A program made the position numbers and the translations under genes. The notes below the pieces were generated by a model. It saw only the letters and a list, made by a program, of their open reading frames with translations. It had not been told where the DNA came from and ran no database searches. From Bifidobacterium tsurumiense (GTDB lineage Bacteria > Actinomycetota > Actinomycetes > Actinomycetales > Bifidobacteriaceae), in contig NZ_JGZU01000004.1 of assembly GCF_000741765.1 (NCBI RefSeq), positions 62,001 through 126,000 of the forward strand: a stretch of 64,000 nt of DNA. The letters run 5' to 3'. Of the stretch, positions 1-64,000 are shown in pieces; within the stretch, counting starts at the first letter, position 1, and each line of letters opens with the position of its first letter.

Positions 1-285
1 TTCTTCACCAAGGATGAATGCTTGGGCAAGCCCATCAGGGCTCGGCTGAACTTTATAAGAGAAATTCACCCCATACTGGCTGCCGTCACCAAGCAATCGC
101 TCAAAGTTTGGCAAATCATGAGGAGTGGAAATGATGAGAATATCCCTTATGCCGGCCATCATCAAAACACTCAGCGGGTAATAGATCATGGGCTTGTCAT
201 ACACCGGCAGCAGCTGCTTCGACGTCACCGTAGTCAAGGGGTAGAGCCTGGTACCAGAACCACCCGCGAGGATGATGCCTTTCAT
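1..285 (-). CDS. rmlA: Glucose-1-phosphate thymidylyltransferase, 5' part only (window edge)
   Basis: Reading the minus strand from the ATG at 285 gives [18 protein letters not shown], the nucleotide-binding signature (GGSGTRL) of RmlA, followed by [21 protein letters not shown], also typical of the family. About 95 residues are present and the gene runs off the left edge. RmlA joins dTTP and glucose-1-phosphate to dTDP-glucose, the first step of dTDP-L-rhamnose synthesis in the cytoplasm. An AGCAGG-like ribosome site lies just upstream. It is the last of three rml genes on this strand, after rmlB and rmlCD. Confidence 0.95.
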
Positions 286-358
286 AGTGTATTACCTGCT
301 TTCTTCACCATACACATCTATAAACATGTCCAGCTTAGCCGCTGAAGCACTTGACCGA

Positions 359-388
359 GAAACCGCGCAGAACTATCTGCACGGTTTC
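359..388 (-). terminator. Hairpin between rmlCD and rmlA
   Basis: Arms 359-370 and 377-388 pair over 12 positions with one mismatch around a 6-nt loop (aactat). On the minus strand the hairpin ends in TTTC. It sits 45 nt after the rmlCD stop and could be a terminator or attenuator ahead of rmlA. Confidence 0.5.
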
Positions 389-433
389 ATCGCAATGTGT
401 GCTGCATTATTACAAGCTGAGCTTAAGGTGCTA

Positions 434-1885
434 CTAACGTGCGCTCAATTGCTGCTCAACATATTGGCGCAATTCCACTTGCCAATCCGGCACTTCAAAT
501 CCTGTCGCCTCGATCTTATGCAAATCGAGGGCGCTGTTGGTCGGACGAGGACTTACTGGAGACTTTGCATTCGCGAAGTACTCTGCTGTGCTAATTGGAC
601 GAACTGCTGATCCGTTGCCGTTGGTTTGTTCAAACACTGCAGAAGCAATGTCTGCCCAGCTTTGCACCTTACCGGAACCAGTGAGGTTATAGGTGCCATA
701 CGGTGAATCCGAGTCGAGCAGATGGAAAATAGCCTCAGTCATATCAGCAGTAAAGGTCAAGCGACCGAACTGATCATCAACCACGGTGATTTCATTGAGA
801 CCGTCTTCGGGATCAGCGACCTTGTTCGACAAAGCCATCATCGTCTTGACGAAGTTCTTGCCATCACCGATAACCCAGCTAGACCTCACAATATAATGCC
901 TCGGCGCATTGCTTACTGCAATGTCTCCGGCCGCCTTGGTCTGGCCGTATACGCCAAGCGGCGCAAAGGCTTCTTCCTCGGTGTGCTCTTGCTGAGTACC
1001 ATCAAAGACATAATCAGAACTCACATGCACCAGTGTGATGTTGTGTTCAGCAGCCACCTTGGCAAGCAAAGCAGGCCCTTGGGCATTGGCTTTCCATGCG
1101 ATCGGCCGACCTTCTGCCGTCTCTGCCTTGTCCACAGCCGTGAAGGCGCCGGCGTTGATGATAGTCCCGTACAAACTCCAGTCGAACTGGTCATATTGCT
1201 GTGGATCCGAGAAATCGAAGGTGTCAATATCGTGGAACTCGAATCCAAGGAGCCCATGCTTCTCCACATACCGTTGGACGGCTTGTCCCAATTGACCATT
1301 GCTGCCGGTAACCAAAGTACGTCGCGGACTCATCGGCTTGGCATCGCGAAGCATCGGATGATGCAAATCTGCCTCAGAACGTTCGGATTTCTCGAGAGGA
1401 ATAGGCCATTCGATACCAAGTTCAGGATCTGCCAGATTGACGAATGTGTAAGTCTTCTTCTGTTCCAAAGACCAGTGCGCATTCACCAGATATGTGTATG
1501 CGGTACCGTCTTGCAAGGCCTGGAAACTATTGCCCACACCACGTGGAACATAAATTGCCTTGGAAGGATCGAGTTTGGTAGTGAATACCTGGCCGAAGGA
1601 TTCACCGGGCCGTAAATCAACCCATGCACCAAAGATTTCTCCTGTTGCCACGGAAATATACTTGTCCCATGGTTCGGCGTGTATTCCTCTGGTCACGCCT
1701 TTCTTGGCATTAAAACTGATATTGTTTTGCACCGGTCCGAAGTCCGGCAGGCCAAGAGCAGTCATCTTCGCGCGCTGCCAGTTCTCCTTGAACCAGCCTC
1801 TGTTATCGCCATGAACTGGCAAATCAAATACCAGCAACCCCGGAATATTAGTCTCGGTTACTGCCAATTCTTTGGAAAAATCCAT
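434..1885 (-). CDS. rmlCD: Fused dTDP-4-dehydrorhamnose 3,5-epimerase / dTDP-4-dehydrorhamnose reductase
   Basis: The 483-residue protein has two enzymes in one chain. Residues 1 to about 185 are the RmlC cupin epimerase (GVTRGIHAEPWDKYISV, then YVPRGVGNSFQAL). From about 190 onward comes the RmlD reductase, with the Rossmann motif LVTGSNGQLGQAV, then VSSDYVFDG and YGQTKAAGD (YxxxK). The two steps turn dTDP-4-keto-6-deoxyglucose into dTDP-L-rhamnose. The fusion is common in bifidobacteria and some other actinobacteria. It lies between rmlB and rmlA on the same strand; a hairpin on each side suggests the three genes are not one uninterrupted transcript. The start is followed by a normal RmlC N-terminus. 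Confidence 0.93.
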   Translation of the reverse strand: MDFSKELAVTETNIPGLLVFDLPVHGDNRGWFKENWQRAKMTALGLPDFGPVQNNISFNAKKGVTRGIHAEPWDKYISVATGEIFGAWVDLRPGESFGQVFTTKLDPSKAIYVPRGVGNSFQALQDGTAYTYLVNAHWSLEQKKTYTFVNLADPELGIEWPIPLEKSERSEADLHHPMLRDAKPMSPRRTLVTGSNGQLGQAVQRYVEKHGLLGFEFHDIDTFDFSDPQQYDQFDWSLYGTIINAGAFTAVDKAETAEGRPIAWKANAQGPALLAKVAAEHNITLVHVSSDYVFDGTQQEHTEEEAFAPLGVYGQTKAAGDIAVSNAPRHYIVRSSWVIGDGKNFVKTMMALSNKVADPEDGLNEITVVDDQFGRLTFTADMTEAIFHLLDSDSPYGTYNLTGSGKVQSWADIASAVFEQTNGNGSAVRPISTAEYFANAKSPVSPRPTNSALDLHKIEATGFEVPDWQVELRQYVEQQLSAR

Positions 1886-1950
1886 AATTCACTCCTCAGT
1901 AGTTTGAGTGATGCCTTACCTATTACGACTGAAGTCTGTAACGTAGAAAA

Positions 1951-1985
1951 GGTCTAGGATTCGGAAACTTGCCAAACCCTAGACC
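1951..1985 (-). terminator. Terminator or attenuator after rmlB
   Basis: GGTCTAGG (1951-1958) pairs perfectly with CCTAGACC (1978-1985). On the minus strand the stem is followed by TTTTCT, so it reads as an intrinsic terminator just after the rmlB stop. Confidence 0.6.
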
Positions 1986-1992
1986 CAACTAC

Positions 1993-3075
<1,083 letters not shown>

Positions 3076-3181
3076 TCACACGTATATTGTGTAAAAACTC
3101 TGTTTACCGATAGCTATATTCCCCAAAATCTGTACCATGGAAAACCTGTATAGGTTGGCTATTACGAAAGTGGATAATCGA

Positions 3182-6100
3182 ATGCCTGCGAAGATAAATC
3201 TATTTGTCTCGTGCCACAAACTTGACACTCATATTCCAGATAACGACCTACTCGTGCCCGTACAGGTTGGCAGCGCCTTGACCACCACACACTCCAGTGC
3301 ATTTCAGCGTGACGATCAAGGAAAGAACATTTCCGACCAGAATCGATCCTACTGCGAACTTACAGCGCAATATTGGGCATACATGAACGTGGACGCAGAT
3401 TACTACGGATTTCTTCATTACAGACGTTACTTCAATTTCTCAGAAAAGACCTTGCCTACTCATCAAGAGCCATTTATCTTCGGCGATGTGGTATTCGATG
3501 ATAATTCCGACAGAATCCTTGAAGAGATTGCCTTCAACGAAGCTTTGATGCGACGAATAATCGAATCAAATGATTTCATCGCCCCCGAGCCCATTGAAGC
3601 ACTTGAAAAGACTACTGTTTATGAACAATATAAGCATGCAGCCGGCCATCATATCGAAGATTTTGACACAGTGCTCTCACTGATTCGCACTCGTTATCCA
3701 GAGATATGGCCGAGTGCGCAAAAATATGTCAATCAGACTAAAGTCTACGCGTGCAATATGTTCGTCATGAAGAGAGACATATTCAAAAAATATTCTGCAT
3801 TCCTCTTCGATATCCTAGACAGGCATGAACATTTACGCGATATAACCCATTACGCTCCGATAGATCGGAGAGTTTCTGGATATCTTGGCGAAAGAATCTG
3901 CGGCATTTATCTCACCTACCTGTATGACCAAGGCTATAGAGGCAAAGATCTTCAACGAGTGTATTTCCGCAATACAGCAGAAGTTGAACCAGCAGCAATT
4001 AACGTTCAAAACAACGGAAAGAAAACAGATCCCAAGACTGCAGGAATTACGCTCAAACCTGTGACGCGAGGCAGCGGCAAAATATATGGACGTCTGAATA
4101 TCTCAGGAACTCAACCTTCATCTATTTCTGTCACCTCGAAAAATGCAAGTGGTCATAGCATACCTGCGAAAGTAGTTGGCACGAAACTTGGCAAAGTCGT
4201 CGTCCTTCCCATAATCGGCCAGGATCAAGTGCTTACTGTTAGCGCCGTCGATAACCGTACAAACAAACAATTGGTCACCGAACTTCCAGTAACAGATAAT
4301 GGTGCACGCCTGAAATCGTATGCGAATACCTTACGGAAGAACCCGATTACGAACGAAATCCGGAATTGCGATGATGAGATGTTGCCCGATGATACCAAAA
4401 TCGTCATCGAGTCTCTCATTGATAACGGCGATGGAACTGATATTATCCATGGGCACGCACTATTCATGGTCTCGACTCCCTCGAACAATTCCGAATACAT
4501 TGATATCTTTGCCATAAACAATGACGGTGTGAAAATAGATGTTCGTCAATGGATTTGTTTAGGCGATGAAACGATGGAATCAACTGACATTCCAGGAACT
4601 CTTGTGCGCAGAGTGGCATTCTCCCTGCAGGTCCCACAGCTCAATGCATTTACTGTATGGGCACAATTCCCTGACTCACCTAGACAAGACGGTTTCTTTA
4701 ATGTCAACCCTATAATTGCGAATCAACTGAGGACGCAATGGTCACAGTTAGTGCAACCAGCTTCCGCGGATCCAGGATATGACCAATGGTTCCGGACCCA
4801 ACACAGAACTTCTTGGGGAGAACTCACTCTCCAGAGGAAAGCATCTTTCAACATCAGGCCAAAATTCTCCATAATTGTCCCTCTATATAAAACTCCGATT
4901 GCTTTCTTCAGAGATATGGCAAATTCGGTGCGAAAGCAGACATATTCAAATTGGGAATTATTGCTAGTTGATGCTTCGCCAGAAGATCAACAATTGAGCC
5001 AACAGATAGATTCACTCTGTAAAGCAGATCACCGTGTTCGGCGAATTTCCATTGCACGCAACGAGGGTATAACACTTAATACCAATGCCGGAATTAAGGC
5101 TGCAAAAGGCGACTTCGTATGCTTCCTTGATCATGACGATTTCTTGGAACCTGATGCCCTGTTCCGCTATGCATGCGCAATCAACAACCATGCTGAAACG
5201 GATATGTTGTATTGCGATGAGGATAAATTCGACAATGGTAAATATCGAGAACCGTTCTTCAAAACCGAATGGAACCCGGACCTACTATTGGGCATGAACT
5301 ATGTCTGTCACTTCTTAACTGTGCGAAAGTCTGTGCTGGACACTCTTGAATTGCCTGGCAAAGAATATGATGGCTCCCAAGATTGGCATATGACCTTCCG
5401 CATTGGTGAACTTGCTCGCTACGTTCATCATGAACCTCATGTGTTGTACCACTGGCGAGTTCATAGTCAGTCCACTGCACAGAACGCGAACCAGAAAAAT
5501 TATACGCTGGACAGCAGCCGGTTGTCTATCGAATCGCATTTAGAACGCACTGGTGTCGAAGCAACGGTTAAAGAATCAACGATAGCTCCTAGAAGATTTG
5601 CCATCGATTATGAAATTAAAGAGAACCCGCTTGTATCGATAATCATCCCTAATAAAGATGCTCTTCCGGTATTGCACCAATGCTTGACATCAATTCGCGA
5701 AAAGACCACATACTCAAACTATGAGGTAATAATCGTCGAAAATAACAGTGAAGACGAATTCACCTTTGATTATTACGAGGATGCGATGAAAATCGACCCG
5801 CATATTAAGGTAGCGACGCTACAAGGTCAAGGTATGGAGTCATTCAATTTCTCCCGCATAATCAATTTCGGTGCTGCGCAAGCAAATGGAGAGTACCTGC
5901 TTCTGCTGAATAACGATACAAAAGTTATCACGCCGGAATGGATTGAGGAATTACTCGGCCCGCACATGCGGAAAGATGTCGGAATAACAGGCGCCAAACT
6001 ACTGTTCCCCGACAACACTATCCAACATGCCGGAGTTGGATTTGGACCAGACGGTCCAGGCCATCTCCGTTACTCCACTCCAAGATATAGCACAGCCAAT

Positions 6101-6487
6101 TTCGAGTTTTCGTTAGTGGCTCGTGATATGGGAGCCGTGACTGGTGCTTGCATGATGATCCATCGCGGAACTTTTGATTCTATTGGCGGAATGGAAGAAG
6201 AACTTGCGGTGAACTATAACGATATCGACCTCTGTTTAAAGGTTATTAGGCAAGGACTGAGAGTCGTGTATTGTCCTACCGCAGAGTTGTACCACTTCGA
6301 ATCGGTTTCACGTGGATCGGAACTGATCCGGCCAGCAAATGATAGGTTCATGAAAGAAAAGGGTGAATTCCAGAAACGTTGGCCATCTGCCTTTTCACAA
6401 TATGCGCCATTTGAAAACCCAAATTTGGAGTTCGGAAATATCTATCAGAAAATCCGTAGCACTCCTTGGCATGGCATATGGGCATAG
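3182..6487 (+). CDS. Three-module glycosyltransferase (DUF4422 + two GT2 domains)
   Basis: The product is about 1,100 residues. The N-terminal part (roughly 1-260) has DUF4422 features: INLFVSCHKLD, QNRSYCELTAQYWAY and the LHYRRYF motif. A middle part of about 270 residues has no motif I recognise. Then come two GT-A/GT2 domains, the first from FSIIVPLYKT with LLVDASPED and CFLDHDDFLEPDAL (DxD-like), the second from LVSIIIPNKDAL with IIVENNSEDE and LLLLNNDTKV, ending with the YNDIDLCLKV segment. No membrane helix is visible. It probably adds several sugars to the wall polysaccharide from the cytoplasmic side. The start could also be the ATG at 3137; neither has a strong ribosome site. Base use is AT-rich compared with lacZ or the rRNA flanks. 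Confidence 0.85.
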   Translation: MPAKINLFVSCHKLDTHIPDNDLLVPVQVGSALTTTHSSAFQRDDQGKNISDQNRSYCELTAQYWAYMNVDADYYGFLHYRRYFNFSEKTLPTHQEPFIFGDVVFDDNSDRILEEIAFNEALMRRIIESNDFIAPEPIEALEKTTVYEQYKHAAGHHIEDFDTVLSLIRTRYPEIWPSAQKYVNQTKVYACNMFVMKRDIFKKYSAFLFDILDRHEHLRDITHYAPIDRRVSGYLGERICGIYLTYLYDQGYRGKDLQRVYFRNTAEVEPAAINVQNNGKKTDPKTAGITLKPVTRGSGKIYGRLNISGTQPSSISVTSKNASGHSIPAKVVGTKLGKVVVLPIIGQDQVLTVSAVDNRTNKQLVTELPVTDNGARLKSYANTLRKNPITNEIRNCDDEMLPDDTKIVIESLIDNGDGTDIIHGHALFMVSTPSNNSEYIDIFAINNDGVKIDVRQWICLGDETMESTDIPGTLVRRVAFSLQVPQLNAFTVWAQFPDSPRQDGFFNVNPIIANQLRTQWSQLVQPASADPGYDQWFRTQHRTSWGELTLQRKASFNIRPKFSIIVPLYKTPIAFFRDMANSVRKQTYSNWELLLVDASPEDQQLSQQIDSLCKADHRVRRISIARNEGITLNTNAGIKAAKGDFVCFLDHDDFLEPDALFRYACAINNHAETDMLYCDEDKFDNGKYREPFFKTEWNPDLLLGMNYVCHFLTVRKSVLDTLELPGKEYDGSQDWHMTFRIGELARYVHHEPHVLYHWRVHSQSTAQNANQKNYTLDSSRLSIESHLERTGVEATVKESTIAPRRFAIDYEIKENPLVSIIIPNKDALPVLHQCLTSIREKTTYSNYEVIIVENNSEDEFTFDYYEDAMKIDPHIKVATLQGQGMESFNFSRIINFGAAQANGEYLLLLNNDTKVITPEWIEELLGPHMRKDVGITGAKLLFPDNTIQHAGVGFGPDGPGHLRYSTPRYSTANFEFSLVARDMGAVTGACMMIHRGTFDSIGGMEEELAVNYNDIDLCLKVIRQGLRVVYCPTAELYHFESVSRGSELIRPANDRFMKEKGEFQKRWPSAFSQYAPFENPNLEFGNIYQKIRSTPWHGIWA

Positions 6488-6537
6488 ATAGTATTTGTGG
6501 TGCAAACCATAATTGGTTTGCACCACAAATACTATCT
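6486..6537. terminator. Long perfect bidirectional terminator hairpin
   Basis: Arms 6486-6508 and 6515-6537 are perfect 23-nt inverted repeats around a 6-nt loop (ATAATT). The hairpin separates convergent genes, and both TAG stop codons (6485-6487 on +, 6534-6532 on -) overlap its arms, so coding and terminator share bases. Confidence 0.85.
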
Positions 6538-8472
6538 GCTGATCGAGCGTTTCAACTTTCGTAAAACTTCCACCCCTCCACGAAGGATACCTGAGATACC
6601 ACTACCCAGTGGCTTAGGCAATGATTGAACAGCCTTCAGCAATCTTCTGTATACCTTCCTCAATCCCGTGAATCGCGAAGTTCCTTGGTGCAAACTATAC
6701 GCATTTTCAAGGATTGATTCACCCTTACGAACCCGGGAGCTGGATCCCAGCAAAACCGAGATGTCGTACACTAACGAGGTGAGTTCTATCCGGGCGTAAC
6801 GGTCCGAAAGCACCCAAGCAGGATAGTACCCCTGAGACTGGCAAATATATCCATTGGCACGTTCTATCGCATGCGAAATTGTTCCGTCTTCCTTCATTGT
6901 CTCTTCCGAAGGAAAATCTTCATATTTCCACTGCCTCTCAAACAAAGGCCTCAACGCCGCAACCCTAAACCAATAACACGAACCAATTGCAGATAGTGTT
7001 GGTTTATTTGATTCGACAGGAACTTCGATATCCATATCTTTCAAAAACGCCTTGGTGCTCTCAAAGTTCGCACCCCAATCGAGTGGCAACGTGTGCGCAA
7101 AATACAATGCATGGAATGGCGGCGGGGGTGCAACCTGACCCAATCGAGGTTCATTAGCGAACAGAGTCAAAATATTCTCTGCATATTGCTTACTGCCGAG
7201 TGTATTTTCCAATAACTTATATGCGAAACCCTGACTCTCAGTACCGTGGTGTCCATTCTTCTGGTTTTGGCTTGACTTTTTATCGTGTGCAAAACCGACG
7301 ACATCATATTTCCCGCTTAGTACCACATCTCTCGCTGCAACAAGCAGCGCGGATACATCTCGCCCCCTATTTTCCACGGGGATGAAATTGACCGTTCTAC
7401 GTAAACCAAGCGAGTCCATCTTGTTTTGGATTTTGTTTATTTTATCCGGTGTAGTCGTCACATAGACATCGGTTTCATCAGGAATATTACTGATATAACT
7501 GCATGTTTCATCAAGTAAATCAATGAAATATATATGATAAATAAATGCCGATCTTACGGAGTTCCCGGATCTCGGCGTCTCACTGCCTACAGGCAAAACC
7601 CTATTTAGATGGAGAGCTTTATGAATGTCGGCGATATTAAAGTTCTTTAATATCGCATCCCAAATCAAATCTACATCATAGTCTGTGTGCTGATCGATAT
7701 AGTCATACAAATCTAGACCGGGTTGACCAGCGGTTTGTTGAATATACGCACTGTAATCGACGAAAAAAGACCGTCTTTTGAAGACTGGACAATCATCATC
7801 TCTAAGTAGTTGCATTGGCATATACAACATCGGATATGGGCTAAGGCCAGAATACTTTTTATAGTCAATATACGTATCCCAGGTAAAACCATGATCAGCC
7901 AAATACTTGGTGAAAGTCATTTCATGATTACGCGTGACATCAGCGTAGGATTCCCATACAGGCATTTGCTCCCAATACTTTTGGAATACTCGTGAAGCCA
8001 CCAGATTTCGTCGATACGCATGCCAATAAGACTGTATATGGGCCGGAATCTGCTCATCCTCGGTTACATCATCCGCATACGCGGTTATGCCCCAAAAATC
8101 TACATCTTTTGCAGACATCGTGGTAAACATACGCTCGAAAGAGTCTTCTTTCACCGGCCCCATGATGGTGTCATTCAAGCAAATAACTTCATCATATGTA
8201 CCGAGTTTTTCCCAGCCGACAGACACCATAGCCTGACGAAAAGCAGCAACATCCAGACCTGTATTTTCTCGCACCAAGATCGAATCAGCATATTGTTTGA
8301 ACATTGCTCGAGACTGGTTATCTATTTTGCCGTTGACAATGATTATTAAATCAGTGAAATATTGTTTAAGCGCTCGAAGGAAAAAGTCAATAAAGCGAGC
8401 GGCATGCCCATTTCGATCATAAAAACAATAGATTCCCAAACGTCGAGCATCCGAGTTGTTTAGTGTAGGCAT
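6532..8472 (-). CDS. RgpF-type rhamnan synthesis protein
   Basis: The start is placed at the ATG at 8472 (MPTLNNSDARRLGIYCFYD), which has GGAG five bases upstream; a frame extending to 8511 has no ribosome site. The product of 646 residues matches the rhamnan synthesis F family: LGIYCFYDRNGHAARFIDFFLRALK at the N-terminus, RENTGLDVAAFRQA, ICLNDTIMGPV, and a second half with ENRGRDVSALLVAARD and GFAHDKKS. In streptococci RgpF extends the rhamnose chain from dTDP-rhamnose. Its place beside rmlABCD fits that job. The C-terminus is basic and without clear membrane helices. Sure of family, less sure of exact linkage. Confidence 0.88.
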   Translation of the reverse strand: MPTLNNSDARRLGIYCFYDRNGHAARFIDFFLRALKQYFTDLIIIVNGKIDNQSRAMFKQYADSILVRENTGLDVAAFRQAMVSVGWEKLGTYDEVICLNDTIMGPVKEDSFERMFTTMSAKDVDFWGITAYADDVTEDEQIPAHIQSYWHAYRRNLVASRVFQKYWEQMPVWESYADVTRNHEMTFTKYLADHGFTWDTYIDYKKYSGLSPYPMLYMPMQLLRDDDCPVFKRRSFFVDYSAYIQQTAGQPGLDLYDYIDQHTDYDVDLIWDAILKNFNIADIHKALHLNRVLPVGSETPRSGNSVRSAFIYHIYFIDLLDETCSYISNIPDETDVYVTTTPDKINKIQNKMDSLGLRRTVNFIPVENRGRDVSALLVAARDVVLSGKYDVVGFAHDKKSSQNQKNGHHGTESQGFAYKLLENTLGSKQYAENILTLFANEPRLGQVAPPPPFHALYFAHTLPLDWGANFESTKAFLKDMDIEVPVESNKPTLSAIGSCYWFRVAALRPLFERQWKYEDFPSEETMKEDGTISHAIERANGYICQSQGYYPAWVLSDRYARIELTSLVYDISVLLGSSSRVRKGESILENAYSLHQGTSRFTGLRKVYRRLLKAVQSLPKPLGSGISGILRGGVEVLRKLKRSISR

Positions 8473-8671
8473 ACCGTCTCCAATCGTTTGAACAATGCGA
8501 TGATACTGCATTGCAATGAATACAATTCATGACAACCGTCGTAATTGAGGCTGCACCTAATCATCCAAAGAGAGAGCATTCGCAAATCCTCCACTATTGT
8601 ATTGGCACCTCATAGGTGTCGAGTTCTACAACATCGAATCTGCAGAACTAGAAAACACCTCTTCATTTCGC

Positions 8672-10873
8672 TCAATTTATATCCACCATTTTGTATACAT
8701 ACAAAAGGTCTCCTGCACGCGCAATCCGCTCAAGCTTTCTTGAACCATCACTCATTCCATCTAGATCCGCGCCTGTCACGTAGTATTTAATGTGAAGATG
8801 GTTCGCTTGCTCCAGAGTCATTGTCACTTTGAGCTGGTCGTCAGCATCCCCTTTCTCAAATGGTGCTTCGACTGACTGTGACGTTGCAACAAGATCCACC
8901 AGTACAAATGCGTAGCGGTTATAGATGTGTTTGTACTCCCCTTTGGGATCCATGTATTCCCAAGCACTCCAATTTGGCGTGACGTTGACAGTATTAAAGG
9001 TTTGCAAACCGTTAGCTGCGAGCGATTGCGAAATAAGATTATGTTCTGTCATCCACATTCCAGGGTCTTGATTATTAATATCAACCAAGGTTCTCATTGC
9101 TTGAGTTTGTGTCAACGCTTTATCAGAATATTGCACAGGATTTACAGATGCTCCTGAAATCACTATAAACGTAAGCGACAGAACGATACAAAGTATCCGC
9201 ACTAAATACTTCCGGAACATGACAGCCATTGCCAATAAACATGCTGTAATCCCTACAATAACCATGTATTTAGGCGTAACATATTCCCCTTGTCCGGCTG
9301 CCATTGGGAACGAACCCTTAGCTCCGAACACGCACAATGCAATATAACCGATAACTGCCGACGCGCTCGTCAGAATTGACGCATGCCAATCAAATTGCGA
9401 AACAGACCTAACCAATAGCAATATATTAATGATTGAAATACCAACGGTCACTCGTACTGATGTTACCGATGAAAGAAGTGCCATCTGTGCAAGCCAAACA
9501 GGGAATCCAATACGGCTATACACAATGAAAACCACATCAAGTGCTATCAGCGCGAGTCCAAACCAATCCCATCTTTTTTTATTTACCATATTGGCAATAG
9601 TGAGCAGAATGCCCAATGGAAACAGATCGACGAACAAAGAAACTTCACTTGGATTAGATGTTCCTGAATACTCTTTGAATGGTAGGAGGAGTGTGGCAAT
9701 GCCGCCAAATAAAGACGACCATGTCATTCCACCGCCATGCGATTTCCTCGACCCTGGATACACAGTGTTCATGGTGTCGATGATTGTTTGCTTGGACAAT
9801 ACAAAAACTGTTCCCAGTATCGCAAGGAAAACGACTCCTACGACGAGGATACTCATTACATCACGCTTGGTAATAGCTATGCTCCCCCATCTTTGAGCAA
9901 TTTGATGTATTGCTAAGAAAAGCAATACAAATGCCACAGGAATCTGCCAAGCCGGATACAACGAAAGTATGAACATACCCGCACACCAATAAATAACAGT
10001 CACCCAGAGCAACCGTCTCTTACTATCGTGCGTGGTGAGAAATTTCTCCAAAGCGCATAGAGAAATAAACATTGCAATGAGCATTTCTGGAAGACTGTTC
10101 ACCGCATACCACCATTGGACCAATGGGGCAAAAGTTATGAGCAATGCAGAGAAACAAGACCATACCCTGTTCCCCTTGGTAAAAATCAATAAAAACTCAT
10201 AGGCTGCGAGGAATAATACAGCTGTACGAGCTGCCCAATAAAAGGCTAAGCCTCGCGAACTGCCAAAGATCAAATATCCCCAGTGGAATGGCCTGAAAAT
10301 CTCTGCGAAAGTCCACACCGGTGTATCTTTTACGATGAACATATCCATACCATGTCCACCTGCAATATCGCTGAAGTAACCATAGTTATTGTAACGCTGA
10401 GAATAATTCAGAGGGGTATTAACGACCCATTCATCACTGCGAATTAATCGGGGCTCTCCGAAAACTATATTCTCAGAAGTATCGCCCCCAAAAAAGACAT
10501 GCCACATATTCAGTGATGAACCACTAATATTCAGCACCACTGCACCGGCTACCAATATCAGTCCGATCCAATAACGCTGCCTATGCAACCAATTGTTCAC
10601 CTTGGAGAATCCAAAAATGCTCCATGCTATAGGTACTGCGAATATTACAGCTAGTATCACCGCACGAATCCCAACAATACGGCGGCTGGCGTTACCTTGA
10701 GTCAAGGTGAAATCGAATATGTATCTATTACTTGATATAGCGGGATACACCAACGCTACCGCTAATGCAGCTGTTATCGATAAGACTGCCAGGATAAGGA
10801 TCTTCCACAGCACACGTGTTGAAGGACGGCTGCTGACGCCTTCGGATCGCACACTCACTCCACCAAGACTCAT
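8672..10873 (-). CDS. Large multi-pass membrane protein, probable GT-C-like wall-polysaccharide enzyme
   Basis: The start is the ATG at 10873, with AGGAG seven bases before it. The 733-residue product has a short cytoplasmic N-terminus, about a dozen or more hydrophobic helices, and a soluble C-terminal part of about 150 residues. Between the early helices lies an outside loop with FGEPRLIRSDEWVVNTPLNYSQ, whose acidic residues resemble the catalytic loop of GT-C transferases that use polyprenyl-phosphate sugars. I recognise it as one of the large actinobacterial membrane families near polysaccharide genes (DUF7657-like) but cannot prove this without a search. It lies upstream of the RgpF gene on the same strand, and 106 bp after the next DUF2142-like membrane gene. 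Confidence 0.7.
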   Translation of the reverse strand: MSLGGVSVRSEGVSSRPSTRVLWKILILAVLSITAALAVALVYPAISSNRYIFDFTLTQGNASRRIVGIRAVILAVIFAVPIAWSIFGFSKVNNWLHRQRYWIGLILVAGAVVLNISGSSLNMWHVFFGGDTSENIVFGEPRLIRSDEWVVNTPLNYSQRYNNYGYFSDIAGGHGMDMFIVKDTPVWTFAEIFRPFHWGYLIFGSSRGLAFYWAARTAVLFLAAYEFLLIFTKGNRVWSCFSALLITFAPLVQWWYAVNSLPEMLIAMFISLCALEKFLTTHDSKRRLLWVTVIYWCAGMFILSLYPAWQIPVAFVLLFLAIHQIAQRWGSIAITKRDVMSILVVGVVFLAILGTVFVLSKQTIIDTMNTVYPGSRKSHGGGMTWSSLFGGIATLLLPFKEYSGTSNPSEVSLFVDLFPLGILLTIANMVNKKRWDWFGLALIALDVVFIVYSRIGFPVWLAQMALLSSVTSVRVTVGISIINILLLVRSVSQFDWHASILTSASAVIGYIALCVFGAKGSFPMAAGQGEYVTPKYMVIVGITACLLAMAVMFRKYLVRILCIVLSLTFIVISGASVNPVQYSDKALTQTQAMRTLVDINNQDPGMWMTEHNLISQSLAANGLQTFNTVNVTPNWSAWEYMDPKGEYKHIYNRYAFVLVDLVATSQSVEAPFEKGDADDQLKVTMTLEQANHLHIKYYVTGADLDGMSDGSRKLERIARAGDLLYVYKMVDIN

Positions 10874-10982
10874 CAAATCACTCCTACTTTGCGTCTTCCT
10901 ATTCCATCGCCAAAGTCAACAATATATCGGCATGCACGGAGACTGCCAGTATCTGGCCACTCAGATATGCATGAACCGCTTA

Positions 10983-12515
10983 TTACATTCCTCTTAAACC
11001 CCACTGCACGGGCGAAATACCAAATAACGTCCATCCCAATTGGAGCAGTAATACGCCTAAAGCCATGAACTGAAATAGCACAGTCATCCACGATGACCGC
11101 TGTTGGCGAACTTCAGAGAATGCCGAATCACTTGGCTCAGGCAACGTGAAGATTAATCCAAAAAGCAGTGTGGGGAAAATTAGCGGAAGGAAGTACCTTT
11201 CCTGTACGCCATCAGTAACCGTGCTACCGACCGGCATGAATTGCGTATAAACGGCTACTTCAATCAAGATGATTATCACAGGGATGCATATAGCTAAGAG
11301 CCACGCGAATGGTTTGACACTCGAATTCCTTGCAGAGCTTCCAACCATTGTTGAATCACACAATATGGACATGATAAGCAATATCATCGTGATGGAACCC
11401 GCATATGCAAAGCTCCCATGTCCCGTAAGAATTCCCATTGAATGAACCGAAAGATAATCTGTTCCTAGCAAATTTGATATTGCAATCTTGATAAACCCAA
11501 TTGGATGCGACATTATAAACTGCATTTGAGCATGAGGATCCACTCCCGATTTAAACATGGCTCCCGTATTGATATGGTGTATTTGCATATACCAAAGAAG
11601 CCAAACAACAAAGCAGACCAGCCAGATTCCAATGACCCGGACGTATATGGCTTTACGCTCGATTTTTTCTTTAGATAATGGCAGCGCCGCCAATGCAACA
11701 AGAAATGGTATATAAGTTATTTTTGACAATGCGAGGACGAACGAGGAACCCGCAATGACCACCCATTGAGCGGTCGTTATCGTTTCTCTCGATACAGCTC
11801 GCAACACTGAGACGATCAATGCCGTTGCTGCCACGAAAGTTACTGTGTCCGCACTCACCATGGCATTCGTCAAAATATTGTTGGGAATAAGCGCGATAGA
11901 GGCAAGAACCCATCTGCCAAATGGTGCGAGCCGGATACACACAAACAGAGATATGGCATAGAACAATACCGCCATAATACGCATAGCTATTATCAATGCG
12001 TAAGCGTTGGATGTGAATAACCTGCCAATCGCAAACCCAACCCCCTGAGGCACATATACCACTGGTGAATTAATTGCCGAATTTGAAAACACAAATGGTA
12101 TTTTCCTTGCACCCCCAACCTGAGCATCACTCGAAATATTAGGATCATTCCAAGTTGGGTATGCATACACCTGTTTGGAAGTATGCATAGAACGCATATT
12201 ACCAACACTGGTTTCAACCAATGCGGCATCAGTTTCCCCGCCGTATAAATCAAAATCCGAATCTGGAATACTTGACCATTCCGAATCAATAGTGCTTTTT
12301 TGCAGCTTTTGGGGCAGCATCCCGCCATGGACAATTTGCTCTACTCTGGCGATATGACTGGGTTCGTCAAGTCCTGCACCAGCTGGGACAAACAGCGCGG
12401 AAGCCACACCACCAATCAATGCCAAAACAATAAAAACCCATTCAGGTTGAATTGCACGACTCAGAAAAACCGCTACTGCCTGTAATTGAGGTTGTTTCAT
12501 GGCATACCTTGTCAT
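10983..12515 (-). CDS. DUF2142-family membrane protein
   Basis: The likely start is the ATG at 12515 (MTRYAMKQPQLQ) with AAGG eight bases upstream; a GTG at 12539 and an ATG at 12500 are alternatives. The product of about 510 residues has the DUF2142 pattern: first helix WVFIVLALIGGVASALFVPAGAGLDEPSHIARVEQI (the acidic DEPSH just outside the helix), then PVVYVPQGVGFAIGRLF and LIPNNILTNAMVSADTVT. Roughly ten helices follow. Members sit in polysaccharide loci and look like GT-C transferases. Here it precedes the 8672-10873 membrane gene on the same strand and is divergent from the GT2 gene at 12653, a likely supplier of lipid-linked sugar. Confidence 0.8.
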   Translation of the reverse strand: MTRYAMKQPQLQAVAVFLSRAIQPEWVFIVLALIGGVASALFVPAGAGLDEPSHIARVEQIVHGGMLPQKLQKSTIDSEWSSIPDSDFDLYGGETDAALVETSVGNMRSMHTSKQVYAYPTWNDPNISSDAQVGGARKIPFVFSNSAINSPVVYVPQGVGFAIGRLFTSNAYALIIAMRIMAVLFYAISLFVCIRLAPFGRWVLASIALIPNNILTNAMVSADTVTFVAATALIVSVLRAVSRETITTAQWVVIAGSSFVLALSKITYIPFLVALAALPLSKEKIERKAIYVRVIGIWLVCFVVWLLWYMQIHHINTGAMFKSGVDPHAQMQFIMSHPIGFIKIAISNLLGTDYLSVHSMGILTGHGSFAYAGSITMILLIMSILCDSTMVGSSARNSSVKPFAWLLAICIPVIIILIEVAVYTQFMPVGSTVTDGVQERYFLPLIFPTLLFGLIFTLPEPSDSAFSEVRQQRSSWMTVLFQFMALGVLLLQLGWTLFGISPVQWGLRGM

Positions 12516-12652
12516 ATATCGCCTTCTAGATTTCAGCACATGTATTATGACAGATTCGACGCCGAGATAACAACATGTCTTGTGGTTTCAGATATTTCAT
12601 AACCAACAGAATTGCAAACAAAACATTCATACCGTGGCTTAGAGTTAGAGCC

Positions 12653-13603
12653 ATGAAGAACGAGTCGAGTCAGCCAACTGTTGCAGTGCTCCTGCCCTGC
12701 TATAACGAGGAAGTCACCATCGGTAAAGTGGTTCGTGATTTCAAGCGGGCACTTCCGAATGCAGATGTGTATGTATATGACAATAACTCCACAGATCGCA
12801 CTGCTGAAATTGCGACCGCCGAAGGAGCCATCGTCCGTAAGGAACCACGCCAAGGCAAAGGCAATGTCATCCGCGCCATGTTCGAGGATATTGACGCAGA
12901 TGTTTATGTCATGGCAGATGGTGATGACACATATCCTGCCGAATCAGCGCCTCAAATGGTTGAAAAAGTGCTCGAAGGCTACGATATGGTCATTGGAGAC
13001 CGGCTTAGTTCAACCTATTTCCAAGAGAACAAGCGACCATTCCATAATGTCGGCAACCGTGTTGTTCGTGGCTCAATCAATGGATTATTCGGCGCTCATG
13101 TCACTGACATAATGACTGGATATCGTGCGTTCTCATTCAATTTCGTCAAAACCTATCCTGTGCTTTCGCGTGGCTTCGAGGTCGAAACAGAGATGACCAT
13201 CCACTCGTTGAATAATAACCTCAAGCTGTACGAACTACCCATTCAATACAGGGACCGTCCCGAGGGATCGGTCAGCAAGCTCGATACGGTCGGCGATGGC
13301 ATCCGTGTCATGTCCACTATTTTCCGAATGATTCGTGAATATAAGCCACTTCCCTTTTTTGGAACACTTGGTGTCTTGATTGGCCTAACCGGATTGGGAT
13401 TCTGCATTTCCGTCATGATCGAGTTCTGGCAAACCGGTTTCGTGAGCCGATTCCCCACACTGATCGGGGCCGTAATGCTGGTTGTTACCGGACTTCTTCT
13501 CTTTATTACTGGCATTATTCTGGATGTCATTGCCAAAAACAACCGGAAGACGTTCATCATTGAAAGCAACCGGTTTGCGTGGTTAAGAAGGCATATCAAG
13601 TAG
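12653..13603 (+). CDS. GT2 polyprenyl-phosphate glycosyltransferase with membrane tail
   Basis: The start is put at 12653 (MKNESSQPTVAVLLPCYNEE), where the family alignment begins; the frame opens upstream at 12575 but adds 26 untypical residues. The 316-residue product has a GT-A domain (LLPCYNEEVTIGKVV, VYDNNSTDRT, VMADGDDTYPAE with the DxD-like DGDD) and two C-terminal helices (FFGTLGVLIGLTGLGFCISVMI and LIGAVMLVVTGLLLFITGIIL). This layout is that of GtrB/GacI/DPM1-type enzymes, which charge undecaprenyl phosphate with a sugar on the inner face. The flipped product would feed the GT-C-like membrane proteins next door. It ends against the 13632-13673 palindrome. Confidence 0.87.
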   Translation: MKNESSQPTVAVLLPCYNEEVTIGKVVRDFKRALPNADVYVYDNNSTDRTAEIATAEGAIVRKEPRQGKGNVIRAMFEDIDADVYVMADGDDTYPAESAPQMVEKVLEGYDMVIGDRLSSTYFQENKRPFHNVGNRVVRGSINGLFGAHVTDIMTGYRAFSFNFVKTYPVLSRGFEVETEMTIHSLNNNLKLYELPIQYRDRPEGSVSKLDTVGDGIRVMSTIFRMIREYKPLPFFGTLGVLIGLTGLGFCISVMIEFWQTGFVSRFPTLIGAVMLVVTGLLLFITGIILDVIAKNNRKTFIIESNRFAWLRRHIK

Positions 13604-13631
13604 CATATCTGACAATTAGTTCGCCAATGAC

Positions 13632-13673
13632 TAATTGTGCGGTGAACATGAATTCATGTTCACCGCACAATTA
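13632..13673. terminator. Perfect 42-bp palindrome between convergent genes
   Basis: The 42 bases are a perfect palindrome with GAATTC at the centre (13650-13655). As RNA it forms a 19-bp stem with a 4-nt loop, usable as a terminator for both the GT2 gene (+) and the GH25 gene (-). Confidence 0.8.
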
Positions 13674-13720
13674 ATATATCCAGTGCAATCTGGCTTTTAC
13701 CTATGCTCTGCCTAAACCGT

Positions 13721-16396
13721 TCATCGCTTAGTAAATGTCCAACGTTGAGCAGCGCTGTTATTGCTGCCATAGATTTGCACATTGGCTCCGTTACTCGAAT
13801 TGGCTCCTGCAACATCCAACACTATGGACCCATCCAAGCCGGACACTAATTTAACCCGACTGCCGTCTTTCACGGCAATCCATTTTTGCGCCCAGCTGCC
13901 ATTGGATGAATACTGCTGCACATTGGCTCCGTTACTCTTCGAGCCTCCGGCGATGTCAAGCACCTTGCCAGAACCAACATTCGTTAAAGTAATATATCCG
14001 TTTGCATCGTGGGTAACCTTCCATGATTGGGCGCCGGAACCATTGGAAGAATACAACTGGACATTGCCGCCATCAAATTTTGAACCCCCTGCAACATCAA
14101 GTACCGCAGATGATTTCAATGCCGAAACTATTTGATACGTTCCATCCGAAATTGTTCCACGTTGTTGTGATGCGAGATCATTCAACCTGTCTCGTGAGGA
14201 TTTCCCTGCGGTCAGTGTCCACTGCTGCGCTTTGCTACCGTTGCCGGAATAGAGTTGCAGCCCTACGCCATTCGAAGCGTTACCTCCGGGAATATCCAAC
14301 GCCTTATTGGTCACTTCATTATAGAATTCATATGTTCCAGACTGGCGTGAACGTACCGTCCATCGTTGCGCAGCACTGTGGTTCGGCGCATACTGCTGCA
14401 CAATCGCTCCGTTATTTGTCGCAGCTCCAGCAGATTCAATCGCCTTACCAGAGTTGACATTTATAATCTCATATACTGCATTGCCGACTTCTTTGAAAGT
14501 ATAGAGCTGCGCATTCGACCCATTCCACGTGTACATCTGCAAACGCACACCGTTCGATGATGACGCACCTGGAATATCCAGCACTTGATTTCCATTCACA
14601 ACCGAGGAAATTCGGACCGATGTACCAGTCGATATTGTCACATTAGAACTCAATAAGAATTGCTGCGCATTAGATAGATTAGGCTCCCATAGTTGCAGCT
14701 TAGTTCCATTGCTCGTATTCCCTGATGGGATGTCAAGTACCCAATTTCCAAGAGCAGACTGGATGTACAGACCGCCTTTGCCTGTATCGCGCAAATACCA
14801 GCGTTGAGCAGTGCTTCCATTAGGAGTGTACTGCTGCACCACTGCACCCAGTCCAGCTGCTCCGCCAGCAACATCGAGCGCTTTGCCCGAGACAACATTG
14901 GTAATAACGTAACTACCATCGGACTGCCTTACGAAATTGTATTGTTGGGCGGCAGATCGATTAGCTGCATATAGCTGCATACGAACACCATCTGATGTGG
15001 AAGCACCAGGAACATCCAATCCAACTGAGTCACGTTTTGCCGAGCTGATGAAATATGTTCCGTTCGGGATATTCACCGCCGAATAACTCTTAATATCTAT
15101 GGATGCCACAAAGTTGAGATTGCCAAAAGCATTTAGATCCACATTGCCCGAAATACCAGCAACCGAACCTGAAGAAGTGTACTGCCAGCCCCTATCATTG
15201 CTGGAAATGTTAAAACCTGTGCGAGATCCGTAACTAGCCACCCAGCGTGTTCGGTTCCTGATGCTGCTGGCATTAAGTGGACCATTCAAATAACTGGTAT
15301 ACGAATATACGCTGAGATTGTTGTATCCGGCTGCCTGTAGCTTGGCATACCAGGCGTTTACTATACCCTCATACACACTCGGATTTGTTGGCGTTGAGTG
15401 CCCAGTCCAAGTCCACTTTTCCAAGTCATAGAACACCGGATAAGCCATATCTTGCGGGCTCACCCCTGCCTGGCGAAGTAGTGATACGATGTCAGCACCC
15501 TCTGCCGCCGCAGTATTGCTGTCATATGCATATGAATAGCTATACACACCAAAAGGAATGCCCAAACGCTTGCATTCTTGTATATTGCGCAAAGCCTTGG
15601 TATCAAATCCATTACCCCAACCAAAGCTGATTCGGATAATCGCTCCTTCAACACCGGCATTTTTGGCTGCCTGCCAATCGATGTCGCCTTGCCACTGAGA
15701 AACATCCACAACGCCTTTGGCTTGCTGCGCAAATAAGTTGCCGCCCGATTCAAAGAATGCCTGCGTACCATTATAGGTTCCCCAATAAGCGCCATATTGG
15801 TTGTTTTGCAGGGCCGTGGCCTGCACGCTGCCAGAAGTTTGGAGTGAACGGAAATCTGATTGCTTCACAGTCCCGGTATCCGCGCCTCGTTGCTGAGACT
15901 CGTCTGACTGCGTGTCTGTCGAAGCAGAATCTTTCTGCGCGCCATTCGAAGAAGAGCTCTGCCGTTGATCGCCCTGTTGCGCGGCCACAGCATCTTTCAC
16001 GTCACTCGCCTGAACTGGGACAAAAGATTCGCCATCAGTTTTTGCCAGAGGATCTGCCTGCTTTTCCTGAGTTCCGACAAGATCAGGATCTGTGACCGCA
16101 TTGCCAGTTTCGATATCTTTGACCTCACCGGAATCGGTTACCGCAAGGCTTTCAGATACCACAGTGTCATCGTCGGAAATCGAATCACTTACTTTGTCAG
16201 GCAGTTCTTTTGTCGGATTATCAGGCATCGAATTATCCGAATCTGCCGTTGTGTCATTATCTGCAGCGATATTCACTGCAGATCGAGCAGCCACTTCTGA
16301 CTGACCGCCAACTTGAGCTACGTCGCTCGTACTCATTGCAAAAGGCAATAACGCAGCCGTAACCAGTGCGATTACGGATTTCATTCCACCAAACAT
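13721..16396 (-). CDS. Secreted GH25 lysozyme with three ricin-type lectin domains
   Basis: The start is the ATG at 16396, with AGAAGGAG nine bases upstream. The 891-residue product begins with a signal peptide (MKSVIALVTAALLPFAMSTSDVA), then about 200 residues rich in D, S, T and Q. Residues about 229-424 are the GH25 domain: GVVDVSQWQGDIDW, IRISFGWG, GVYSYSYA and the catalytic YPVFYDLEKW (DxE). The rest holds nine repeats that end in QxW/QxF-type motifs (AQQYNF, AQRWYL, AQQFLL, AQLYTF, AQRWTV, AQQWTL, AQSWKV, AQKWIA, AQRWTF), enough for three beta-trefoil ricin domains. It should cut muramyl bonds outside the cell while binding glycans. No sortase motif is present, so wall binding probably relies on the lectin part. 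Confidence 0.93.
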   Translation of the reverse strand: MFGGMKSVIALVTAALLPFAMSTSDVAQVGGQSEVAARSAVNIAADNDTTADSDNSMPDNPTKELPDKVSDSISDDDTVVSESLAVTDSGEVKDIETGNAVTDPDLVGTQEKQADPLAKTDGESFVPVQASDVKDAVAAQQGDQRQSSSSNGAQKDSASTDTQSDESQQRGADTGTVKQSDFRSLQTSGSVQATALQNNQYGAYWGTYNGTQAFFESGGNLFAQQAKGVVDVSQWQGDIDWQAAKNAGVEGAIIRISFGWGNGFDTKALRNIQECKRLGIPFGVYSYSYAYDSNTAAAEGADIVSLLRQAGVSPQDMAYPVFYDLEKWTWTGHSTPTNPSVYEGIVNAWYAKLQAAGYNNLSVYSYTSYLNGPLNASSIRNRTRWVASYGSRTGFNISSNDRGWQYTSSGSVAGISGNVDLNAFGNLNFVASIDIKSYSAVNIPNGTYFISSAKRDSVGLDVPGASTSDGVRMQLYAANRSAAQQYNFVRQSDGSYVITNVVSGKALDVAGGAAGLGAVVQQYTPNGSTAQRWYLRDTGKGGLYIQSALGNWVLDIPSGNTSNGTKLQLWEPNLSNAQQFLLSSNVTISTGTSVRISSVVNGNQVLDIPGASSSNGVRLQMYTWNGSNAQLYTFKEVGNAVYEIINVNSGKAIESAGAATNNGAIVQQYAPNHSAAQRWTVRSRQSGTYEFYNEVTNKALDIPGGNASNGVGLQLYSGNGSKAQQWTLTAGKSSRDRLNDLASQQRGTISDGTYQIVSALKSSAVLDVAGGSKFDGGNVQLYSSNGSGAQSWKVTHDANGYITLTNVGSGKVLDIAGGSKSNGANVQQYSSNGSWAQKWIAVKDGSRVKLVSGLDGSIVLDVAGANSSNGANVQIYGSNNSAAQRWTFTKR

Positions 16397-16719
16397 GTGA
16401 GGAAACTCCTTCTGTCGGCCCCTTGCCTTTAGCAACATGACGTTGTACACCGTCACCTACAGGCAACCAATAAACCGATCTCCTTATTTTCCGTAAATAC
16501 GATGCTACTCAACACACCTTTTGTTTTCGAGAATGCCACCCTTTCCTCCCGAAATACGAACAAAATCTTCCAGTGTGCCCTCGCTACCGCACGCTAGACT
16601 TAAACGCATTGCATGAACAATCGATGAACACTATCTAAAATCCTGTCGCCACTTAGAAGCTATAATTGATGGTTTGTATATTGTTCACACAACGAAGTAT
16701 CTAGGAGCGTCGGAAAACA
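16397..16719. other. Intergenic region between divergent lysozyme and phosphoglycerol transferase genes
   Basis: This 323-bp gap must hold the promoters of both genes. The AGAAGGAG ribosome site of the lysozyme lies at its left end and TAGGAG for the right gene near 16,701. I see no hairpin or strong operator. Confidence 0.5.
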
Positions 16720-19032
16720 ATGTCAGCAGAAGGTGACGCCATATTTGACGAAAGCGTTTCAACAAAAGCTGATACGCAAATCACTCTGGCGGCTAGAGAA
16801 GCCGATAATTCGCATGCCCCTGCTCAATCGAATAGTGGCGATTCCGCTGAAAATGCTTCTGCTTCGCGCTCACCGTTCAAACGGTTAATTGCAAATATCG
16901 TCCAAAAGTCTGTTCGACTTCGTTCGAGTCGCTTCGCTTCATGGGCAATCCGCATTTGGAAGACCCTATGCGGTCTATGGTCCAGAAGGCCCAAATTCTC
17001 CTTGCTCGTATATGGAATAGTCTTTCTGGGACTTACATCAGGTGCTGTTTTATTCCTTCAATGGAGCATGTATCAGGAACCCAATTATCCACCAGATACA
17101 GTTGTAGACGAACAAACACGTGCGGCGAATAGCGTTGCCGGACGGCTCACCTCTTTCGTCAGCCAAATATGGCTACACCGTCAATATCAGTTCATTCTGA
17201 ATTTCCTCCTACTCGCACTCATTTACGCAATAATCATTTTGATCATTAATCGTTTTTGGCTGGCCTCAGGAATTTTCGGCACATTAGTGACAATCGCTGC
17301 TGTTGCCAATAAAAGCAAAATGCTAGCCCGCAACGAACCGATTATTCCTGCGGATTTGAGCTTCTTAATGAGTGGGAATGCCGGCGAAGTAGTCTCATTC
17401 ATCCCCACAGAAAGCGCCGCATTCGTACAGCAGACCATTTATTGCCTGATCTGGCTTTCTGTGATTTGTTTGGTTCTGTATGTGCTCGACCGTCGGAAAG
17501 CCGTCATTCCCAGCGCTTGGAAGCCTTCCAGATTCACTACAGGCTTGATTATTGGAACTGTAACCCGAGTACTGGCAATAGTCACAAGCATCGGACTCAT
17601 TGTTTCATTTGCCTGGAATCTATCGAATGTTGGCTCATGGGCTAATCGAGTAGCGACCAAGTTATCGGACTTCCCCATACTATGGACCACCCGAGCGGAC
17701 GCAGAAACCAACGGGCCACTCGTAAGCTTCCTTAGGCTTTCCCATGTCACCATCATGGATAAACCGGACGAATACAATCAACAGACGATGGAACGACTTG
17801 CCGCAAAATATCGTGGCATCGCTGCCGATATCAACACAACGAGAAATCGCAATCTCACTGACAATACGGTCATAATGGTGCTATCCGAAACTTTCTCGGA
17901 TCCCACACGCATACCTGGTGTCTCGCTCGCCCATGATCCAATGCCGAATATCCGAGCTATTGAAAACACCACCACTTCAGGACTCGCTCTATCCACGGGA
18001 TATGGTGGAGGCACTGCGAATCTTGAATATCAATCTTTGACCGGCTTAAGCATGGCGAGCTTCAATCCCTCGCTCGCTACTGCATATCAGCAATTAACAC
18101 CGAATCAAAAAAAGGTATTCACATTTAACCAACTTTGGAACTCGCCCGGCGATAATTCAGCTTCTGTGGCTATACATCCATACTCACACACCGCATATTT
18201 GCGCGCCAATAACTATAAGAAATTCCAATTCAGTAAGTTCTATACCACCGATGGCGAGAATCAGATTTCTTGCCCTTCAATCGACAATTCGACGTATGCA
18301 TCCGATCAATGCGCATACCAGAATGCGCTGGACGTTGTCCGCGATGGCTCAAGCACGCAGTTTGTGCAGCTGATTACTATGCAAAACCACATGCCATACG
18401 CCAATTGGTATAACGATAATGAATTCGCTCAAGCTGAAGTGCCAGCATCCGATCGCTACAACAATGACACGCTCGCGACTTATGCAAAGGGCGTGGAATA
18501 TACAGACACATTTACTGCTGATTTCCTTGACCAACTGAATTCGATAGATAAACCAATTACCGTCATTTTCTATGGAGACCATCTGCCTGGTATTTATAAC
18601 CCTGTCAACGGCAGTGAAGAGCCTGATCCTTTGACCTTGCACGAGACTGATTATTTCATCTGGTCAAATGCCGCGACCTATGCGTCTGAGCCACTGCCAG
18701 CGGCTCAGACTGGTCAATTCACCTCTTCGAACTATTTCATGGCTCAGACCACAGAGCATCTCGGCGCTAGAGTTTCTCCATATCTGGCATTTTTGGAACA
18801 AATGCATGAAGCAGTTCCTGCAATCTCTGTACCTATGAATGCTATACCTAACGTCGCTACCGCCGACGACTCGAATTCTCCAACATATTTGAATGCAGAT
18901 GGGACGATTGCGAGCGCCGGAGAGCTTTCTGATGGCACTCTCGAACTTTTAGAGGACTATAAGTTGATTCAATATGACCAGACCGCGGGGAAGCATTACT
19001 TGGATGATACAGATTTTATGAAGTTGCAGTGA
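16720..19032 (+). CDS. LtaS/GacH-like membrane phosphoglycerol transferase
   Basis: The 770-residue product has a disordered cytoplasmic N-terminus of about 90 residues, then five membrane helices between about 95 and 320 (for example FSLLVYGIVFLGLTSGAVLFLQW and FILNFLLLALIYAIIILII). An extracellular sulfatase-fold domain follows. It has VIMVLSETFSD (metal-binding Glu), STGYGGGTANLEYQSLTG (the catalytic Thr region of LtaS enzymes), and VIFYGDHLPGIY (metal-binding Asp-His). Enzymes of this type move glycerol phosphate from phosphatidylglycerol onto lipoteichoic acid or, for streptococcal GacH, onto a rhamnan polymer. The neighbouring rml/RgpF genes favour the second role, which is my inference. 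ATG start with TAGGAG upstream. Confidence 0.88.
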   Translation: MSAEGDAIFDESVSTKADTQITLAAREADNSHAPAQSNSGDSAENASASRSPFKRLIANIVQKSVRLRSSRFASWAIRIWKTLCGLWSRRPKFSLLVYGIVFLGLTSGAVLFLQWSMYQEPNYPPDTVVDEQTRAANSVAGRLTSFVSQIWLHRQYQFILNFLLLALIYAIIILIINRFWLASGIFGTLVTIAAVANKSKMLARNEPIIPADLSFLMSGNAGEVVSFIPTESAAFVQQTIYCLIWLSVICLVLYVLDRRKAVIPSAWKPSRFTTGLIIGTVTRVLAIVTSIGLIVSFAWNLSNVGSWANRVATKLSDFPILWTTRADAETNGPLVSFLRLSHVTIMDKPDEYNQQTMERLAAKYRGIAADINTTRNRNLTDNTVIMVLSETFSDPTRIPGVSLAHDPMPNIRAIENTTTSGLALSTGYGGGTANLEYQSLTGLSMASFNPSLATAYQQLTPNQKKVFTFNQLWNSPGDNSASVAIHPYSHTAYLRANNYKKFQFSKFYTTDGENQISCPSIDNSTYASDQCAYQNALDVVRDGSSTQFVQLITMQNHMPYANWYNDNEFAQAEVPASDRYNNDTLATYAKGVEYTDTFTADFLDQLNSIDKPITVIFYGDHLPGIYNPVNGSEEPDPLTLHETDYFIWSNAATYASEPLPAAQTGQFTSSNYFMAQTTEHLGARVSPYLAFLEQMHEAVPAISVPMNAIPNVATADDSNSPTYLNADGTIASAGELSDGTLELLEDYKLIQYDQTAGKHYLDDTDFMKLQ

Positions 19033-19361
19033 GATTACTGCGAATTAATACCGCTGTACCTTAGAGGTAAGGCGATCGCACTCACCCCTCACGTGAAGCA
19101 CTTGTTCTGCAACTGATCCCATTGATGTTGGTTCTCCCATCGATATTTCTGGGAATCTTAGCGTCCGAGAGTGCCGATACAACCCGAAATTGCCATGCAC
19201 CCATGAGCCGGGATACCACAAGTAGACCCTAACAACACATGAATACGAAACCACTGAATAGAGCGATCACCTTCTCGCCACGCTGGGATTTTGCAATTCC
19301 CCACCCTGTGCTATAGTTTCACTCTGTTGCCTGTGTGAGTTTGTCTCACAATTGGTCACAC
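19033..19361. other. Intergenic, no supported gene
   Basis: A minus-strand open frame of 69 codons (19045-19254) exists, but it has no recognisable product or clear ribosome site. The right end should hold the tRNA-Ser promoter. I see nothing else. Confidence 0.5.
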
Positions 19362-19446
19362 GGAGGATTCGCCTAGTGGTCTATGGCGCACGCTTGGAAA
19401 GCGTGTTGGTGTAACAGCCTCACGAGTTCGAATCTCGTATCCTCCG
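19362..19446 (+). tRNA. tRNA-Ser (GGA)
   Basis: The acceptor stem GGAGGAT (19362-19368) pairs with ATCCTCC (19439-19445). The anticodon stem CACGC/GCGTG holds loop TTGGAAA, giving anticodon GGA. A long variable arm (class II tRNA) and a T-arm ACGAG-TTCGAAT-CTCGT follow. CCA is not encoded. The gene marks the left edge of a likely defence island. Confidence 0.96.
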
Positions 19447-19455
19447 CACAGATTG

Positions 19456-19494
19456 AAATCCCAGGAGCCGTTAAACCATCGGCTCCTGGGATTT
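19456..19494 (+). terminator. Terminator of tRNA-Ser
   Basis: Perfect 15-nt arms (19456-19470 and 19480-19494) around a 9-nt loop, ending in ATTTTCGCTT. It begins ten bases after the tRNA. Confidence 0.85.
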
Positions 19495-19696
19495 TCGCTT
19501 GTCCGCTTGACTTACGCGGTGCAATTGCGACGCAATTCATTTGTTGGTACTAGACGGATTGACACTAGTCTCCATACTCCTCACAAAATCCTAAAACCAG
19601 CTCCCAGGCTAAAGGCCGTCATACAAATGCCCAGCCACTGAATTCTTGCAGATATCATTAAAGAACGATACAAACACGGAATCAAGGAGACCTCCG

Positions 19697-21436
19697 TTGA
19701 GTGACAATAAGTATCAGCAACCAATCACCATCGCCACTGCAATCAACAATATTTACAGCCGCAAATATCTATTGCCAGGCATCCAGAGACATTTCACATG
19801 GGACACAGATCGCATCGAAAAACTGTTCGATAGTGTGATGCAGGACTACCCTATCAATACGTTGATGCTTTGGCACATCACAGATCTTAAAATCAAGCAG
19901 AACTATCGCTTTTACAACTTCATCTGCGACTATGTGGAAAGCCGCAGCGGCGGCACGATGAATGAAAAATGTAACCCTGCCGGTCAAGATGATTTTGATG
20001 CCGTCATTGACGGTCAGCAACGTCTGACCAGTCTTTATATTGGATTAAAAGGCAGCTACACCGTTCATAAGAAGAACAAGTCATGGCATAAGAGCATCAA
20101 CTTCACAAAACGAAGGCTATATCTCAACCTCATGAAAGAAGCCACGCCCAACGAAGATGATCTTGCTTATGACTTCAAGTTCCGAGCTCCATCTGAAAAT
20201 GACGAGTCTATTAAGGAAGGCAATTTCTGGTTCCCGGTCAGTCGCATCTTAAGCATGGCTGCCCCCGGTGAAAATGATGACACGCACGACTATGCGGTCA
20301 AACATGCCCTTCCGAAGCACGCCAATAAGGTGCTTTTCCGCCTCTATACCGCAATCTGCAATGACCTATCTATTCAGTGTTACCAGCAAAACGATCAAGA
20401 CCAGGATAAAGTGCTCGACATCTTTACTCGCACCAACAGCGGCGGAGTGCCACTGAGTAAGTCCGACCTGATCATGGCTATCGTCACCTCAAGCTGGCCG
20501 GAGATCCGCGAAAGGTCCGAGGCATTGACCAAAAACGTATGGAATGACACAGGCTTTGCCATCAGCAAGGACTTCATTCTGAAGTCCTTCCTCGTCATTT
20601 ACAATCCTAACGACATCAGATTCAAGATGAACAACTTTGGGGAGTCCCAAGTCGAGAAGTTGCGGAAAAACTGGGACGAGCTCACCAAAGTTATCACCAA
20701 CACATTCCTGTTTCTGAAAAACCAAGGCTTCTCCGATGACTTGTTTCGCGCCAAGAACGCTGCAATCCCACTGATGTACTTTTTCCAGAAAACCGAGCTG
20801 CACCGTTCGGCATCCAAGACCACATTCCCAGCAGAAATCGCGACAGACATCATCCACTGGCTCACGATCTCCTTCCTGAAAAACATCTTCAGCGGACAGA
20901 CTGATACACTTCTCAAGCATCTGCACGATGTGATCGAGCAGTATGGCACCGCCCAGCACTTCCCATTTCGTGAAATCATCATGGAGTTCAAAGGCACCAA
21001 CAAAAACTACACCGTAGACGATGATTTCCTCGATCAGATCTTGGACTACCGTTACCAGCAGCCGGGCACAGAGTATGTGTTACGCCTGTTGCAGGGGGCC
21101 ACCAATCCCGGGCTCAGTTACGAGCAAGACCATCTGCATCCAAAGTCTGTGTTCCACAACGAGAAGTTGCTTGAAGAGACCTTCACTAATGAAGAGGACC
21201 TCCGATTCGCGAAGGACGAAGCAAATTGGAACAGCATCGCCAATCTCCAACTCCTCGAAAAGCTTAGTAACATCGACAAGTCCAACAAGTCACTCGCCGA
21301 ATGGGCATCCGAGCCTTATGCATCTAGATACTTCTACGTGGGAGAAAAGACCAGTCTTGAACTCAAGGATTTCCGGGAATTCATCAAAGCCCGCAGGGAA
21401 ACGATCAAAAGACTGATTCGAGAAGCCGTCGCGTAG
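19697..21436 (+). CDS. DUF262/DUF1524 (GmrSD-like) protein, probable nucleic-acid defence enzyme
   Basis: The start is set at the TTG at 19697, because AAGGAG (19684-19689) stands seven bases before it; the upstream TTG at 19646 has no site. The 579-residue product has the DUF262 core near the N-terminus (YLLPGIQRHFTWD, then DAVIDGQQRLTSLYIGLK with DGQQR at 105-109, and FTRTNSGGVPLSKSDL). A C-terminal DUF1524 HNH-like part has YEQDHLHPKSVF (Asp478-His479) and NSIANLQLLEKLSNIDKSNKSLAEW. In GmrSD such proteins cut modified phage DNA using a nucleotide-hydrolysing DUF262 domain. It stands alone beside a tRNA gene, with no methylase, as expected for a type IV-like system. The substrate is unknown. 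Confidence 0.85.
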   Translation: MSDNKYQQPITIATAINNIYSRKYLLPGIQRHFTWDTDRIEKLFDSVMQDYPINTLMLWHITDLKIKQNYRFYNFICDYVESRSGGTMNEKCNPAGQDDFDAVIDGQQRLTSLYIGLKGSYTVHKKNKSWHKSINFTKRRLYLNLMKEATPNEDDLAYDFKFRAPSENDESIKEGNFWFPVSRILSMAAPGENDDTHDYAVKHALPKHANKVLFRLYTAICNDLSIQCYQQNDQDQDKVLDIFTRTNSGGVPLSKSDLIMAIVTSSWPEIRERSEALTKNVWNDTGFAISKDFILKSFLVIYNPNDIRFKMNNFGESQVEKLRKNWDELTKVITNTFLFLKNQGFSDDLFRAKNAAIPLMYFFQKTELHRSASKTTFPAEIATDIIHWLTISFLKNIFSGQTDTLLKHLHDVIEQYGTAQHFPFREIIMEFKGTNKNYTVDDDFLDQILDYRYQQPGTEYVLRLLQGATNPGLSYEQDHLHPKSVFHNEKLLEETFTNEEDLRFAKDEANWNSIANLQLLEKLSNIDKSNKSLAEWASEPYASRYFYVGEKTSLELKDFREFIKARRETIKRLIREAVA

Positions 21437-22360
21437 CTTCACCAGCCAACTGGCATGTCGCCGCGAGACACAAGCATACTCCGCGATAACCATCGAGAAC
21501 AACCACTTGGATTTAGCTATACTTGTTTGGATGGCCCGACGAGGAAGTATTCTACAAGATTGGAGACCTGCGATGCCTCTGCCAAATCGTCGTCCGTCTC
21601 GGCATCAGGACTGAACTCGAGCACGGCCTAGCCGAACTGCACTATCCCTGTACATGGTTCCGCGCCTTCTTTCCAATCGCTAATTCATTGTCTGGCACTG
21701 AAATCATATACGGCGCGGGCCATGTACTCTCTCAGAAAGCCCGAATTACAAGATGCGTAAATTCGGGCGCCAGCGAATCGTATGAACAACATGATCGAAC
21801 GGCTCAATTGGGAAATCAGACGACGTACCCACGTGTTCGACAGCTTTGCCTGACAAAAAACAGCACCCTCATACCCGTATGCACGCGCATACGCTACGTC
21901 ACCGCCAACAATTAGAGCACCATACGCTTACCTGAACATGTCCCGACTCGATGACAACCTTAAGGAACCGGACTGAACACCGCACCAAAAACGGGCTAAA
22001 GCAAATTTGCACAACAAATCGGGCACAACCCAACCTCTCGGGCACTACCAACGAGCATTAAACATATTGGCAATCATATGAGTCTAACAATTTGCTGATT
22101 GTTTAATTACCGACCATTGTTTTGACACATGCCAACGTGTACGCATTATTTAAAACCTTCACTAATCACTTGTGGTAGCTACCTGATGTCGCCAAACAAC
22201 AAGGGAAATCTCAGAAAGCTTCATACGCCGACTCACTAAGCTCTATACTGTCTTCGATGGAACCGAATGATATTGCTAGCATCTATCGACCAATCCCGTT
22301 TCAAATTCTCAACTCAAGATCAATGCAGACTCAAACAATAGGCACCTCGACCTTGGCCTT
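21437..22360. other. Gene-poor gap carrying a transposase relic
   Basis: Apart from the IS256-type remnant at 21722-21853 I see no supported gene. An open frame at 21523-21915 (+) overlaps the relic in another frame and has no family resemblance. The right half is AT-rich and probably includes the 3' flank of the HEPN gene. Confidence 0.5.
21722..21853 (+). pseudogene. Relic of an IS256/Mutator-type transposase 3' end
   Basis: One frame reads MYSLRKPELQDA, a TAA stop at 21758-21760, then IRAPANRMNNMIERLNWEIR and RRTHVFDSFA before a TGA at 21851-21853. The segment NMIERLNxEIRRRTxV is the conserved C-terminal block of IS256/Mutator transposases. The internal stop and the lack of upstream similarity in frame show it is a decayed fragment. 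Confidence 0.65.
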
Positions 22361-23755
22361 TCACTTTGTAGATATAGTTTCCTTAGGATACTTCCACCCA
22401 TGAAAGTCTTCTACCAAATCGACATATTTATCAGGGGCACCAAGTGTCTTGAAGAGTATACCCCTGCAAATACTTTCCACTGAATTCACAAGCGAGGGGA
22501 ATTTAGGGCCAAAATCAATATATTCACCATGACTTATCTTATTACGTATCCGCGCTAACGCTGCAAACACATCTATAGACTGCAAAGCTTGATTATCAAA
22601 CAGCGGATTCTGTGCGAAGACAGTCGTATCTAAATCTTGATCCGAGTATCCATACTTGGCAAACAGCGATTTGAGCTTTACTTGAAGACTTAAAAACTCT
22701 TCGCGTTGCTTGACCAAGCCCAGTAACTTTTTTCTATCTCTTTTGTTAAGCAGTTTGTCGTTATTTTTGTCCTGGTCAAACAGGCTCTTTAACTTTCTTG
22801 CTAGTTTTCCTTCTGATTTTTGTTCATCAGCACCTTCGTCCACTACATCATATAAAGATTCTAGGCTTTGAATCAGTAGCAAATACCTGAAATTTGCCAA
22901 CTCAGCTTCCGAAAGCACGAACGATGCGTAATTTCGAATGATCGGCGTATCTGAATTCTGCTGCCACTTTGCCAACATCTTAGAAACTACAAGGCCGTCA
23001 ATATACACCTGATCTGCGGGTCTCTCAACTTTGGTAGCCAGTGACCGGCAATTTCTGATTGATTCTCCTATGACTTGAAAGATTCCTAACCTTTCATTGT
23101 TTGTTTCGAGAACGACACACGCAAAATCAATTAACAGTAATTGATTTGCAATAAATGAACATATCGTTTGAAGAGGCTTCACACAATAAGGCATAAATTG
23201 CTCAACTGTATTGCCATTCTCAGATAAGCTCCTATCTTCACTTTGAAACATAATGCTGTCAACATCATCAGTATCAAAAATATCTACTGCCCGATCCCCC
23301 ACAATGAATCTGACATCGTTTAAAGCTATGCAGAATGATTCCACTTCAACGGATTTAGAGTTAATCGACGAATCAAATTCGCAGGTTAACCCTAAACTGA
23401 TAAAACCATTCTGAGCACTTATGTATATTTTATTAAAACCCAAATGCAACACAGCATTAGATAACAGCACTAATTTATTGGAAGGGAAAATGCGTCCCAC
23501 CAGCAAGGGGATGATGGTGGAGCTATACAAGGTTCTCCCGTCTTCAGTTTTTTTAACCCATGTAAATTGCTCCCAATTAGGAAATACACCCTCCGATGTG
23601 ACAATATTTACCTCACCTCGTACTTCCGCTCTATCTCCGATCTGTAACCTTCCCGAGAAAGAGCGATCCTCAAGCGTCCCTTCATTTGTCATAACCGGTA
23701 AATGCCATTGAATTTCGTAATCACCGTTGTCCAACTTTATTCCGCTAATTTCCAT
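22361..23755 (-). CDS. HEPN-domain protein resembling the anti-phage protein ApeA
   Basis: The 464-residue product has a beta-rich N-terminal half (MEISGIKLDNGDYEIQWHL, then FSGRLQIGDRAEVRGEV) that fits the ApeA N-terminal domain, and a helical C-terminal half. Near the end is ALARIRNKISHGEYIDF, where Arg404-Asn-Lys-Ile-Ser-His409 is the RX4-6H catalytic motif of HEPN RNases. ApeA proteins are single-gene abortive-infection systems whose HEPN domain cleaves RNA after phage infection. No signal peptide or membrane helix. The gene is clearly AT-rich compared with lacS and lacZ next door, a sign of transfer, and sits in the same island as a DUF262 protein. A weak GAGG ribosome site precedes the ATG. 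Assignment rests on domain layout only. Confidence 0.72.
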   Translation of the reverse strand: MEISGIKLDNGDYEIQWHLPVMTNEGTLEDRSFSGRLQIGDRAEVRGEVNIVTSEGVFPNWEQFTWVKKTEDGRTLYSSTIIPLLVGRIFPSNKLVLLSNAVLHLGFNKIYISAQNGFISLGLTCEFDSSINSKSVEVESFCIALNDVRFIVGDRAVDIFDTDDVDSIMFQSEDRSLSENGNTVEQFMPYCVKPLQTICSFIANQLLLIDFACVVLETNNERLGIFQVIGESIRNCRSLATKVERPADQVYIDGLVVSKMLAKWQQNSDTPIIRNYASFVLSEAELANFRYLLLIQSLESLYDVVDEGADEQKSEGKLARKLKSLFDQDKNNDKLLNKRDRKKLLGLVKQREEFLSLQVKLKSLFAKYGYSDQDLDTTVFAQNPLFDNQALQSIDVFAALARIRNKISHGEYIDFGPKFPSLVNSVESICRGILFKTLGAPDKYVDLVEDFHGWKYPKETISTK

Positions 23756-24266
23756 TTACTATGGCCTCAACTCATTGCATACAATTTCAGTATCAATATT
23801 ACGAATGTCTTCTAACTTATGCATTGAACAATTAATTCGAGCCCCAACCGCAAAAACACGCATGCCATTTGCATGGAAACCTACATAGTCACTTATTTCA
23901 GGTATCTCTCTAAGTTGCTAAAAGGCGTCAAATCGACTCGTATTCTATACACAAAACTCCAACATGTAATGGGCTTTCATAACACACGCATGCATCACAA
24001 TGCTAGTTTACTTCCTAGAAGGCTGCGAACAGTACCGACATCACGCCATTTCCCATTATTAGCAACAGTTAACACTTAAAATGAGGTTTGTAAATCGGTT
24101 GATTTACAAACCTCATAGCTCAAAAGAAATAATCTTCTGTGCTCTAAAATGGTGAGCGCTGTACATGCGTTTGAGTATCACACCAACCACAGCATGTCAG
24201 ACCATCTAATGAGCATTGATATAAAATACTGCGCACAAAGCCAAAACATACTGACGATTGCAAGGA
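23756..24266. other. Intergenic, hairpin only
   Basis: Between the HEPN gene start and the lacS end I find no convincing gene. A short frame at 23873-24079 (+) has no recognisable product. The perfect hairpin at 24081-24116 is the only structure. Confidence 0.5.
24081..24116. terminator. Perfect hairpin downstream of lacS
   Basis: Arms 24081-24096 and 24101-24116 (16 nt each, perfect) enclose a 4-nt loop GGTT. It lies 150 bp after the lacS stop on that gene's strand and probably ends its transcript. Confidence 0.6.
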
Positions 24267-25904
24267 TTACTGTCCATCTGTATCAACAACTCTCACACGT
24301 TCCATCTCGCCATCAACCCCATCTTTAGGCAGTGGCAAATCATTGAAACGGCTACGAGTCTCACCAGTGACCCGAGGATTCTCATGCTGAGAGCGATCAG
24401 ACACAGCGCCCACCACTCCAGCCTTCGCCGCACCCTGCGAGCGCCCGCCAGCCACTGCATCAGTCGCAAGCTTGATCTCAAGCTCTTTGACGATATCGGC
24501 ATGCATCTTCTCGTCGATCTTGACCTTGGCCAGGAATACGACCAGGCTCAAAATGATGAGAATCAACGGGATGTAGAATGCGAAGGTCTTGAAGGTTGCG
24601 ATATTCGAAGCGGTCATATCGCTTGCGGTTGCATGACCGGTCATACCTGCGGCAATGGCAACGGCACCGACGACACCATTTGACATTGCTCCGCCGATCT
24701 TGTCGAGCATCGGGCGCACGGACAGCGTCACTGCCTCATTGCGCTTTCCGTTCTTCAATTGTCCATATTCAATCGAATCCGTCAACGACAGGATTGCCGT
24801 CATCTGGATGAACTGGCCAGGAATGTAGAAGAAAATCAACGCTGCGATGACTACAGGCAAGCTGTTGGAGAACAGCGCAAGCATCACATAAGCCACAATC
24901 ATGGAGACCATGCCACCTGCGAAGAGATAACGCCTTGGGATCCAACGGTTCAGAATCGGGAAGAGTGGCGCCATGACGAAACCTGCGACCAACGGAATCA
25001 CACCGGTAATGGCGAATGAGGCCGGAGCATCGAGCACGAACACGAAGAGGTAATACATCACACCCGTGGTGATGACGTTTGCGATCGCATAGAGCAGGTA
25101 GGAAAGAGCCACCCAGAGCAGCTGATCATTCTGGAACAATGCCTTGAATGCCTGCAGTGGATTACCGTTCTTTTGAGCCTTGGCACGCAGAGCATTCGTG
25201 CTTTCCTTGGTACCGAATGCAACGGTCCAAGCCGTGATCAAACCAAACAGGGCAACGATGAATCCGAAGGCTGTCCACCCAGACTGTCCCTGACCATTTG
25301 CACCAGTCACCGCCCAGGTGAAGTAACTCACCACAGGAATGACAATGACCGTAATGCCGTTGTAGCCGATCGATCCGGAGAACGTTCCAAGCGCGGTGTA
25401 GGTAGAGCGCTCATGAGAGTCAGACGACAATGCCGGAATCATGCCCCAATAGGAAATATCACGCAACGAATAGAACACATCCAACACAATGAAAGTGATG
25501 ATGAAGAGCACTATAAACAGCGCGGTATTCACGTTTACTAAACCGAACATACCGGAGAACACGATCAGGATCAGGAATGAAGACACCAATCCGCCAATGA
25601 ACTGCCATGGACGGAAGCGTCCCCACTTGGTATTGGTGTTATCGATGAGATTGCCCAAAAGCGGATCTATGAAGATCTCTGCGATACGAATAACGACCAC
25701 CAATCCAGTGATAAGCGCAATCAAACGTGCCGCCAAATCCTTGTCATAACTTACGAAAAGGCAGCTGGTCACATAGGTGACGAAGTAGGTGCTCATTGCG
25801 TTGTAGAAAGCTGACTGGCCGAGATTGCCGCAAGCATATGCAATACGCTGGCCGAGTTTCCTCTCATGTGCAGATGCCTTTGTCTGCGTTATTCCGATGC
25901 TCAT
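24267..25904 (-). CDS. lacS: Lactose/galactoside:cation symporter (GPH family)
   Basis: The 545-residue product has the N-terminal GPH pattern (GQRIAYACGNLGQSAFYNAMSTYFVTYVTS, then FIDPLLGNLIDNTNTKWGRFRPWQ, the family's DxxxGxxxDxxxxxxGRxRP loop) and twelve hydrophobic helices, ending at about 470. There is no PTS IIA-like domain of the kind seen in streptococcal LacS; the last 70 or so residues are hydrophilic. It should bring galactosides in with a cation. An AAGGAG ribosome site is six bases before the ATG. It is divergent from lacZ with a 313-bp shared control region, so uptake and hydrolysis are probably controlled together. Confidence 0.9.
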   Translation of the reverse strand: MSIGITQTKASAHERKLGQRIAYACGNLGQSAFYNAMSTYFVTYVTSCLFVSYDKDLAARLIALITGLVVVIRIAEIFIDPLLGNLIDNTNTKWGRFRPWQFIGGLVSSFLILIVFSGMFGLVNVNTALFIVLFIITFIVLDVFYSLRDISYWGMIPALSSDSHERSTYTALGTFSGSIGYNGITVIVIPVVSYFTWAVTGANGQGQSGWTAFGFIVALFGLITAWTVAFGTKESTNALRAKAQKNGNPLQAFKALFQNDQLLWVALSYLLYAIANVITTGVMYYLFVFVLDAPASFAITGVIPLVAGFVMAPLFPILNRWIPRRYLFAGGMVSMIVAYVMLALFSNSLPVVIAALIFFYIPGQFIQMTAILSLTDSIEYGQLKNGKRNEAVTLSVRPMLDKIGGAMSNGVVGAVAIAAGMTGHATASDMTASNIATFKTFAFYIPLILIILSLVVFLAKVKIDEKMHADIVKELEIKLATDAVAGGRSQGAAKAGVVGAVSDRSQHENPRVTGETRSRFNDLPLPKDGVDGEMERVRVVDTDGQ

Positions 25905-25983
25905 GCTTTCTCCTTAAGAGTTCGGAGCCAAGATCATCCGTTGATCTCGATTGATGAATATACGCCGTTTATCTAGAAAAGTA

Positions 25984-26001
25984 AAATTTGTTAACGGATT
26001 T
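25984..26001. promoter_or_regulatory. Candidate LacI-type operator in the lacS-lacZ control region
   Basis: AAATTTGTTAACGGATTT is an imperfect 18-bp dyad centred on GTTAAC. It lies just downstream of the predicted lacS promoter, where a repressor would block lacS. Inference from position and symmetry. Confidence 0.35.
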
Positions 26002-26016
26002 GTGTTGTATTTCTAT

Positions 26017-26045
26017 CTATAATGTCGTATTTTGTGAATTTTCAA
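26017..26045 (-). promoter_or_regulatory. Predicted lacS promoter
   Basis: On the minus strand TTGAAA (26045-26040) and TTATAG (26022-26017) are 17 bases apart, a good -35/-10 pair, about 115 bp before the lacS start. Confidence 0.5.
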
Positions 26046-26125
26046 ACCCAGAACAATGCCTGAAATTCAGCCAGTAACATTCAAATACAAAGTATTTTCA
26101 ACGCATTTCCAACACTAATAACGAC

Positions 26126-26153
26126 TTGTGTTTTAGAAAATTTCTTTTATTAT
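26126..26153 (+). promoter_or_regulatory. Predicted lacZ promoter
   Basis: TTGTGT (26126-26131) and TATTAT (26148-26153) are separated by 16 bases, 65 bp before the lacZ ATG. The spacer contains the small dyad AGAAAATTTCT (26135-26145). Confidence 0.4.
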
Positions 26154-26217
26154 TCAAGTAAAGAAGGTTTTACGTCCTTCCTCATTCACAACGAAGTAAT
26201 GACAGAAAGTAGCAATC

Positions 26218-29200
26218 ATGGCGAATAGCAACCGATTTGAACAAGCGAGCAAAGACTGGCTCACTGACCCAACGGTATTTGCAGTCAATCGCACCCCCGC
26301 GCATTCAAACCATACGTATTATGCGACGGATCCAAGCCATCACAATGCACGTATCATGCCAAACCAAAGCCTCGATGGGGAGTGGAAAGTCGAGATGCTT
26401 CAGGCATCCGAACTTGATTTCGACAACGAAGTCGCACTAGCCGAGGACTTCAACGACTCAGGATTCGACCGGATTCAGGTCCCCGGCCACCTACAAATGG
26501 CTGGCTTTTTGAACAACAAGTATGTCAACGTGCAATACCCGTGGGATGGTCACGAAAACCCTGAAGAGCCGAATATCCCGGAGAACAATCACGTTGCGCT
26601 CTATCGAAAAGCCTTCACGCTTTCTAAGCATTTGGAGGACATCAAACAGACAGACGGCACCGTTTCCATCGTCTTCCACGGCATGGCGACTGCAATCTAT
26701 GTGTGGCTCAATGGATCATTCGTCGGCTATGGCGAGGACGGGTTCACGCCCAACGAATTCGACATCACCGAGTTACTGCATGATGGCGAGAATACCTTAG
26801 TCGTTGCCTGCTTTGAATATTCCAGCGCGTCTTGGCTTGAGGACCAGGATTTCTGGCGGCTTCACGGGCTGTTCCGCACCGTTGAACTCGTCGCGCGGCC
26901 ACATGTCCATGTCGAGTCCATGCAAATCGAAGCTGATTGGGACGCCGCAACCAGCACGGCATCGCTTGAGGCCATTGCACACGTCACCAACTCCTCAGCA
27001 GCCGCCAACATCACCGCCACACTCAAGGACTCCGACAACAATGTGGTGTGGGACGCATCAATTCAATCCAGCGAAGAAGTCGCAATCTCGACCGGAAGCT
27101 TGCCCGGCATCACCCCCTGGAGCGCAGAGCAACCGAACCTCTACACCATGGAGCTGCAGGTCATCGATCATGCCGGCAATATCAGCGAAACCATCGTCCA
27201 GAAGGTCGGCTTCCGTCGTTTCCGCATCGAAGACGGCATTATGACCATCAACGGCAAACGCATCATGTTCAAAGGTGTCGACCGTCATGAATTCGACGCC
27301 AAACGCGGTCGTGCAATCACCGAACAGGATATGGTCGATGACATCATATTCTGCAAGCGCCACAATATCAACGCCATCCGCACTTCGCATTATCCGAATC
27401 AGGAACACTGGTACGACCTCTGCGATGAATACGGCATCTATCTGATCGACGAAACCAATCTCGAAACCCATGGCAGCTGGACTATCCCGGGTGACATCAC
27501 TACCGAAGACACCGCTGTGCCAGGCAGCAAGCCTGAATGGGAGGGGGCATGCGTCGACCGTGTCAACAGCATGATGCGTCGGGATTACAACCACCCGAGC
27601 GTGCTCATCTGGTCACTCGGCAACGAGTCGTATGCCGGTGAAGTATTCCGCGCAATGTACCGGCATGTGCACGAGATCGATCCGAACCGGCCTGTGCATT
27701 ATGAAGGCATCGTCCATAACCGCGCATTCGAAGATGTGACCGATATCGAAACCCGCATGTATGCGCATGCAGATGAAATCGAAGAGTATTTGCAGAAGGA
27801 CGGGCGCAAGCCGTATCTTTCCTGCGAATATATGCATGCCATGGGCAACTCGGTTGGCAATATGGATGAATACACCGCACTCGAGCAATATCCGAAGTAT
27901 CAGGGCGGATTCATCTGGGATTTCATTGATCAAGCCATCGAGAAGACTTTGCCGGATGGCACCACTCGCTTGTGCTATGGCGGCGACTTCGGGGATCGCC
28001 CGACGGATTACGAATTCTCCGGAGACGGCCTGCTGTTTGCCGACCGCACTCCGTCACCAAAAGCGCAGGCAGTCAAGCAACTCTACGCCAATGTACACAT
28101 CGGCGTGACCGAATCATCCGTGACCATCACCAATGACAACCTGTTTACCTCTACGAACGATTACGTTTTCGAGTTAAGCGTTCTTGCAGATGGCAACCCT
28201 GTATGGCAGGAAACCAGACGCTTTGATGTGCCGGCGGATTCCAGCAAATCCTTCAATATCGACTGGCCGGTGGAGCTGTTCCGCGCCGACAGCACCGAGT
28301 TGGTGCTTGAGGTATCGCAGCGACTCGCCCATGCCACCGATTGGGCTCCGAGTGGGTTTGAGCTGAGCTTCGGACAGGCTGTTGTCGCTGGTGAAGCGCG
28401 TTTGACGAGCCCCGAAGTCGCGCCTACAGTCACGACCGCGAATGGCTGCATTACGCTCGGACGCTGGAATGCAGGAGTCCAAGGAGCAGGTCGAGAAATA
28501 TTGCTTTCCAAGGCACAGGGCGGGTTGGTTTCCTACACCCTAGCAGGTCATGAATTTGTTGTGCGCAGGCCATCGCTCACAACCTTCAGGGCTTTGACCG
28601 ATAACGACCGTGGCGCAGGGCACGGCTTCGAACGTGCCATGTGGATGGGAGCCGGCAAATATGCTCGCTGCGTTGCAGGCGATGTCAAGCAAATCGATGA
28701 AAATACGCTCCGCGTTGCATACACTTATGAACTCGCAATACCGCAGCGCACCAAGGTGGAAATAACCTACACCGCATATGCAAACGGGCTCTTGAACTTG
28801 CATATCGAGTATCCGGGAGAACAGGGCGATCTACCGACGATTCCTGTATTCGGCATCGAATGGGCCTTGCCGGTTCAATATTCGAATTTGCGGTTCTATG
28901 GAGTCGGCCCGAAGGAGACCTACCAAGATCGCAAGCATGCCAAGCTTGGCGTGTGGAATACCAATGCATTCGAAGACCATGCACCGTATCTCATGCCTCA
29001 GGAGACCGGCAACCATGAAGATGTTCGCTGGGCAGAGATTACCGATGATTTCGGGCATGGAATGCGCGTCAGCCGGGCCGATGGCGGCGCGCCATTCGCG
29101 ATGAGTCTGCAGCCTTGGTCCAGTCTTATGCTTGAGGAAGCCCTGCATCAGGATGAGCTGCCGGAACCGAAGTATATGTTCCTTCGTGTGCTCGCTGCGC

Positions 29201-29307
29201 AGATGGGCGTGGGTGGAGATGATTCATGGATGTCACCGGTGCATCCTCAGTATCACATTCCTGCCGATAAGCCGCTCGATCTCAATATTGATCTCGAGTT
29301 GTTCTGA
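26218..29307 (+). CDS. lacZ: Beta-galactosidase, GH2 family (LacZ type)
   Basis: The 1,029-residue product has E. coli LacZ-like length and domain order: sugar-binding domain (VPGHLQMAGF, VNVQYPWDG), immunoglobulin-like domain, a TIM barrel, and a C-terminal beta-sandwich (domain 5). The barrel carries RTSHYPNQEHWYDLCDEYGI, the acid/base Glu470 in LIWSLGNES, and the nucleophile Glu537 in CEYMHAMGNS. It cleaves lactose and other beta-galactosides in the cytoplasm. No signal peptide. The ATG has only a weak GAAAG upstream. It is followed by a nested hairpin terminator and pairs with the divergent lacS. Confidence 0.96.
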   Translation: MANSNRFEQASKDWLTDPTVFAVNRTPAHSNHTYYATDPSHHNARIMPNQSLDGEWKVEMLQASELDFDNEVALAEDFNDSGFDRIQVPGHLQMAGFLNNKYVNVQYPWDGHENPEEPNIPENNHVALYRKAFTLSKHLEDIKQTDGTVSIVFHGMATAIYVWLNGSFVGYGEDGFTPNEFDITELLHDGENTLVVACFEYSSASWLEDQDFWRLHGLFRTVELVARPHVHVESMQIEADWDAATSTASLEAIAHVTNSSAAANITATLKDSDNNVVWDASIQSSEEVAISTGSLPGITPWSAEQPNLYTMELQVIDHAGNISETIVQKVGFRRFRIEDGIMTINGKRIMFKGVDRHEFDAKRGRAITEQDMVDDIIFCKRHNINAIRTSHYPNQEHWYDLCDEYGIYLIDETNLETHGSWTIPGDITTEDTAVPGSKPEWEGACVDRVNSMMRRDYNHPSVLIWSLGNESYAGEVFRAMYRHVHEIDPNRPVHYEGIVHNRAFEDVTDIETRMYAHADEIEEYLQKDGRKPYLSCEYMHAMGNSVGNMDEYTALEQYPKYQGGFIWDFIDQAIEKTLPDGTTRLCYGGDFGDRPTDYEFSGDGLLFADRTPSPKAQAVKQLYANVHIGVTESSVTITNDNLFTSTNDYVFELSVLADGNPVWQETRRFDVPADSSKSFNIDWPVELFRADSTELVLEVSQRLAHATDWAPSGFELSFGQAVVAGEARLTSPEVAPTVTTANGCITLGRWNAGVQGAGREILLSKAQGGLVSYTLAGHEFVVRRPSLTTFRALTDNDRGAGHGFERAMWMGAGKYARCVAGDVKQIDENTLRVAYTYELAIPQRTKVEITYTAYANGLLNLHIEYPGEQGDLPTIPVFGIEWALPVQYSNLRFYGVGPKETYQDRKHAKLGVWNTNAFEDHAPYLMPQETGNHEDVRWAEITDDFGHGMRVSRADGGAPFAMSLQPWSSLMLEEALHQDELPEPKYMFLRVLAAQMGVGGDDSWMSPVHPQYHIPADKPLDLNIDLELF

Positions 29308-29331
29308 TGTGAATACGCGCTGAAGCGTAGT

Positions 29332-29400
29332 AATGCCTTCTTCCCGATGTGACGCGATATATAGGTCATATATCGCATATAAAGGGAAGAAGGCATTATT
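29332..29400 (+). terminator. Nested hairpin terminator of lacZ
   Basis: Outer arms 29332-29345 and 29384-29397 are a perfect 14-bp match. Inside them GCGATATA (29354-29361) pairs with TATATCGC (29369-29376). TTATTTTAT follows. Confidence 0.8.
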
Positions 29401-29531
29401 TTATGGTGGGCAAATTTGTGAGCCGATAAAGGTCGGCTAGACAAGTTTTGCAGGTATCGCGTTGCGACGAATGCAATCATGCCTTTCCGTCACGAATCCT
29501 TGCGATTGCTCTCGCGCGCACGGGCGCGTGG

Positions 29532-29656
29532 TGACCGACTTCTGTTCACAGACGAGTGTTGACCGACATCCGTCCACTAAGTGCTGACCGACATCCGTCC
29601 ACCAGTGTGTGCTAATCGTACTCAGTTCACTAGTGATTGTTGACCGATCTACTTTT
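29532..29656. repeat. Degenerate direct repeats of a TGACCGAC unit
   Basis: TGACCGACATCCGTCCAC occurs exactly twice (29560-29577 and 29585-29602), with a diverged copy before (29532-29549) and a partial copy after (from 29641). Spacing is 28, 25 and 56 bp. It may be a minisatellite or the end of a lost mobile element with multiple transposase sites. Confidence 0.6.
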
Positions 29657-29792
29657 GCTTCGGACGGCATCCAACCTCCATACACCGGTCAACGCTATCC
29701 ACCATCCCTCTCACCCGCTGATAGTGATATATGTCTGCTCATTGATCGACAACACAGGCCTTTGCTTATCGATTCACAGAATACCGATACCT

Positions 29793-30854
<1,062 letters not shown>

Positions 30855-31012
30855 CTTGTTAGTTTAGCACGGAATGGCACACAACACTTGTGCACGGATG
30901 TAATTATGGCACTCTGCTAAAGAAGAAAGAGCATTAAGCATTGTGCACTGAACTACAGATGACGCCCAACACTGCTAAAAAAATAATAACCTCGAGATTG
31001 TATTCGATTATC

Positions 31013-31125
31013 TTGAACCCAGGAAGTTGCGAGGACAAGGTTCCTAAGTAACTTCCTAGGTTCAATAGTTTATTTCCTAGGTTCCTAAGTAAATTTCCTA
31101 GGTACATAGGTTAATTCCATGGTTT
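31013..31125. repeat. Array of CCTAGG boxes at 21-bp spacing
   Basis: CCTAGG occurs at 31055-31060, 31076-31081 and 31097-31102, exactly 21 bp apart, each inside a TTCCTAGGT context. A variant, TTCCATGGTT, has its core at 31117-31122, 20 bp on. Upstream, 31013-31028 is an inverted copy of 31050-31065 with one mismatch. Two-turn spacing is what one expects of co-operative protein binding sites on one DNA face. Confidence 0.7.
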
Positions 31126-31271
31126 ATATATGAAACACCACAGGCACACTATCATGCAGGCAAACGCCTGAAACCAGATATGGCACATCTCTACGCAATC
31201 ACAACAGCAAAGACTTGTCTAGTTTGATGAGAATCAAGATGCATCATTCAGAAAACAGTCACTATCTTTTA

Positions 31272-32252
31272 TCACTGTCCATATGAGATGGTCGCCTTCA
31301 ACGTCGGAGAGAATTTCTCCACGATTGCATCGCCGGCAGCTCGTTGACTTTCTGGATAACGAAACTCCACCACCCGCAAGACATCTGGCGAGTAAAGTTC
31401 ATGGCGGTAAACAATCATTCCATCCTCAATCCAGCTTGCCACAAAACCATCATTTGTTTTGGAGGAATAGGCTAACTTGGGATCGTTGAAATTAAACACG
31501 GAGTCAATATCATCATTATTGATGTTGTAAGAGCCCCATACCGCGATGCTCATGCCAATAGCATCATTCGTGAACTGACGTCCGTCACTATTCCCCGCCT
31601 CAGGAAGCCACGTGGAACCGGCGGGCACGTCAATCGAATAGGCAAATCGGACATTGACATAATGCCCATCTTCTGTGCTGCCCGTGGTTCCTTGTGTGTT
31701 CTCTACATCCGGAGTATTGCTTTCAGAGGGAGTGCTCGTAGGAGTAGAAGTGGGACTACTTGTGGGCGATTGTGTACTCGGGGAGCTAGTTGGGGACCTT
31801 GAATTATCGATTGCACCGTCAGTAGAAGAATCTCCAGGACTCGGTTGACTTGCGGAGACGCTATTTTGCCTATGCGAAGTCAATACGGCAGCCGCAACTA
31901 CTCCACCGCCTATCAATGCAACGCTAAGAATGACAATCAGTGAAAATACCAGCATCCTCTGGATCGCGGTTAGCCTGCGGAACAATGTCCCAATGCCATG
32001 TCGGGAATGCTTGTGTGCAGCCATAACCTCCTCACCGTCAGTCGTTGGCTGGAATGACGGAGATGCTATTCCATTCCGTTCTTCCAACCGTTGAGGATCT
32101 TGCTGCCCCTGGAATACACTTTGCCCTTGGGAAAGCGGTATAGGCTGAGTGCTTTCGTCAGCATAAGAGCCGACAGGTTTCCCACATTGCGTACAGTATT
32201 GGGCATTGGTCGTTAATTGATTGCCGCAATATTGGCAGAAGTTATTAGCCAT
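31272..32252 (-). CDS. Zinc-ribbon membrane protein of unknown role
   Basis: The 326-residue product starts with a zinc ribbon, CQYCGN plus CTQCGK (two CxxC pairs in residues 1-26). A polar linker follows, then one membrane helix (about 94-120, MLVFSLIVILSVALIGGGVVAAAVL), a long low-complexity stretch rich in S, T and P, and an outside domain of about 120 residues (HYVNVRFAYSIDVPAGSTWLPEAGNSDGR). The layout suggests an inner zinc ribbon and an exposed domain across the wall. I do not know its function. Monocistronic by its surroundings. Confidence 0.8.
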   Translation of the reverse strand: MANNFCQYCGNQLTTNAQYCTQCGKPVGSYADESTQPIPLSQGQSVFQGQQDPQRLEERNGIASPSFQPTTDGEEVMAAHKHSRHGIGTLFRRLTAIQRMLVFSLIVILSVALIGGGVVAAAVLTSHRQNSVSASQPSPGDSSTDGAIDNSRSPTSSPSTQSPTSSPTSTPTSTPSESNTPDVENTQGTTGSTEDGHYVNVRFAYSIDVPAGSTWLPEAGNSDGRQFTNDAIGMSIAVWGSYNINNDDIDSVFNFNDPKLAYSSKTNDGFVASWIEDGMIVYRHELYSPDVLRVVEFRYPESQRAAGDAIVEKFSPTLKATISYGQ

Positions 32253-32349
32253 GTTTTCAAGCCCCCTCTCTCTAATAACAAAAGTCTATATTCTTCAATG
32301 CACCTTACAAAATGAAGGAAAGTCCCTATCCCGTCCTGCCCAATAGTTG

Positions 32350-32392
32350 AATAGGCTCACCCTCAAAGTTCATGCTCGGTGGTGAGCCTATT
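32350..32392 (-). terminator. Terminator downstream of the coiled-coil/CAP protein
   Basis: Arms 32350-32361 and 32381-32392 (12 nt, perfect) lie 24 bp beyond the stop of the surface-protein gene at 32417. Confidence 0.65.
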
Positions 32393-32416
32393 TGTGAATA
32401 TCAACCGATTCGTCTG

Positions 32417-35017
32417 CTACTTAGGACGCTTCTTCAAAAGACTGGTTCCCAACCCCAGAGCGGTCAGGGAAACCATAACCATCACAATACCGTCGACAGC
32501 AGCGCCAGTGGTTGCGAGTTCGACTTTCTTTGCAGCCTTGGATGCCGCCTGTACAGAAACCGGAGCCTCTGCCTTGTCAACACTGGCGGTGTTTTCGGAA
32601 GCAGGGCCGTCATTGCCGCCATCCGCGGTCTTCTCTGGTTGATTTGCCGCATCAATCTCGATCTTCAGACGAATAAGCGCATCGTACACAGCTTTGCTAT
32701 GAGTAGCCGCAGCAGAGGCTGTAGCAAGAGCGGCTTCAGCATCAGCAAACTTGGCATTGGCATCTTGCAATGCCGCCAACTTCGCTTGCAACTTCTCAGC
32801 AGCGGATGTGTCAGCATTCTGTGCAGCGTCCAAAGCAGCCAAGGCCCTTGCATATGCATCCTGTGCCGCAGCCAGCTTGCTGACTGCATCATCAAGCTTG
32901 GCTTTAAGCACTGGATCGGCCACAGGAATGGCAGCCAGCTCATCTTGAGCCGACTTCAACTCTTTTTGAAGCCGGTCAAGAGTTGCATTGGCTTCCTTGC
33001 TGGCATCCTGTGCAAGTACCAGCTTTGCCGCAGCATCAACTTGTGCTTGCTGCGCAGCTTGGAGCTTCTGGGCAGCATCAGCAACTGCATCATCCGCAGA
33101 CTTGACATTCTGCGCAGCGGTATCAGCATTTGCCTTCGCGTCATCAAGTTCTTGTTTAAGCTTCTCAATGGTCGTTTGATCGTTTGCTGCATCATATTTT
33201 TTCTGTGCCGCATCAAGCTTGGATTGAGCGTCATCCAATGCTTTTTGTGCTGCGTCCGCTTCGGCTTGCAATTGAGTCTGGTTGGCAACAGCATCGTCGT
33301 ATACCTTTCGCGCTTGCGCTACCGTGGCGGGGTCAGGCGCCCCTTCGACCATAGCAACATAAGCGTTCACCAAATTTCTGAATTGCTCTTGCGTCAATGT
33401 GCCCGTAGCTGAAGTGCTGCCATCCCAAACGGCACCATCTTCGCCTATTCCAAATCCCATGGATTTCAGGGAAGGCATGATGAAATTGAGGTAATGTCCA
33501 GCTTTCTTATACACATCGGGGTAAGTTTGGAATATTTGAAAAGCATCCATCCCGTCCATACCAGGGTGTTCTTTCAGCATCTCCTCAAAAATGTGTTTCT
33601 CTTGGGTATACCACCCGATAAATGGCCAATCCTTGCCGTAAAGCTGTCCAGCAGCATACGCGGACTCCCACTCGTCTGGGTCAGCGGTACCATTATATGC
33701 ATGAGTGATTAGCCCCGCCCAGTTTTCAGCATCGGCACCTATCTCAGAGTGACCGCCATGCTGACTGTTTAAAATGGCAATCGCCATGGCATAAAGATTG
33801 ATGTCAAGCGTATTCAAGTTATTGGCAGTACGCAGACCGTTCACTGCGTCGATATAAGTCAGGCCGTTCTTTAGCCCAGCAATCGATGGTGCAGAATCTT
33901 CTCCATATTCTCCCTTGTTCAGCCATCCGGAAACTTCTGAGTCATACCATGGAACATTCAAGGAATTGTTGACAAGCACATCATAAGCTAGCTGCGCCTG
34001 TTGCTTCTGAGCATCATTCAACGTTGGATCATTGATAAGCGATTCGAAGAATCCGCCAATTCCTTTGTTCATGGCATCAACATCTACACCAGAACCAGCT
34101 TTGGCTTCATCCAGTGCGGCTTTAGCTTCATCTATGGACTTCTGCCCAGCCTGAACCGCTTGCTCCTTCGTTGCATAGTCAGCTTGTGCTGTTACTTGGG
34201 CAGTCTTCGCGTCCGCCAATTCTTGAGCTGCTTGTTCCTTGGCAGCATCTCCTTGAACTTTTGCTTCGTCGTACTTTTGCTGCGCTTCAGCGACCTTCTT
34301 ATCAGCCTCAGCCTTGATATCTTCTTGGAGCTTCTTGTCTGCAGCAGCCTTGTTGGCTTGAGATTGCGCATCAGTCACTGCCTGATCAGCTGTGGCCTTA
34401 TCACTCTCCACCTGTTTTTCCACGGCAGTTGCTTTGCCAGCTTCGGCTTGTTGATCATTGACATTGCCCTGGGCTTCGTTTGCCTTCGTCTGTGCTTGTG
34501 CAATTTGATCTGCAGTACCAGCCTTCTCAGTAGCTTCGTCATAGGCTTGCTGTGCAGCATCCTTGTCCGCTTGTGCGGCATCTTGACTGGTCTTGGCAGC
34601 ATCAACCCCGGCTTGAGCATCTTGCAGGCCTTGGGCGGTGGACGCTTTGTCCTGCTGGGCTTGATTCACCTCTTTCTGGGCAGTATCTTTATTCTCTTGC
34701 GCTTGGTCTGCTGCATCCTGTGCCTCGGCTTGAGCTTTTGCATCGCTATCAGCTTGTGATTTCGCTTCGGCAATTCGTTCATCACTTGGTGCTACTTGAG
34801 CTACAGCTTGTAGATTCTGCATAGCTTGCTCTTTGGTGATGAGTTGCGTGGACGAATTCGACTGTGACTCTTGAGTCCCAGACTCATTTGCCATTGCAAT
34901 ATTTGGCGCCGTCAACGTTGCGAAAGCCGCAATACCGGCTGCCGTCATAGTCGCTGCTTTGCGAATATCAGGCTTTGATTGTTGATGCGAATGATGAGAA
35001 ACTCTTCTAGATGTCAT
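32417..35017 (-). CDS. Sortase-anchored coiled-coil surface protein with CAP/SCP-like domain
   Basis: The 866-residue product has a signal peptide (cut probably after NIAMA, near residue 43), an Ala/Gln/Lys/Glu-rich coiled coil to about residue 310, a globular centre (about 315-555), a second coiled coil to about 815, and a sorting signal: LATTG (834-838), a hydrophobic stretch, and KKRPK at the end. The centre shows a CAP/SCP-like pattern (AVNGLRTANNLNTLDINLYAMAIA, GGHSEIGADAENWAG, AGHYLNFIMPSLKSMGFGI). It is probably held to peptidoglycan by sortase, with LATTG in place of LPxTG, and pushed out by the coils as an adhesin. AGGAGAAGGA is close to the ATG. The partner bound is unknown. Confidence 0.87.
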   Translation of the reverse strand: MTSRRVSHHSHQQSKPDIRKAATMTAAGIAAFATLTAPNIAMANESGTQESQSNSSTQLITKEQAMQNLQAVAQVAPSDERIAEAKSQADSDAKAQAEAQDAADQAQENKDTAQKEVNQAQQDKASTAQGLQDAQAGVDAAKTSQDAAQADKDAAQQAYDEATEKAGTADQIAQAQTKANEAQGNVNDQQAEAGKATAVEKQVESDKATADQAVTDAQSQANKAAADKKLQEDIKAEADKKVAEAQQKYDEAKVQGDAAKEQAAQELADAKTAQVTAQADYATKEQAVQAGQKSIDEAKAALDEAKAGSGVDVDAMNKGIGGFFESLINDPTLNDAQKQQAQLAYDVLVNNSLNVPWYDSEVSGWLNKGEYGEDSAPSIAGLKNGLTYIDAVNGLRTANNLNTLDINLYAMAIAILNSQHGGHSEIGADAENWAGLITHAYNGTADPDEWESAYAAGQLYGKDWPFIGWYTQEKHIFEEMLKEHPGMDGMDAFQIFQTYPDVYKKAGHYLNFIMPSLKSMGFGIGEDGAVWDGSTSATGTLTQEQFRNLVNAYVAMVEGAPDPATVAQARKVYDDAVANQTQLQAEADAAQKALDDAQSKLDAAQKKYDAANDQTTIEKLKQELDDAKANADTAAQNVKSADDAVADAAQKLQAAQQAQVDAAAKLVLAQDASKEANATLDRLQKELKSAQDELAAIPVADPVLKAKLDDAVSKLAAAQDAYARALAALDAAQNADTSAAEKLQAKLAALQDANAKFADAEAALATASAAATHSKAVYDALIRLKIEIDAANQPEKTADGGNDGPASENTASVDKAEAPVSVQAASKAAKKVELATTGAAVDGIVMVMVSLTALGLGTSLLKKRPK

Positions 35018-35046
35018 TATCCTGTCCTTCTCCTAAACAGAAATAC

Positions 35047-35061
35047 TTGGCATATTGCCAA
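35047..35061. promoter_or_regulatory. Hyphenated dyad before the surface-protein gene
   Basis: TTGGCATATTGCCAA is a perfect dyad with a 3-base centre, 30 bp before the ATG of the surface protein. It could be an operator in the leader. Confidence 0.3.
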
Positions 35062-35385
35062 CAAAGCCCTCCCAACAGGCTTCGCTTCCTAGCCTAGTTG
35101 CCTGACCTCAACTGCACCAATTCCTCGCGATTCCTGCTGGGAGTTGATCTGAGTATGAATTCGAGGTGAACACATTGTCACCCGTCATAGCCATGTCATA
35201 TCGGCAATTCTCATGTTATTCTGCATATTATTCATTCGCCAGATTTCGAACTAATACATATAAGCAGTTATGGTTGATCATTCCAAAACAGTTTGTTACC
35301 ACACACTTCGCAGTCAATAACAAGACCCAAGGAATATCGTTACGCTTACACCGATTGGCATACTCAATCAAAGGGTTCTGAACGA

Positions 35386-35420
35386 CAAAAACTGGCAACG
35401 ACGATCGTCATCGTTGCCAG
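35386..35420 (-). terminator. Intrinsic terminator of the rbs operon
   Basis: On the minus strand a 13-bp stem (35408-35420 with 35392-35404, one mismatch) with a 3-nt loop is followed directly by TTTTTG. It ends the rbs transcript 34 bp after rbsD. Confidence 0.85.
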
Positions 35421-35453
35421 CCTCCTATGATCTACGATTCTGCTCTGCCAAAC

Positions 35454-35849
35454 CTAGAACGGCACTCCACAGCGGAATATCACATTCGCATACGAAGTAG
35501 TCTCACCCGTTCTGATTACGAACTTTGCATTCTTCACCCGATCCTTGAACCCCTCTGGCCCATCGTGAGGCACGTATGACAGCGGCACATCGAAGTATTC
35601 TTGCACCCAGTGTTCCGCTTGTTGCCCTTGCGCCTCTTGCGCCATCAAACCCGTTTCAAGCACGAGTTGAGGCTTCAGTGCCATGAGCACCTCTTCGAAT
35701 CTCGGCACACCAAATACCACAGCCAGGTCGATCACTTCAATACCAGCCTGAACAGGCAATCCGCAATCAGAAATAACGAATTCATCCTTATGCCGCAGCT
35801 TCGCCAGTGCGGCCGACAGTTGAGCATTGAGAATTCCATTGATAAGCAT
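35454..35849 (-). CDS. rbsD: D-ribose pyranase
   Basis: The 131-residue product matches RbsD in length and sequence: GILNAQLSAALAKLRHKDEFVISDCGLPV, with the conserved His20 of the active site, and the C-terminal RTGETTSYANVIFRCGVPF. It converts beta-pyranose to beta-furanose ribose so that ribokinase can use it. It is the last gene of the rbs operon. No ribokinase gene follows it in this window. Confidence 0.95.
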   Translation of the reverse strand: MLINGILNAQLSAALAKLRHKDEFVISDCGLPVQAGIEVIDLAVVFGVPRFEEVLMALKPQLVLETGLMAQEAQGQQAEHWVQEYFDVPLSYVPHDGPEGFKDRVKNAKFVIRTGETTSYANVIFRCGVPF

Positions 35850-35873
35850 ATGAGCATATATCTTTCTATCAAA

Positions 35874-35905
35874 GGCGTGCGAACATCAATGAGATTCCGC
35901 ACGCC
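35874..35905 (-). terminator. Hairpin between rbsB and rbsD
   Basis: GGCGTGCG (35874-35881) pairs with CGCACGCC (35898-35905) and is followed on the minus strand by TTTGAT. It may lower rbsD expression or protect the rbsACB message. Confidence 0.5.
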
Positions 35906-35947
35906 CATTTCATCAGCACTGTTGATGCAGCGAGCGCACCGAGCTAT

Positions 35948-36895
35948 TCACTGAAAATCAGCGACATTCTCCTTGGTTACGGTCTTCACATCCACCGACT
36001 GCGTCTTCTCAACAGATTCACCCTTGATGGCCTTCACTGCGGCTTGAACTGCCTGCTTGCCAAGCTCTTTCGGCTGCTGCGCGATCGTTCCTGTCATCGT
36101 TCCATCGGCAATGGCTTTCAGACCGTCTGCGGTTCCGTCGAATCCGAACACCTTGACATCCGTTCCTGCCTTGGAGCCTAATGCCTGCACTGCGCCTAAT
36201 GCCATTTCATCGTTTTCTGCGTAGATGCCGACAACATTGGGATTGGCCTGCATCAAGTTGCTCGTCACATCAAGCGCTTCTGAACGATCGAAGTTTGCCG
36301 TCTGTTCAGCAGCAATCTTGATACCGGAATACTTCTTGATCTCATTCTTGAATCCGTCGCCACGGTCTCGAGTCGACGCTGCCCCTGGAATGCCTTGCAA
36401 TATGATGACATCTCCCTTTTCGCCGAGCTCTTTCGCCAACTCATCTGCAGCCTGAGCGCCACCTGCAACGTTGTCAGAAGCGATATGCGAAGTCACGTCT
36501 TCACCGGTCACCGACCTATCCACGGAAATTACCGGGAGGCTTGCTGACAGCAATGGGGCAACAGCAGGCGAAGCAGCATCCGAATCAACTGGATTGATGA
36601 TTACCGCTTTCACTCCCTGAGCCTGTGCGTTTTGCGCCTGATTCTGCTGGGTTGCTGAGTCATTCTGCGCATCAGAGACCAACAGCTCGACGCCGAGCTT
36701 ATCTGCTTCCTCCTGCGCGCCATCTCGCAGATCCACAAAGAATGGATTGTTCAGAGTTGAAACCAACAAGGCTACCTTGTCGGAACCGCTCGCCGCGCTC
36801 GATGCGCCACAAGCACTGACGCCTGCCACAAGAGTGGAAGCGCATACGATGGCCATTGCGGCACGAAAAGCCTTCTTGGCATTGATCTTCAACAT
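35948..36895 (-). CDS. rbsB: Ribose-binding lipoprotein of the ABC importer
   Basis: The 315-residue product has a lipoprotein signal (VCASTLVAGVSAC, Cys29 as the lipid site) and a type I periplasmic-binding fold: VALLVSTLNNPFFVDLRDGAQEEADKLG, then AVIINPVDSDAASPAV and GIYAENDEMALGAVQALG. Anchored outside the membrane, it hands ribose to RbsC/RbsA. It follows rbsC and precedes rbsD in the operon. Confidence 0.93.
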   Translation of the reverse strand: MLKINAKKAFRAAMAIVCASTLVAGVSACGASSAASGSDKVALLVSTLNNPFFVDLRDGAQEEADKLGVELLVSDAQNDSATQQNQAQNAQAQGVKAVIINPVDSDAASPAVAPLLSASLPVISVDRSVTGEDVTSHIASDNVAGGAQAADELAKELGEKGDVIILQGIPGAASTRDRGDGFKNEIKKYSGIKIAAEQTANFDRSEALDVTSNLMQANPNVVGIYAENDEMALGAVQALGSKAGTDVKVFGFDGTADGLKAIADGTMTGTIAQQPKELGKQAVQAAVKAIKGESVEKTQSVDVKTVTKENVADFQ

Positions 36896-37073
36896 GATAT
36901 TCAGCTTTCTTTCTTCTTTAAATTGCTATTTGTCTTAAGAGTTTGCGTATTGAATGTCTGCGTGACTGGCAGTGACCCAGTTACGGCACCGCATGCTGAC
37001 GCAATATAAGCGATGCGTTCATTGAAATATCAGTGCCGAAATACTGAGTCCACTCTCATCAGCGCATTTGCTA

Positions 37074-38063
37074 TCAGTGCGTATCAACCTTGCGACGCAA
37101 AGTATCGAAGCTCACCGCGAAGGCAATGACCAAACCAATGACCACCTTCTGCCAGAAGGAGGAAACATTCATGATATTGAGGCCATTGCGAATGACGGCG
37201 AGCAGGATTGCGCCGATGAATGTGCCGGAAATCTTGCCTTTACCGCCGGAGAGCGATGCACCGCCAATCACCACGGATGCAATGGCATCCATCTCATAGC
37301 CGTCAGCTGCCTGGGGCTGTGCCGAATGAAGGCGTCCTGCGATAACCAATCCGGCCACTGCCGCAAAAATACCCGAAAGCACAAAGACCATGATCTGCGT
37401 CTTGTGAACGGAAATACCCGAAAGCCTTGAAGCCTCCATATTGCCGCCAACGGCATACATGGAACGGCCGATCGTGGTGAAGTTGAGGATAATAGACGCC
37501 ACAATGCCCATGATGACCATCATGATGATCGGCACGGGGATGCCGGCAAGCGTACCTCCGAAGAAGTTCACCATTCCGGAGGTGGAAATCGGGCGTCCGT
37601 CAGAAATCACCAAAGTGAGTCCTCGCGCCACCGACATCATGGCCAACGTTGCAATAAATGAAGGCAATCTCAGGAATGCATTCATCATACCGGAGCAAGC
37701 GCCGAATGCCGCACCCGCCAACAGGCCGACAATTATGGTCAACCATGCTGGCAATCCCATATTCGCGCCGGTGTATGCCACCAACATGCTGGAAACGGCC
37801 GCTGTTGCACCAACCGACAAATCAATACCAGCCGCAACGATCACAAAGGTCTGGCCAAATGCCAAAATGGCAACAGTCGCAGCTTGGATGCCAACATTCA
37901 GCAGATTGGGAGCACTGAGGAATGCAGGCGCCACAAACGACAATGCGATGCATAGAATGATCAGCCCGATAAGTGCTCCATTGCGTGAGGCAAACAGCTT
38001 GATCCTATCCGCAACCGTTGTTTCTCCTGTATCGTATCCAAGTTTTACAGATTGAGCAGTCAT
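37074..38063 (-). CDS. rbsC: Ribose ABC transporter permease
   Basis: The 329-residue product has eight to ten hydrophobic helices and the family motifs GQTFVIVAAGIDLSVGA and FIATLAMMSVARGL, ending with GASLSGGKGKISGTFIGAILLAVIRNGLNIMNVSSFWQ. It forms the membrane channel with RbsA. The stop of rbsA is 18 bp upstream, so the two are probably translated from one message. Confidence 0.95.
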   Translation of the reverse strand: MTAQSVKLGYDTGETTVADRIKLFASRNGALIGLIILCIALSFVAPAFLSAPNLLNVGIQAATVAILAFGQTFVIVAAGIDLSVGATAAVSSMLVAYTGANMGLPAWLTIIVGLLAGAAFGACSGMMNAFLRLPSFIATLAMMSVARGLTLVISDGRPISTSGMVNFFGGTLAGIPVPIIMMVIMGIVASIILNFTTIGRSMYAVGGNMEASRLSGISVHKTQIMVFVLSGIFAAVAGLVIAGRLHSAQPQAADGYEMDAIASVVIGGASLSGGKGKISGTFIGAILLAVIRNGLNIMNVSSFWQKVVIGLVIAFAVSFDTLRRKVDTH

Positions 38064-38081
38064 TGTATTCTCCTTTGAATT

Positions 38082-39587
38082 TCAGTTCCGTTCAGCGTTG
38101 TTGTCATCGTCCATATGGGACACCGCCAAGGCCATTACCGATTCCTGAGTGGCCTCATTGGCCGGCAGACAGCCGGTAATTCGACCTTCACTCATCACCA
38201 GCACCTTGTCTGACATACCGAGCACCTCCGGCAAATCAGAAGATGCCATAAGCACGGCACCGCCATTGGCAGTGATTTCATTGATAAGCTCGTATATTTC
38301 AACTCGCGCTCCAACGTCGACGCCTCGAGTCGGCTCGTCCAAGAGCAGTACGCGAACGTTGGCCATGGACCACTTGCCGAATACGATCTTCTGCTGGTTT
38401 CCTCCAGACAGCGATCCTGCTGTTTGGTTCACATTCGCCATGCGAATACGCAGTTTCTTCGCCGTATCAATCTCCCGCTTGCTCTGGCCATGAAGATCAG
38501 CGAAACCATATTTTGAAGTTGGAATCATGGTCGCCAGACCGAGATTCTCAGCAACAGACGCATCCAGCACAAGCCCTTGGGTTCGGCGGTCTTCAGGAAC
38601 CAATCCCAATCCAGCTTCAATGGACTTGCCTATCGCATGCTTTGGCAACTGCTTCCCGCACACCGTAACCGTACCGGAATCATATGAGTCCGCACCGAAG
38701 ATTGCACGGATTACTTCTGTGCGACCAGCTCCAACGAGCCCTGCCAAGCCGATCACTTCGCCTGCGCGAACCTGCAAGGAAATATTATTAAGCTCCCCTT
38801 CGCGGTTCAGGTCTTTGACATCAAGCAATACCTCGCCAGGCTCGCGATGCTCATGCGGGAATTGATTGGTAATATCTCGACCGACCATGAGTTTGACCAG
38901 TTCGTCTTCGCTGGCGGAAGCATCGACCGTGTCGATATATTGTCCGTCTCGCAAAACGGTCACCACATCACCAACGCGAGAAATCTCATCAAGGTGATGC
39001 GAAATGAACACCATGCCCACACCCTTGGCCTTCAACTCATCCATGATGGCGAACAGCTGATTGCATTCCTTGCGGGTGAGGGCTGCGGTCGGCTCGTCGA
39101 GGATAAGTATCGAAGCGTTCTGCATCAACGCCTTGGCTATTTCAACCATCTGCTGGCGAGCAACGCCCAATTCTCCCATAGGCGTGTGGACGTCTTCATT
39201 CAGGCCAATCAGCTTCAGGGCTTCTTTGGCCTTCTTTTCCATGGCCCTGTAATTCACAAAGCCACCCTGTGCGGGGAGCATGCCGAGAAACAGATTTTCC
39301 ATAATGGAAAGCTGAGGCACCAGATTGAGTTCCTGATGAATAACCGCAATTCCGAACTTTCGCGCATCCTCTACCCCAAGGATGCGAACGGTTTTCCCAT
39401 CAATCTCGATATGACCTTCATCAGGCTGATAGATACCGCTCATCATTTTGATGACCGTGGATTTACCGGCGCCATTCTCTCCGAGCAGCACATGAACCTT
39501 CCCAGGCTCTACTGTGACGGAAACATTATTCACTACTTTGGTATTGCCAAATATTTTGGAAACACCAACAAGAGACAGCTGCGTCAT
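38082..39587 (-). CDS. rbsA: Ribose ABC transporter ATP-binding protein, two ABC domains
   Basis: The 501-residue product has two ABC modules. The first has a full Walker A (GENGAGKST), a signature (LGVARQQMVEIAKAL) and Walker B (ILILDEPTAAL). The second has the relaxed Walker A (GLVGAGRTEV) typical of sugar transporters of this class, LSGGNQQKIVFGKW and LLLDEPTRGVDVGA. It drives ribose import with RbsC. It is the first gene of the operon, 158 bp from rbsR with an RbsR-type operator at 39608-39627 just upstream. Confidence 0.95.
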   Translation of the reverse strand: MTQLSLVGVSKIFGNTKVVNNVSVTVEPGKVHVLLGENGAGKSTVIKMMSGIYQPDEGHIEIDGKTVRILGVEDARKFGIAVIHQELNLVPQLSIMENLFLGMLPAQGGFVNYRAMEKKAKEALKLIGLNEDVHTPMGELGVARQQMVEIAKALMQNASILILDEPTAALTRKECNQLFAIMDELKAKGVGMVFISHHLDEISRVGDVVTVLRDGQYIDTVDASASEDELVKLMVGRDITNQFPHEHREPGEVLLDVKDLNREGELNNISLQVRAGEVIGLAGLVGAGRTEVIRAIFGADSYDSGTVTVCGKQLPKHAIGKSIEAGLGLVPEDRRTQGLVLDASVAENLGLATMIPTSKYGFADLHGQSKREIDTAKKLRIRMANVNQTAGSLSGGNQQKIVFGKWSMANVRVLLLDEPTRGVDVGARVEIYELINEITANGGAVLMASSDLPEVLGMSDKVLVMSEGRITGCLPANEATQESVMALAVSHMDDDNNAERN

Positions 39588-39607
39588 TCCATTCTCTTTT
39601 CCAACAG

Positions 39608-39627
39608 TTGCGGCAACGTTACCGCAA
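39608..39627. promoter_or_regulatory. RbsR-type operator before rbsA
   Basis: The dyad TTGCGGnAACGTTnCCGCAA is perfect except at the two n positions. The centre AACGTT has the CpG typical of LacI-family sites. It lies 21 bp before rbsA. Confidence 0.75.
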
Positions 39628-39745
39628 GCACGAATACTGTTCTTAAGGCCATTTCAATAAGGATGAATTGAAGAAAGTTACGAGCCGTAAACCTGGGATC
39701 TGCACTGACCCTTCAGCGAGCGGCACGCCACCATTGGCCGAAGCA

Positions 39746-40750
39746 TCACCCGATTAGCTGCACCGTCCCCCTTTGCATGTACACCGTATCCACACGCTGG
39801 GATTCCGGCTTTTCACCACGTAACATATCAAGAAATATTTGCGCACCCAGCCCACCAAGCTTCTGTACTTGTTGAGATATCACCGACACCTGGGGTTTGA
39901 TCAGGCGGAATAATTCAATATCGTCAAAAGACACAAACGACATACCTTGATTCAGAATGCCGTCAACACCATCCATAACCGAGATGGCCTGGACGGTATC
40001 GGGCGAATAGCCAAAGACCAAAGCAGTAACACCAACGGACAGCATCCTTTGAATCACCAGCTCACAGGATGATTGCCCGAATCCAGATGATTCGACAAAG
40101 ATATTCTCTTCGCCGAATAGCTGCGTCGCACACTGTCTGAACGCCAGCTCGCGTTCTTGCAATGTTGGTGAACCCAATACCGGCCCGGAAATATAACCGA
40201 CTTTGCGATGCCCAAGATCCTTCATGTCTCTCAAGGCGTCCCTCATTCCCGGAATCGGATCTGAAACCACCAAAGGCACCGTTTCAGCGTCAACTCCTTC
40301 AATGCTGCGGTCTACAAAAACCACAGGCAGTTGCCGTTTAAGGAGCCTCCGCAATGCATCTGACATCTGCCCTTGAGGAACGATGATCGCACCATCAATA
40401 TGTTGGGACAACATATCCATAATGAAAGCATCCTGTTGCCTGACGTTTTCAGAGGAGGTTCCAATATATGTGCAATATCCGGCCTGCGATAGCTCATCCT
40501 GCACCGCATACGCAAGATCGGCGAAATATCCGTTGCGGATATCGGGAACCAGTAGGCCCACTGTTTTCGTGGAAAGCGAGCGCATCGCCCTGGCCCTGGA
40601 ATCAGGGATGTAATGCAGTTCTTGCACCGCCTGTTCGACAAGCCGTTTGGTCTCGTTCGAAATTCGATCCTTGCCGTTGAGCGCACAAGAAACCGTAGAC
40701 ACGGAAATACCTGCACGCTTTGCAACGTCTTTTATGGTTACGTATGCCAT
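39746..40750 (-). CDS. rbsR: LacI-family regulator, probable ribose repressor
   Basis: The start is the ATG at 40750 (MAYVTIKDVAKRAGISVSTVSCALNGKD), with AAAGGAGGTGTC just upstream; the frame extends to 40789 without support. The 334-residue product has a LacI helix-turn-helix and a ribose-type effector domain (VGLLVPDIRNGYFADLAYAVQDELSQAGY, MSFVSFDDIELFRLIKPQVSVISQ). Two sites with the same dyad, before rbsA (39608-39627) and upstream of this gene (41001-41018), match a repressor that controls both its own gene and the rbsACBD operon. The order rbsR-rbsACBD, with one strand for all, is common in actinobacteria. Confidence 0.88.
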   Translation of the reverse strand: MAYVTIKDVAKRAGISVSTVSCALNGKDRISNETKRLVEQAVQELHYIPDSRARAMRSLSTKTVGLLVPDIRNGYFADLAYAVQDELSQAGYCTYIGTSSENVRQQDAFIMDMLSQHIDGAIIVPQGQMSDALRRLLKRQLPVVFVDRSIEGVDAETVPLVVSDPIPGMRDALRDMKDLGHRKVGYISGPVLGSPTLQERELAFRQCATQLFGEENIFVESSGFGQSSCELVIQRMLSVGVTALVFGYSPDTVQAISVMDGVDGILNQGMSFVSFDDIELFRLIKPQVSVISQQVQKLGGLGAQIFLDMLRGEKPESQRVDTVYMQRGTVQLIG

Positions 40751-41262
40751 GACACCTCCTTTCGTCAATGGAAATCCACGTGACAACACCTCAGGCTGCT
40801 TCCGTTACAAATTATCCCATCCAAGGTGATGAGTCGTTATCGTCTTCCCGAACATGCAATGCACGACAACCCTGCCGAGAAGTTTCGCTTTCGTAAGCTA
40901 CACCGCCTACTGCATGGACTCCAAGTGGATCATGGGACTTCTGAGCGAAAGAATCATGCGGGAACGTTTTCCGTATTCCCTAATCTCCTTTACTTCATTG
41001 TGCGGAAACGTTACCGCAACTATACCATGGAAATCAGAATTTGCAAATCTTTGCATCCTGATTGTGCATCACAGGGCCCGAGTTGCTCTACATAATCTGA
41101 CTGATCATTCGACAACATAATGCTGTGACGCACTACAACAAAAAGCCCGATGAACACCTCAAGTATGCGGCACCTCTATTCCAATGCAAACCAAGCTCTA
41201 TGCAACCGTTGTATCCTGGACCCAGCCTTTGCCTAAGAACATCACGGAGGTGCCAGCGCATA
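40751..41262. other. Control region between rbsR and the NUDIX gene
   Basis: Contains the second RbsR operator and a degenerate half-site. A + strand frame opens at 41125 but its first 46 codons look non-coding, so the NUDIX start is placed at 41263. Confidence 0.5.
41001..41018. promoter_or_regulatory. Second RbsR-type operator
   Basis: TGCGGAAACGTTACCGCA matches the rbsA-proximal operator in every dyad position. It is 251 bp upstream of rbsR. A one-sided match (TGCGGGAACGTT) lies at 40957-40968. Confidence 0.7.
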
Positions 41263-41697
41263 ATGCAAACGGATCTGGATATGAAAAATACAGCCGGTCA
41301 CGCTGCAATAATCAGAGTTGTCGGCGCAGCCATCGTCCAAAACGGCCGTGTGTTGTGCGCACAGCGAGGCCCTGACAAGTCACTCGCCGGCTTATGGGAA
41401 TTCCCCGGCGGCAAGATCGAAGCTCATGAAACCCCGAGACAGGCTTTACACCGTGAAATCGAAGAAGAACTGCGATGTGAAGTCGAAGTTGCAGAAGAGG
41501 TTTGCACGAGCACCTATCAATACGATTTCGGCACCGTGGAGCTCACAACATTCATCTGTCATCTCATCAACGGCACCCCGCATCTGACTGAACATCATGC
41601 AATCCGCTGGATGCCGCCAACCGAAATGCCCTCATTGAACTGGGCGCCGGCTGATGTCGAAGCGGCCGGCATCATATCCGCAAAAACACTTCCCTAA
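41263..41697 (+). CDS. NUDIX hydrolase, MutT-like
   Basis: The start is placed at 41263 (MQTDLDMKNTAGHAAIIRVVGAAI), with GGAGGT about twelve bases upstream; 41281 is possible. The 144-residue product carries the whole NUDIX box: GKIEAHETPRQALHREIEEEL fits GX5EX7REUXEEXGU up to the last residue, preceded by LWEFPG. It resembles enzymes that remove 8-oxo-dGTP from the nucleotide pool. The 70-bp gap to the helicase gene suggests possible co-transcription. Confidence 0.85.
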   Translation: MQTDLDMKNTAGHAAIIRVVGAAIVQNGRVLCAQRGPDKSLAGLWEFPGGKIEAHETPRQALHREIEEELRCEVEVAEEVCTSTYQYDFGTVELTTFICHLINGTPHLTEHHAIRWMPPTEMPSLNWAPADVEAAGIISAKTLP

Positions 41698-41767
41698 ATC
41701 TTCCGAACATTCCCATTGATCCAACTCTTCGATCTCAATCCCCCACAACAGCAGGCGCGACATCATC

Positions 41768-44700
41768 ATGGAAAATATCAGCACCACCGCAAATTCTGGG
41801 CACATTGATAACGGATCTTCTGACGGCCACTTCACAGATATCACCGAGGCCAGCCCTATAGTTGCTGCAAACGAGCAACTCCCTGACGGAAGCCTGTCTA
41901 TTTTGGAAGATATCACTTCCGGTCTCGTCCAACAACGAATCGACGCCTCAGGCACTTATGGACCACGACTCATTGCGAACCGTCCAGGCAGCACCATGGG
42001 CGAAGCAATCAGTGAGGAATTGGCAAACAGCAATCACTTTGATATTTCAGTTGCATTCGTGTCCTCTGAGGCTATAAAAACATTATTCGAAGATTTCAGA
42101 TCACAATCACTGCTGCACCCCTGCCAATCAGACAGTGCTTCTCCCGATGCAGACACCAAGCTCTCCATCCTCACATCTCACACAGGATCCCATCCGAGCC
42201 GGTTGATCACTTCCACTAAGAACTTCTTCAATACTCCAGCGACTTTCTGGGAGCTGCTTCGACTCAAGGACGTCGCACATGTCGATGTTCGCATTTGGGA
42301 GGAGTCAGCCCATGAAACCGTGTCGCAGTCGAAAGCCGCTCAAGGTCAGCCATTCCACCCCAAAGGGTACATATTCTCGCGCCATATGGAAAACGGCAGC
42401 CATTATTACAATCTGTATGTCGGCAGTTCCAATCTCACCGGATATGCATTGAATAGGCAACGTGAGTGGAATCTGCGCATTTCATCTCTGGAAAGCGGAG
42501 AACTCGTGAGCCAGTTCCGCGAGGAATTGGATTCACAAGTCGCCAATTCCAAGCCTCTTACAGAAGATTGGATCAGGCAATACGAAGAGGATTTCAAAAA
42601 GTATGCGCCACCTCGCAAAGCGATCCTGCGCGAGATCAAGTCTCAGGAAATCGTTCCCAATCAAATGCAGCAAGAAGCACTGATGAATCTGGCGTCATTG
42701 CGAAGCAAAGGCGAACATCGTGCCATCATCATTTCGGCAACCGGCACAGGAAAAACGTATCTCTCCGCATTTGACGTCCGACAATTCAAACCAAAGCGCA
42801 TGCTATACATCGCACAGCAACAGCAAATACTCACCAAAGCGATGGAATCATACCAGACCGTGCTTGGATGCGGCTCCGATCAATTGGGCCTCTTCTCTGG
42901 CACTTCCAAGCAATCGGATCGTCGCTATGTGTTTGCCACGATACAAACGCTGAGCCAACCCGAGGTGTTGAACTCATTCAAACCCGACGAATTCGATTAC
43001 ATTCTCGTCGATGAGGTGCATCATTCAGGTGCAGCAAGTTACCAGCGAGTCATCGATCATTTCAAGGATGCCAAGTTCATGCTTGGCATGACAGCAACGC
43101 CTGAACGCACTGATGGCATTAATATTTTCGGATTATTCGGGCATAACATCGCTTATGAAATCCGTTTGCAGAAAGCATTGGAAGCCGACATGCTCTGCCC
43201 ATTCCATTACTATGGTGTGACGGAATATCTAGGCTCATCCGATGCCGACTCGTCCGACCAGAGCCTGATCAATATCTCACAAGATATGTCAGCGCGTGAT
43301 TCCAGTCAGCTCAAATACGAGATTCAACAGCTCGCCACACGCGAGCGGGTGCGTTATATCATTGACAAACTCCAACAATACAGCCCATACCATCAGCAGA
43401 TCACCGGCCTGGTATTCTGCAGCACGCGCGAAGAAGCCCGTGAACTCTCGAGATTATTCAATGAACAGGTCAATCAACAAGCCGAAAATCGTAAGTACCG
43501 TACTGAGGCCGTGACCGGAGACACCCCGATCAAGGACCGTGCAGATGCGATTGACAGACTGGAACAAGGTGAGTTGGATTATATTTTCACCGTTGATCTG
43601 TTCAATGAAGGTATTGATATTCCTGCCGTAAATCAAATCATAATGCTGCGGAGTACTCAGTCAAGCATCATATTCACCCAGCAGTTGGGTCGAGGACTGC
43701 GCAAATTCCCACATAAGGAAAGCGTTATAGTCATTGATTTTATCGGCAATTATTCCAGCAATTACCTAATTCCAATAGCGTTATACGGCAATACAGGAGA
43801 CAGAGACATAGCGCGCAAAAATCTGCAAAGGCGATCAATCGGTCTCTCTTCAATAAGTTTCGACGAGATTGCCAAAGACCGTGTGTTGAAATCTCTTGAC
43901 CAGGCAGATTGGTCGGAAATGAAGAAACTCAGTGAGCAATATCGACAACTGCGGTTCCAATTGGGGCGCATCCCCATGCTTACTGATGTATATGCACATG
44001 ATCCCTCGCTGCCGGTTACATTTGCATCCAAGAAAGGCGAATATCTGAGTTTCGTGAGTTCTCGCGAGCGCAGTTTGGGTTCTGGCAAATCGAGCGAGGA
44101 TGAGAATTTCTTCGACCAATTAGAACCAGTAACTGGAACAGAGACCGGAATTCTGAAAATGGCTACTGAGTTACTACTTCCGGGGCTTAGACCACATGAA
44201 CTGGTTGCTTTGGATATGCTGTGCAACTTCGCTGAGGAGAATATTGCAGATACTTCGGCAACTTCGTGGACACCGTCTACTCCCGTCTTTGTGGAGACGC
44301 TGAAGCAAGAGATATCCTTACGTTTCCCGGATGCATTCCTTGCTCAAAATCAAATCGAGTCTGCCCTACATGTTCTCGACTTTTCATATTTCATGGCAGC
44401 CGATCATACAAGGTTTGGCGCGACTCCGCTCATCGAAGTCATAAATGAATCAGGCGAGCGCCGCATTCGCCTCAGCAAAGACTTTGCAAGTATCCTTATG
44501 AATAACCGGACATTCCGTATCTTCTTTGCAGATACCCTCCGATGCGGTCTTCGCTATTGCCGTGATTTGTTTAAGAGATCGCAGGAGCAGCAAAGAAAGC
44601 TCGACCGCGGATTCTTATATGAACAGAAATACAGTTTGTTTGATGTTGAGCGTCTGCTTGGTTGGCAAAGGGAAGTCAACGGCAGCAGCGTAGGCGGATA

Positions 44701-45097
44701 TTTCTGCCATCGCGAGACCGGCACAATGCCGATTTTTGTCAAATATGCGACGAGCCAATACGAAGATCGATTCCTCGGCCCGCAAGATATGTTCTATTTC
44801 AGTAAAAATGGCCGTACACCGGATTCACCTGAGTTCATATGGATGAAAAATGGCCTAGGCTCAGAAGACTGGGCGGACAATCACTTCATTCCGCTCTTCG
44901 TCATGCGCAAAGAAGAGTCTAAAGAAGCACGATATTACTACGTGGGCCACGTGGCTTCCTTCAATGATCTGACACTCACCACCAAAATGGATGCAGATGG
45001 CACGCGAACAGTCAATGTAACCACCACAACTCTGCGGCTCGCAAAACCGCTGGACACCGAATTATATCGGCATCTGACAGGTCTGAGCACGAGTTGA
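41768..45097 (+). CDS. PLD-nuclease / SF2 helicase / DUF3427 protein
   Basis: The 1,109-residue product has three parts. A phospholipase D-like domain (about 75-290) has HPKGYIF (His197, Lys199) and VGSSNLTGYAL. An SF2 helicase core follows, with ATGTGKT (324-330), DEVHHSG (415-421), LGMTATPERTDG and QQLGRGLRK (motif VI). The C-terminal 500 residues are DUF3427-like (DRGFLYEQKYSLFDVERLLGWQREVNGSSVGGYF, FLGPQDMFYFSKNG). Such proteins are widespread in Gram-positive bacteria; the nuclease-helicase layout suggests DNA repair or restriction of foreign DNA, but the exact job is not known. No ribosome site is obvious at the ATG. Confidence 0.88.
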   Translation: MENISTTANSGHIDNGSSDGHFTDITEASPIVAANEQLPDGSLSILEDITSGLVQQRIDASGTYGPRLIANRPGSTMGEAISEELANSNHFDISVAFVSSEAIKTLFEDFRSQSLLHPCQSDSASPDADTKLSILTSHTGSHPSRLITSTKNFFNTPATFWELLRLKDVAHVDVRIWEESAHETVSQSKAAQGQPFHPKGYIFSRHMENGSHYYNLYVGSSNLTGYALNRQREWNLRISSLESGELVSQFREELDSQVANSKPLTEDWIRQYEEDFKKYAPPRKAILREIKSQEIVPNQMQQEALMNLASLRSKGEHRAIIISATGTGKTYLSAFDVRQFKPKRMLYIAQQQQILTKAMESYQTVLGCGSDQLGLFSGTSKQSDRRYVFATIQTLSQPEVLNSFKPDEFDYILVDEVHHSGAASYQRVIDHFKDAKFMLGMTATPERTDGINIFGLFGHNIAYEIRLQKALEADMLCPFHYYGVTEYLGSSDADSSDQSLINISQDMSARDSSQLKYEIQQLATRERVRYIIDKLQQYSPYHQQITGLVFCSTREEARELSRLFNEQVNQQAENRKYRTEAVTGDTPIKDRADAIDRLEQGELDYIFTVDLFNEGIDIPAVNQIIMLRSTQSSIIFTQQLGRGLRKFPHKESVIVIDFIGNYSSNYLIPIALYGNTGDRDIARKNLQRRSIGLSSISFDEIAKDRVLKSLDQADWSEMKKLSEQYRQLRFQLGRIPMLTDVYAHDPSLPVTFASKKGEYLSFVSSRERSLGSGKSSEDENFFDQLEPVTGTETGILKMATELLLPGLRPHELVALDMLCNFAEENIADTSATSWTPSTPVFVETLKQEISLRFPDAFLAQNQIESALHVLDFSYFMAADHTRFGATPLIEVINESGERRIRLSKDFASILMNNRTFRIFFADTLRCGLRYCRDLFKRSQEQQRKLDRGFLYEQKYSLFDVERLLGWQREVNGSSVGGYFCHRETGTMPIFVKYATSQYEDRFLGPQDMFYFSKNGRTPDSPEFIWMKNGLGSEDWADNHFIPLFVMRKEESKEARYYYVGHVASFNDLTLTTKMDADGTRTVNVTTTTLRLAKPLDTELYRHLTGLSTS

Positions 45098-45593
45098 TTA
45101 CGCAGCACAAAGCCGCAATTCGGCTAATAAACGATAGTGTTGCAGACTGCTCGTATGCGAGGTGTAAGTAATTTGCTACCGGTCAAGTTGGTTTCACCAT
45201 GACCGTGATCTGCAACAGATTGGCATAACACCATTTTCTGGGCATCACTCAACAGCTCATGACCTGGCTTGCGACTATGTACCATGCGCCGCATGCTCAA
45301 CTATCCGCTCCACGTCTTAGCTAATCATCTAATCATCGCAAGATTCCGGCATTACGTTATGGTGACATCAGGAAAAAGAATGATGCGATCGGCTACATTG
45401 AATGAATTTGTATGCCGGCTGATCGCTGCCAACCAGAGCGGAGAGAATGTGACTCGTCCTGAACAGGTAATTGATGAGAGCGTTGCTGCACAGTCCGTGT
45501 CCAGTGTCAGCTCACAAGAAAGCACACCCAACATAACCAAAACACCTACAGAATCAAACCACCGGCACACCGCACCTGTCACCACGCAGTCGA
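45098..45593. other. Region before brnQ with a possible lost 5' part
   Basis: Left part shows no gene. From 45380 a + strand frame with AGGA seven bases before its ATG runs into brnQ in another frame; see the separate entry. Confidence 0.5.
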
Positions 45594-45595
45594 GT
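45380..45595 (+). other. Possible frameshifted 5' part of brnQ
   Basis: This open frame begins MMRSATLNEFVCRLIAANQS and runs through a polar S/T-rich stretch to APVTTQS, where the first BrnQ helix (VLIVFTFFSMFFGAGN) continues in the next frame. Removing one base near 45593, or adding two, would join them. It could be a true N-terminal part or a chance frame. Confidence 0.4.
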
Positions 45596-46937
45596 GCTCA
45601 TAGTGTTCACGTTCTTCTCGATGTTCTTCGGAGCGGGCAATCTCATTTTCCCGCCTTTCGTTGGTGCGCAGGCTGGCGCATCCACGCCGTTGGCGACAGT
45701 AGGTTTCATTGTCTCAGCGGTTGGTTTGCCCATACTCGGCGTAATCGCAGTTTCTATGGCCGGAGGGTTTGAACAACTCGCCAAACGAGTATCGAAGCGC
45801 TTCTCAATAGTGCTCGGAACCATTATCATTCTTACGATCGGGCCCTTTTTCGCCATACCACGCACTGCAACCACATCATTTGAAACTGCGATCATTCCTT
45901 TTGCTGGCGATACCCCTCGCTGGGTATTGCAATTGGCCTATTCGCTCGTCTTCTTTACCTTCTCATTCTTGGTTGCTCAACATCCTGAAGGCCTGTCCAA
46001 AACCATAGGCAGGTTCATGGGCCCAATTCTTATCGTGTTAATCGCTGTGCTATTCGTCTCAGCAGTTGTCATGAAGCACCCTGCACTTCCAGCACCTTCC
46101 GGAAACTACGCACATGGACTCATATCCCGTGGGTTCCTCGATGGATACCAGACCATGGATCTATTGGCGGCATTGTATTTCGGCATCGTAATATCGGCTA
46201 ATTTGCGAATCATGGGGGTCACAGACGAGTCCAGAAACCGCCAGGAAACCGCGAAGGCCGGCTTGGGAGCTGGCATCCTTTTGGTGGTCATATATGCCAG
46301 CCTCGCCTTTGTTGGAGCCGTTTCCAGTTCACTTGCTCCCATAGACGCTGGCCGCGATACCGGTGCCGCGGTGCTCACCAACCTGACGACGAGTGCATTT
46401 GGGCCCTTAGGAACGCTGTTTCTAGGCCTGATATTTGTTATTGCATGCTTCAATGTATGCACAGGTTTGATATCAACCTGTGGCTCCTACTTCCAAAACC
46501 AATTCCCTGTTGTTGCCGGCCACAGAATCACATATCGGGCTTGGAGCATCATATTTACCGTATTCAGTTTCGTGGTATCCAATGCAGGTTTGGCTGTGAT
46601 CATTAAGGTCTCGATTCCCGTGTTGTCGGCGCTGTATCCCATTTCCATTGTGTTGGTTGCCCTGTCACTTTTACACCGCGTATTCTCATCGAAGTTCCCC
46701 CGAATGTATTTCTGGACGGTATTATGCGTTGGTGTGGTGAGCATATGCGAATGCGTTAACAGCCTGGTCATGACCTTTGGCGGTATGCTGCCTTGGTTGA
46801 ATGCAGCGTTGAAAACTTTGCCCTTTGCTTCTGCACAACTAAGCTGGCTCTTGCCAGCCGCTTTGGGGCTCATCATTGGCATTGCCGATAGTCTGATTCG
46901 CAGGCAGTCTCATACCGATACGGTTGCCGAGGTATAA
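45594..46937 (+). CDS. brnQ: Branched-chain amino acid:cation symporter (BrnQ)
   Basis: The 447-residue frame matches BrnQ: FSMFFGAGNLIFPPFVGAQAG in helix 1, PFFAIPRTATTSFE, and LAALYFGIVISANLRIMG, with about twelve helices. It should import leucine, isoleucine and valine with Na+ or H+. The start at 45594 (GTG) is doubtful: it lacks a ribosome site and would cut away the first ten or so residues usual before helix 1. A well-started frame upstream reads up to this point in another phase, so a frameshift is likely. The gene is isolated, 496 bp after the helicase. Confidence 0.85.
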   Translation: MLIVFTFFSMFFGAGNLIFPPFVGAQAGASTPLATVGFIVSAVGLPILGVIAVSMAGGFEQLAKRVSKRFSIVLGTIIILTIGPFFAIPRTATTSFETAIIPFAGDTPRWVLQLAYSLVFFTFSFLVAQHPEGLSKTIGRFMGPILIVLIAVLFVSAVVMKHPALPAPSGNYAHGLISRGFLDGYQTMDLLAALYFGIVISANLRIMGVTDESRNRQETAKAGLGAGILLVVIYASLAFVGAVSSSLAPIDAGRDTGAAVLTNLTTSAFGPLGTLFLGLIFVIACFNVCTGLISTCGSYFQNQFPVVAGHRITYRAWSIIFTVFSFVVSNAGLAVIIKVSIPVLSALYPISIVLVALSLLHRVFSSKFPRMYFWTVLCVGVVSICECVNSLVMTFGGMLPWLNAALKTLPFASAQLSWLLPAALGLIIGIADSLIRRQSHTDTVAEV

Positions 46938-47726
46938 CCCTTAGGAAACTGGGCACCGCGACTACAAGCAATATGTCCGCTGAAATGATTCAGGTCTTCT
47001 TGATACTTCGCCAAGACGCATCAAGGAGACCATTTTTATAGTTGCTTTCTTTAAACGAATTTATTCAGAGTCGCCTTCGGTATCTCTGGATTCTTTTGGC
47101 ATCCTGATTTGCTTACAGGGTTTCATGCATATTTGAGGAAGAACACCGGGCGTCTGTGCCTGTTATGGGGAAAACAGCGTCATATGACATTATGACACTG
47201 TGCGTATCCCAAGAAGTTCTCCCCTGTCGTATGCAATACGGACTTCCCTGTATCCAGCAACAAGTTCCGATCATTCGTTAACTACAGGCATCTGTGCGCC
47301 ATCCATTGTATTGTGCTCTCTTCAAAAGCAAATGCAGGATGTCCGGCTGTTTTTCGAATTGGAAGAACTGGTCTTCGGATCACGCTGACGTGGGGAGCAG
47401 TCTTGTATTCATGAGATGGTCATCAATAGAGTGCGAAAATTCTACGCGCATGTGAGGTAGAGTGTTTCGTTTGCATGTTCTTGCTATCTTTTGATGGGAA
47501 TCGGTTTCGACTGGAACCGGTATTCGTGAACGATACTTTGGCATGCTCGCCTTCGGTTGCATACTCTTGCCATCGTTCCCTTTGGTCCGTGGGTTTGTTC
47601 TGGTTGGCCGTTTTCTGGTTGGTGGTGGTTTTGGGTTGGGTTTCGTGGGTTTTCGGTGGGGTTGCTTCCATGCTCATTCGGGTATGGCGTGGCCCGTCCG
47701 GTACCGCAACGGCGTCCGGGCACGCG
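46938..47726. other. Long intergenic stretch with a G+T-rich strand
   Basis: No supported gene. Bases about 47,570-47,680 are strongly G+T-rich on the + strand. Several overlapping frames there (for example 47475-47780) are by-products of that bias. Confidence 0.5.
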
Positions 47727-47769
47727 AAAAGGGACCTCCGGTGGCTGTTGTGCCGTCGGGGGTCCCTTT
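47727..47769 (-). terminator. rRNA operon terminator
   Basis: AAAGGGACC (47728-47736) pairs with GGTCCCTTT (47761-47769). On the minus strand the hairpin begins 11 bp after 5S and ends in TTTTC. Confidence 0.85.
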
Positions 47770-47780
47770 GTGAAGTGTGA

Positions 47781-47897
47781 TGCGGCGGTGTGCTACTCTC
47801 CCACACGCTCTCGCGTGCAGTACCATCGCCGTGCCAGGCCTTAGCTTCCGGGTTCGGAATGGTTCCGGGCGTCTTTCCTGGGCCATGGCCGCCGCAA
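47781..47897 (-). rRNA. rrf: 5S ribosomal RNA
   Basis: The minus strand has the GCGGCGGCCATGGC 5' end and the 3' end CACACCGCCGC that pairs with it, enclosing the conserved CCCGGAACCATTCCGAACCC loop and a total length of about 117 nt. Ends are estimated to within a few bases. Confidence 0.93.
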
Positions 47898-48073
47898 ATC
47901 TTATGTTATCCCGGCCGGGAGGATCGAACCCTTCCCAGCGGGGGTGCCGGTTGTTTGGGAACCGGACGGTGGACGCGAATCAAGCCGTGACATGTGTTCG
48001 TTAGTGGATCGTCGTGCTCCGTGTCGTACGGGCCGTATGATCCGAATGTGAAAAGCAATGCGCAGTAAAAAGA

Positions 48074-53146
<5,073 letters not shown>

Positions 53147-53741
53147 AACCTCAAGTGGAAAGCCATATCATCGGCTCTCAAAATAAGAAAAAAACGAGCC
53201 ACCCCTTATAAGGAAAGGGATGACGCACAAAAACCCCGACACCCCATGAACCCCCCTCGGGGACCACGCGGGCGCAAACCCACGCGGCGGGCATCGGACT
53301 GGCAATCAAAAACATTGACCGGACGGACAACGCACCAAAATGCGAAGCCATCCGCGTAAAAGTAGTACAACACGCTCTTGAGTTCTCAAACCACCACCAC
53401 ACACAAGAGCGAAACAACCGGACCCCGTCCGGCCACCCGCTCAGCGGCAGCAAGAGAACAACCTACACCACCACCCCCACCCAACACAACCCACCGGCGT
53501 GTCGCACACACGGGAACACCACCAAAAGCCCAGAAAACAAAGGCAACAACGCGGCAAACGCAGATTAATGCAACTCAAACAGCAAAATAGTCATCTGCGC
53601 GCCAGAGAAAGCAATTGCTTAATGTCTCGACCGAATATTAGTGAAATATTTTGTATACGCGGATGAGATTTAACAGTCAGCACTTCGCTTATCGGAACAT
53701 CAGCGCACTTCCGATACAACAAAGCAAGAATCAGAGAATTC
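53147..53741 (-). other. rRNA leader region
   Basis: This gap of 595 bp holds the rRNA promoter and leader on the minus strand; I could not pick a convincing -35/-10 pair. The leader strand is G+T-rich from about 53,390 to 53,560. No gene. Confidence 0.55.
53381..53390 (-). promoter_or_regulatory. boxA-like motif in the rRNA leader
   Basis: TTTGAGAACT on the minus strand, 235 bp before 16S, identical to the spacer copy. It is expected to load the Nus antitermination factors. Confidence 0.6.
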
Positions 53742-56021
53742 CTATTGAGCGCAACCGAATCGATACAACGCCCACCCTTGCGCGAAATCACCCAGATAGC
53801 TGTAATCGCGAACCATCGTCAAGGTGCCATCCGCGATGTATTGGTCAATGAGATCAGTGCGATGGAAGGGATCATATTGCTCGCGGAAGGTGAACATCTG
53901 CAAACTCGGCGCCTGCGGACCCATGCTGAGGAAGTATTCCGGTGTCGTATTGCCTATCGGGCATACGGTGTTCAGCACTTCTTCATCATTGCCTGAATCA
54001 AATGCCTGCTCCACCTGGCCGAAAATGGCACCATTCCCCTCGGCCATCGGATTATAAATCGGATACAGCATATTCGTGCCGAAAGCAGCCATGCCATACA
54101 TCGAGCCATTCAAAGGATCAGAGATCACCACTGATTGAGAACCAACGACATTGCTCACATCCTGCAAAACCTCATATTTTGCTGCCGTCAATTGCTCATC
54201 TGGTTGTTCGTTATGCAGCAGCACTCGGCTGTGCACGGTCGCGCTTAAATCTTCTCGAGCGGTATTGCCAAACTGGCAGGCAATCGCTAAGGCGGCCACC
54301 AATACCAACGCTACCCATGCCTGGAGAGGCAAACCATGCAAAGAATATGCAGCAATATGACCCGCCTCTGATGCCGCATTCGTGACGTCCGCTTCCGCTT
54401 CCTGCCCGATAATATTTGCTTCATCGCCATGCAGCTCAGAATGAGGAACATCCGCATTCTCGCCTTGAATAGATGCAACTGCACATTCGCTCTGTGACGC
54501 AACGGCACAATCGTCAAGGGCTTTCGCAGTATCGGCTGCCTCATTCGCAGTACCGAATGTCTCACTCACATTGCCTACTGCCTCAGAAGCATCTGCAACT
54601 TCATCTTCCCCAACAGCTTCTGCCTGTGCTGCAACCGAAGACGGAACATCCCCGTTCGCACGCCCATCAAACCCTGCGATCGCAGATACTGCGAACACCA
54701 GTAAAGGCAGAACACCCAAAGGAATCATGGTCATTGGTCGAGGTTCTGATCGATACCAAGCAGCGGTCACAATATTGGCGAACCAACCGGTGATTGCTGT
54801 TGAACAAACGTATACCAAACCGACCAATGCCCAAGCACAGATCAAGGAGATGGCATCTCGACGCGCAACCCCGAATCGCCGTGGCTTCAATATGACGAAG
54901 ATCCCGATACTCGCCGCGACAACCGTCATCAAAGCCATGAATCCGCCCGCGATTCCGGATATATTGCTGCTCACAAATACCCATATTGCTTCGGGAACGG
55001 AACGATTTGCGACGAAAGTATGGAACCAGCTTGCTGGGTTGAGATAACGGCTTGACTTATATGTGGCAGTCATGAAGAAATAGAATGCAACGGCGCCTGC
55101 CAGAACAGTTATCCCCAACCCGACGATCAGTCTCCACGGCAATCTGGTCAGCACGAAGGGCGCCATCAACAAAAGCCACGTGAATACGATGCGCGGATGG
55201 GCGAATATGCACAGCCCACCAAGAATGAGCGTAGCTACAAGCCAAGGAAGAATATGGTTGCGCTGGGATATCGCGTCGAATAGTTTCAATGTCACGAATA
55301 GCCAAAATGGCAGTAACGATGTGGCCAAACCATATGCCAGAAGAGGACCATTCGCCAGCATGAAAAATGGGTGACTTGCAGAGGACACTGAAAGAATCGG
55401 CACAATAACAGCCATCGCGCAGGCAAATGGTCGCCAAATGACTTGAGATTGATCGGCTTGGGCGCTTTCCTCTATGCCCGAATCCGCAGCTTCGCCACTA
55501 TGGCGCATCGCTGACCGAGACGCAACGTCGTTGGTTGACAAACCTGCCGGGGAATTGGTCCGCGTTGGTGAATACCCGCAGTTCATATGCCGACGGGGTA
55601 CGATTCGAGTAAGACGCGCATCCACTCCACGCGTCCAATACCATGCAAGAAGTTGCACCCTGCGGCCCAAAGAATGACCAGCGCCAAACAGCCACACCAC
55701 ATTCACTGCGGTGTAGATATTCATCGTGACGCCGAATAACGCAGCAAGCTTGATAAGCCCTGCTGCCATAAGGTGGAATAGAGGCGGATAATAAGCGTCG
55801 TTCGGCCACAGGTGCGTCGCTGCGCCGATGCCCTCACTGAGAATTTTGCGAATGAAATAGTAGTGTGCGGGGGCATCCACCTCTTGTAAGGGCAGATTCC
55901 AAATCTCACTGCCACCCGGGAACCATGCCAGCACGATACCGAAAGCCACCAGCACGCCGAGAATCATGCAGGCTGGAAGTGACCATCGCTTCACAACATT
56001 CAATACCTTCACCACTGTCAT
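53742..56021 (-). CDS. Large membrane protein, DUF6541-like
   Basis: The start is the ATG at 56021 (MTVVKVLNVVKRWSLPACMI) preceded by GAGGTTAGG; the frame reaches 56069 without support. The 759-residue product has ten or more helices, an early outside loop EVDAPAHYYFIRKILSEG with acidic residues near the membrane, and a hydrophilic acidic stretch (about 490-570, rich in A, E, S, V) inside a cytoplasmic loop before the last helix and a C-terminal outside domain. The pattern is that of actinobacterial DUF6541 proteins, GT-C-like membrane proteins tied to wall polysaccharides. The substrate is unknown. It is divergent from the ABC permease gene. Confidence 0.72.
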   Translation of the reverse strand: MTVVKVLNVVKRWSLPACMILGVLVAFGIVLAWFPGGSEIWNLPLQEVDAPAHYYFIRKILSEGIGAATHLWPNDAYYPPLFHLMAAGLIKLAALFGVTMNIYTAVNVVWLFGAGHSLGRRVQLLAWYWTRGVDARLTRIVPRRHMNCGYSPTRTNSPAGLSTNDVASRSAMRHSGEAADSGIEESAQADQSQVIWRPFACAMAVIVPILSVSSASHPFFMLANGPLLAYGLATSLLPFWLFVTLKLFDAISQRNHILPWLVATLILGGLCIFAHPRIVFTWLLLMAPFVLTRLPWRLIVGLGITVLAGAVAFYFFMTATYKSSRYLNPASWFHTFVANRSVPEAIWVFVSSNISGIAGGFMALMTVVAASIGIFVILKPRRFGVARRDAISLICAWALVGLVYVCSTAITGWFANIVTAAWYRSEPRPMTMIPLGVLPLLVFAVSAIAGFDGRANGDVPSSVAAQAEAVGEDEVADASEAVGNVSETFGTANEAADTAKALDDCAVASQSECAVASIQGENADVPHSELHGDEANIIGQEAEADVTNAASEAGHIAAYSLHGLPLQAWVALVLVAALAIACQFGNTAREDLSATVHSRVLLHNEQPDEQLTAAKYEVLQDVSNVVGSQSVVISDPLNGSMYGMAAFGTNMLYPIYNPMAEGNGAIFGQVEQAFDSGNDEEVLNTVCPIGNTTPEYFLSMGPQAPSLQMFTFREQYDPFHRTDLIDQYIADGTLTMVRDYSYLGDFAQGWALYRFGCAQ

Positions 56022-56289
56022 CCTAACCTCAGAGCACAACCAATACCAAGGATGGCATCCAGCGAGCATCCATGATTCTCAGGTTGTTTTCAGCATTCTG
56101 CAAGGCCGATATCAGTATCACGCAAGATAACGTACACGTACGCACACCATAGTGTGGCCTACGGGATGTCTTCGCTTCCGCGATCGCCTCGCTAGATTGC
56201 ATCCCGGCCAACGGTATAATGCAAACGCAAATAACGACGCGGTTCGCCGATGCTGCCGCGCATAACTAGAGAAACCGGAGAGGCACCGC

Positions 56290-57774
56290 ATGTTCGTTGT
56301 CAAGAACGCGTGGTCAACGCTGAAGCGCCATCCGTGGCGCACTACGCTCACTTGTATAGTTACCCTAATCATCACGACCACCACGGTGTTCTCCACTGCG
56401 GTTGTGGAGGCTGCCGACAACGCCTCCGGCAGTGAATATCAAGCGCTCAAGCCAGTGGTTGCCCTCCATAGAACGGCGGCGACCGAAGCCAAACGCGATG
56501 GAGCAGACCCCGATTGGACCAAGAACTACCTGACTTGGACTGACTACACGAACTACGCAACCGCGGCACAGCAAGCGAATTTGCAGTTCTCGTATACGCT
56601 CACGATATCCATGCCTGCCCGACAGACCGACAAATTCAAGGCAATTGCCGGTACTGCCGATCAGTCCGCCGACAAAACAGGCGGCGAATTCACACTCACT
56701 GGCTTCTACACTCAAGGCGCCCAAGATTCCAATCCTGCCGGCGCAATCACCATTGTGGACGGCAAGGCTCTCAACTATGACAGCTCGAATACCGCAACTG
56801 ACGAGGTATTGATATCCAAAGCCATAGCCGATGCGAATAACCTCAAAGTCGGTGATTCCATAACCGTTGCCAATCCCACCAATGCTGATACAACATACAC
56901 TTTCAAAATCCAAGGTATTTACACTTACAACGACACAGCTGCAAGTGGCGAAGGTTCAGACGCCAAGCTGGCCAAGGATAATCGAGACAACGCGATTTAC
57001 ATGACCTACACCGCTTTTGCCGGCAGCAATCTCGACACTTCCGACGGCACAGGTTGGTCCATCCCGGATTTGGATATCCAGTTCACACTCAACAGCGCCG
57101 CAGACTATGACACCTTCGTCAAGGCGGTCGAGGATGCGAAACTGCCTGATACCTATGAGATTGTTTCTTCCACGCTGACCGATTACAAGGCCTCGATCGC
57201 CCCGCTTGAGTCTCTTGCCAATGGAATGAGAATCGCACGCATCGTGGTGCTGGTGCTCGGAGGACTTGCTCTGCTCGCCTTGGTGATTGTGAGCATGCGG
57301 CATCGCACTTCAGAACTGGGAACCGCATTGACCGTCGGCGTGACTCGTGGCCGCATGGGACGTCAGTTCATGCTGGAAGTGCTGATTCCGACCTTCCTCG
57401 GCTTCCTTCTCGGAATGCTTGTTGCAGGATTTGCCACCAACCCGCTTGCAAAGGCGTTGGTGAACCATGATGCTCCTGTGTCATTTGGCTTGCTGCTGCA
57501 TGTGTTCTGGTATGCATTGGCAACCTATGTGGTATTGAGCTGCATTGTGGTTGGTCGCGCTGCAGCCTTCCGTACAACGACACTCTTTGCACCTCGCGAA
57601 TATGCATCCGCATTGCTTGAAAACACCGATGATGACGCGACAACCGGTGACTCGGCATCAACCTCTGTAGATACAAGCGCTGAGGACTCCGGCACCACAG
57701 TCGATACAGAAAACAGCGACAGCAACGTTGAAAGCACTGATGCAACCGTTGCCCATGACAGTGAGGAGGCGTGA
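56290..57774 (+). CDS. FtsX/MacB-type ABC transporter permease
   Basis: The 494-residue product has one helix near the N-terminus (TTLTCIVTLIITTTTVFSTAVVEAA, about 18-42), a large outside domain (about 45-310) with a MacB-like core, then three helices (about 313-337, 368-395, 402-430) including the typical MRHRTSELGTALTVGVTRGRMGRQFMLEVLIPTFLG. An acidic tail of about 60 residues follows. This four-helix plan is that of FtsX-like permeases in lipoprotein release, drug efflux and cell-envelope signalling. The start has GGAGAGGCACCGC before it. Its partner gene begins one base after the stop. Confidence 0.88.
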   Translation: MFVVKNAWSTLKRHPWRTTLTCIVTLIITTTTVFSTAVVEAADNASGSEYQALKPVVALHRTAATEAKRDGADPDWTKNYLTWTDYTNYATAAQQANLQFSYTLTISMPARQTDKFKAIAGTADQSADKTGGEFTLTGFYTQGAQDSNPAGAITIVDGKALNYDSSNTATDEVLISKAIADANNLKVGDSITVANPTNADTTYTFKIQGIYTYNDTAASGEGSDAKLAKDNRDNAIYMTYTAFAGSNLDTSDGTGWSIPDLDIQFTLNSAADYDTFVKAVEDAKLPDTYEIVSSTLTDYKASIAPLESLANGMRIARIVVLVLGGLALLALVIVSMRHRTSELGTALTVGVTRGRMGRQFMLEVLIPTFLGFLLGMLVAGFATNPLAKALVNHDAPVSFGLLLHVFWYALATYVVLSCIVVGRAAAFRTTTLFAPREYASALLENTDDDATTGDSASTSVDTSAEDSGTTVDTENSDSNVESTDATVAHDSEEA

Positions 57775-57775
57775 A

Positions 57776-59065
57776 ATGACCAAGGATGACGCCATGAATA
57801 CACCGGACGACATCACAGAGGACACCACCGAAAATACACAGGGCGATGCTTCGGTAACAGATGATAACGCCAACGCACCAGATGAGGATTTCCAATTCAG
57901 TATTGTGTTCGACGATGCTGATGATGGAGAAAACGATGACGAAATCGATTCCGAGTCTGTTCAGGAGCCGGTCATCGATGATATCGCCATCGATGACGAA
58001 TCCGATGCGTCTGCTGAAATATCAGCAGCCTCCGCTCTTGGCATTGAAGACAATATCGATGCAGACAGCAGTGCGGCGACTGATGCCGAGGCAACCGGCA
58101 GTGGTTCTGATTCAGCATCCAGCAAAGATACTTCTTCCAGTGATCTCGGCGAAGATGTTTCTTCCAATGATTCCAGCAATTCCACCAATGCAGGGAATGA
58201 CAACGAGCATACGGCCCAAGAAGCGACAGGCCAGGGCACAGCTGAGCTTGCAGATGATGGCACACGAGGCTCAGAGCCATCCGCGTCAACGAATGCAACT
58301 GGCACAAAAGTCGGCGAACCGGTTACCGCCATCGCATCGCAGTTAGACCGTAAGCTATCCCGAAACGATGACAACATATTCCTGCGGGCAAATCCCACCT
58401 TCGCTTTCAACGATGTGACGCTGACCAACCGCAAGACCGGACGCAATGTGCTTGACCGTCTCGATCTGCGTTTCTTCAACGGGTCCTTGTATGCAGTGCA
58501 AATTGATGAGGACGCCGAACAGCGTGCCGCATTCATGTCCGTGGCATCGGGTTTGACAATCCCCACCATGGGTACTGTCACATTGAAAAGCACCAATCTC
58601 GCCGGATTGGATGGTGCCCAGACTCGTTCATATCGTATTGGCATCATTCCGCAGCAGTACGCATTGCGTCTGGATTTGAACGCGGCAGCAAATATCAGAT
58701 ATGCCATGGACGCCTCAGGCCGCAATTTCCTGCGTCCCAAGGACGATATTGCACAGATGCTCCTTGAGCAGGTCGGATACCAAGGCGGCAGCGCACCGAT
58801 AAGCGAGGTTCCAGAAGTCGAGCGTCGTATCGCTGCGATTGCCCGGGCAATCGCCTGTGAGCCGGAGATATTGCTTGCAGACGGCATTGCTGACGGACTC
58901 GGCCAAGAGGACAGCGATCGGGTGCTGACACTCCTCACAACTATCGCCCATGGCGGACCTTGGCATTTCCGGCAGCCATATGCCGATGGCAAGCATTGCG
59001 TAATTCTGGTTACCGATTGGGGCAATGATTCACCAGCATATGATCACACATATGTGTTGGAGTGA
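57776..59065 (+). CDS. Degenerate ABC ATPase-like subunit (pseudo-enzyme) with acidic N-terminal tail
   Basis: The start is the ATG at 57776, behind GAGGAGG and one base after the permease stop, so the two are translationally coupled. The 429-residue product opens with about 195 residues rich in D, E, S, T and A. The rest aligns with a MacB-type ATPase but lacks its catalytic residues: where Walker A should be it reads QIDEDAEQRAAF, the LSGGQ site is ISEVPEVERR, Walker B LLADE is LLADG (Glu to Gly near 369), and the switch His of VTHD is Asp (VTDWGND). The Q-loop (IIPQQYAL) and ARAIACEP remain. It cannot be a normal ATPase. A regulatory or scaffold role with the permease is plausible. Confidence 0.8.
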   Translation: MTKDDAMNTPDDITEDTTENTQGDASVTDDNANAPDEDFQFSIVFDDADDGENDDEIDSESVQEPVIDDIAIDDESDASAEISAASALGIEDNIDADSSAATDAEATGSGSDSASSKDTSSSDLGEDVSSNDSSNSTNAGNDNEHTAQEATGQGTAELADDGTRGSEPSASTNATGTKVGEPVTAIASQLDRKLSRNDDNIFLRANPTFAFNDVTLTNRKTGRNVLDRLDLRFFNGSLYAVQIDEDAEQRAAFMSVASGLTIPTMGTVTLKSTNLAGLDGAQTRSYRIGIIPQQYALRLDLNAAANIRYAMDASGRNFLRPKDDIAQMLLEQVGYQGGSAPISEVPEVERRIAAIARAIACEPEILLADGIADGLGQEDSDRVLTLLTTIAHGGPWHFRQPYADGKHCVILVTDWGNDSPAYDHTYVLE

Positions 59066-59094
59066 GTGACTGCAGGTAAGCAAACCAAACGATG

Positions 59095-59135
59095 TGGGCC
59101 ATGCTGCAAAGGGATGCGGCATGGCCCATTTGTGT
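59095..59135 (+). terminator. Terminator of the permease/pseudo-ATPase operon
   Basis: TGGGCCATGCTGC (59095-59107) pairs with GCGGCATGGCCCA (59116-59128), one G-U pair, followed by TTTGTGTTG. Confidence 0.75.
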
Positions 59136-59224
59136 TGTTGAAATTCACATTCACCCGAATGCCCAACAACTGATTGATACCAAATCAAACAAATTCCAAT
59201 ATCAAATCACTCCCAAACGAGCCA

Positions 59225-59901
59225 TTAGTATTCAATGTCCATATGGAACTCCGCCGCCAATGCAGGCACATCGATATTCCCATATTGCTGCACCAACTCT
59301 TCCCAACGTTGGCGATTTTCCTCGCCAAAACGAGCCGCTTTGCGAGCATATGCTTCGGCTGTGAGGAATCTCGGGGGAATGGATTTGCTGTTGTATTTGT
59401 CGGCGACCATAACCACTTCTTGCTCTGGGGTTCTCGGCGAATAGTCATCCGCAGGCAATGGCAGCCCCTGGTTCACCACCTGCTCTCGACTCAACCAACC
59501 CCCGTATGGTTGCGCGCAAATTGGGCAACCTGCTCGTCTACGCCTTGTTCGAGCAGATATTCATAACCCAAAAGACCGTGGAGAATGTATCGAGGGCCAT
59601 CGAATGTGAGCTTCTCGCCGTCAGAACCATCCTGTAAGAGCACGCGATAGGTGCCGATATCGTGCAACATCGCACCCACTACGGCGAGTTCTTCATCCAG
59701 ACGACGTTCGGGCTTCACTCCCCCGATAACGGCTCCGGTTGTCACGCCTTCAAATAGGGCATTCTGTTGCTGCACGAGCTGTCTGGTTATTATGGAGACC
59801 ACGGTGCAATGTCCGTGGATCAAATCATATGCCGCCTGCGAAGGCGCAATACGTTGGTGCAGTTCATCCGCTTGTTCCAAAGTGGGAATGTATCCAGTCA
59901 T
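59225..59901 (-). pseudogene. HD-domain hydrolase broken by a one-base frameshift
   Basis: The 5' part (MTGYIPTLEQADELHQRIAP, QAAYDLIHGHCTVVSIITRQL, GAMLHDIGTYRVL, FARNHTGVG) and the 3' part (LSREQVVNQGLPLPADDYSP, VADKYNSKS) together form one HD-superfamily protein of about 226 residues. The HD pair is His-Asp in GAMLHDIG. The frame breaks near 59,493: TGA comes at 59493-59491, and one extra T would restore HTGVGLSREQ. It was either inactivated or mis-sequenced. The intact gene probably hydrolyses a nucleotide or phosphate ester; family members' substrates vary. Confidence 0.75.
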
Positions 59902-59982
59902 ATTGTGCATTATCACGCGAGCCGGCAACACTTGCGGATGGTGTCGTCATATTCTTTCAAGCTCGATACAGTGCGGCGTCGT

Positions 59983-60833
59983 TTAGGCAATGGAACGAAG
60001 CCGATATGCTCCACTCCTATTGGACACCACCAGCATCTGATTATTTTCCAGCGTCTGCCAACCCTGCTGATCAAAGCCTGAGCTTGCCACCACTACTGCC
60101 CCACTGTCCTCATCGACTGTGTAACGCATATGCCTGTAGTCGTGAGCCTTGCCTGCGCAGCCATATTCATCGTAGATTTCGATGATGCGCTCGGGTGTTT
60201 CGACTCTGCCGGCAGCACATACGGCAATGAGCTGGTCCTCGCTCTGAACCATGCAGTTGTAGCTTGATTTCGGGTAGCTTTGGCGCAACTGGCGGATCGC
60301 CTGAGCAACGGCTTCATCCAAAGCAAAACCAAAACCGACATATTCAAGAATGACAGAGAAGAATATCGCCGAATCGGTACGTCCGCCAGTGGACAGGAAG
60401 ACGCTGTGATCAACGGGGAAATCACGGTTATTCACCACGTTTCGCCCCTCGTCATCGGAAATATCGCCGTTATGAATGAAGCTCAGGCCATTGGCGAAAA
60501 ACGGCTGCTGATTTTCCATCACCAAAGGCTGATGAGAACTTGCCAATCGCAAATGCCACAATCCGCCGCGTGAGGGTTCTTGGGCCAAAATCTCATATGT
60601 TGCGTCGTGATAAGCAGCAATCGTGGCTTTGTATAACTGCGTGCCGGTTTCAGGTGACGGTTCGCCGCCATCCCGCTGATACGGAGGGTCATCAGGCAGG
60701 TGAGCAGCGCCGCACCCCAACCATCATTATGGATTCTGCTCATGCTGCGGTATTCGGCTACCCGTTCCTCACCCAAAACATCAGTAAGGCTCACTCCTTG
60801 GCCTGGAGTGGCGAAGCCCAGCAATCTGCACAT
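59983..60833 (-). pseudogene. Class II glutamine amidotransferase broken by a one-base frameshift
   Basis: The 5' part starts MCRLLGFATPGQGVSLTDVL, with nucleophile Cys2, and runs to SRIHNDGWGAALL. The 3' part continues in another frame with PDDPPYQRDGGEPSPETGTQ, LWHLRLASSHQPL, FIHNGDIS and GRTDSAIFF, reaching the stop at 59983. The two frames cross near 60,690-60,715, where one extra base would restore a protein of about 283 residues. The fold matches YafJ-like class II amidotransferases (N-terminal nucleophile, Gln hydrolysis). It and the HD gene 81 bp away are each broken once. Confidence 0.75.
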
Positions 60834-60965
60834 AGGTAGTCACTGTAATGGATTCCAGCCACGACTGGCGGTTGAGGTTATTGATATTGCTTATAACTTG
60901 GCTATTGGATACCGGGATTGTGCGCTATTTCAATGCTTTCGTGACTCCTTATCGACACCAATAAA

Positions 60966-61006
60966 GAAACCGAGGCCTCACCATTGCCGGATGATACCTC
61001 GGTTTC
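60966..61006 (-). terminator. Terminator of kup
   Basis: GAAACCGAGG (60966-60975) pairs with CCTCGGTTTC (60997-61006); on the minus strand TTTCTTTATT follows. It lies 115 bp beyond the kup stop. Confidence 0.75.
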
Positions 61007-61121
61007 TGTGTTCATTGCGGAGAAGCTGCCCTGTGCCGCATACTACGTGGCATTACTCGTTATTTGGCTACACAACACAGCCGAATAATCCGTCACGCTT
61101 TTGCTTCTGTGCTCCCGCCGT

Positions 61122-63602
61122 CTACTCCTTTTTCGACTCGCTATCGTCATTTGTCGATGATGAGCTATTCTTTCGCCTGGATTCAGCAGCTTTCGCCTTC
61201 TCAGCAGCCGATTTCATTTCAGTGGACTTGATTACCTCAGTAACCACGCCATCCTGCAGTTCGGCCTCCTTGCGGGATTTTGCCTGCTCTTTGCGTTGCT
61301 GAGCCTGCTGTTTTTGAGATTGCGATCTCTGCTTGTCACCGGATTCGACAGAGCGCGACCTGATCTTCTTGCGCTTCAACCGAGGCGGACGCTGTGTCGA
61401 GATAAACAGCGGCTGCACTTCAACAAGTGGATTGAAGGGGGCCAATCCAAACCATTTCACAGGAGATCCTGCGGCATGGCGAATCGCATACTTCATTTGC
61501 AACGACAAAGCGCCACGAGTCGAAATATTCGACTCAGGCATAAGCGCCTTGTGGATCAGCACATATCTGATCGGTCCGATGTCCGGATCGGCATCCACCT
61601 TGGGATACACCGATTTCTGCTGAGGCAATTCGCCCGTATGGGACAAATCATGCATGATCTGATGCAAATACGCAGGAATGGATTGCGAAACCTTGAAACC
61701 GAGACGAATGCGCACACGGAACAGATAGGTCGTTCCAAAGTTTTCCACGCAATACTCGCGGGTATATGGTTCGTCGGTAGTCTGTACCGAAACCGCCCAC
61801 CAGGCACGTGCGCGCTTCGGATGATCGGCGAATATGGAGAAGAAGATATCCGTATCCAACCGTTTCATTTCCGTATCGGAAGTCAGATACACGATATTGT
61901 CCGCGAAATATGGGATGCGGAAATCATCATGCAGTTTGTTCAAAGCGGGCAGGAAATCCTCAGGCTCCATATGACGGCGCTGAGATCGTTCAATCTTGGT
62001 GCCATCATTCCATGTGAGCATGATGAGCAAAATCGCCAAAGTGAGCAACATGGTGAACCAGCCACCATGCAGGAATTTCGCCATGGACGCAATGAAGAAC
62101 AGGATCTGGATCGCCAAGAAAACGACCGTGAAAACAACCGCTTGCAGCTTGCCGCGATGATGCCAGATATGCACGGCCAGCAGAATCGTGGTCGTGATCA
62201 TCGTAATGGTAAGCGCCAAGCCGTAGGCCGCCGAGATATGCTCAGAATCTCGGAAAATACCCAGCACAACAAGTGTGGTCACACACAGCACGGCATTGAT
62301 GACAGGAATGTACAGCTGTCCTCGAGTACGCGCAGGATATCGGACCTGCAGATGCGGCATCCAATTGAGGCCAGTCGCCTCCGAGACCATGGTGAAAGCA
62401 CCTGTGATCAGCGCCTGCGAAGCAATGACGCCAGCCGTCACCGAAAGCACCACGGCCACATAACGAACATTCGGACTCATCATCTGGAAGAAGGGATTCA
62501 GCGAATCGATGTTCTTCAATGATTCATTGTCACGGTTGGCGAGCATCCAAGCACCCTGACCGAAATAGTTGAATATCAGCGCGACTTTGATGAAAGGCCA
62601 GGTGAAATAGATATTGCCGCGACCAACATGGCCCATATCGGAATACAACGCCTCAGCACCCGTGGTCGACAGGAATACCGTTCCCATAAGCGCCAAACCT
62701 GCGGCGTTATGCGAGCTGAACAGGAAGCGAATGCCGTAGGCGGGATTCAACGCCGCAAAAACGCTCCAGTCATTGCCGAGATTGGCAATGCCCACTGCCG
62801 CAAGGAATCCGAACCACACCATAACCACAGTGCCGAAGACCTTGCCGATTCGTTCAGTGCCGCGCGACTGAACGGAAAACAGCACTACGATGATGACAAC
62901 GGTGATCATCAGGGTGAGATTGTCGTTCTCACGGAACACCGATTCAAAGAGCGGGATTGTCTTCAGACCTTCAACTGCAGAAGAGATGGAAACCGCAGGG
63001 GTCAGCACAGAATCAGCCAAAAAGGCCGCGCCGCCCAGCATTGCGGGGATGGTCAACCAAGCACCGTAGCGGCGGATAAGCGAATACAAAGCAAAGATGC
63101 CACCTTCGCCGTTATTGTCGATGCGCATGGCGATGAACACATATTTAATCGTGGTAATCAGCGTAATCGACCAGAACACCAGGGACAGCATGCCCAAGAC
63201 CGCAGCACGGTCGGTGTTGGCCAGACCACCTTGACCTGAAAGGAATGTCTGAGCGGTGTACAAAGGCGAAGTGCCGATATCGCCATACACCACGCCGAGT
63301 GCGACAATCGCCATACCGAGCGTGACCTTGTCCGGCCCGGATTGCAATCTCGCCCACCAACGGCCCAAAGGGCCTCGTGCTGTGGATTGAGCGAGTTTTT
63401 TGGCTTCACGATCCTCGGCTCGCTGTTGTTTGGCGAGCTCTTCGCGTTCTTCTTGAGTGAGTGTTCTGCGTGAAACCTTTGGCGCCTTGGTGAAGGTCCC
63501 CGCCTTCAGCAGCGCTTGTTTCATCTCCTTATCGCTGAGCCCCTCAGCGTTCTTTCCTTGTGTACGCGGCCGTAAGGAACCGCTCTTCTCTGACTCCGCC
63601 AT
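61122..63602 (-). CDS. kup: Kup-type potassium transporter
   Basis: The start is the ATG at 63602 (MAESEKSGSLRPRTQG), with GGAGGA seven bases upstream; the frame reaches 63662 without support. The 826-residue product has a charged N-terminus of about 90 residues, then the Kup signature ALGVVYGDIGTSPLYTAQTFLSG, and NNGEGGIFALYSLIRRYG, AAFLADSVLTPAVSISSAVEGL, with about twelve helices. The C-terminal cytoplasmic domain (from about 500) ends in a basic, then acidic low-complexity tail of about 100 residues. It carries K+ in with protons. Both tails are longer than in E. coli Kup (622 residues). Confidence 0.95.
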   Translation of the reverse strand: MAESEKSGSLRPRTQGKNAEGLSDKEMKQALLKAGTFTKAPKVSRRTLTQEEREELAKQQRAEDREAKKLAQSTARGPLGRWWARLQSGPDKVTLGMAIVALGVVYGDIGTSPLYTAQTFLSGQGGLANTDRAAVLGMLSLVFWSITLITTIKYVFIAMRIDNNGEGGIFALYSLIRRYGAWLTIPAMLGGAAFLADSVLTPAVSISSAVEGLKTIPLFESVFRENDNLTLMITVVIIVVLFSVQSRGTERIGKVFGTVVMVWFGFLAAVGIANLGNDWSVFAALNPAYGIRFLFSSHNAAGLALMGTVFLSTTGAEALYSDMGHVGRGNIYFTWPFIKVALIFNYFGQGAWMLANRDNESLKNIDSLNPFFQMMSPNVRYVAVVLSVTAGVIASQALITGAFTMVSEATGLNWMPHLQVRYPARTRGQLYIPVINAVLCVTTLVVLGIFRDSEHISAAYGLALTITMITTTILLAVHIWHHRGKLQAVVFTVVFLAIQILFFIASMAKFLHGGWFTMLLTLAILLIMLTWNDGTKIERSQRRHMEPEDFLPALNKLHDDFRIPYFADNIVYLTSDTEMKRLDTDIFFSIFADHPKRARAWWAVSVQTTDEPYTREYCVENFGTTYLFRVRIRLGFKVSQSIPAYLHQIMHDLSHTGELPQQKSVYPKVDADPDIGPIRYVLIHKALMPESNISTRGALSLQMKYAIRHAAGSPVKWFGLAPFNPLVEVQPLFISTQRPPRLKRKKIRSRSVESGDKQRSQSQKQQAQQRKEQAKSRKEAELQDGVVTEVIKSTEMKSAAEKAKAAESRRKNSSSSTNDDSESKKE

Positions 63603-64000
63603 ACCATGTCCTCCATCAGCGAGGGCTTTCCTCGCCTGTGAATGCGTCCCGAAGAAACCCATTTCGTGGCATTTTCGTCATAGACTACGCGGTCAGTCTA
63701 GTCTCACTTGCCTTATGCGGCAAATGCCTCCCGGTTAGGAGGACGACATGACTGACATGCCAGTGGCGGCATAGTGCCGTCTGCTTGCTACTTCTCGTCA
63801 CAGTGGTGGATTTGATGCCGGACTTTGCCCGTCTGGCCTCATCGCCCACCAACTGGCAGCACGACAAGAATTAGCGTCACGGATTAGACAGTAAATTACT
63901 GGGCAAGGACAACTTGGACGGCCGCGACTTCACCGAGCCTTACGAGGCTGGGAGGTTCTTAAATGCCGTATACGCGTTGCGTATTACGCCGAGTGGCCCG
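63603..64000. other. Window end, no assigned gene
   Basis: The left end is the kup control region. A + strand frame from about 63,873 reads SKLLGKDNLDGRDFTEPYEA, then GRFLNAVYALRITPSGP to the edge and looks coding in composition. A second candidate start is the ATG at 63,963 in another frame, with GGGAGG seven bases before. I cannot name either. Confidence 0.3.

Follow-up and report, generated by a model that had tools for sequence, protein, structure and literature searches.

Within the Bifidobacteriaceae, a type VII ABC permease is encoded together with a subunit that appears to have kept the ABC-ATPase fold, lost the standard nucleotide site and remained under strong purifying selection. 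The copy under study lies in the window, by which we mean the whole stretch of 64,000 nucleotides of Bifidobacterium tsurumiense DNA that was analysed. Since the motifs for binding and splitting ATP are absent from the partner of the permease, it is likely that the pair works without ATP. We propose that the two proteins constitute one membrane complex that relays a signal or force across the membrane without ATP rather than acting as a pump, a reading to which we give slightly less than an even chance. The family-wide form of the proposal, an ABC complex that has abandoned ATP, in which the motor has become a clamp with a motif-bearing acidic tail and the mechanotransmitter has become a transmembrane receptor or a force relay that needs no ATP, stands for us at an even balance. 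If no energy is put in, transport is harder to explain than a relay of the receptor type, and the suggestion in the original prediction that the complex is an envelope device for mechanics or signalling is a fair reading. The loss and the conservation rest on sequence; complex formation, the direction of the relay and its function are what we infer.

The ORF calls place the permease (494 aa) at 56290..57774 and the pseudo-ATPase (429 aa) at 57776..59065, both on the + strand with one base between the two reading frames, exactly as had been predicted. The permease matches the Pfam domains FtsX and MacB_PCD (45.5 bits against a cut-off of 25.5 and 38.1 against 27, respectively), with the MacB-like extracytoplasmic domain at residues 100-282 and the FtsX domain at residues 318-423, and thus has both domains of a type VII (MacB/FtsX) permease. 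Its AlphaFold2 model has a pLDDT of 81.7 and its fold matches are type VII permeases (5xu1, HrtB, MacB, LolE and YtrF). Within the FtsX domain E342, G350, Q359 and E363 are invariant in 31 of 31 aligned permease rows. An ATPase-like gene adjoins the permease in all 132 loci, yet it is without the ATPase motifs. The pseudo-ATPase of the window scores 29.5 bits against Pfam ABC_tran (PF00005), above the gathering score of 25, and its last 225 residues (205-429; 58388..59062, + strand) are predicted still to fold as an ABC ATPase, but the Walker A, the signature, the Walker B Asp-Glu pair and the switch His of that family are missing.

Three other genes of the window surround the pair. Upstream and divergent from the permease lies a gene for a DUF6541 protein of 775 aa (53745-56069, - strand), with relatives in 15 of 59 loci. 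The HD-domain protein gene downstream (59228-59931, - strand) aligns with its relatives in two frames that switch near 59494-59503, a comparison made with 4 of 30 relatives, in one of which the first-frame alignment continues at low identity; the relatives are single ORFs of about 262 aa. The window copy is either decayed or an assembly error. The glutamine amidotransferase-like gene (59986-60833, - strand) likewise aligns with its relatives in two frames, which meet near 60699-60717 (4 of 21 relatives compared), and its relatives are single ORFs of about 290 aa.

The loss of the nucleotide site was examined in 132 fetched copies of the family, one per genome, of which 100 came from Bifidobacterium and 32 from three other genera of Bifidobacteriaceae, and in 49 intact paralogues drawn from 90 genomes with a paralogue match. 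Alignment with these paralogues bears out the losses claimed in the original prediction for the window copy. An acidic loop, IDEDAEQR (58502..58525, + strand), lies where the paralogues have GPSGAGKT, with the first Gly of Walker A replaced by I, the Lys by R and the Thr by A. The former signature reads VPEVE against LSGGE in the paralogues (58808..58822, + strand), so that P-E-V stands at the place of S-G-G. In the Walker B strand (58868..58885, + strand) the Asp is retained and the catalytic Glu has become Gly, the switch His has become Asp (59015..59017, + strand), and the Gln is retained in the Q-loop region (58643..58669, + strand).

The wider family is alike in this respect. The Walker A pattern GxxGxGK[ST], the LSGG[QE] signature and the switch His are each found in 0/132 copies and in 49/49 paralogues. 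Walker A is also lacking in five more copies, all of the second genus, and in all 45 rows of A1. None of the 137 copies examined has Walker A, 11 other matches with this motif having been excluded as members; the intact homologues that would have spoken against the original prediction did not turn up among these copies. An alignment artefact was considered for the missing Walker A and rejected, since the motif was seen in every paralogue in the same run and an alignment-free pattern search also returned 0/132; GK[ST] anywhere in the domain occurs in 5/132 copies. The loop that replaces Walker A is mostly acidic, the commonest residues being D-D-D-E-Q-R (36 to 94 of 132 per place). Judged by its sequence, the pseudo-ATPase is a dead ATPase without a standard nucleotide site. 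A diverged branch in the second genus (L165-L180, L250-L253 and L256, with loops such as SPSGRAAL) also has no Walker A, and five of its members (L250-L253 and L256) have lost the Q-loop Gln as well. The Bombiscardovia coagulans copy (L246) is without Walker A too. In one copy, L148 of genome G018, the frame breaks just ahead of the Walker B strand, and the remaining 131 align through to the switch position.

Not every position has been erased to the same degree. The Q-loop Gln is present in 104/132 copies, the Walker B Asp in 128 and the Walker B Glu in 104, and the window copy, in which this Glu is lost, is at the degenerate end of the family. The column of the Walker A Lys holds R or H in 125 of the 132. 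Together with the retained Walker B acids, this would suit a pseudo-ATPase with a remodelled pocket that senses a nucleotide or some other ligand bound there, and pseudoenzymes with unusual nucleotide binding exist. We regard this reading as improbable: the loop has acids at the place of the phosphates, no copy retains the signature needed to close the site, and 28/132 copies, the window copy and the frame-broken copy among them, have lost all four of Lys, signature, Glu and His.

The losses are old and shared among the copies of the family. In the tree all 132 copies fall on one side of a branch with an SH-aLRT of 100, opposite nine intact paralogues and six ATPases of the window's own genome, although the tree was made by a quick method and carried long-branch warnings. 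The pseudo-ATPase family was found in 137 of 189 Bifidobacteriaceae genomes (the 132 fetched copies and the five further ones of the second genus); by genus, the carriers number 100 in that of the window, out of 112 genomes, and 27, 9 and 1 in three others. Among them is Bifidobacterium bifidum (P0012, by the source's own label), and the locus records that bear an organism name include B. thermophilum, B. boum, B. pullorum and B. asteroides. The other 12 Bifidobacterium genomes, which measure 1.5-1.8 Mb and possibly represent the Gardnerella group, have a match to neither the permease nor the pseudo-ATPase. When 396 genomes were sampled evenly across the order, in a loose first look with four candidates scored per genome, 28 matched at E 1e-35, all 28 of them in Bifidobacteriaceae. 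A single-sequence scan of genome contigs found no relatives.

Purifying selection on the dead domain is strong, and tighter than on the permease. Pairwise dN/dS (Nei-Gojobori) was computed for 234 pairs with at least 78% aligned identity and counted at dS 0.1-1, which left 207 pairs for the domain; among 35 non-overlapping pairs, chosen by domain dS alone, the median was 0.103 for the domain and 0.15 for the permease, and it was 0.37 for the tail (33 pairs). The domain had a lower value than the permease in 176 of 199 pairs. Selection on the domain is thus not relaxed, and the earlier claim that the open frame does not reflect simple decay holds. A decaying gene without function would be in keeping with the one frame-broken copy in 132, with the 12 small Bifidobacterium genomes that lack the pair and with the two frame-broken genes that neighbour it in the window. 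We consider such decay highly improbable given a median dN/dS of 0.10, lower than that of the permease, and given that the other 131 copies align as far as the switch position. A near relative (P0003) also differs from the window copy at only 2 of 225 domain residues against 28 of 204 tail residues.

The distribution of this constraint within the domain is uneven. Constraint fell at the former ATP-binding places, where the mean frequency of the top residue is below the 0.58 of the whole domain (Walker A, 0.45; signature, 0.54; switch, 0.50). The segments after the Q-loop (0.73) and after the signature (0.78) lie well above the domain mean, and the Q-loop decapeptide (0.56) does not exceed it. 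Walker B (0.69) and the D-loop (0.70) are above the mean; this conservation, like the Walker B Asp and Glu retained in most copies, exceeds the needs of a fully abandoned site and, together with the unremarkable Q-loop decapeptide, counts against the ATP-free reading.

Several observations indicate that the products of the two genes are likely to form one membrane complex. The permease lies directly upstream of the pseudo-ATPase on the same strand in 132/132 loci, and in 128 of these the first Met of the pseudo-ATPase falls within -60 to +100 bases of the permease end. Independent searches with the permease (E 1e-70) and the pseudo-ATPase (E 1e-40) were positive in the same 100 of 112 Bifidobacterium genomes and negative in the same 12. 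A third conserved operon gene was considered and rejected, as none occurs in more than 31 of 59 loci (58 loci and the window). The neighbour clusters in these 59 loci comprise the permease (50), the pseudo-ATPase (46), HD (31), Kup (23) and the amidotransferase (22), followed by two that are absent from the window (21 and 19) and by others, DUF6541 included, at 15. A cytosolic or extracellular partner was not found.

If the permease is driven at all, the ATPase would have to come from elsewhere, as no intact ATPase gene stands beside the window permease. It is conceivable that an intact ATPase drives the permease in trans, with the pseudo-ATPase as a subunit that regulates or competes. In the window's own genome the FtsX domain has ten matches, spread over seven loci, of which six have an intact ATPase and the seventh is the pseudo-ATPase locus, so candidates exist; by coordinates, each of the six adjoins its own permease. 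The closest intact paralogue of the pseudo-ATPase in this genome (G000:C9:35095-35913) likewise has its own permease. A match to this paralogue at E 1e-60 is present in 59 of the 112 Bifidobacterium genomes, all 59 among the 100 carriers, which leaves 41 carriers without it, including the single-contig assemblies G006, G011 and G083-G091. A mixed dimer would meet a further difficulty. A subunit that lacks both Walker A and signature provides no complete composite ATP site, either alone or with an intact partner, given the composite-site architecture described in PMC7756269. The half-site of the intact partner might still bind ATP in such a mixed dimer, as degenerate sites do according to PMC7756269, and it is possible that a trans-acting ATPase works as its own dimer. 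On balance we hold an ATPase in trans to be unlikely. As for the complex that does not use ATP, put forward in the original prediction, the dead ATPase, the old and shared loss and the purifying selection all speak for it, and a non-adjacent ATPase keeps the small probability just given.

The second unusual feature of the pseudo-ATPase is the long acidic tail that precedes its domain (residues 1-204; 57776..58387, + strand). It is mostly predicted to be disordered, with pLDDT mostly below 50 up to residue 180 and a predicted helix at residues 183-196. Acidic tails had been noticed on both proteins, and composition agrees, with 54 D+E and 7 K+R in residues 1-200 of the pseudo-ATPase and, in the tail that ends the permease from about residue 440, 16 D+E and no K+R in the last 54 residues. 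Across the family the tail has a median length of 173 residues (132 copies; L064, L076, L093 and L096 lack a start Met close to where the permease ends, and the open frame was used to define their tails), and tails longer than 30 residues have medians of 27% D+E and 7% K+R. A motif search of the tails found the short motif FSIVFDD in the window copy (residues 41-47; 57896..57916, + strand). Of the 132 tails, 112 have a motif of this type, compared with 0.2% of tails after shuffling, a count that is descriptive because the pattern was fitted to the data, a first version having matched 79/132 before it was widened. If the tail binds a partner, this motif is the likeliest place for it.

In the relay that we favour, two permeases and two pseudo-ATPases would come together in the manner of MacB, HrtBA or FtsEX, with the pseudo-ATPase docked on the coupling helices of the permease as a clamp that fixes their arrangement. 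Its long acidic tail, which carries the FSIVFDD-type motif, would recruit a cytosolic partner. A ligand or partner on one side, in place of ATP, may then move the transmembrane helices and the MacB-like extracytoplasmic domain. A simpler picture is that of a static scaffold, in which the pseudo-ATPase merely stabilises the permease and anchors partners without conformational signalling. The vanished ATP site and the retained co-occurrence and predicted fold are consistent with such a scaffold; the conserved FtsX residues of the permease and its type VII layout, arguably in excess of what a passive anchor needs, speak weakly against it. The computed results do not tell the relay and the scaffold apart, and we judge the scaffold to be possible but rather unlikely.

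ABC ATPases are usually taken as the engine of their complexes. If the ATP-free relay is correct, a conserved version without an engine would demonstrate a use for the type VII layout as a passive relay, and it would offer a natural system in which the structural role of the ATPase fold can be separated from the role of ATP. Since Bifidobacterium bifidum is among the carriers, the question can be tested in accessible organisms. The literature searched, mostly without subscription papers, described no such subunit and no type VII complex in which both composite sites are dead, nor did it yield a lead on FtsX-type permeases of bifidobacteria or their mutants. Both the fold and this kind of permease are familiar; a conserved type VII family with both composite sites erased was not found in that literature.

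Of the known systems, the heme exporter HrtBA (PDB 7w7a, 7w78) resembles the pair in predicted fold and, weakly, in sequence. The HrtBA structure was solved with Mg-AMPPNP, whereas the pseudo-ATPase is without Walker A or signature and, unlike HrtBA, bears an acidic tail of about 200 residues. The permease and ATPase folds of the type VII systems MacB, LolCDE, YtrEF, BceAB and the Streptococcus pneumoniae transporter 5xu1 also match those of the pair, and these systems have working ATPases. The FtsEX and ADOP families were considered for membership and rejected. The pair scores far below the NCBIfam cut-offs for FtsE (50.8 of 264.85 bits) and FtsX_actino (12.2 of 250 bits), and for the duplicated permeases of ADOP the score is 34.6 of 622.3 bits (TIGR03434). 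FtsEX is nevertheless a precedent for a relay without transport, being, according to PMC11627006, a type VII ABC complex that transmits a signal and is not a transporter, but FtsE is an active ATPase and its motifs are absent from the pseudo-ATPase.

Exporters with one degenerate site, such as TM287/288, TAP, CFTR and Pdr5, have lost several motifs, as the pseudo-ATPase has. According to PMC7756269, such exporters keep their other site canonical, and Pdr5 has changes in every motif of one site. This heterodimeric class was rejected for the pair, as Walker A and signature are both missing from the same subunit, so that a homodimer, the make-up we infer, would have no canonical site at all. The nearest relative of the pseudo-ATPase in its own genome is the intact paralogue mentioned above, with which it has the MDASG segment in common. 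The permease of that paralogue is also the closest to the window permease among the loci compared (274 bits against 37 for the next). The paralogue has 273 aa with about 40 residues before its domain, compared with the long tail of the pseudo-ATPase.
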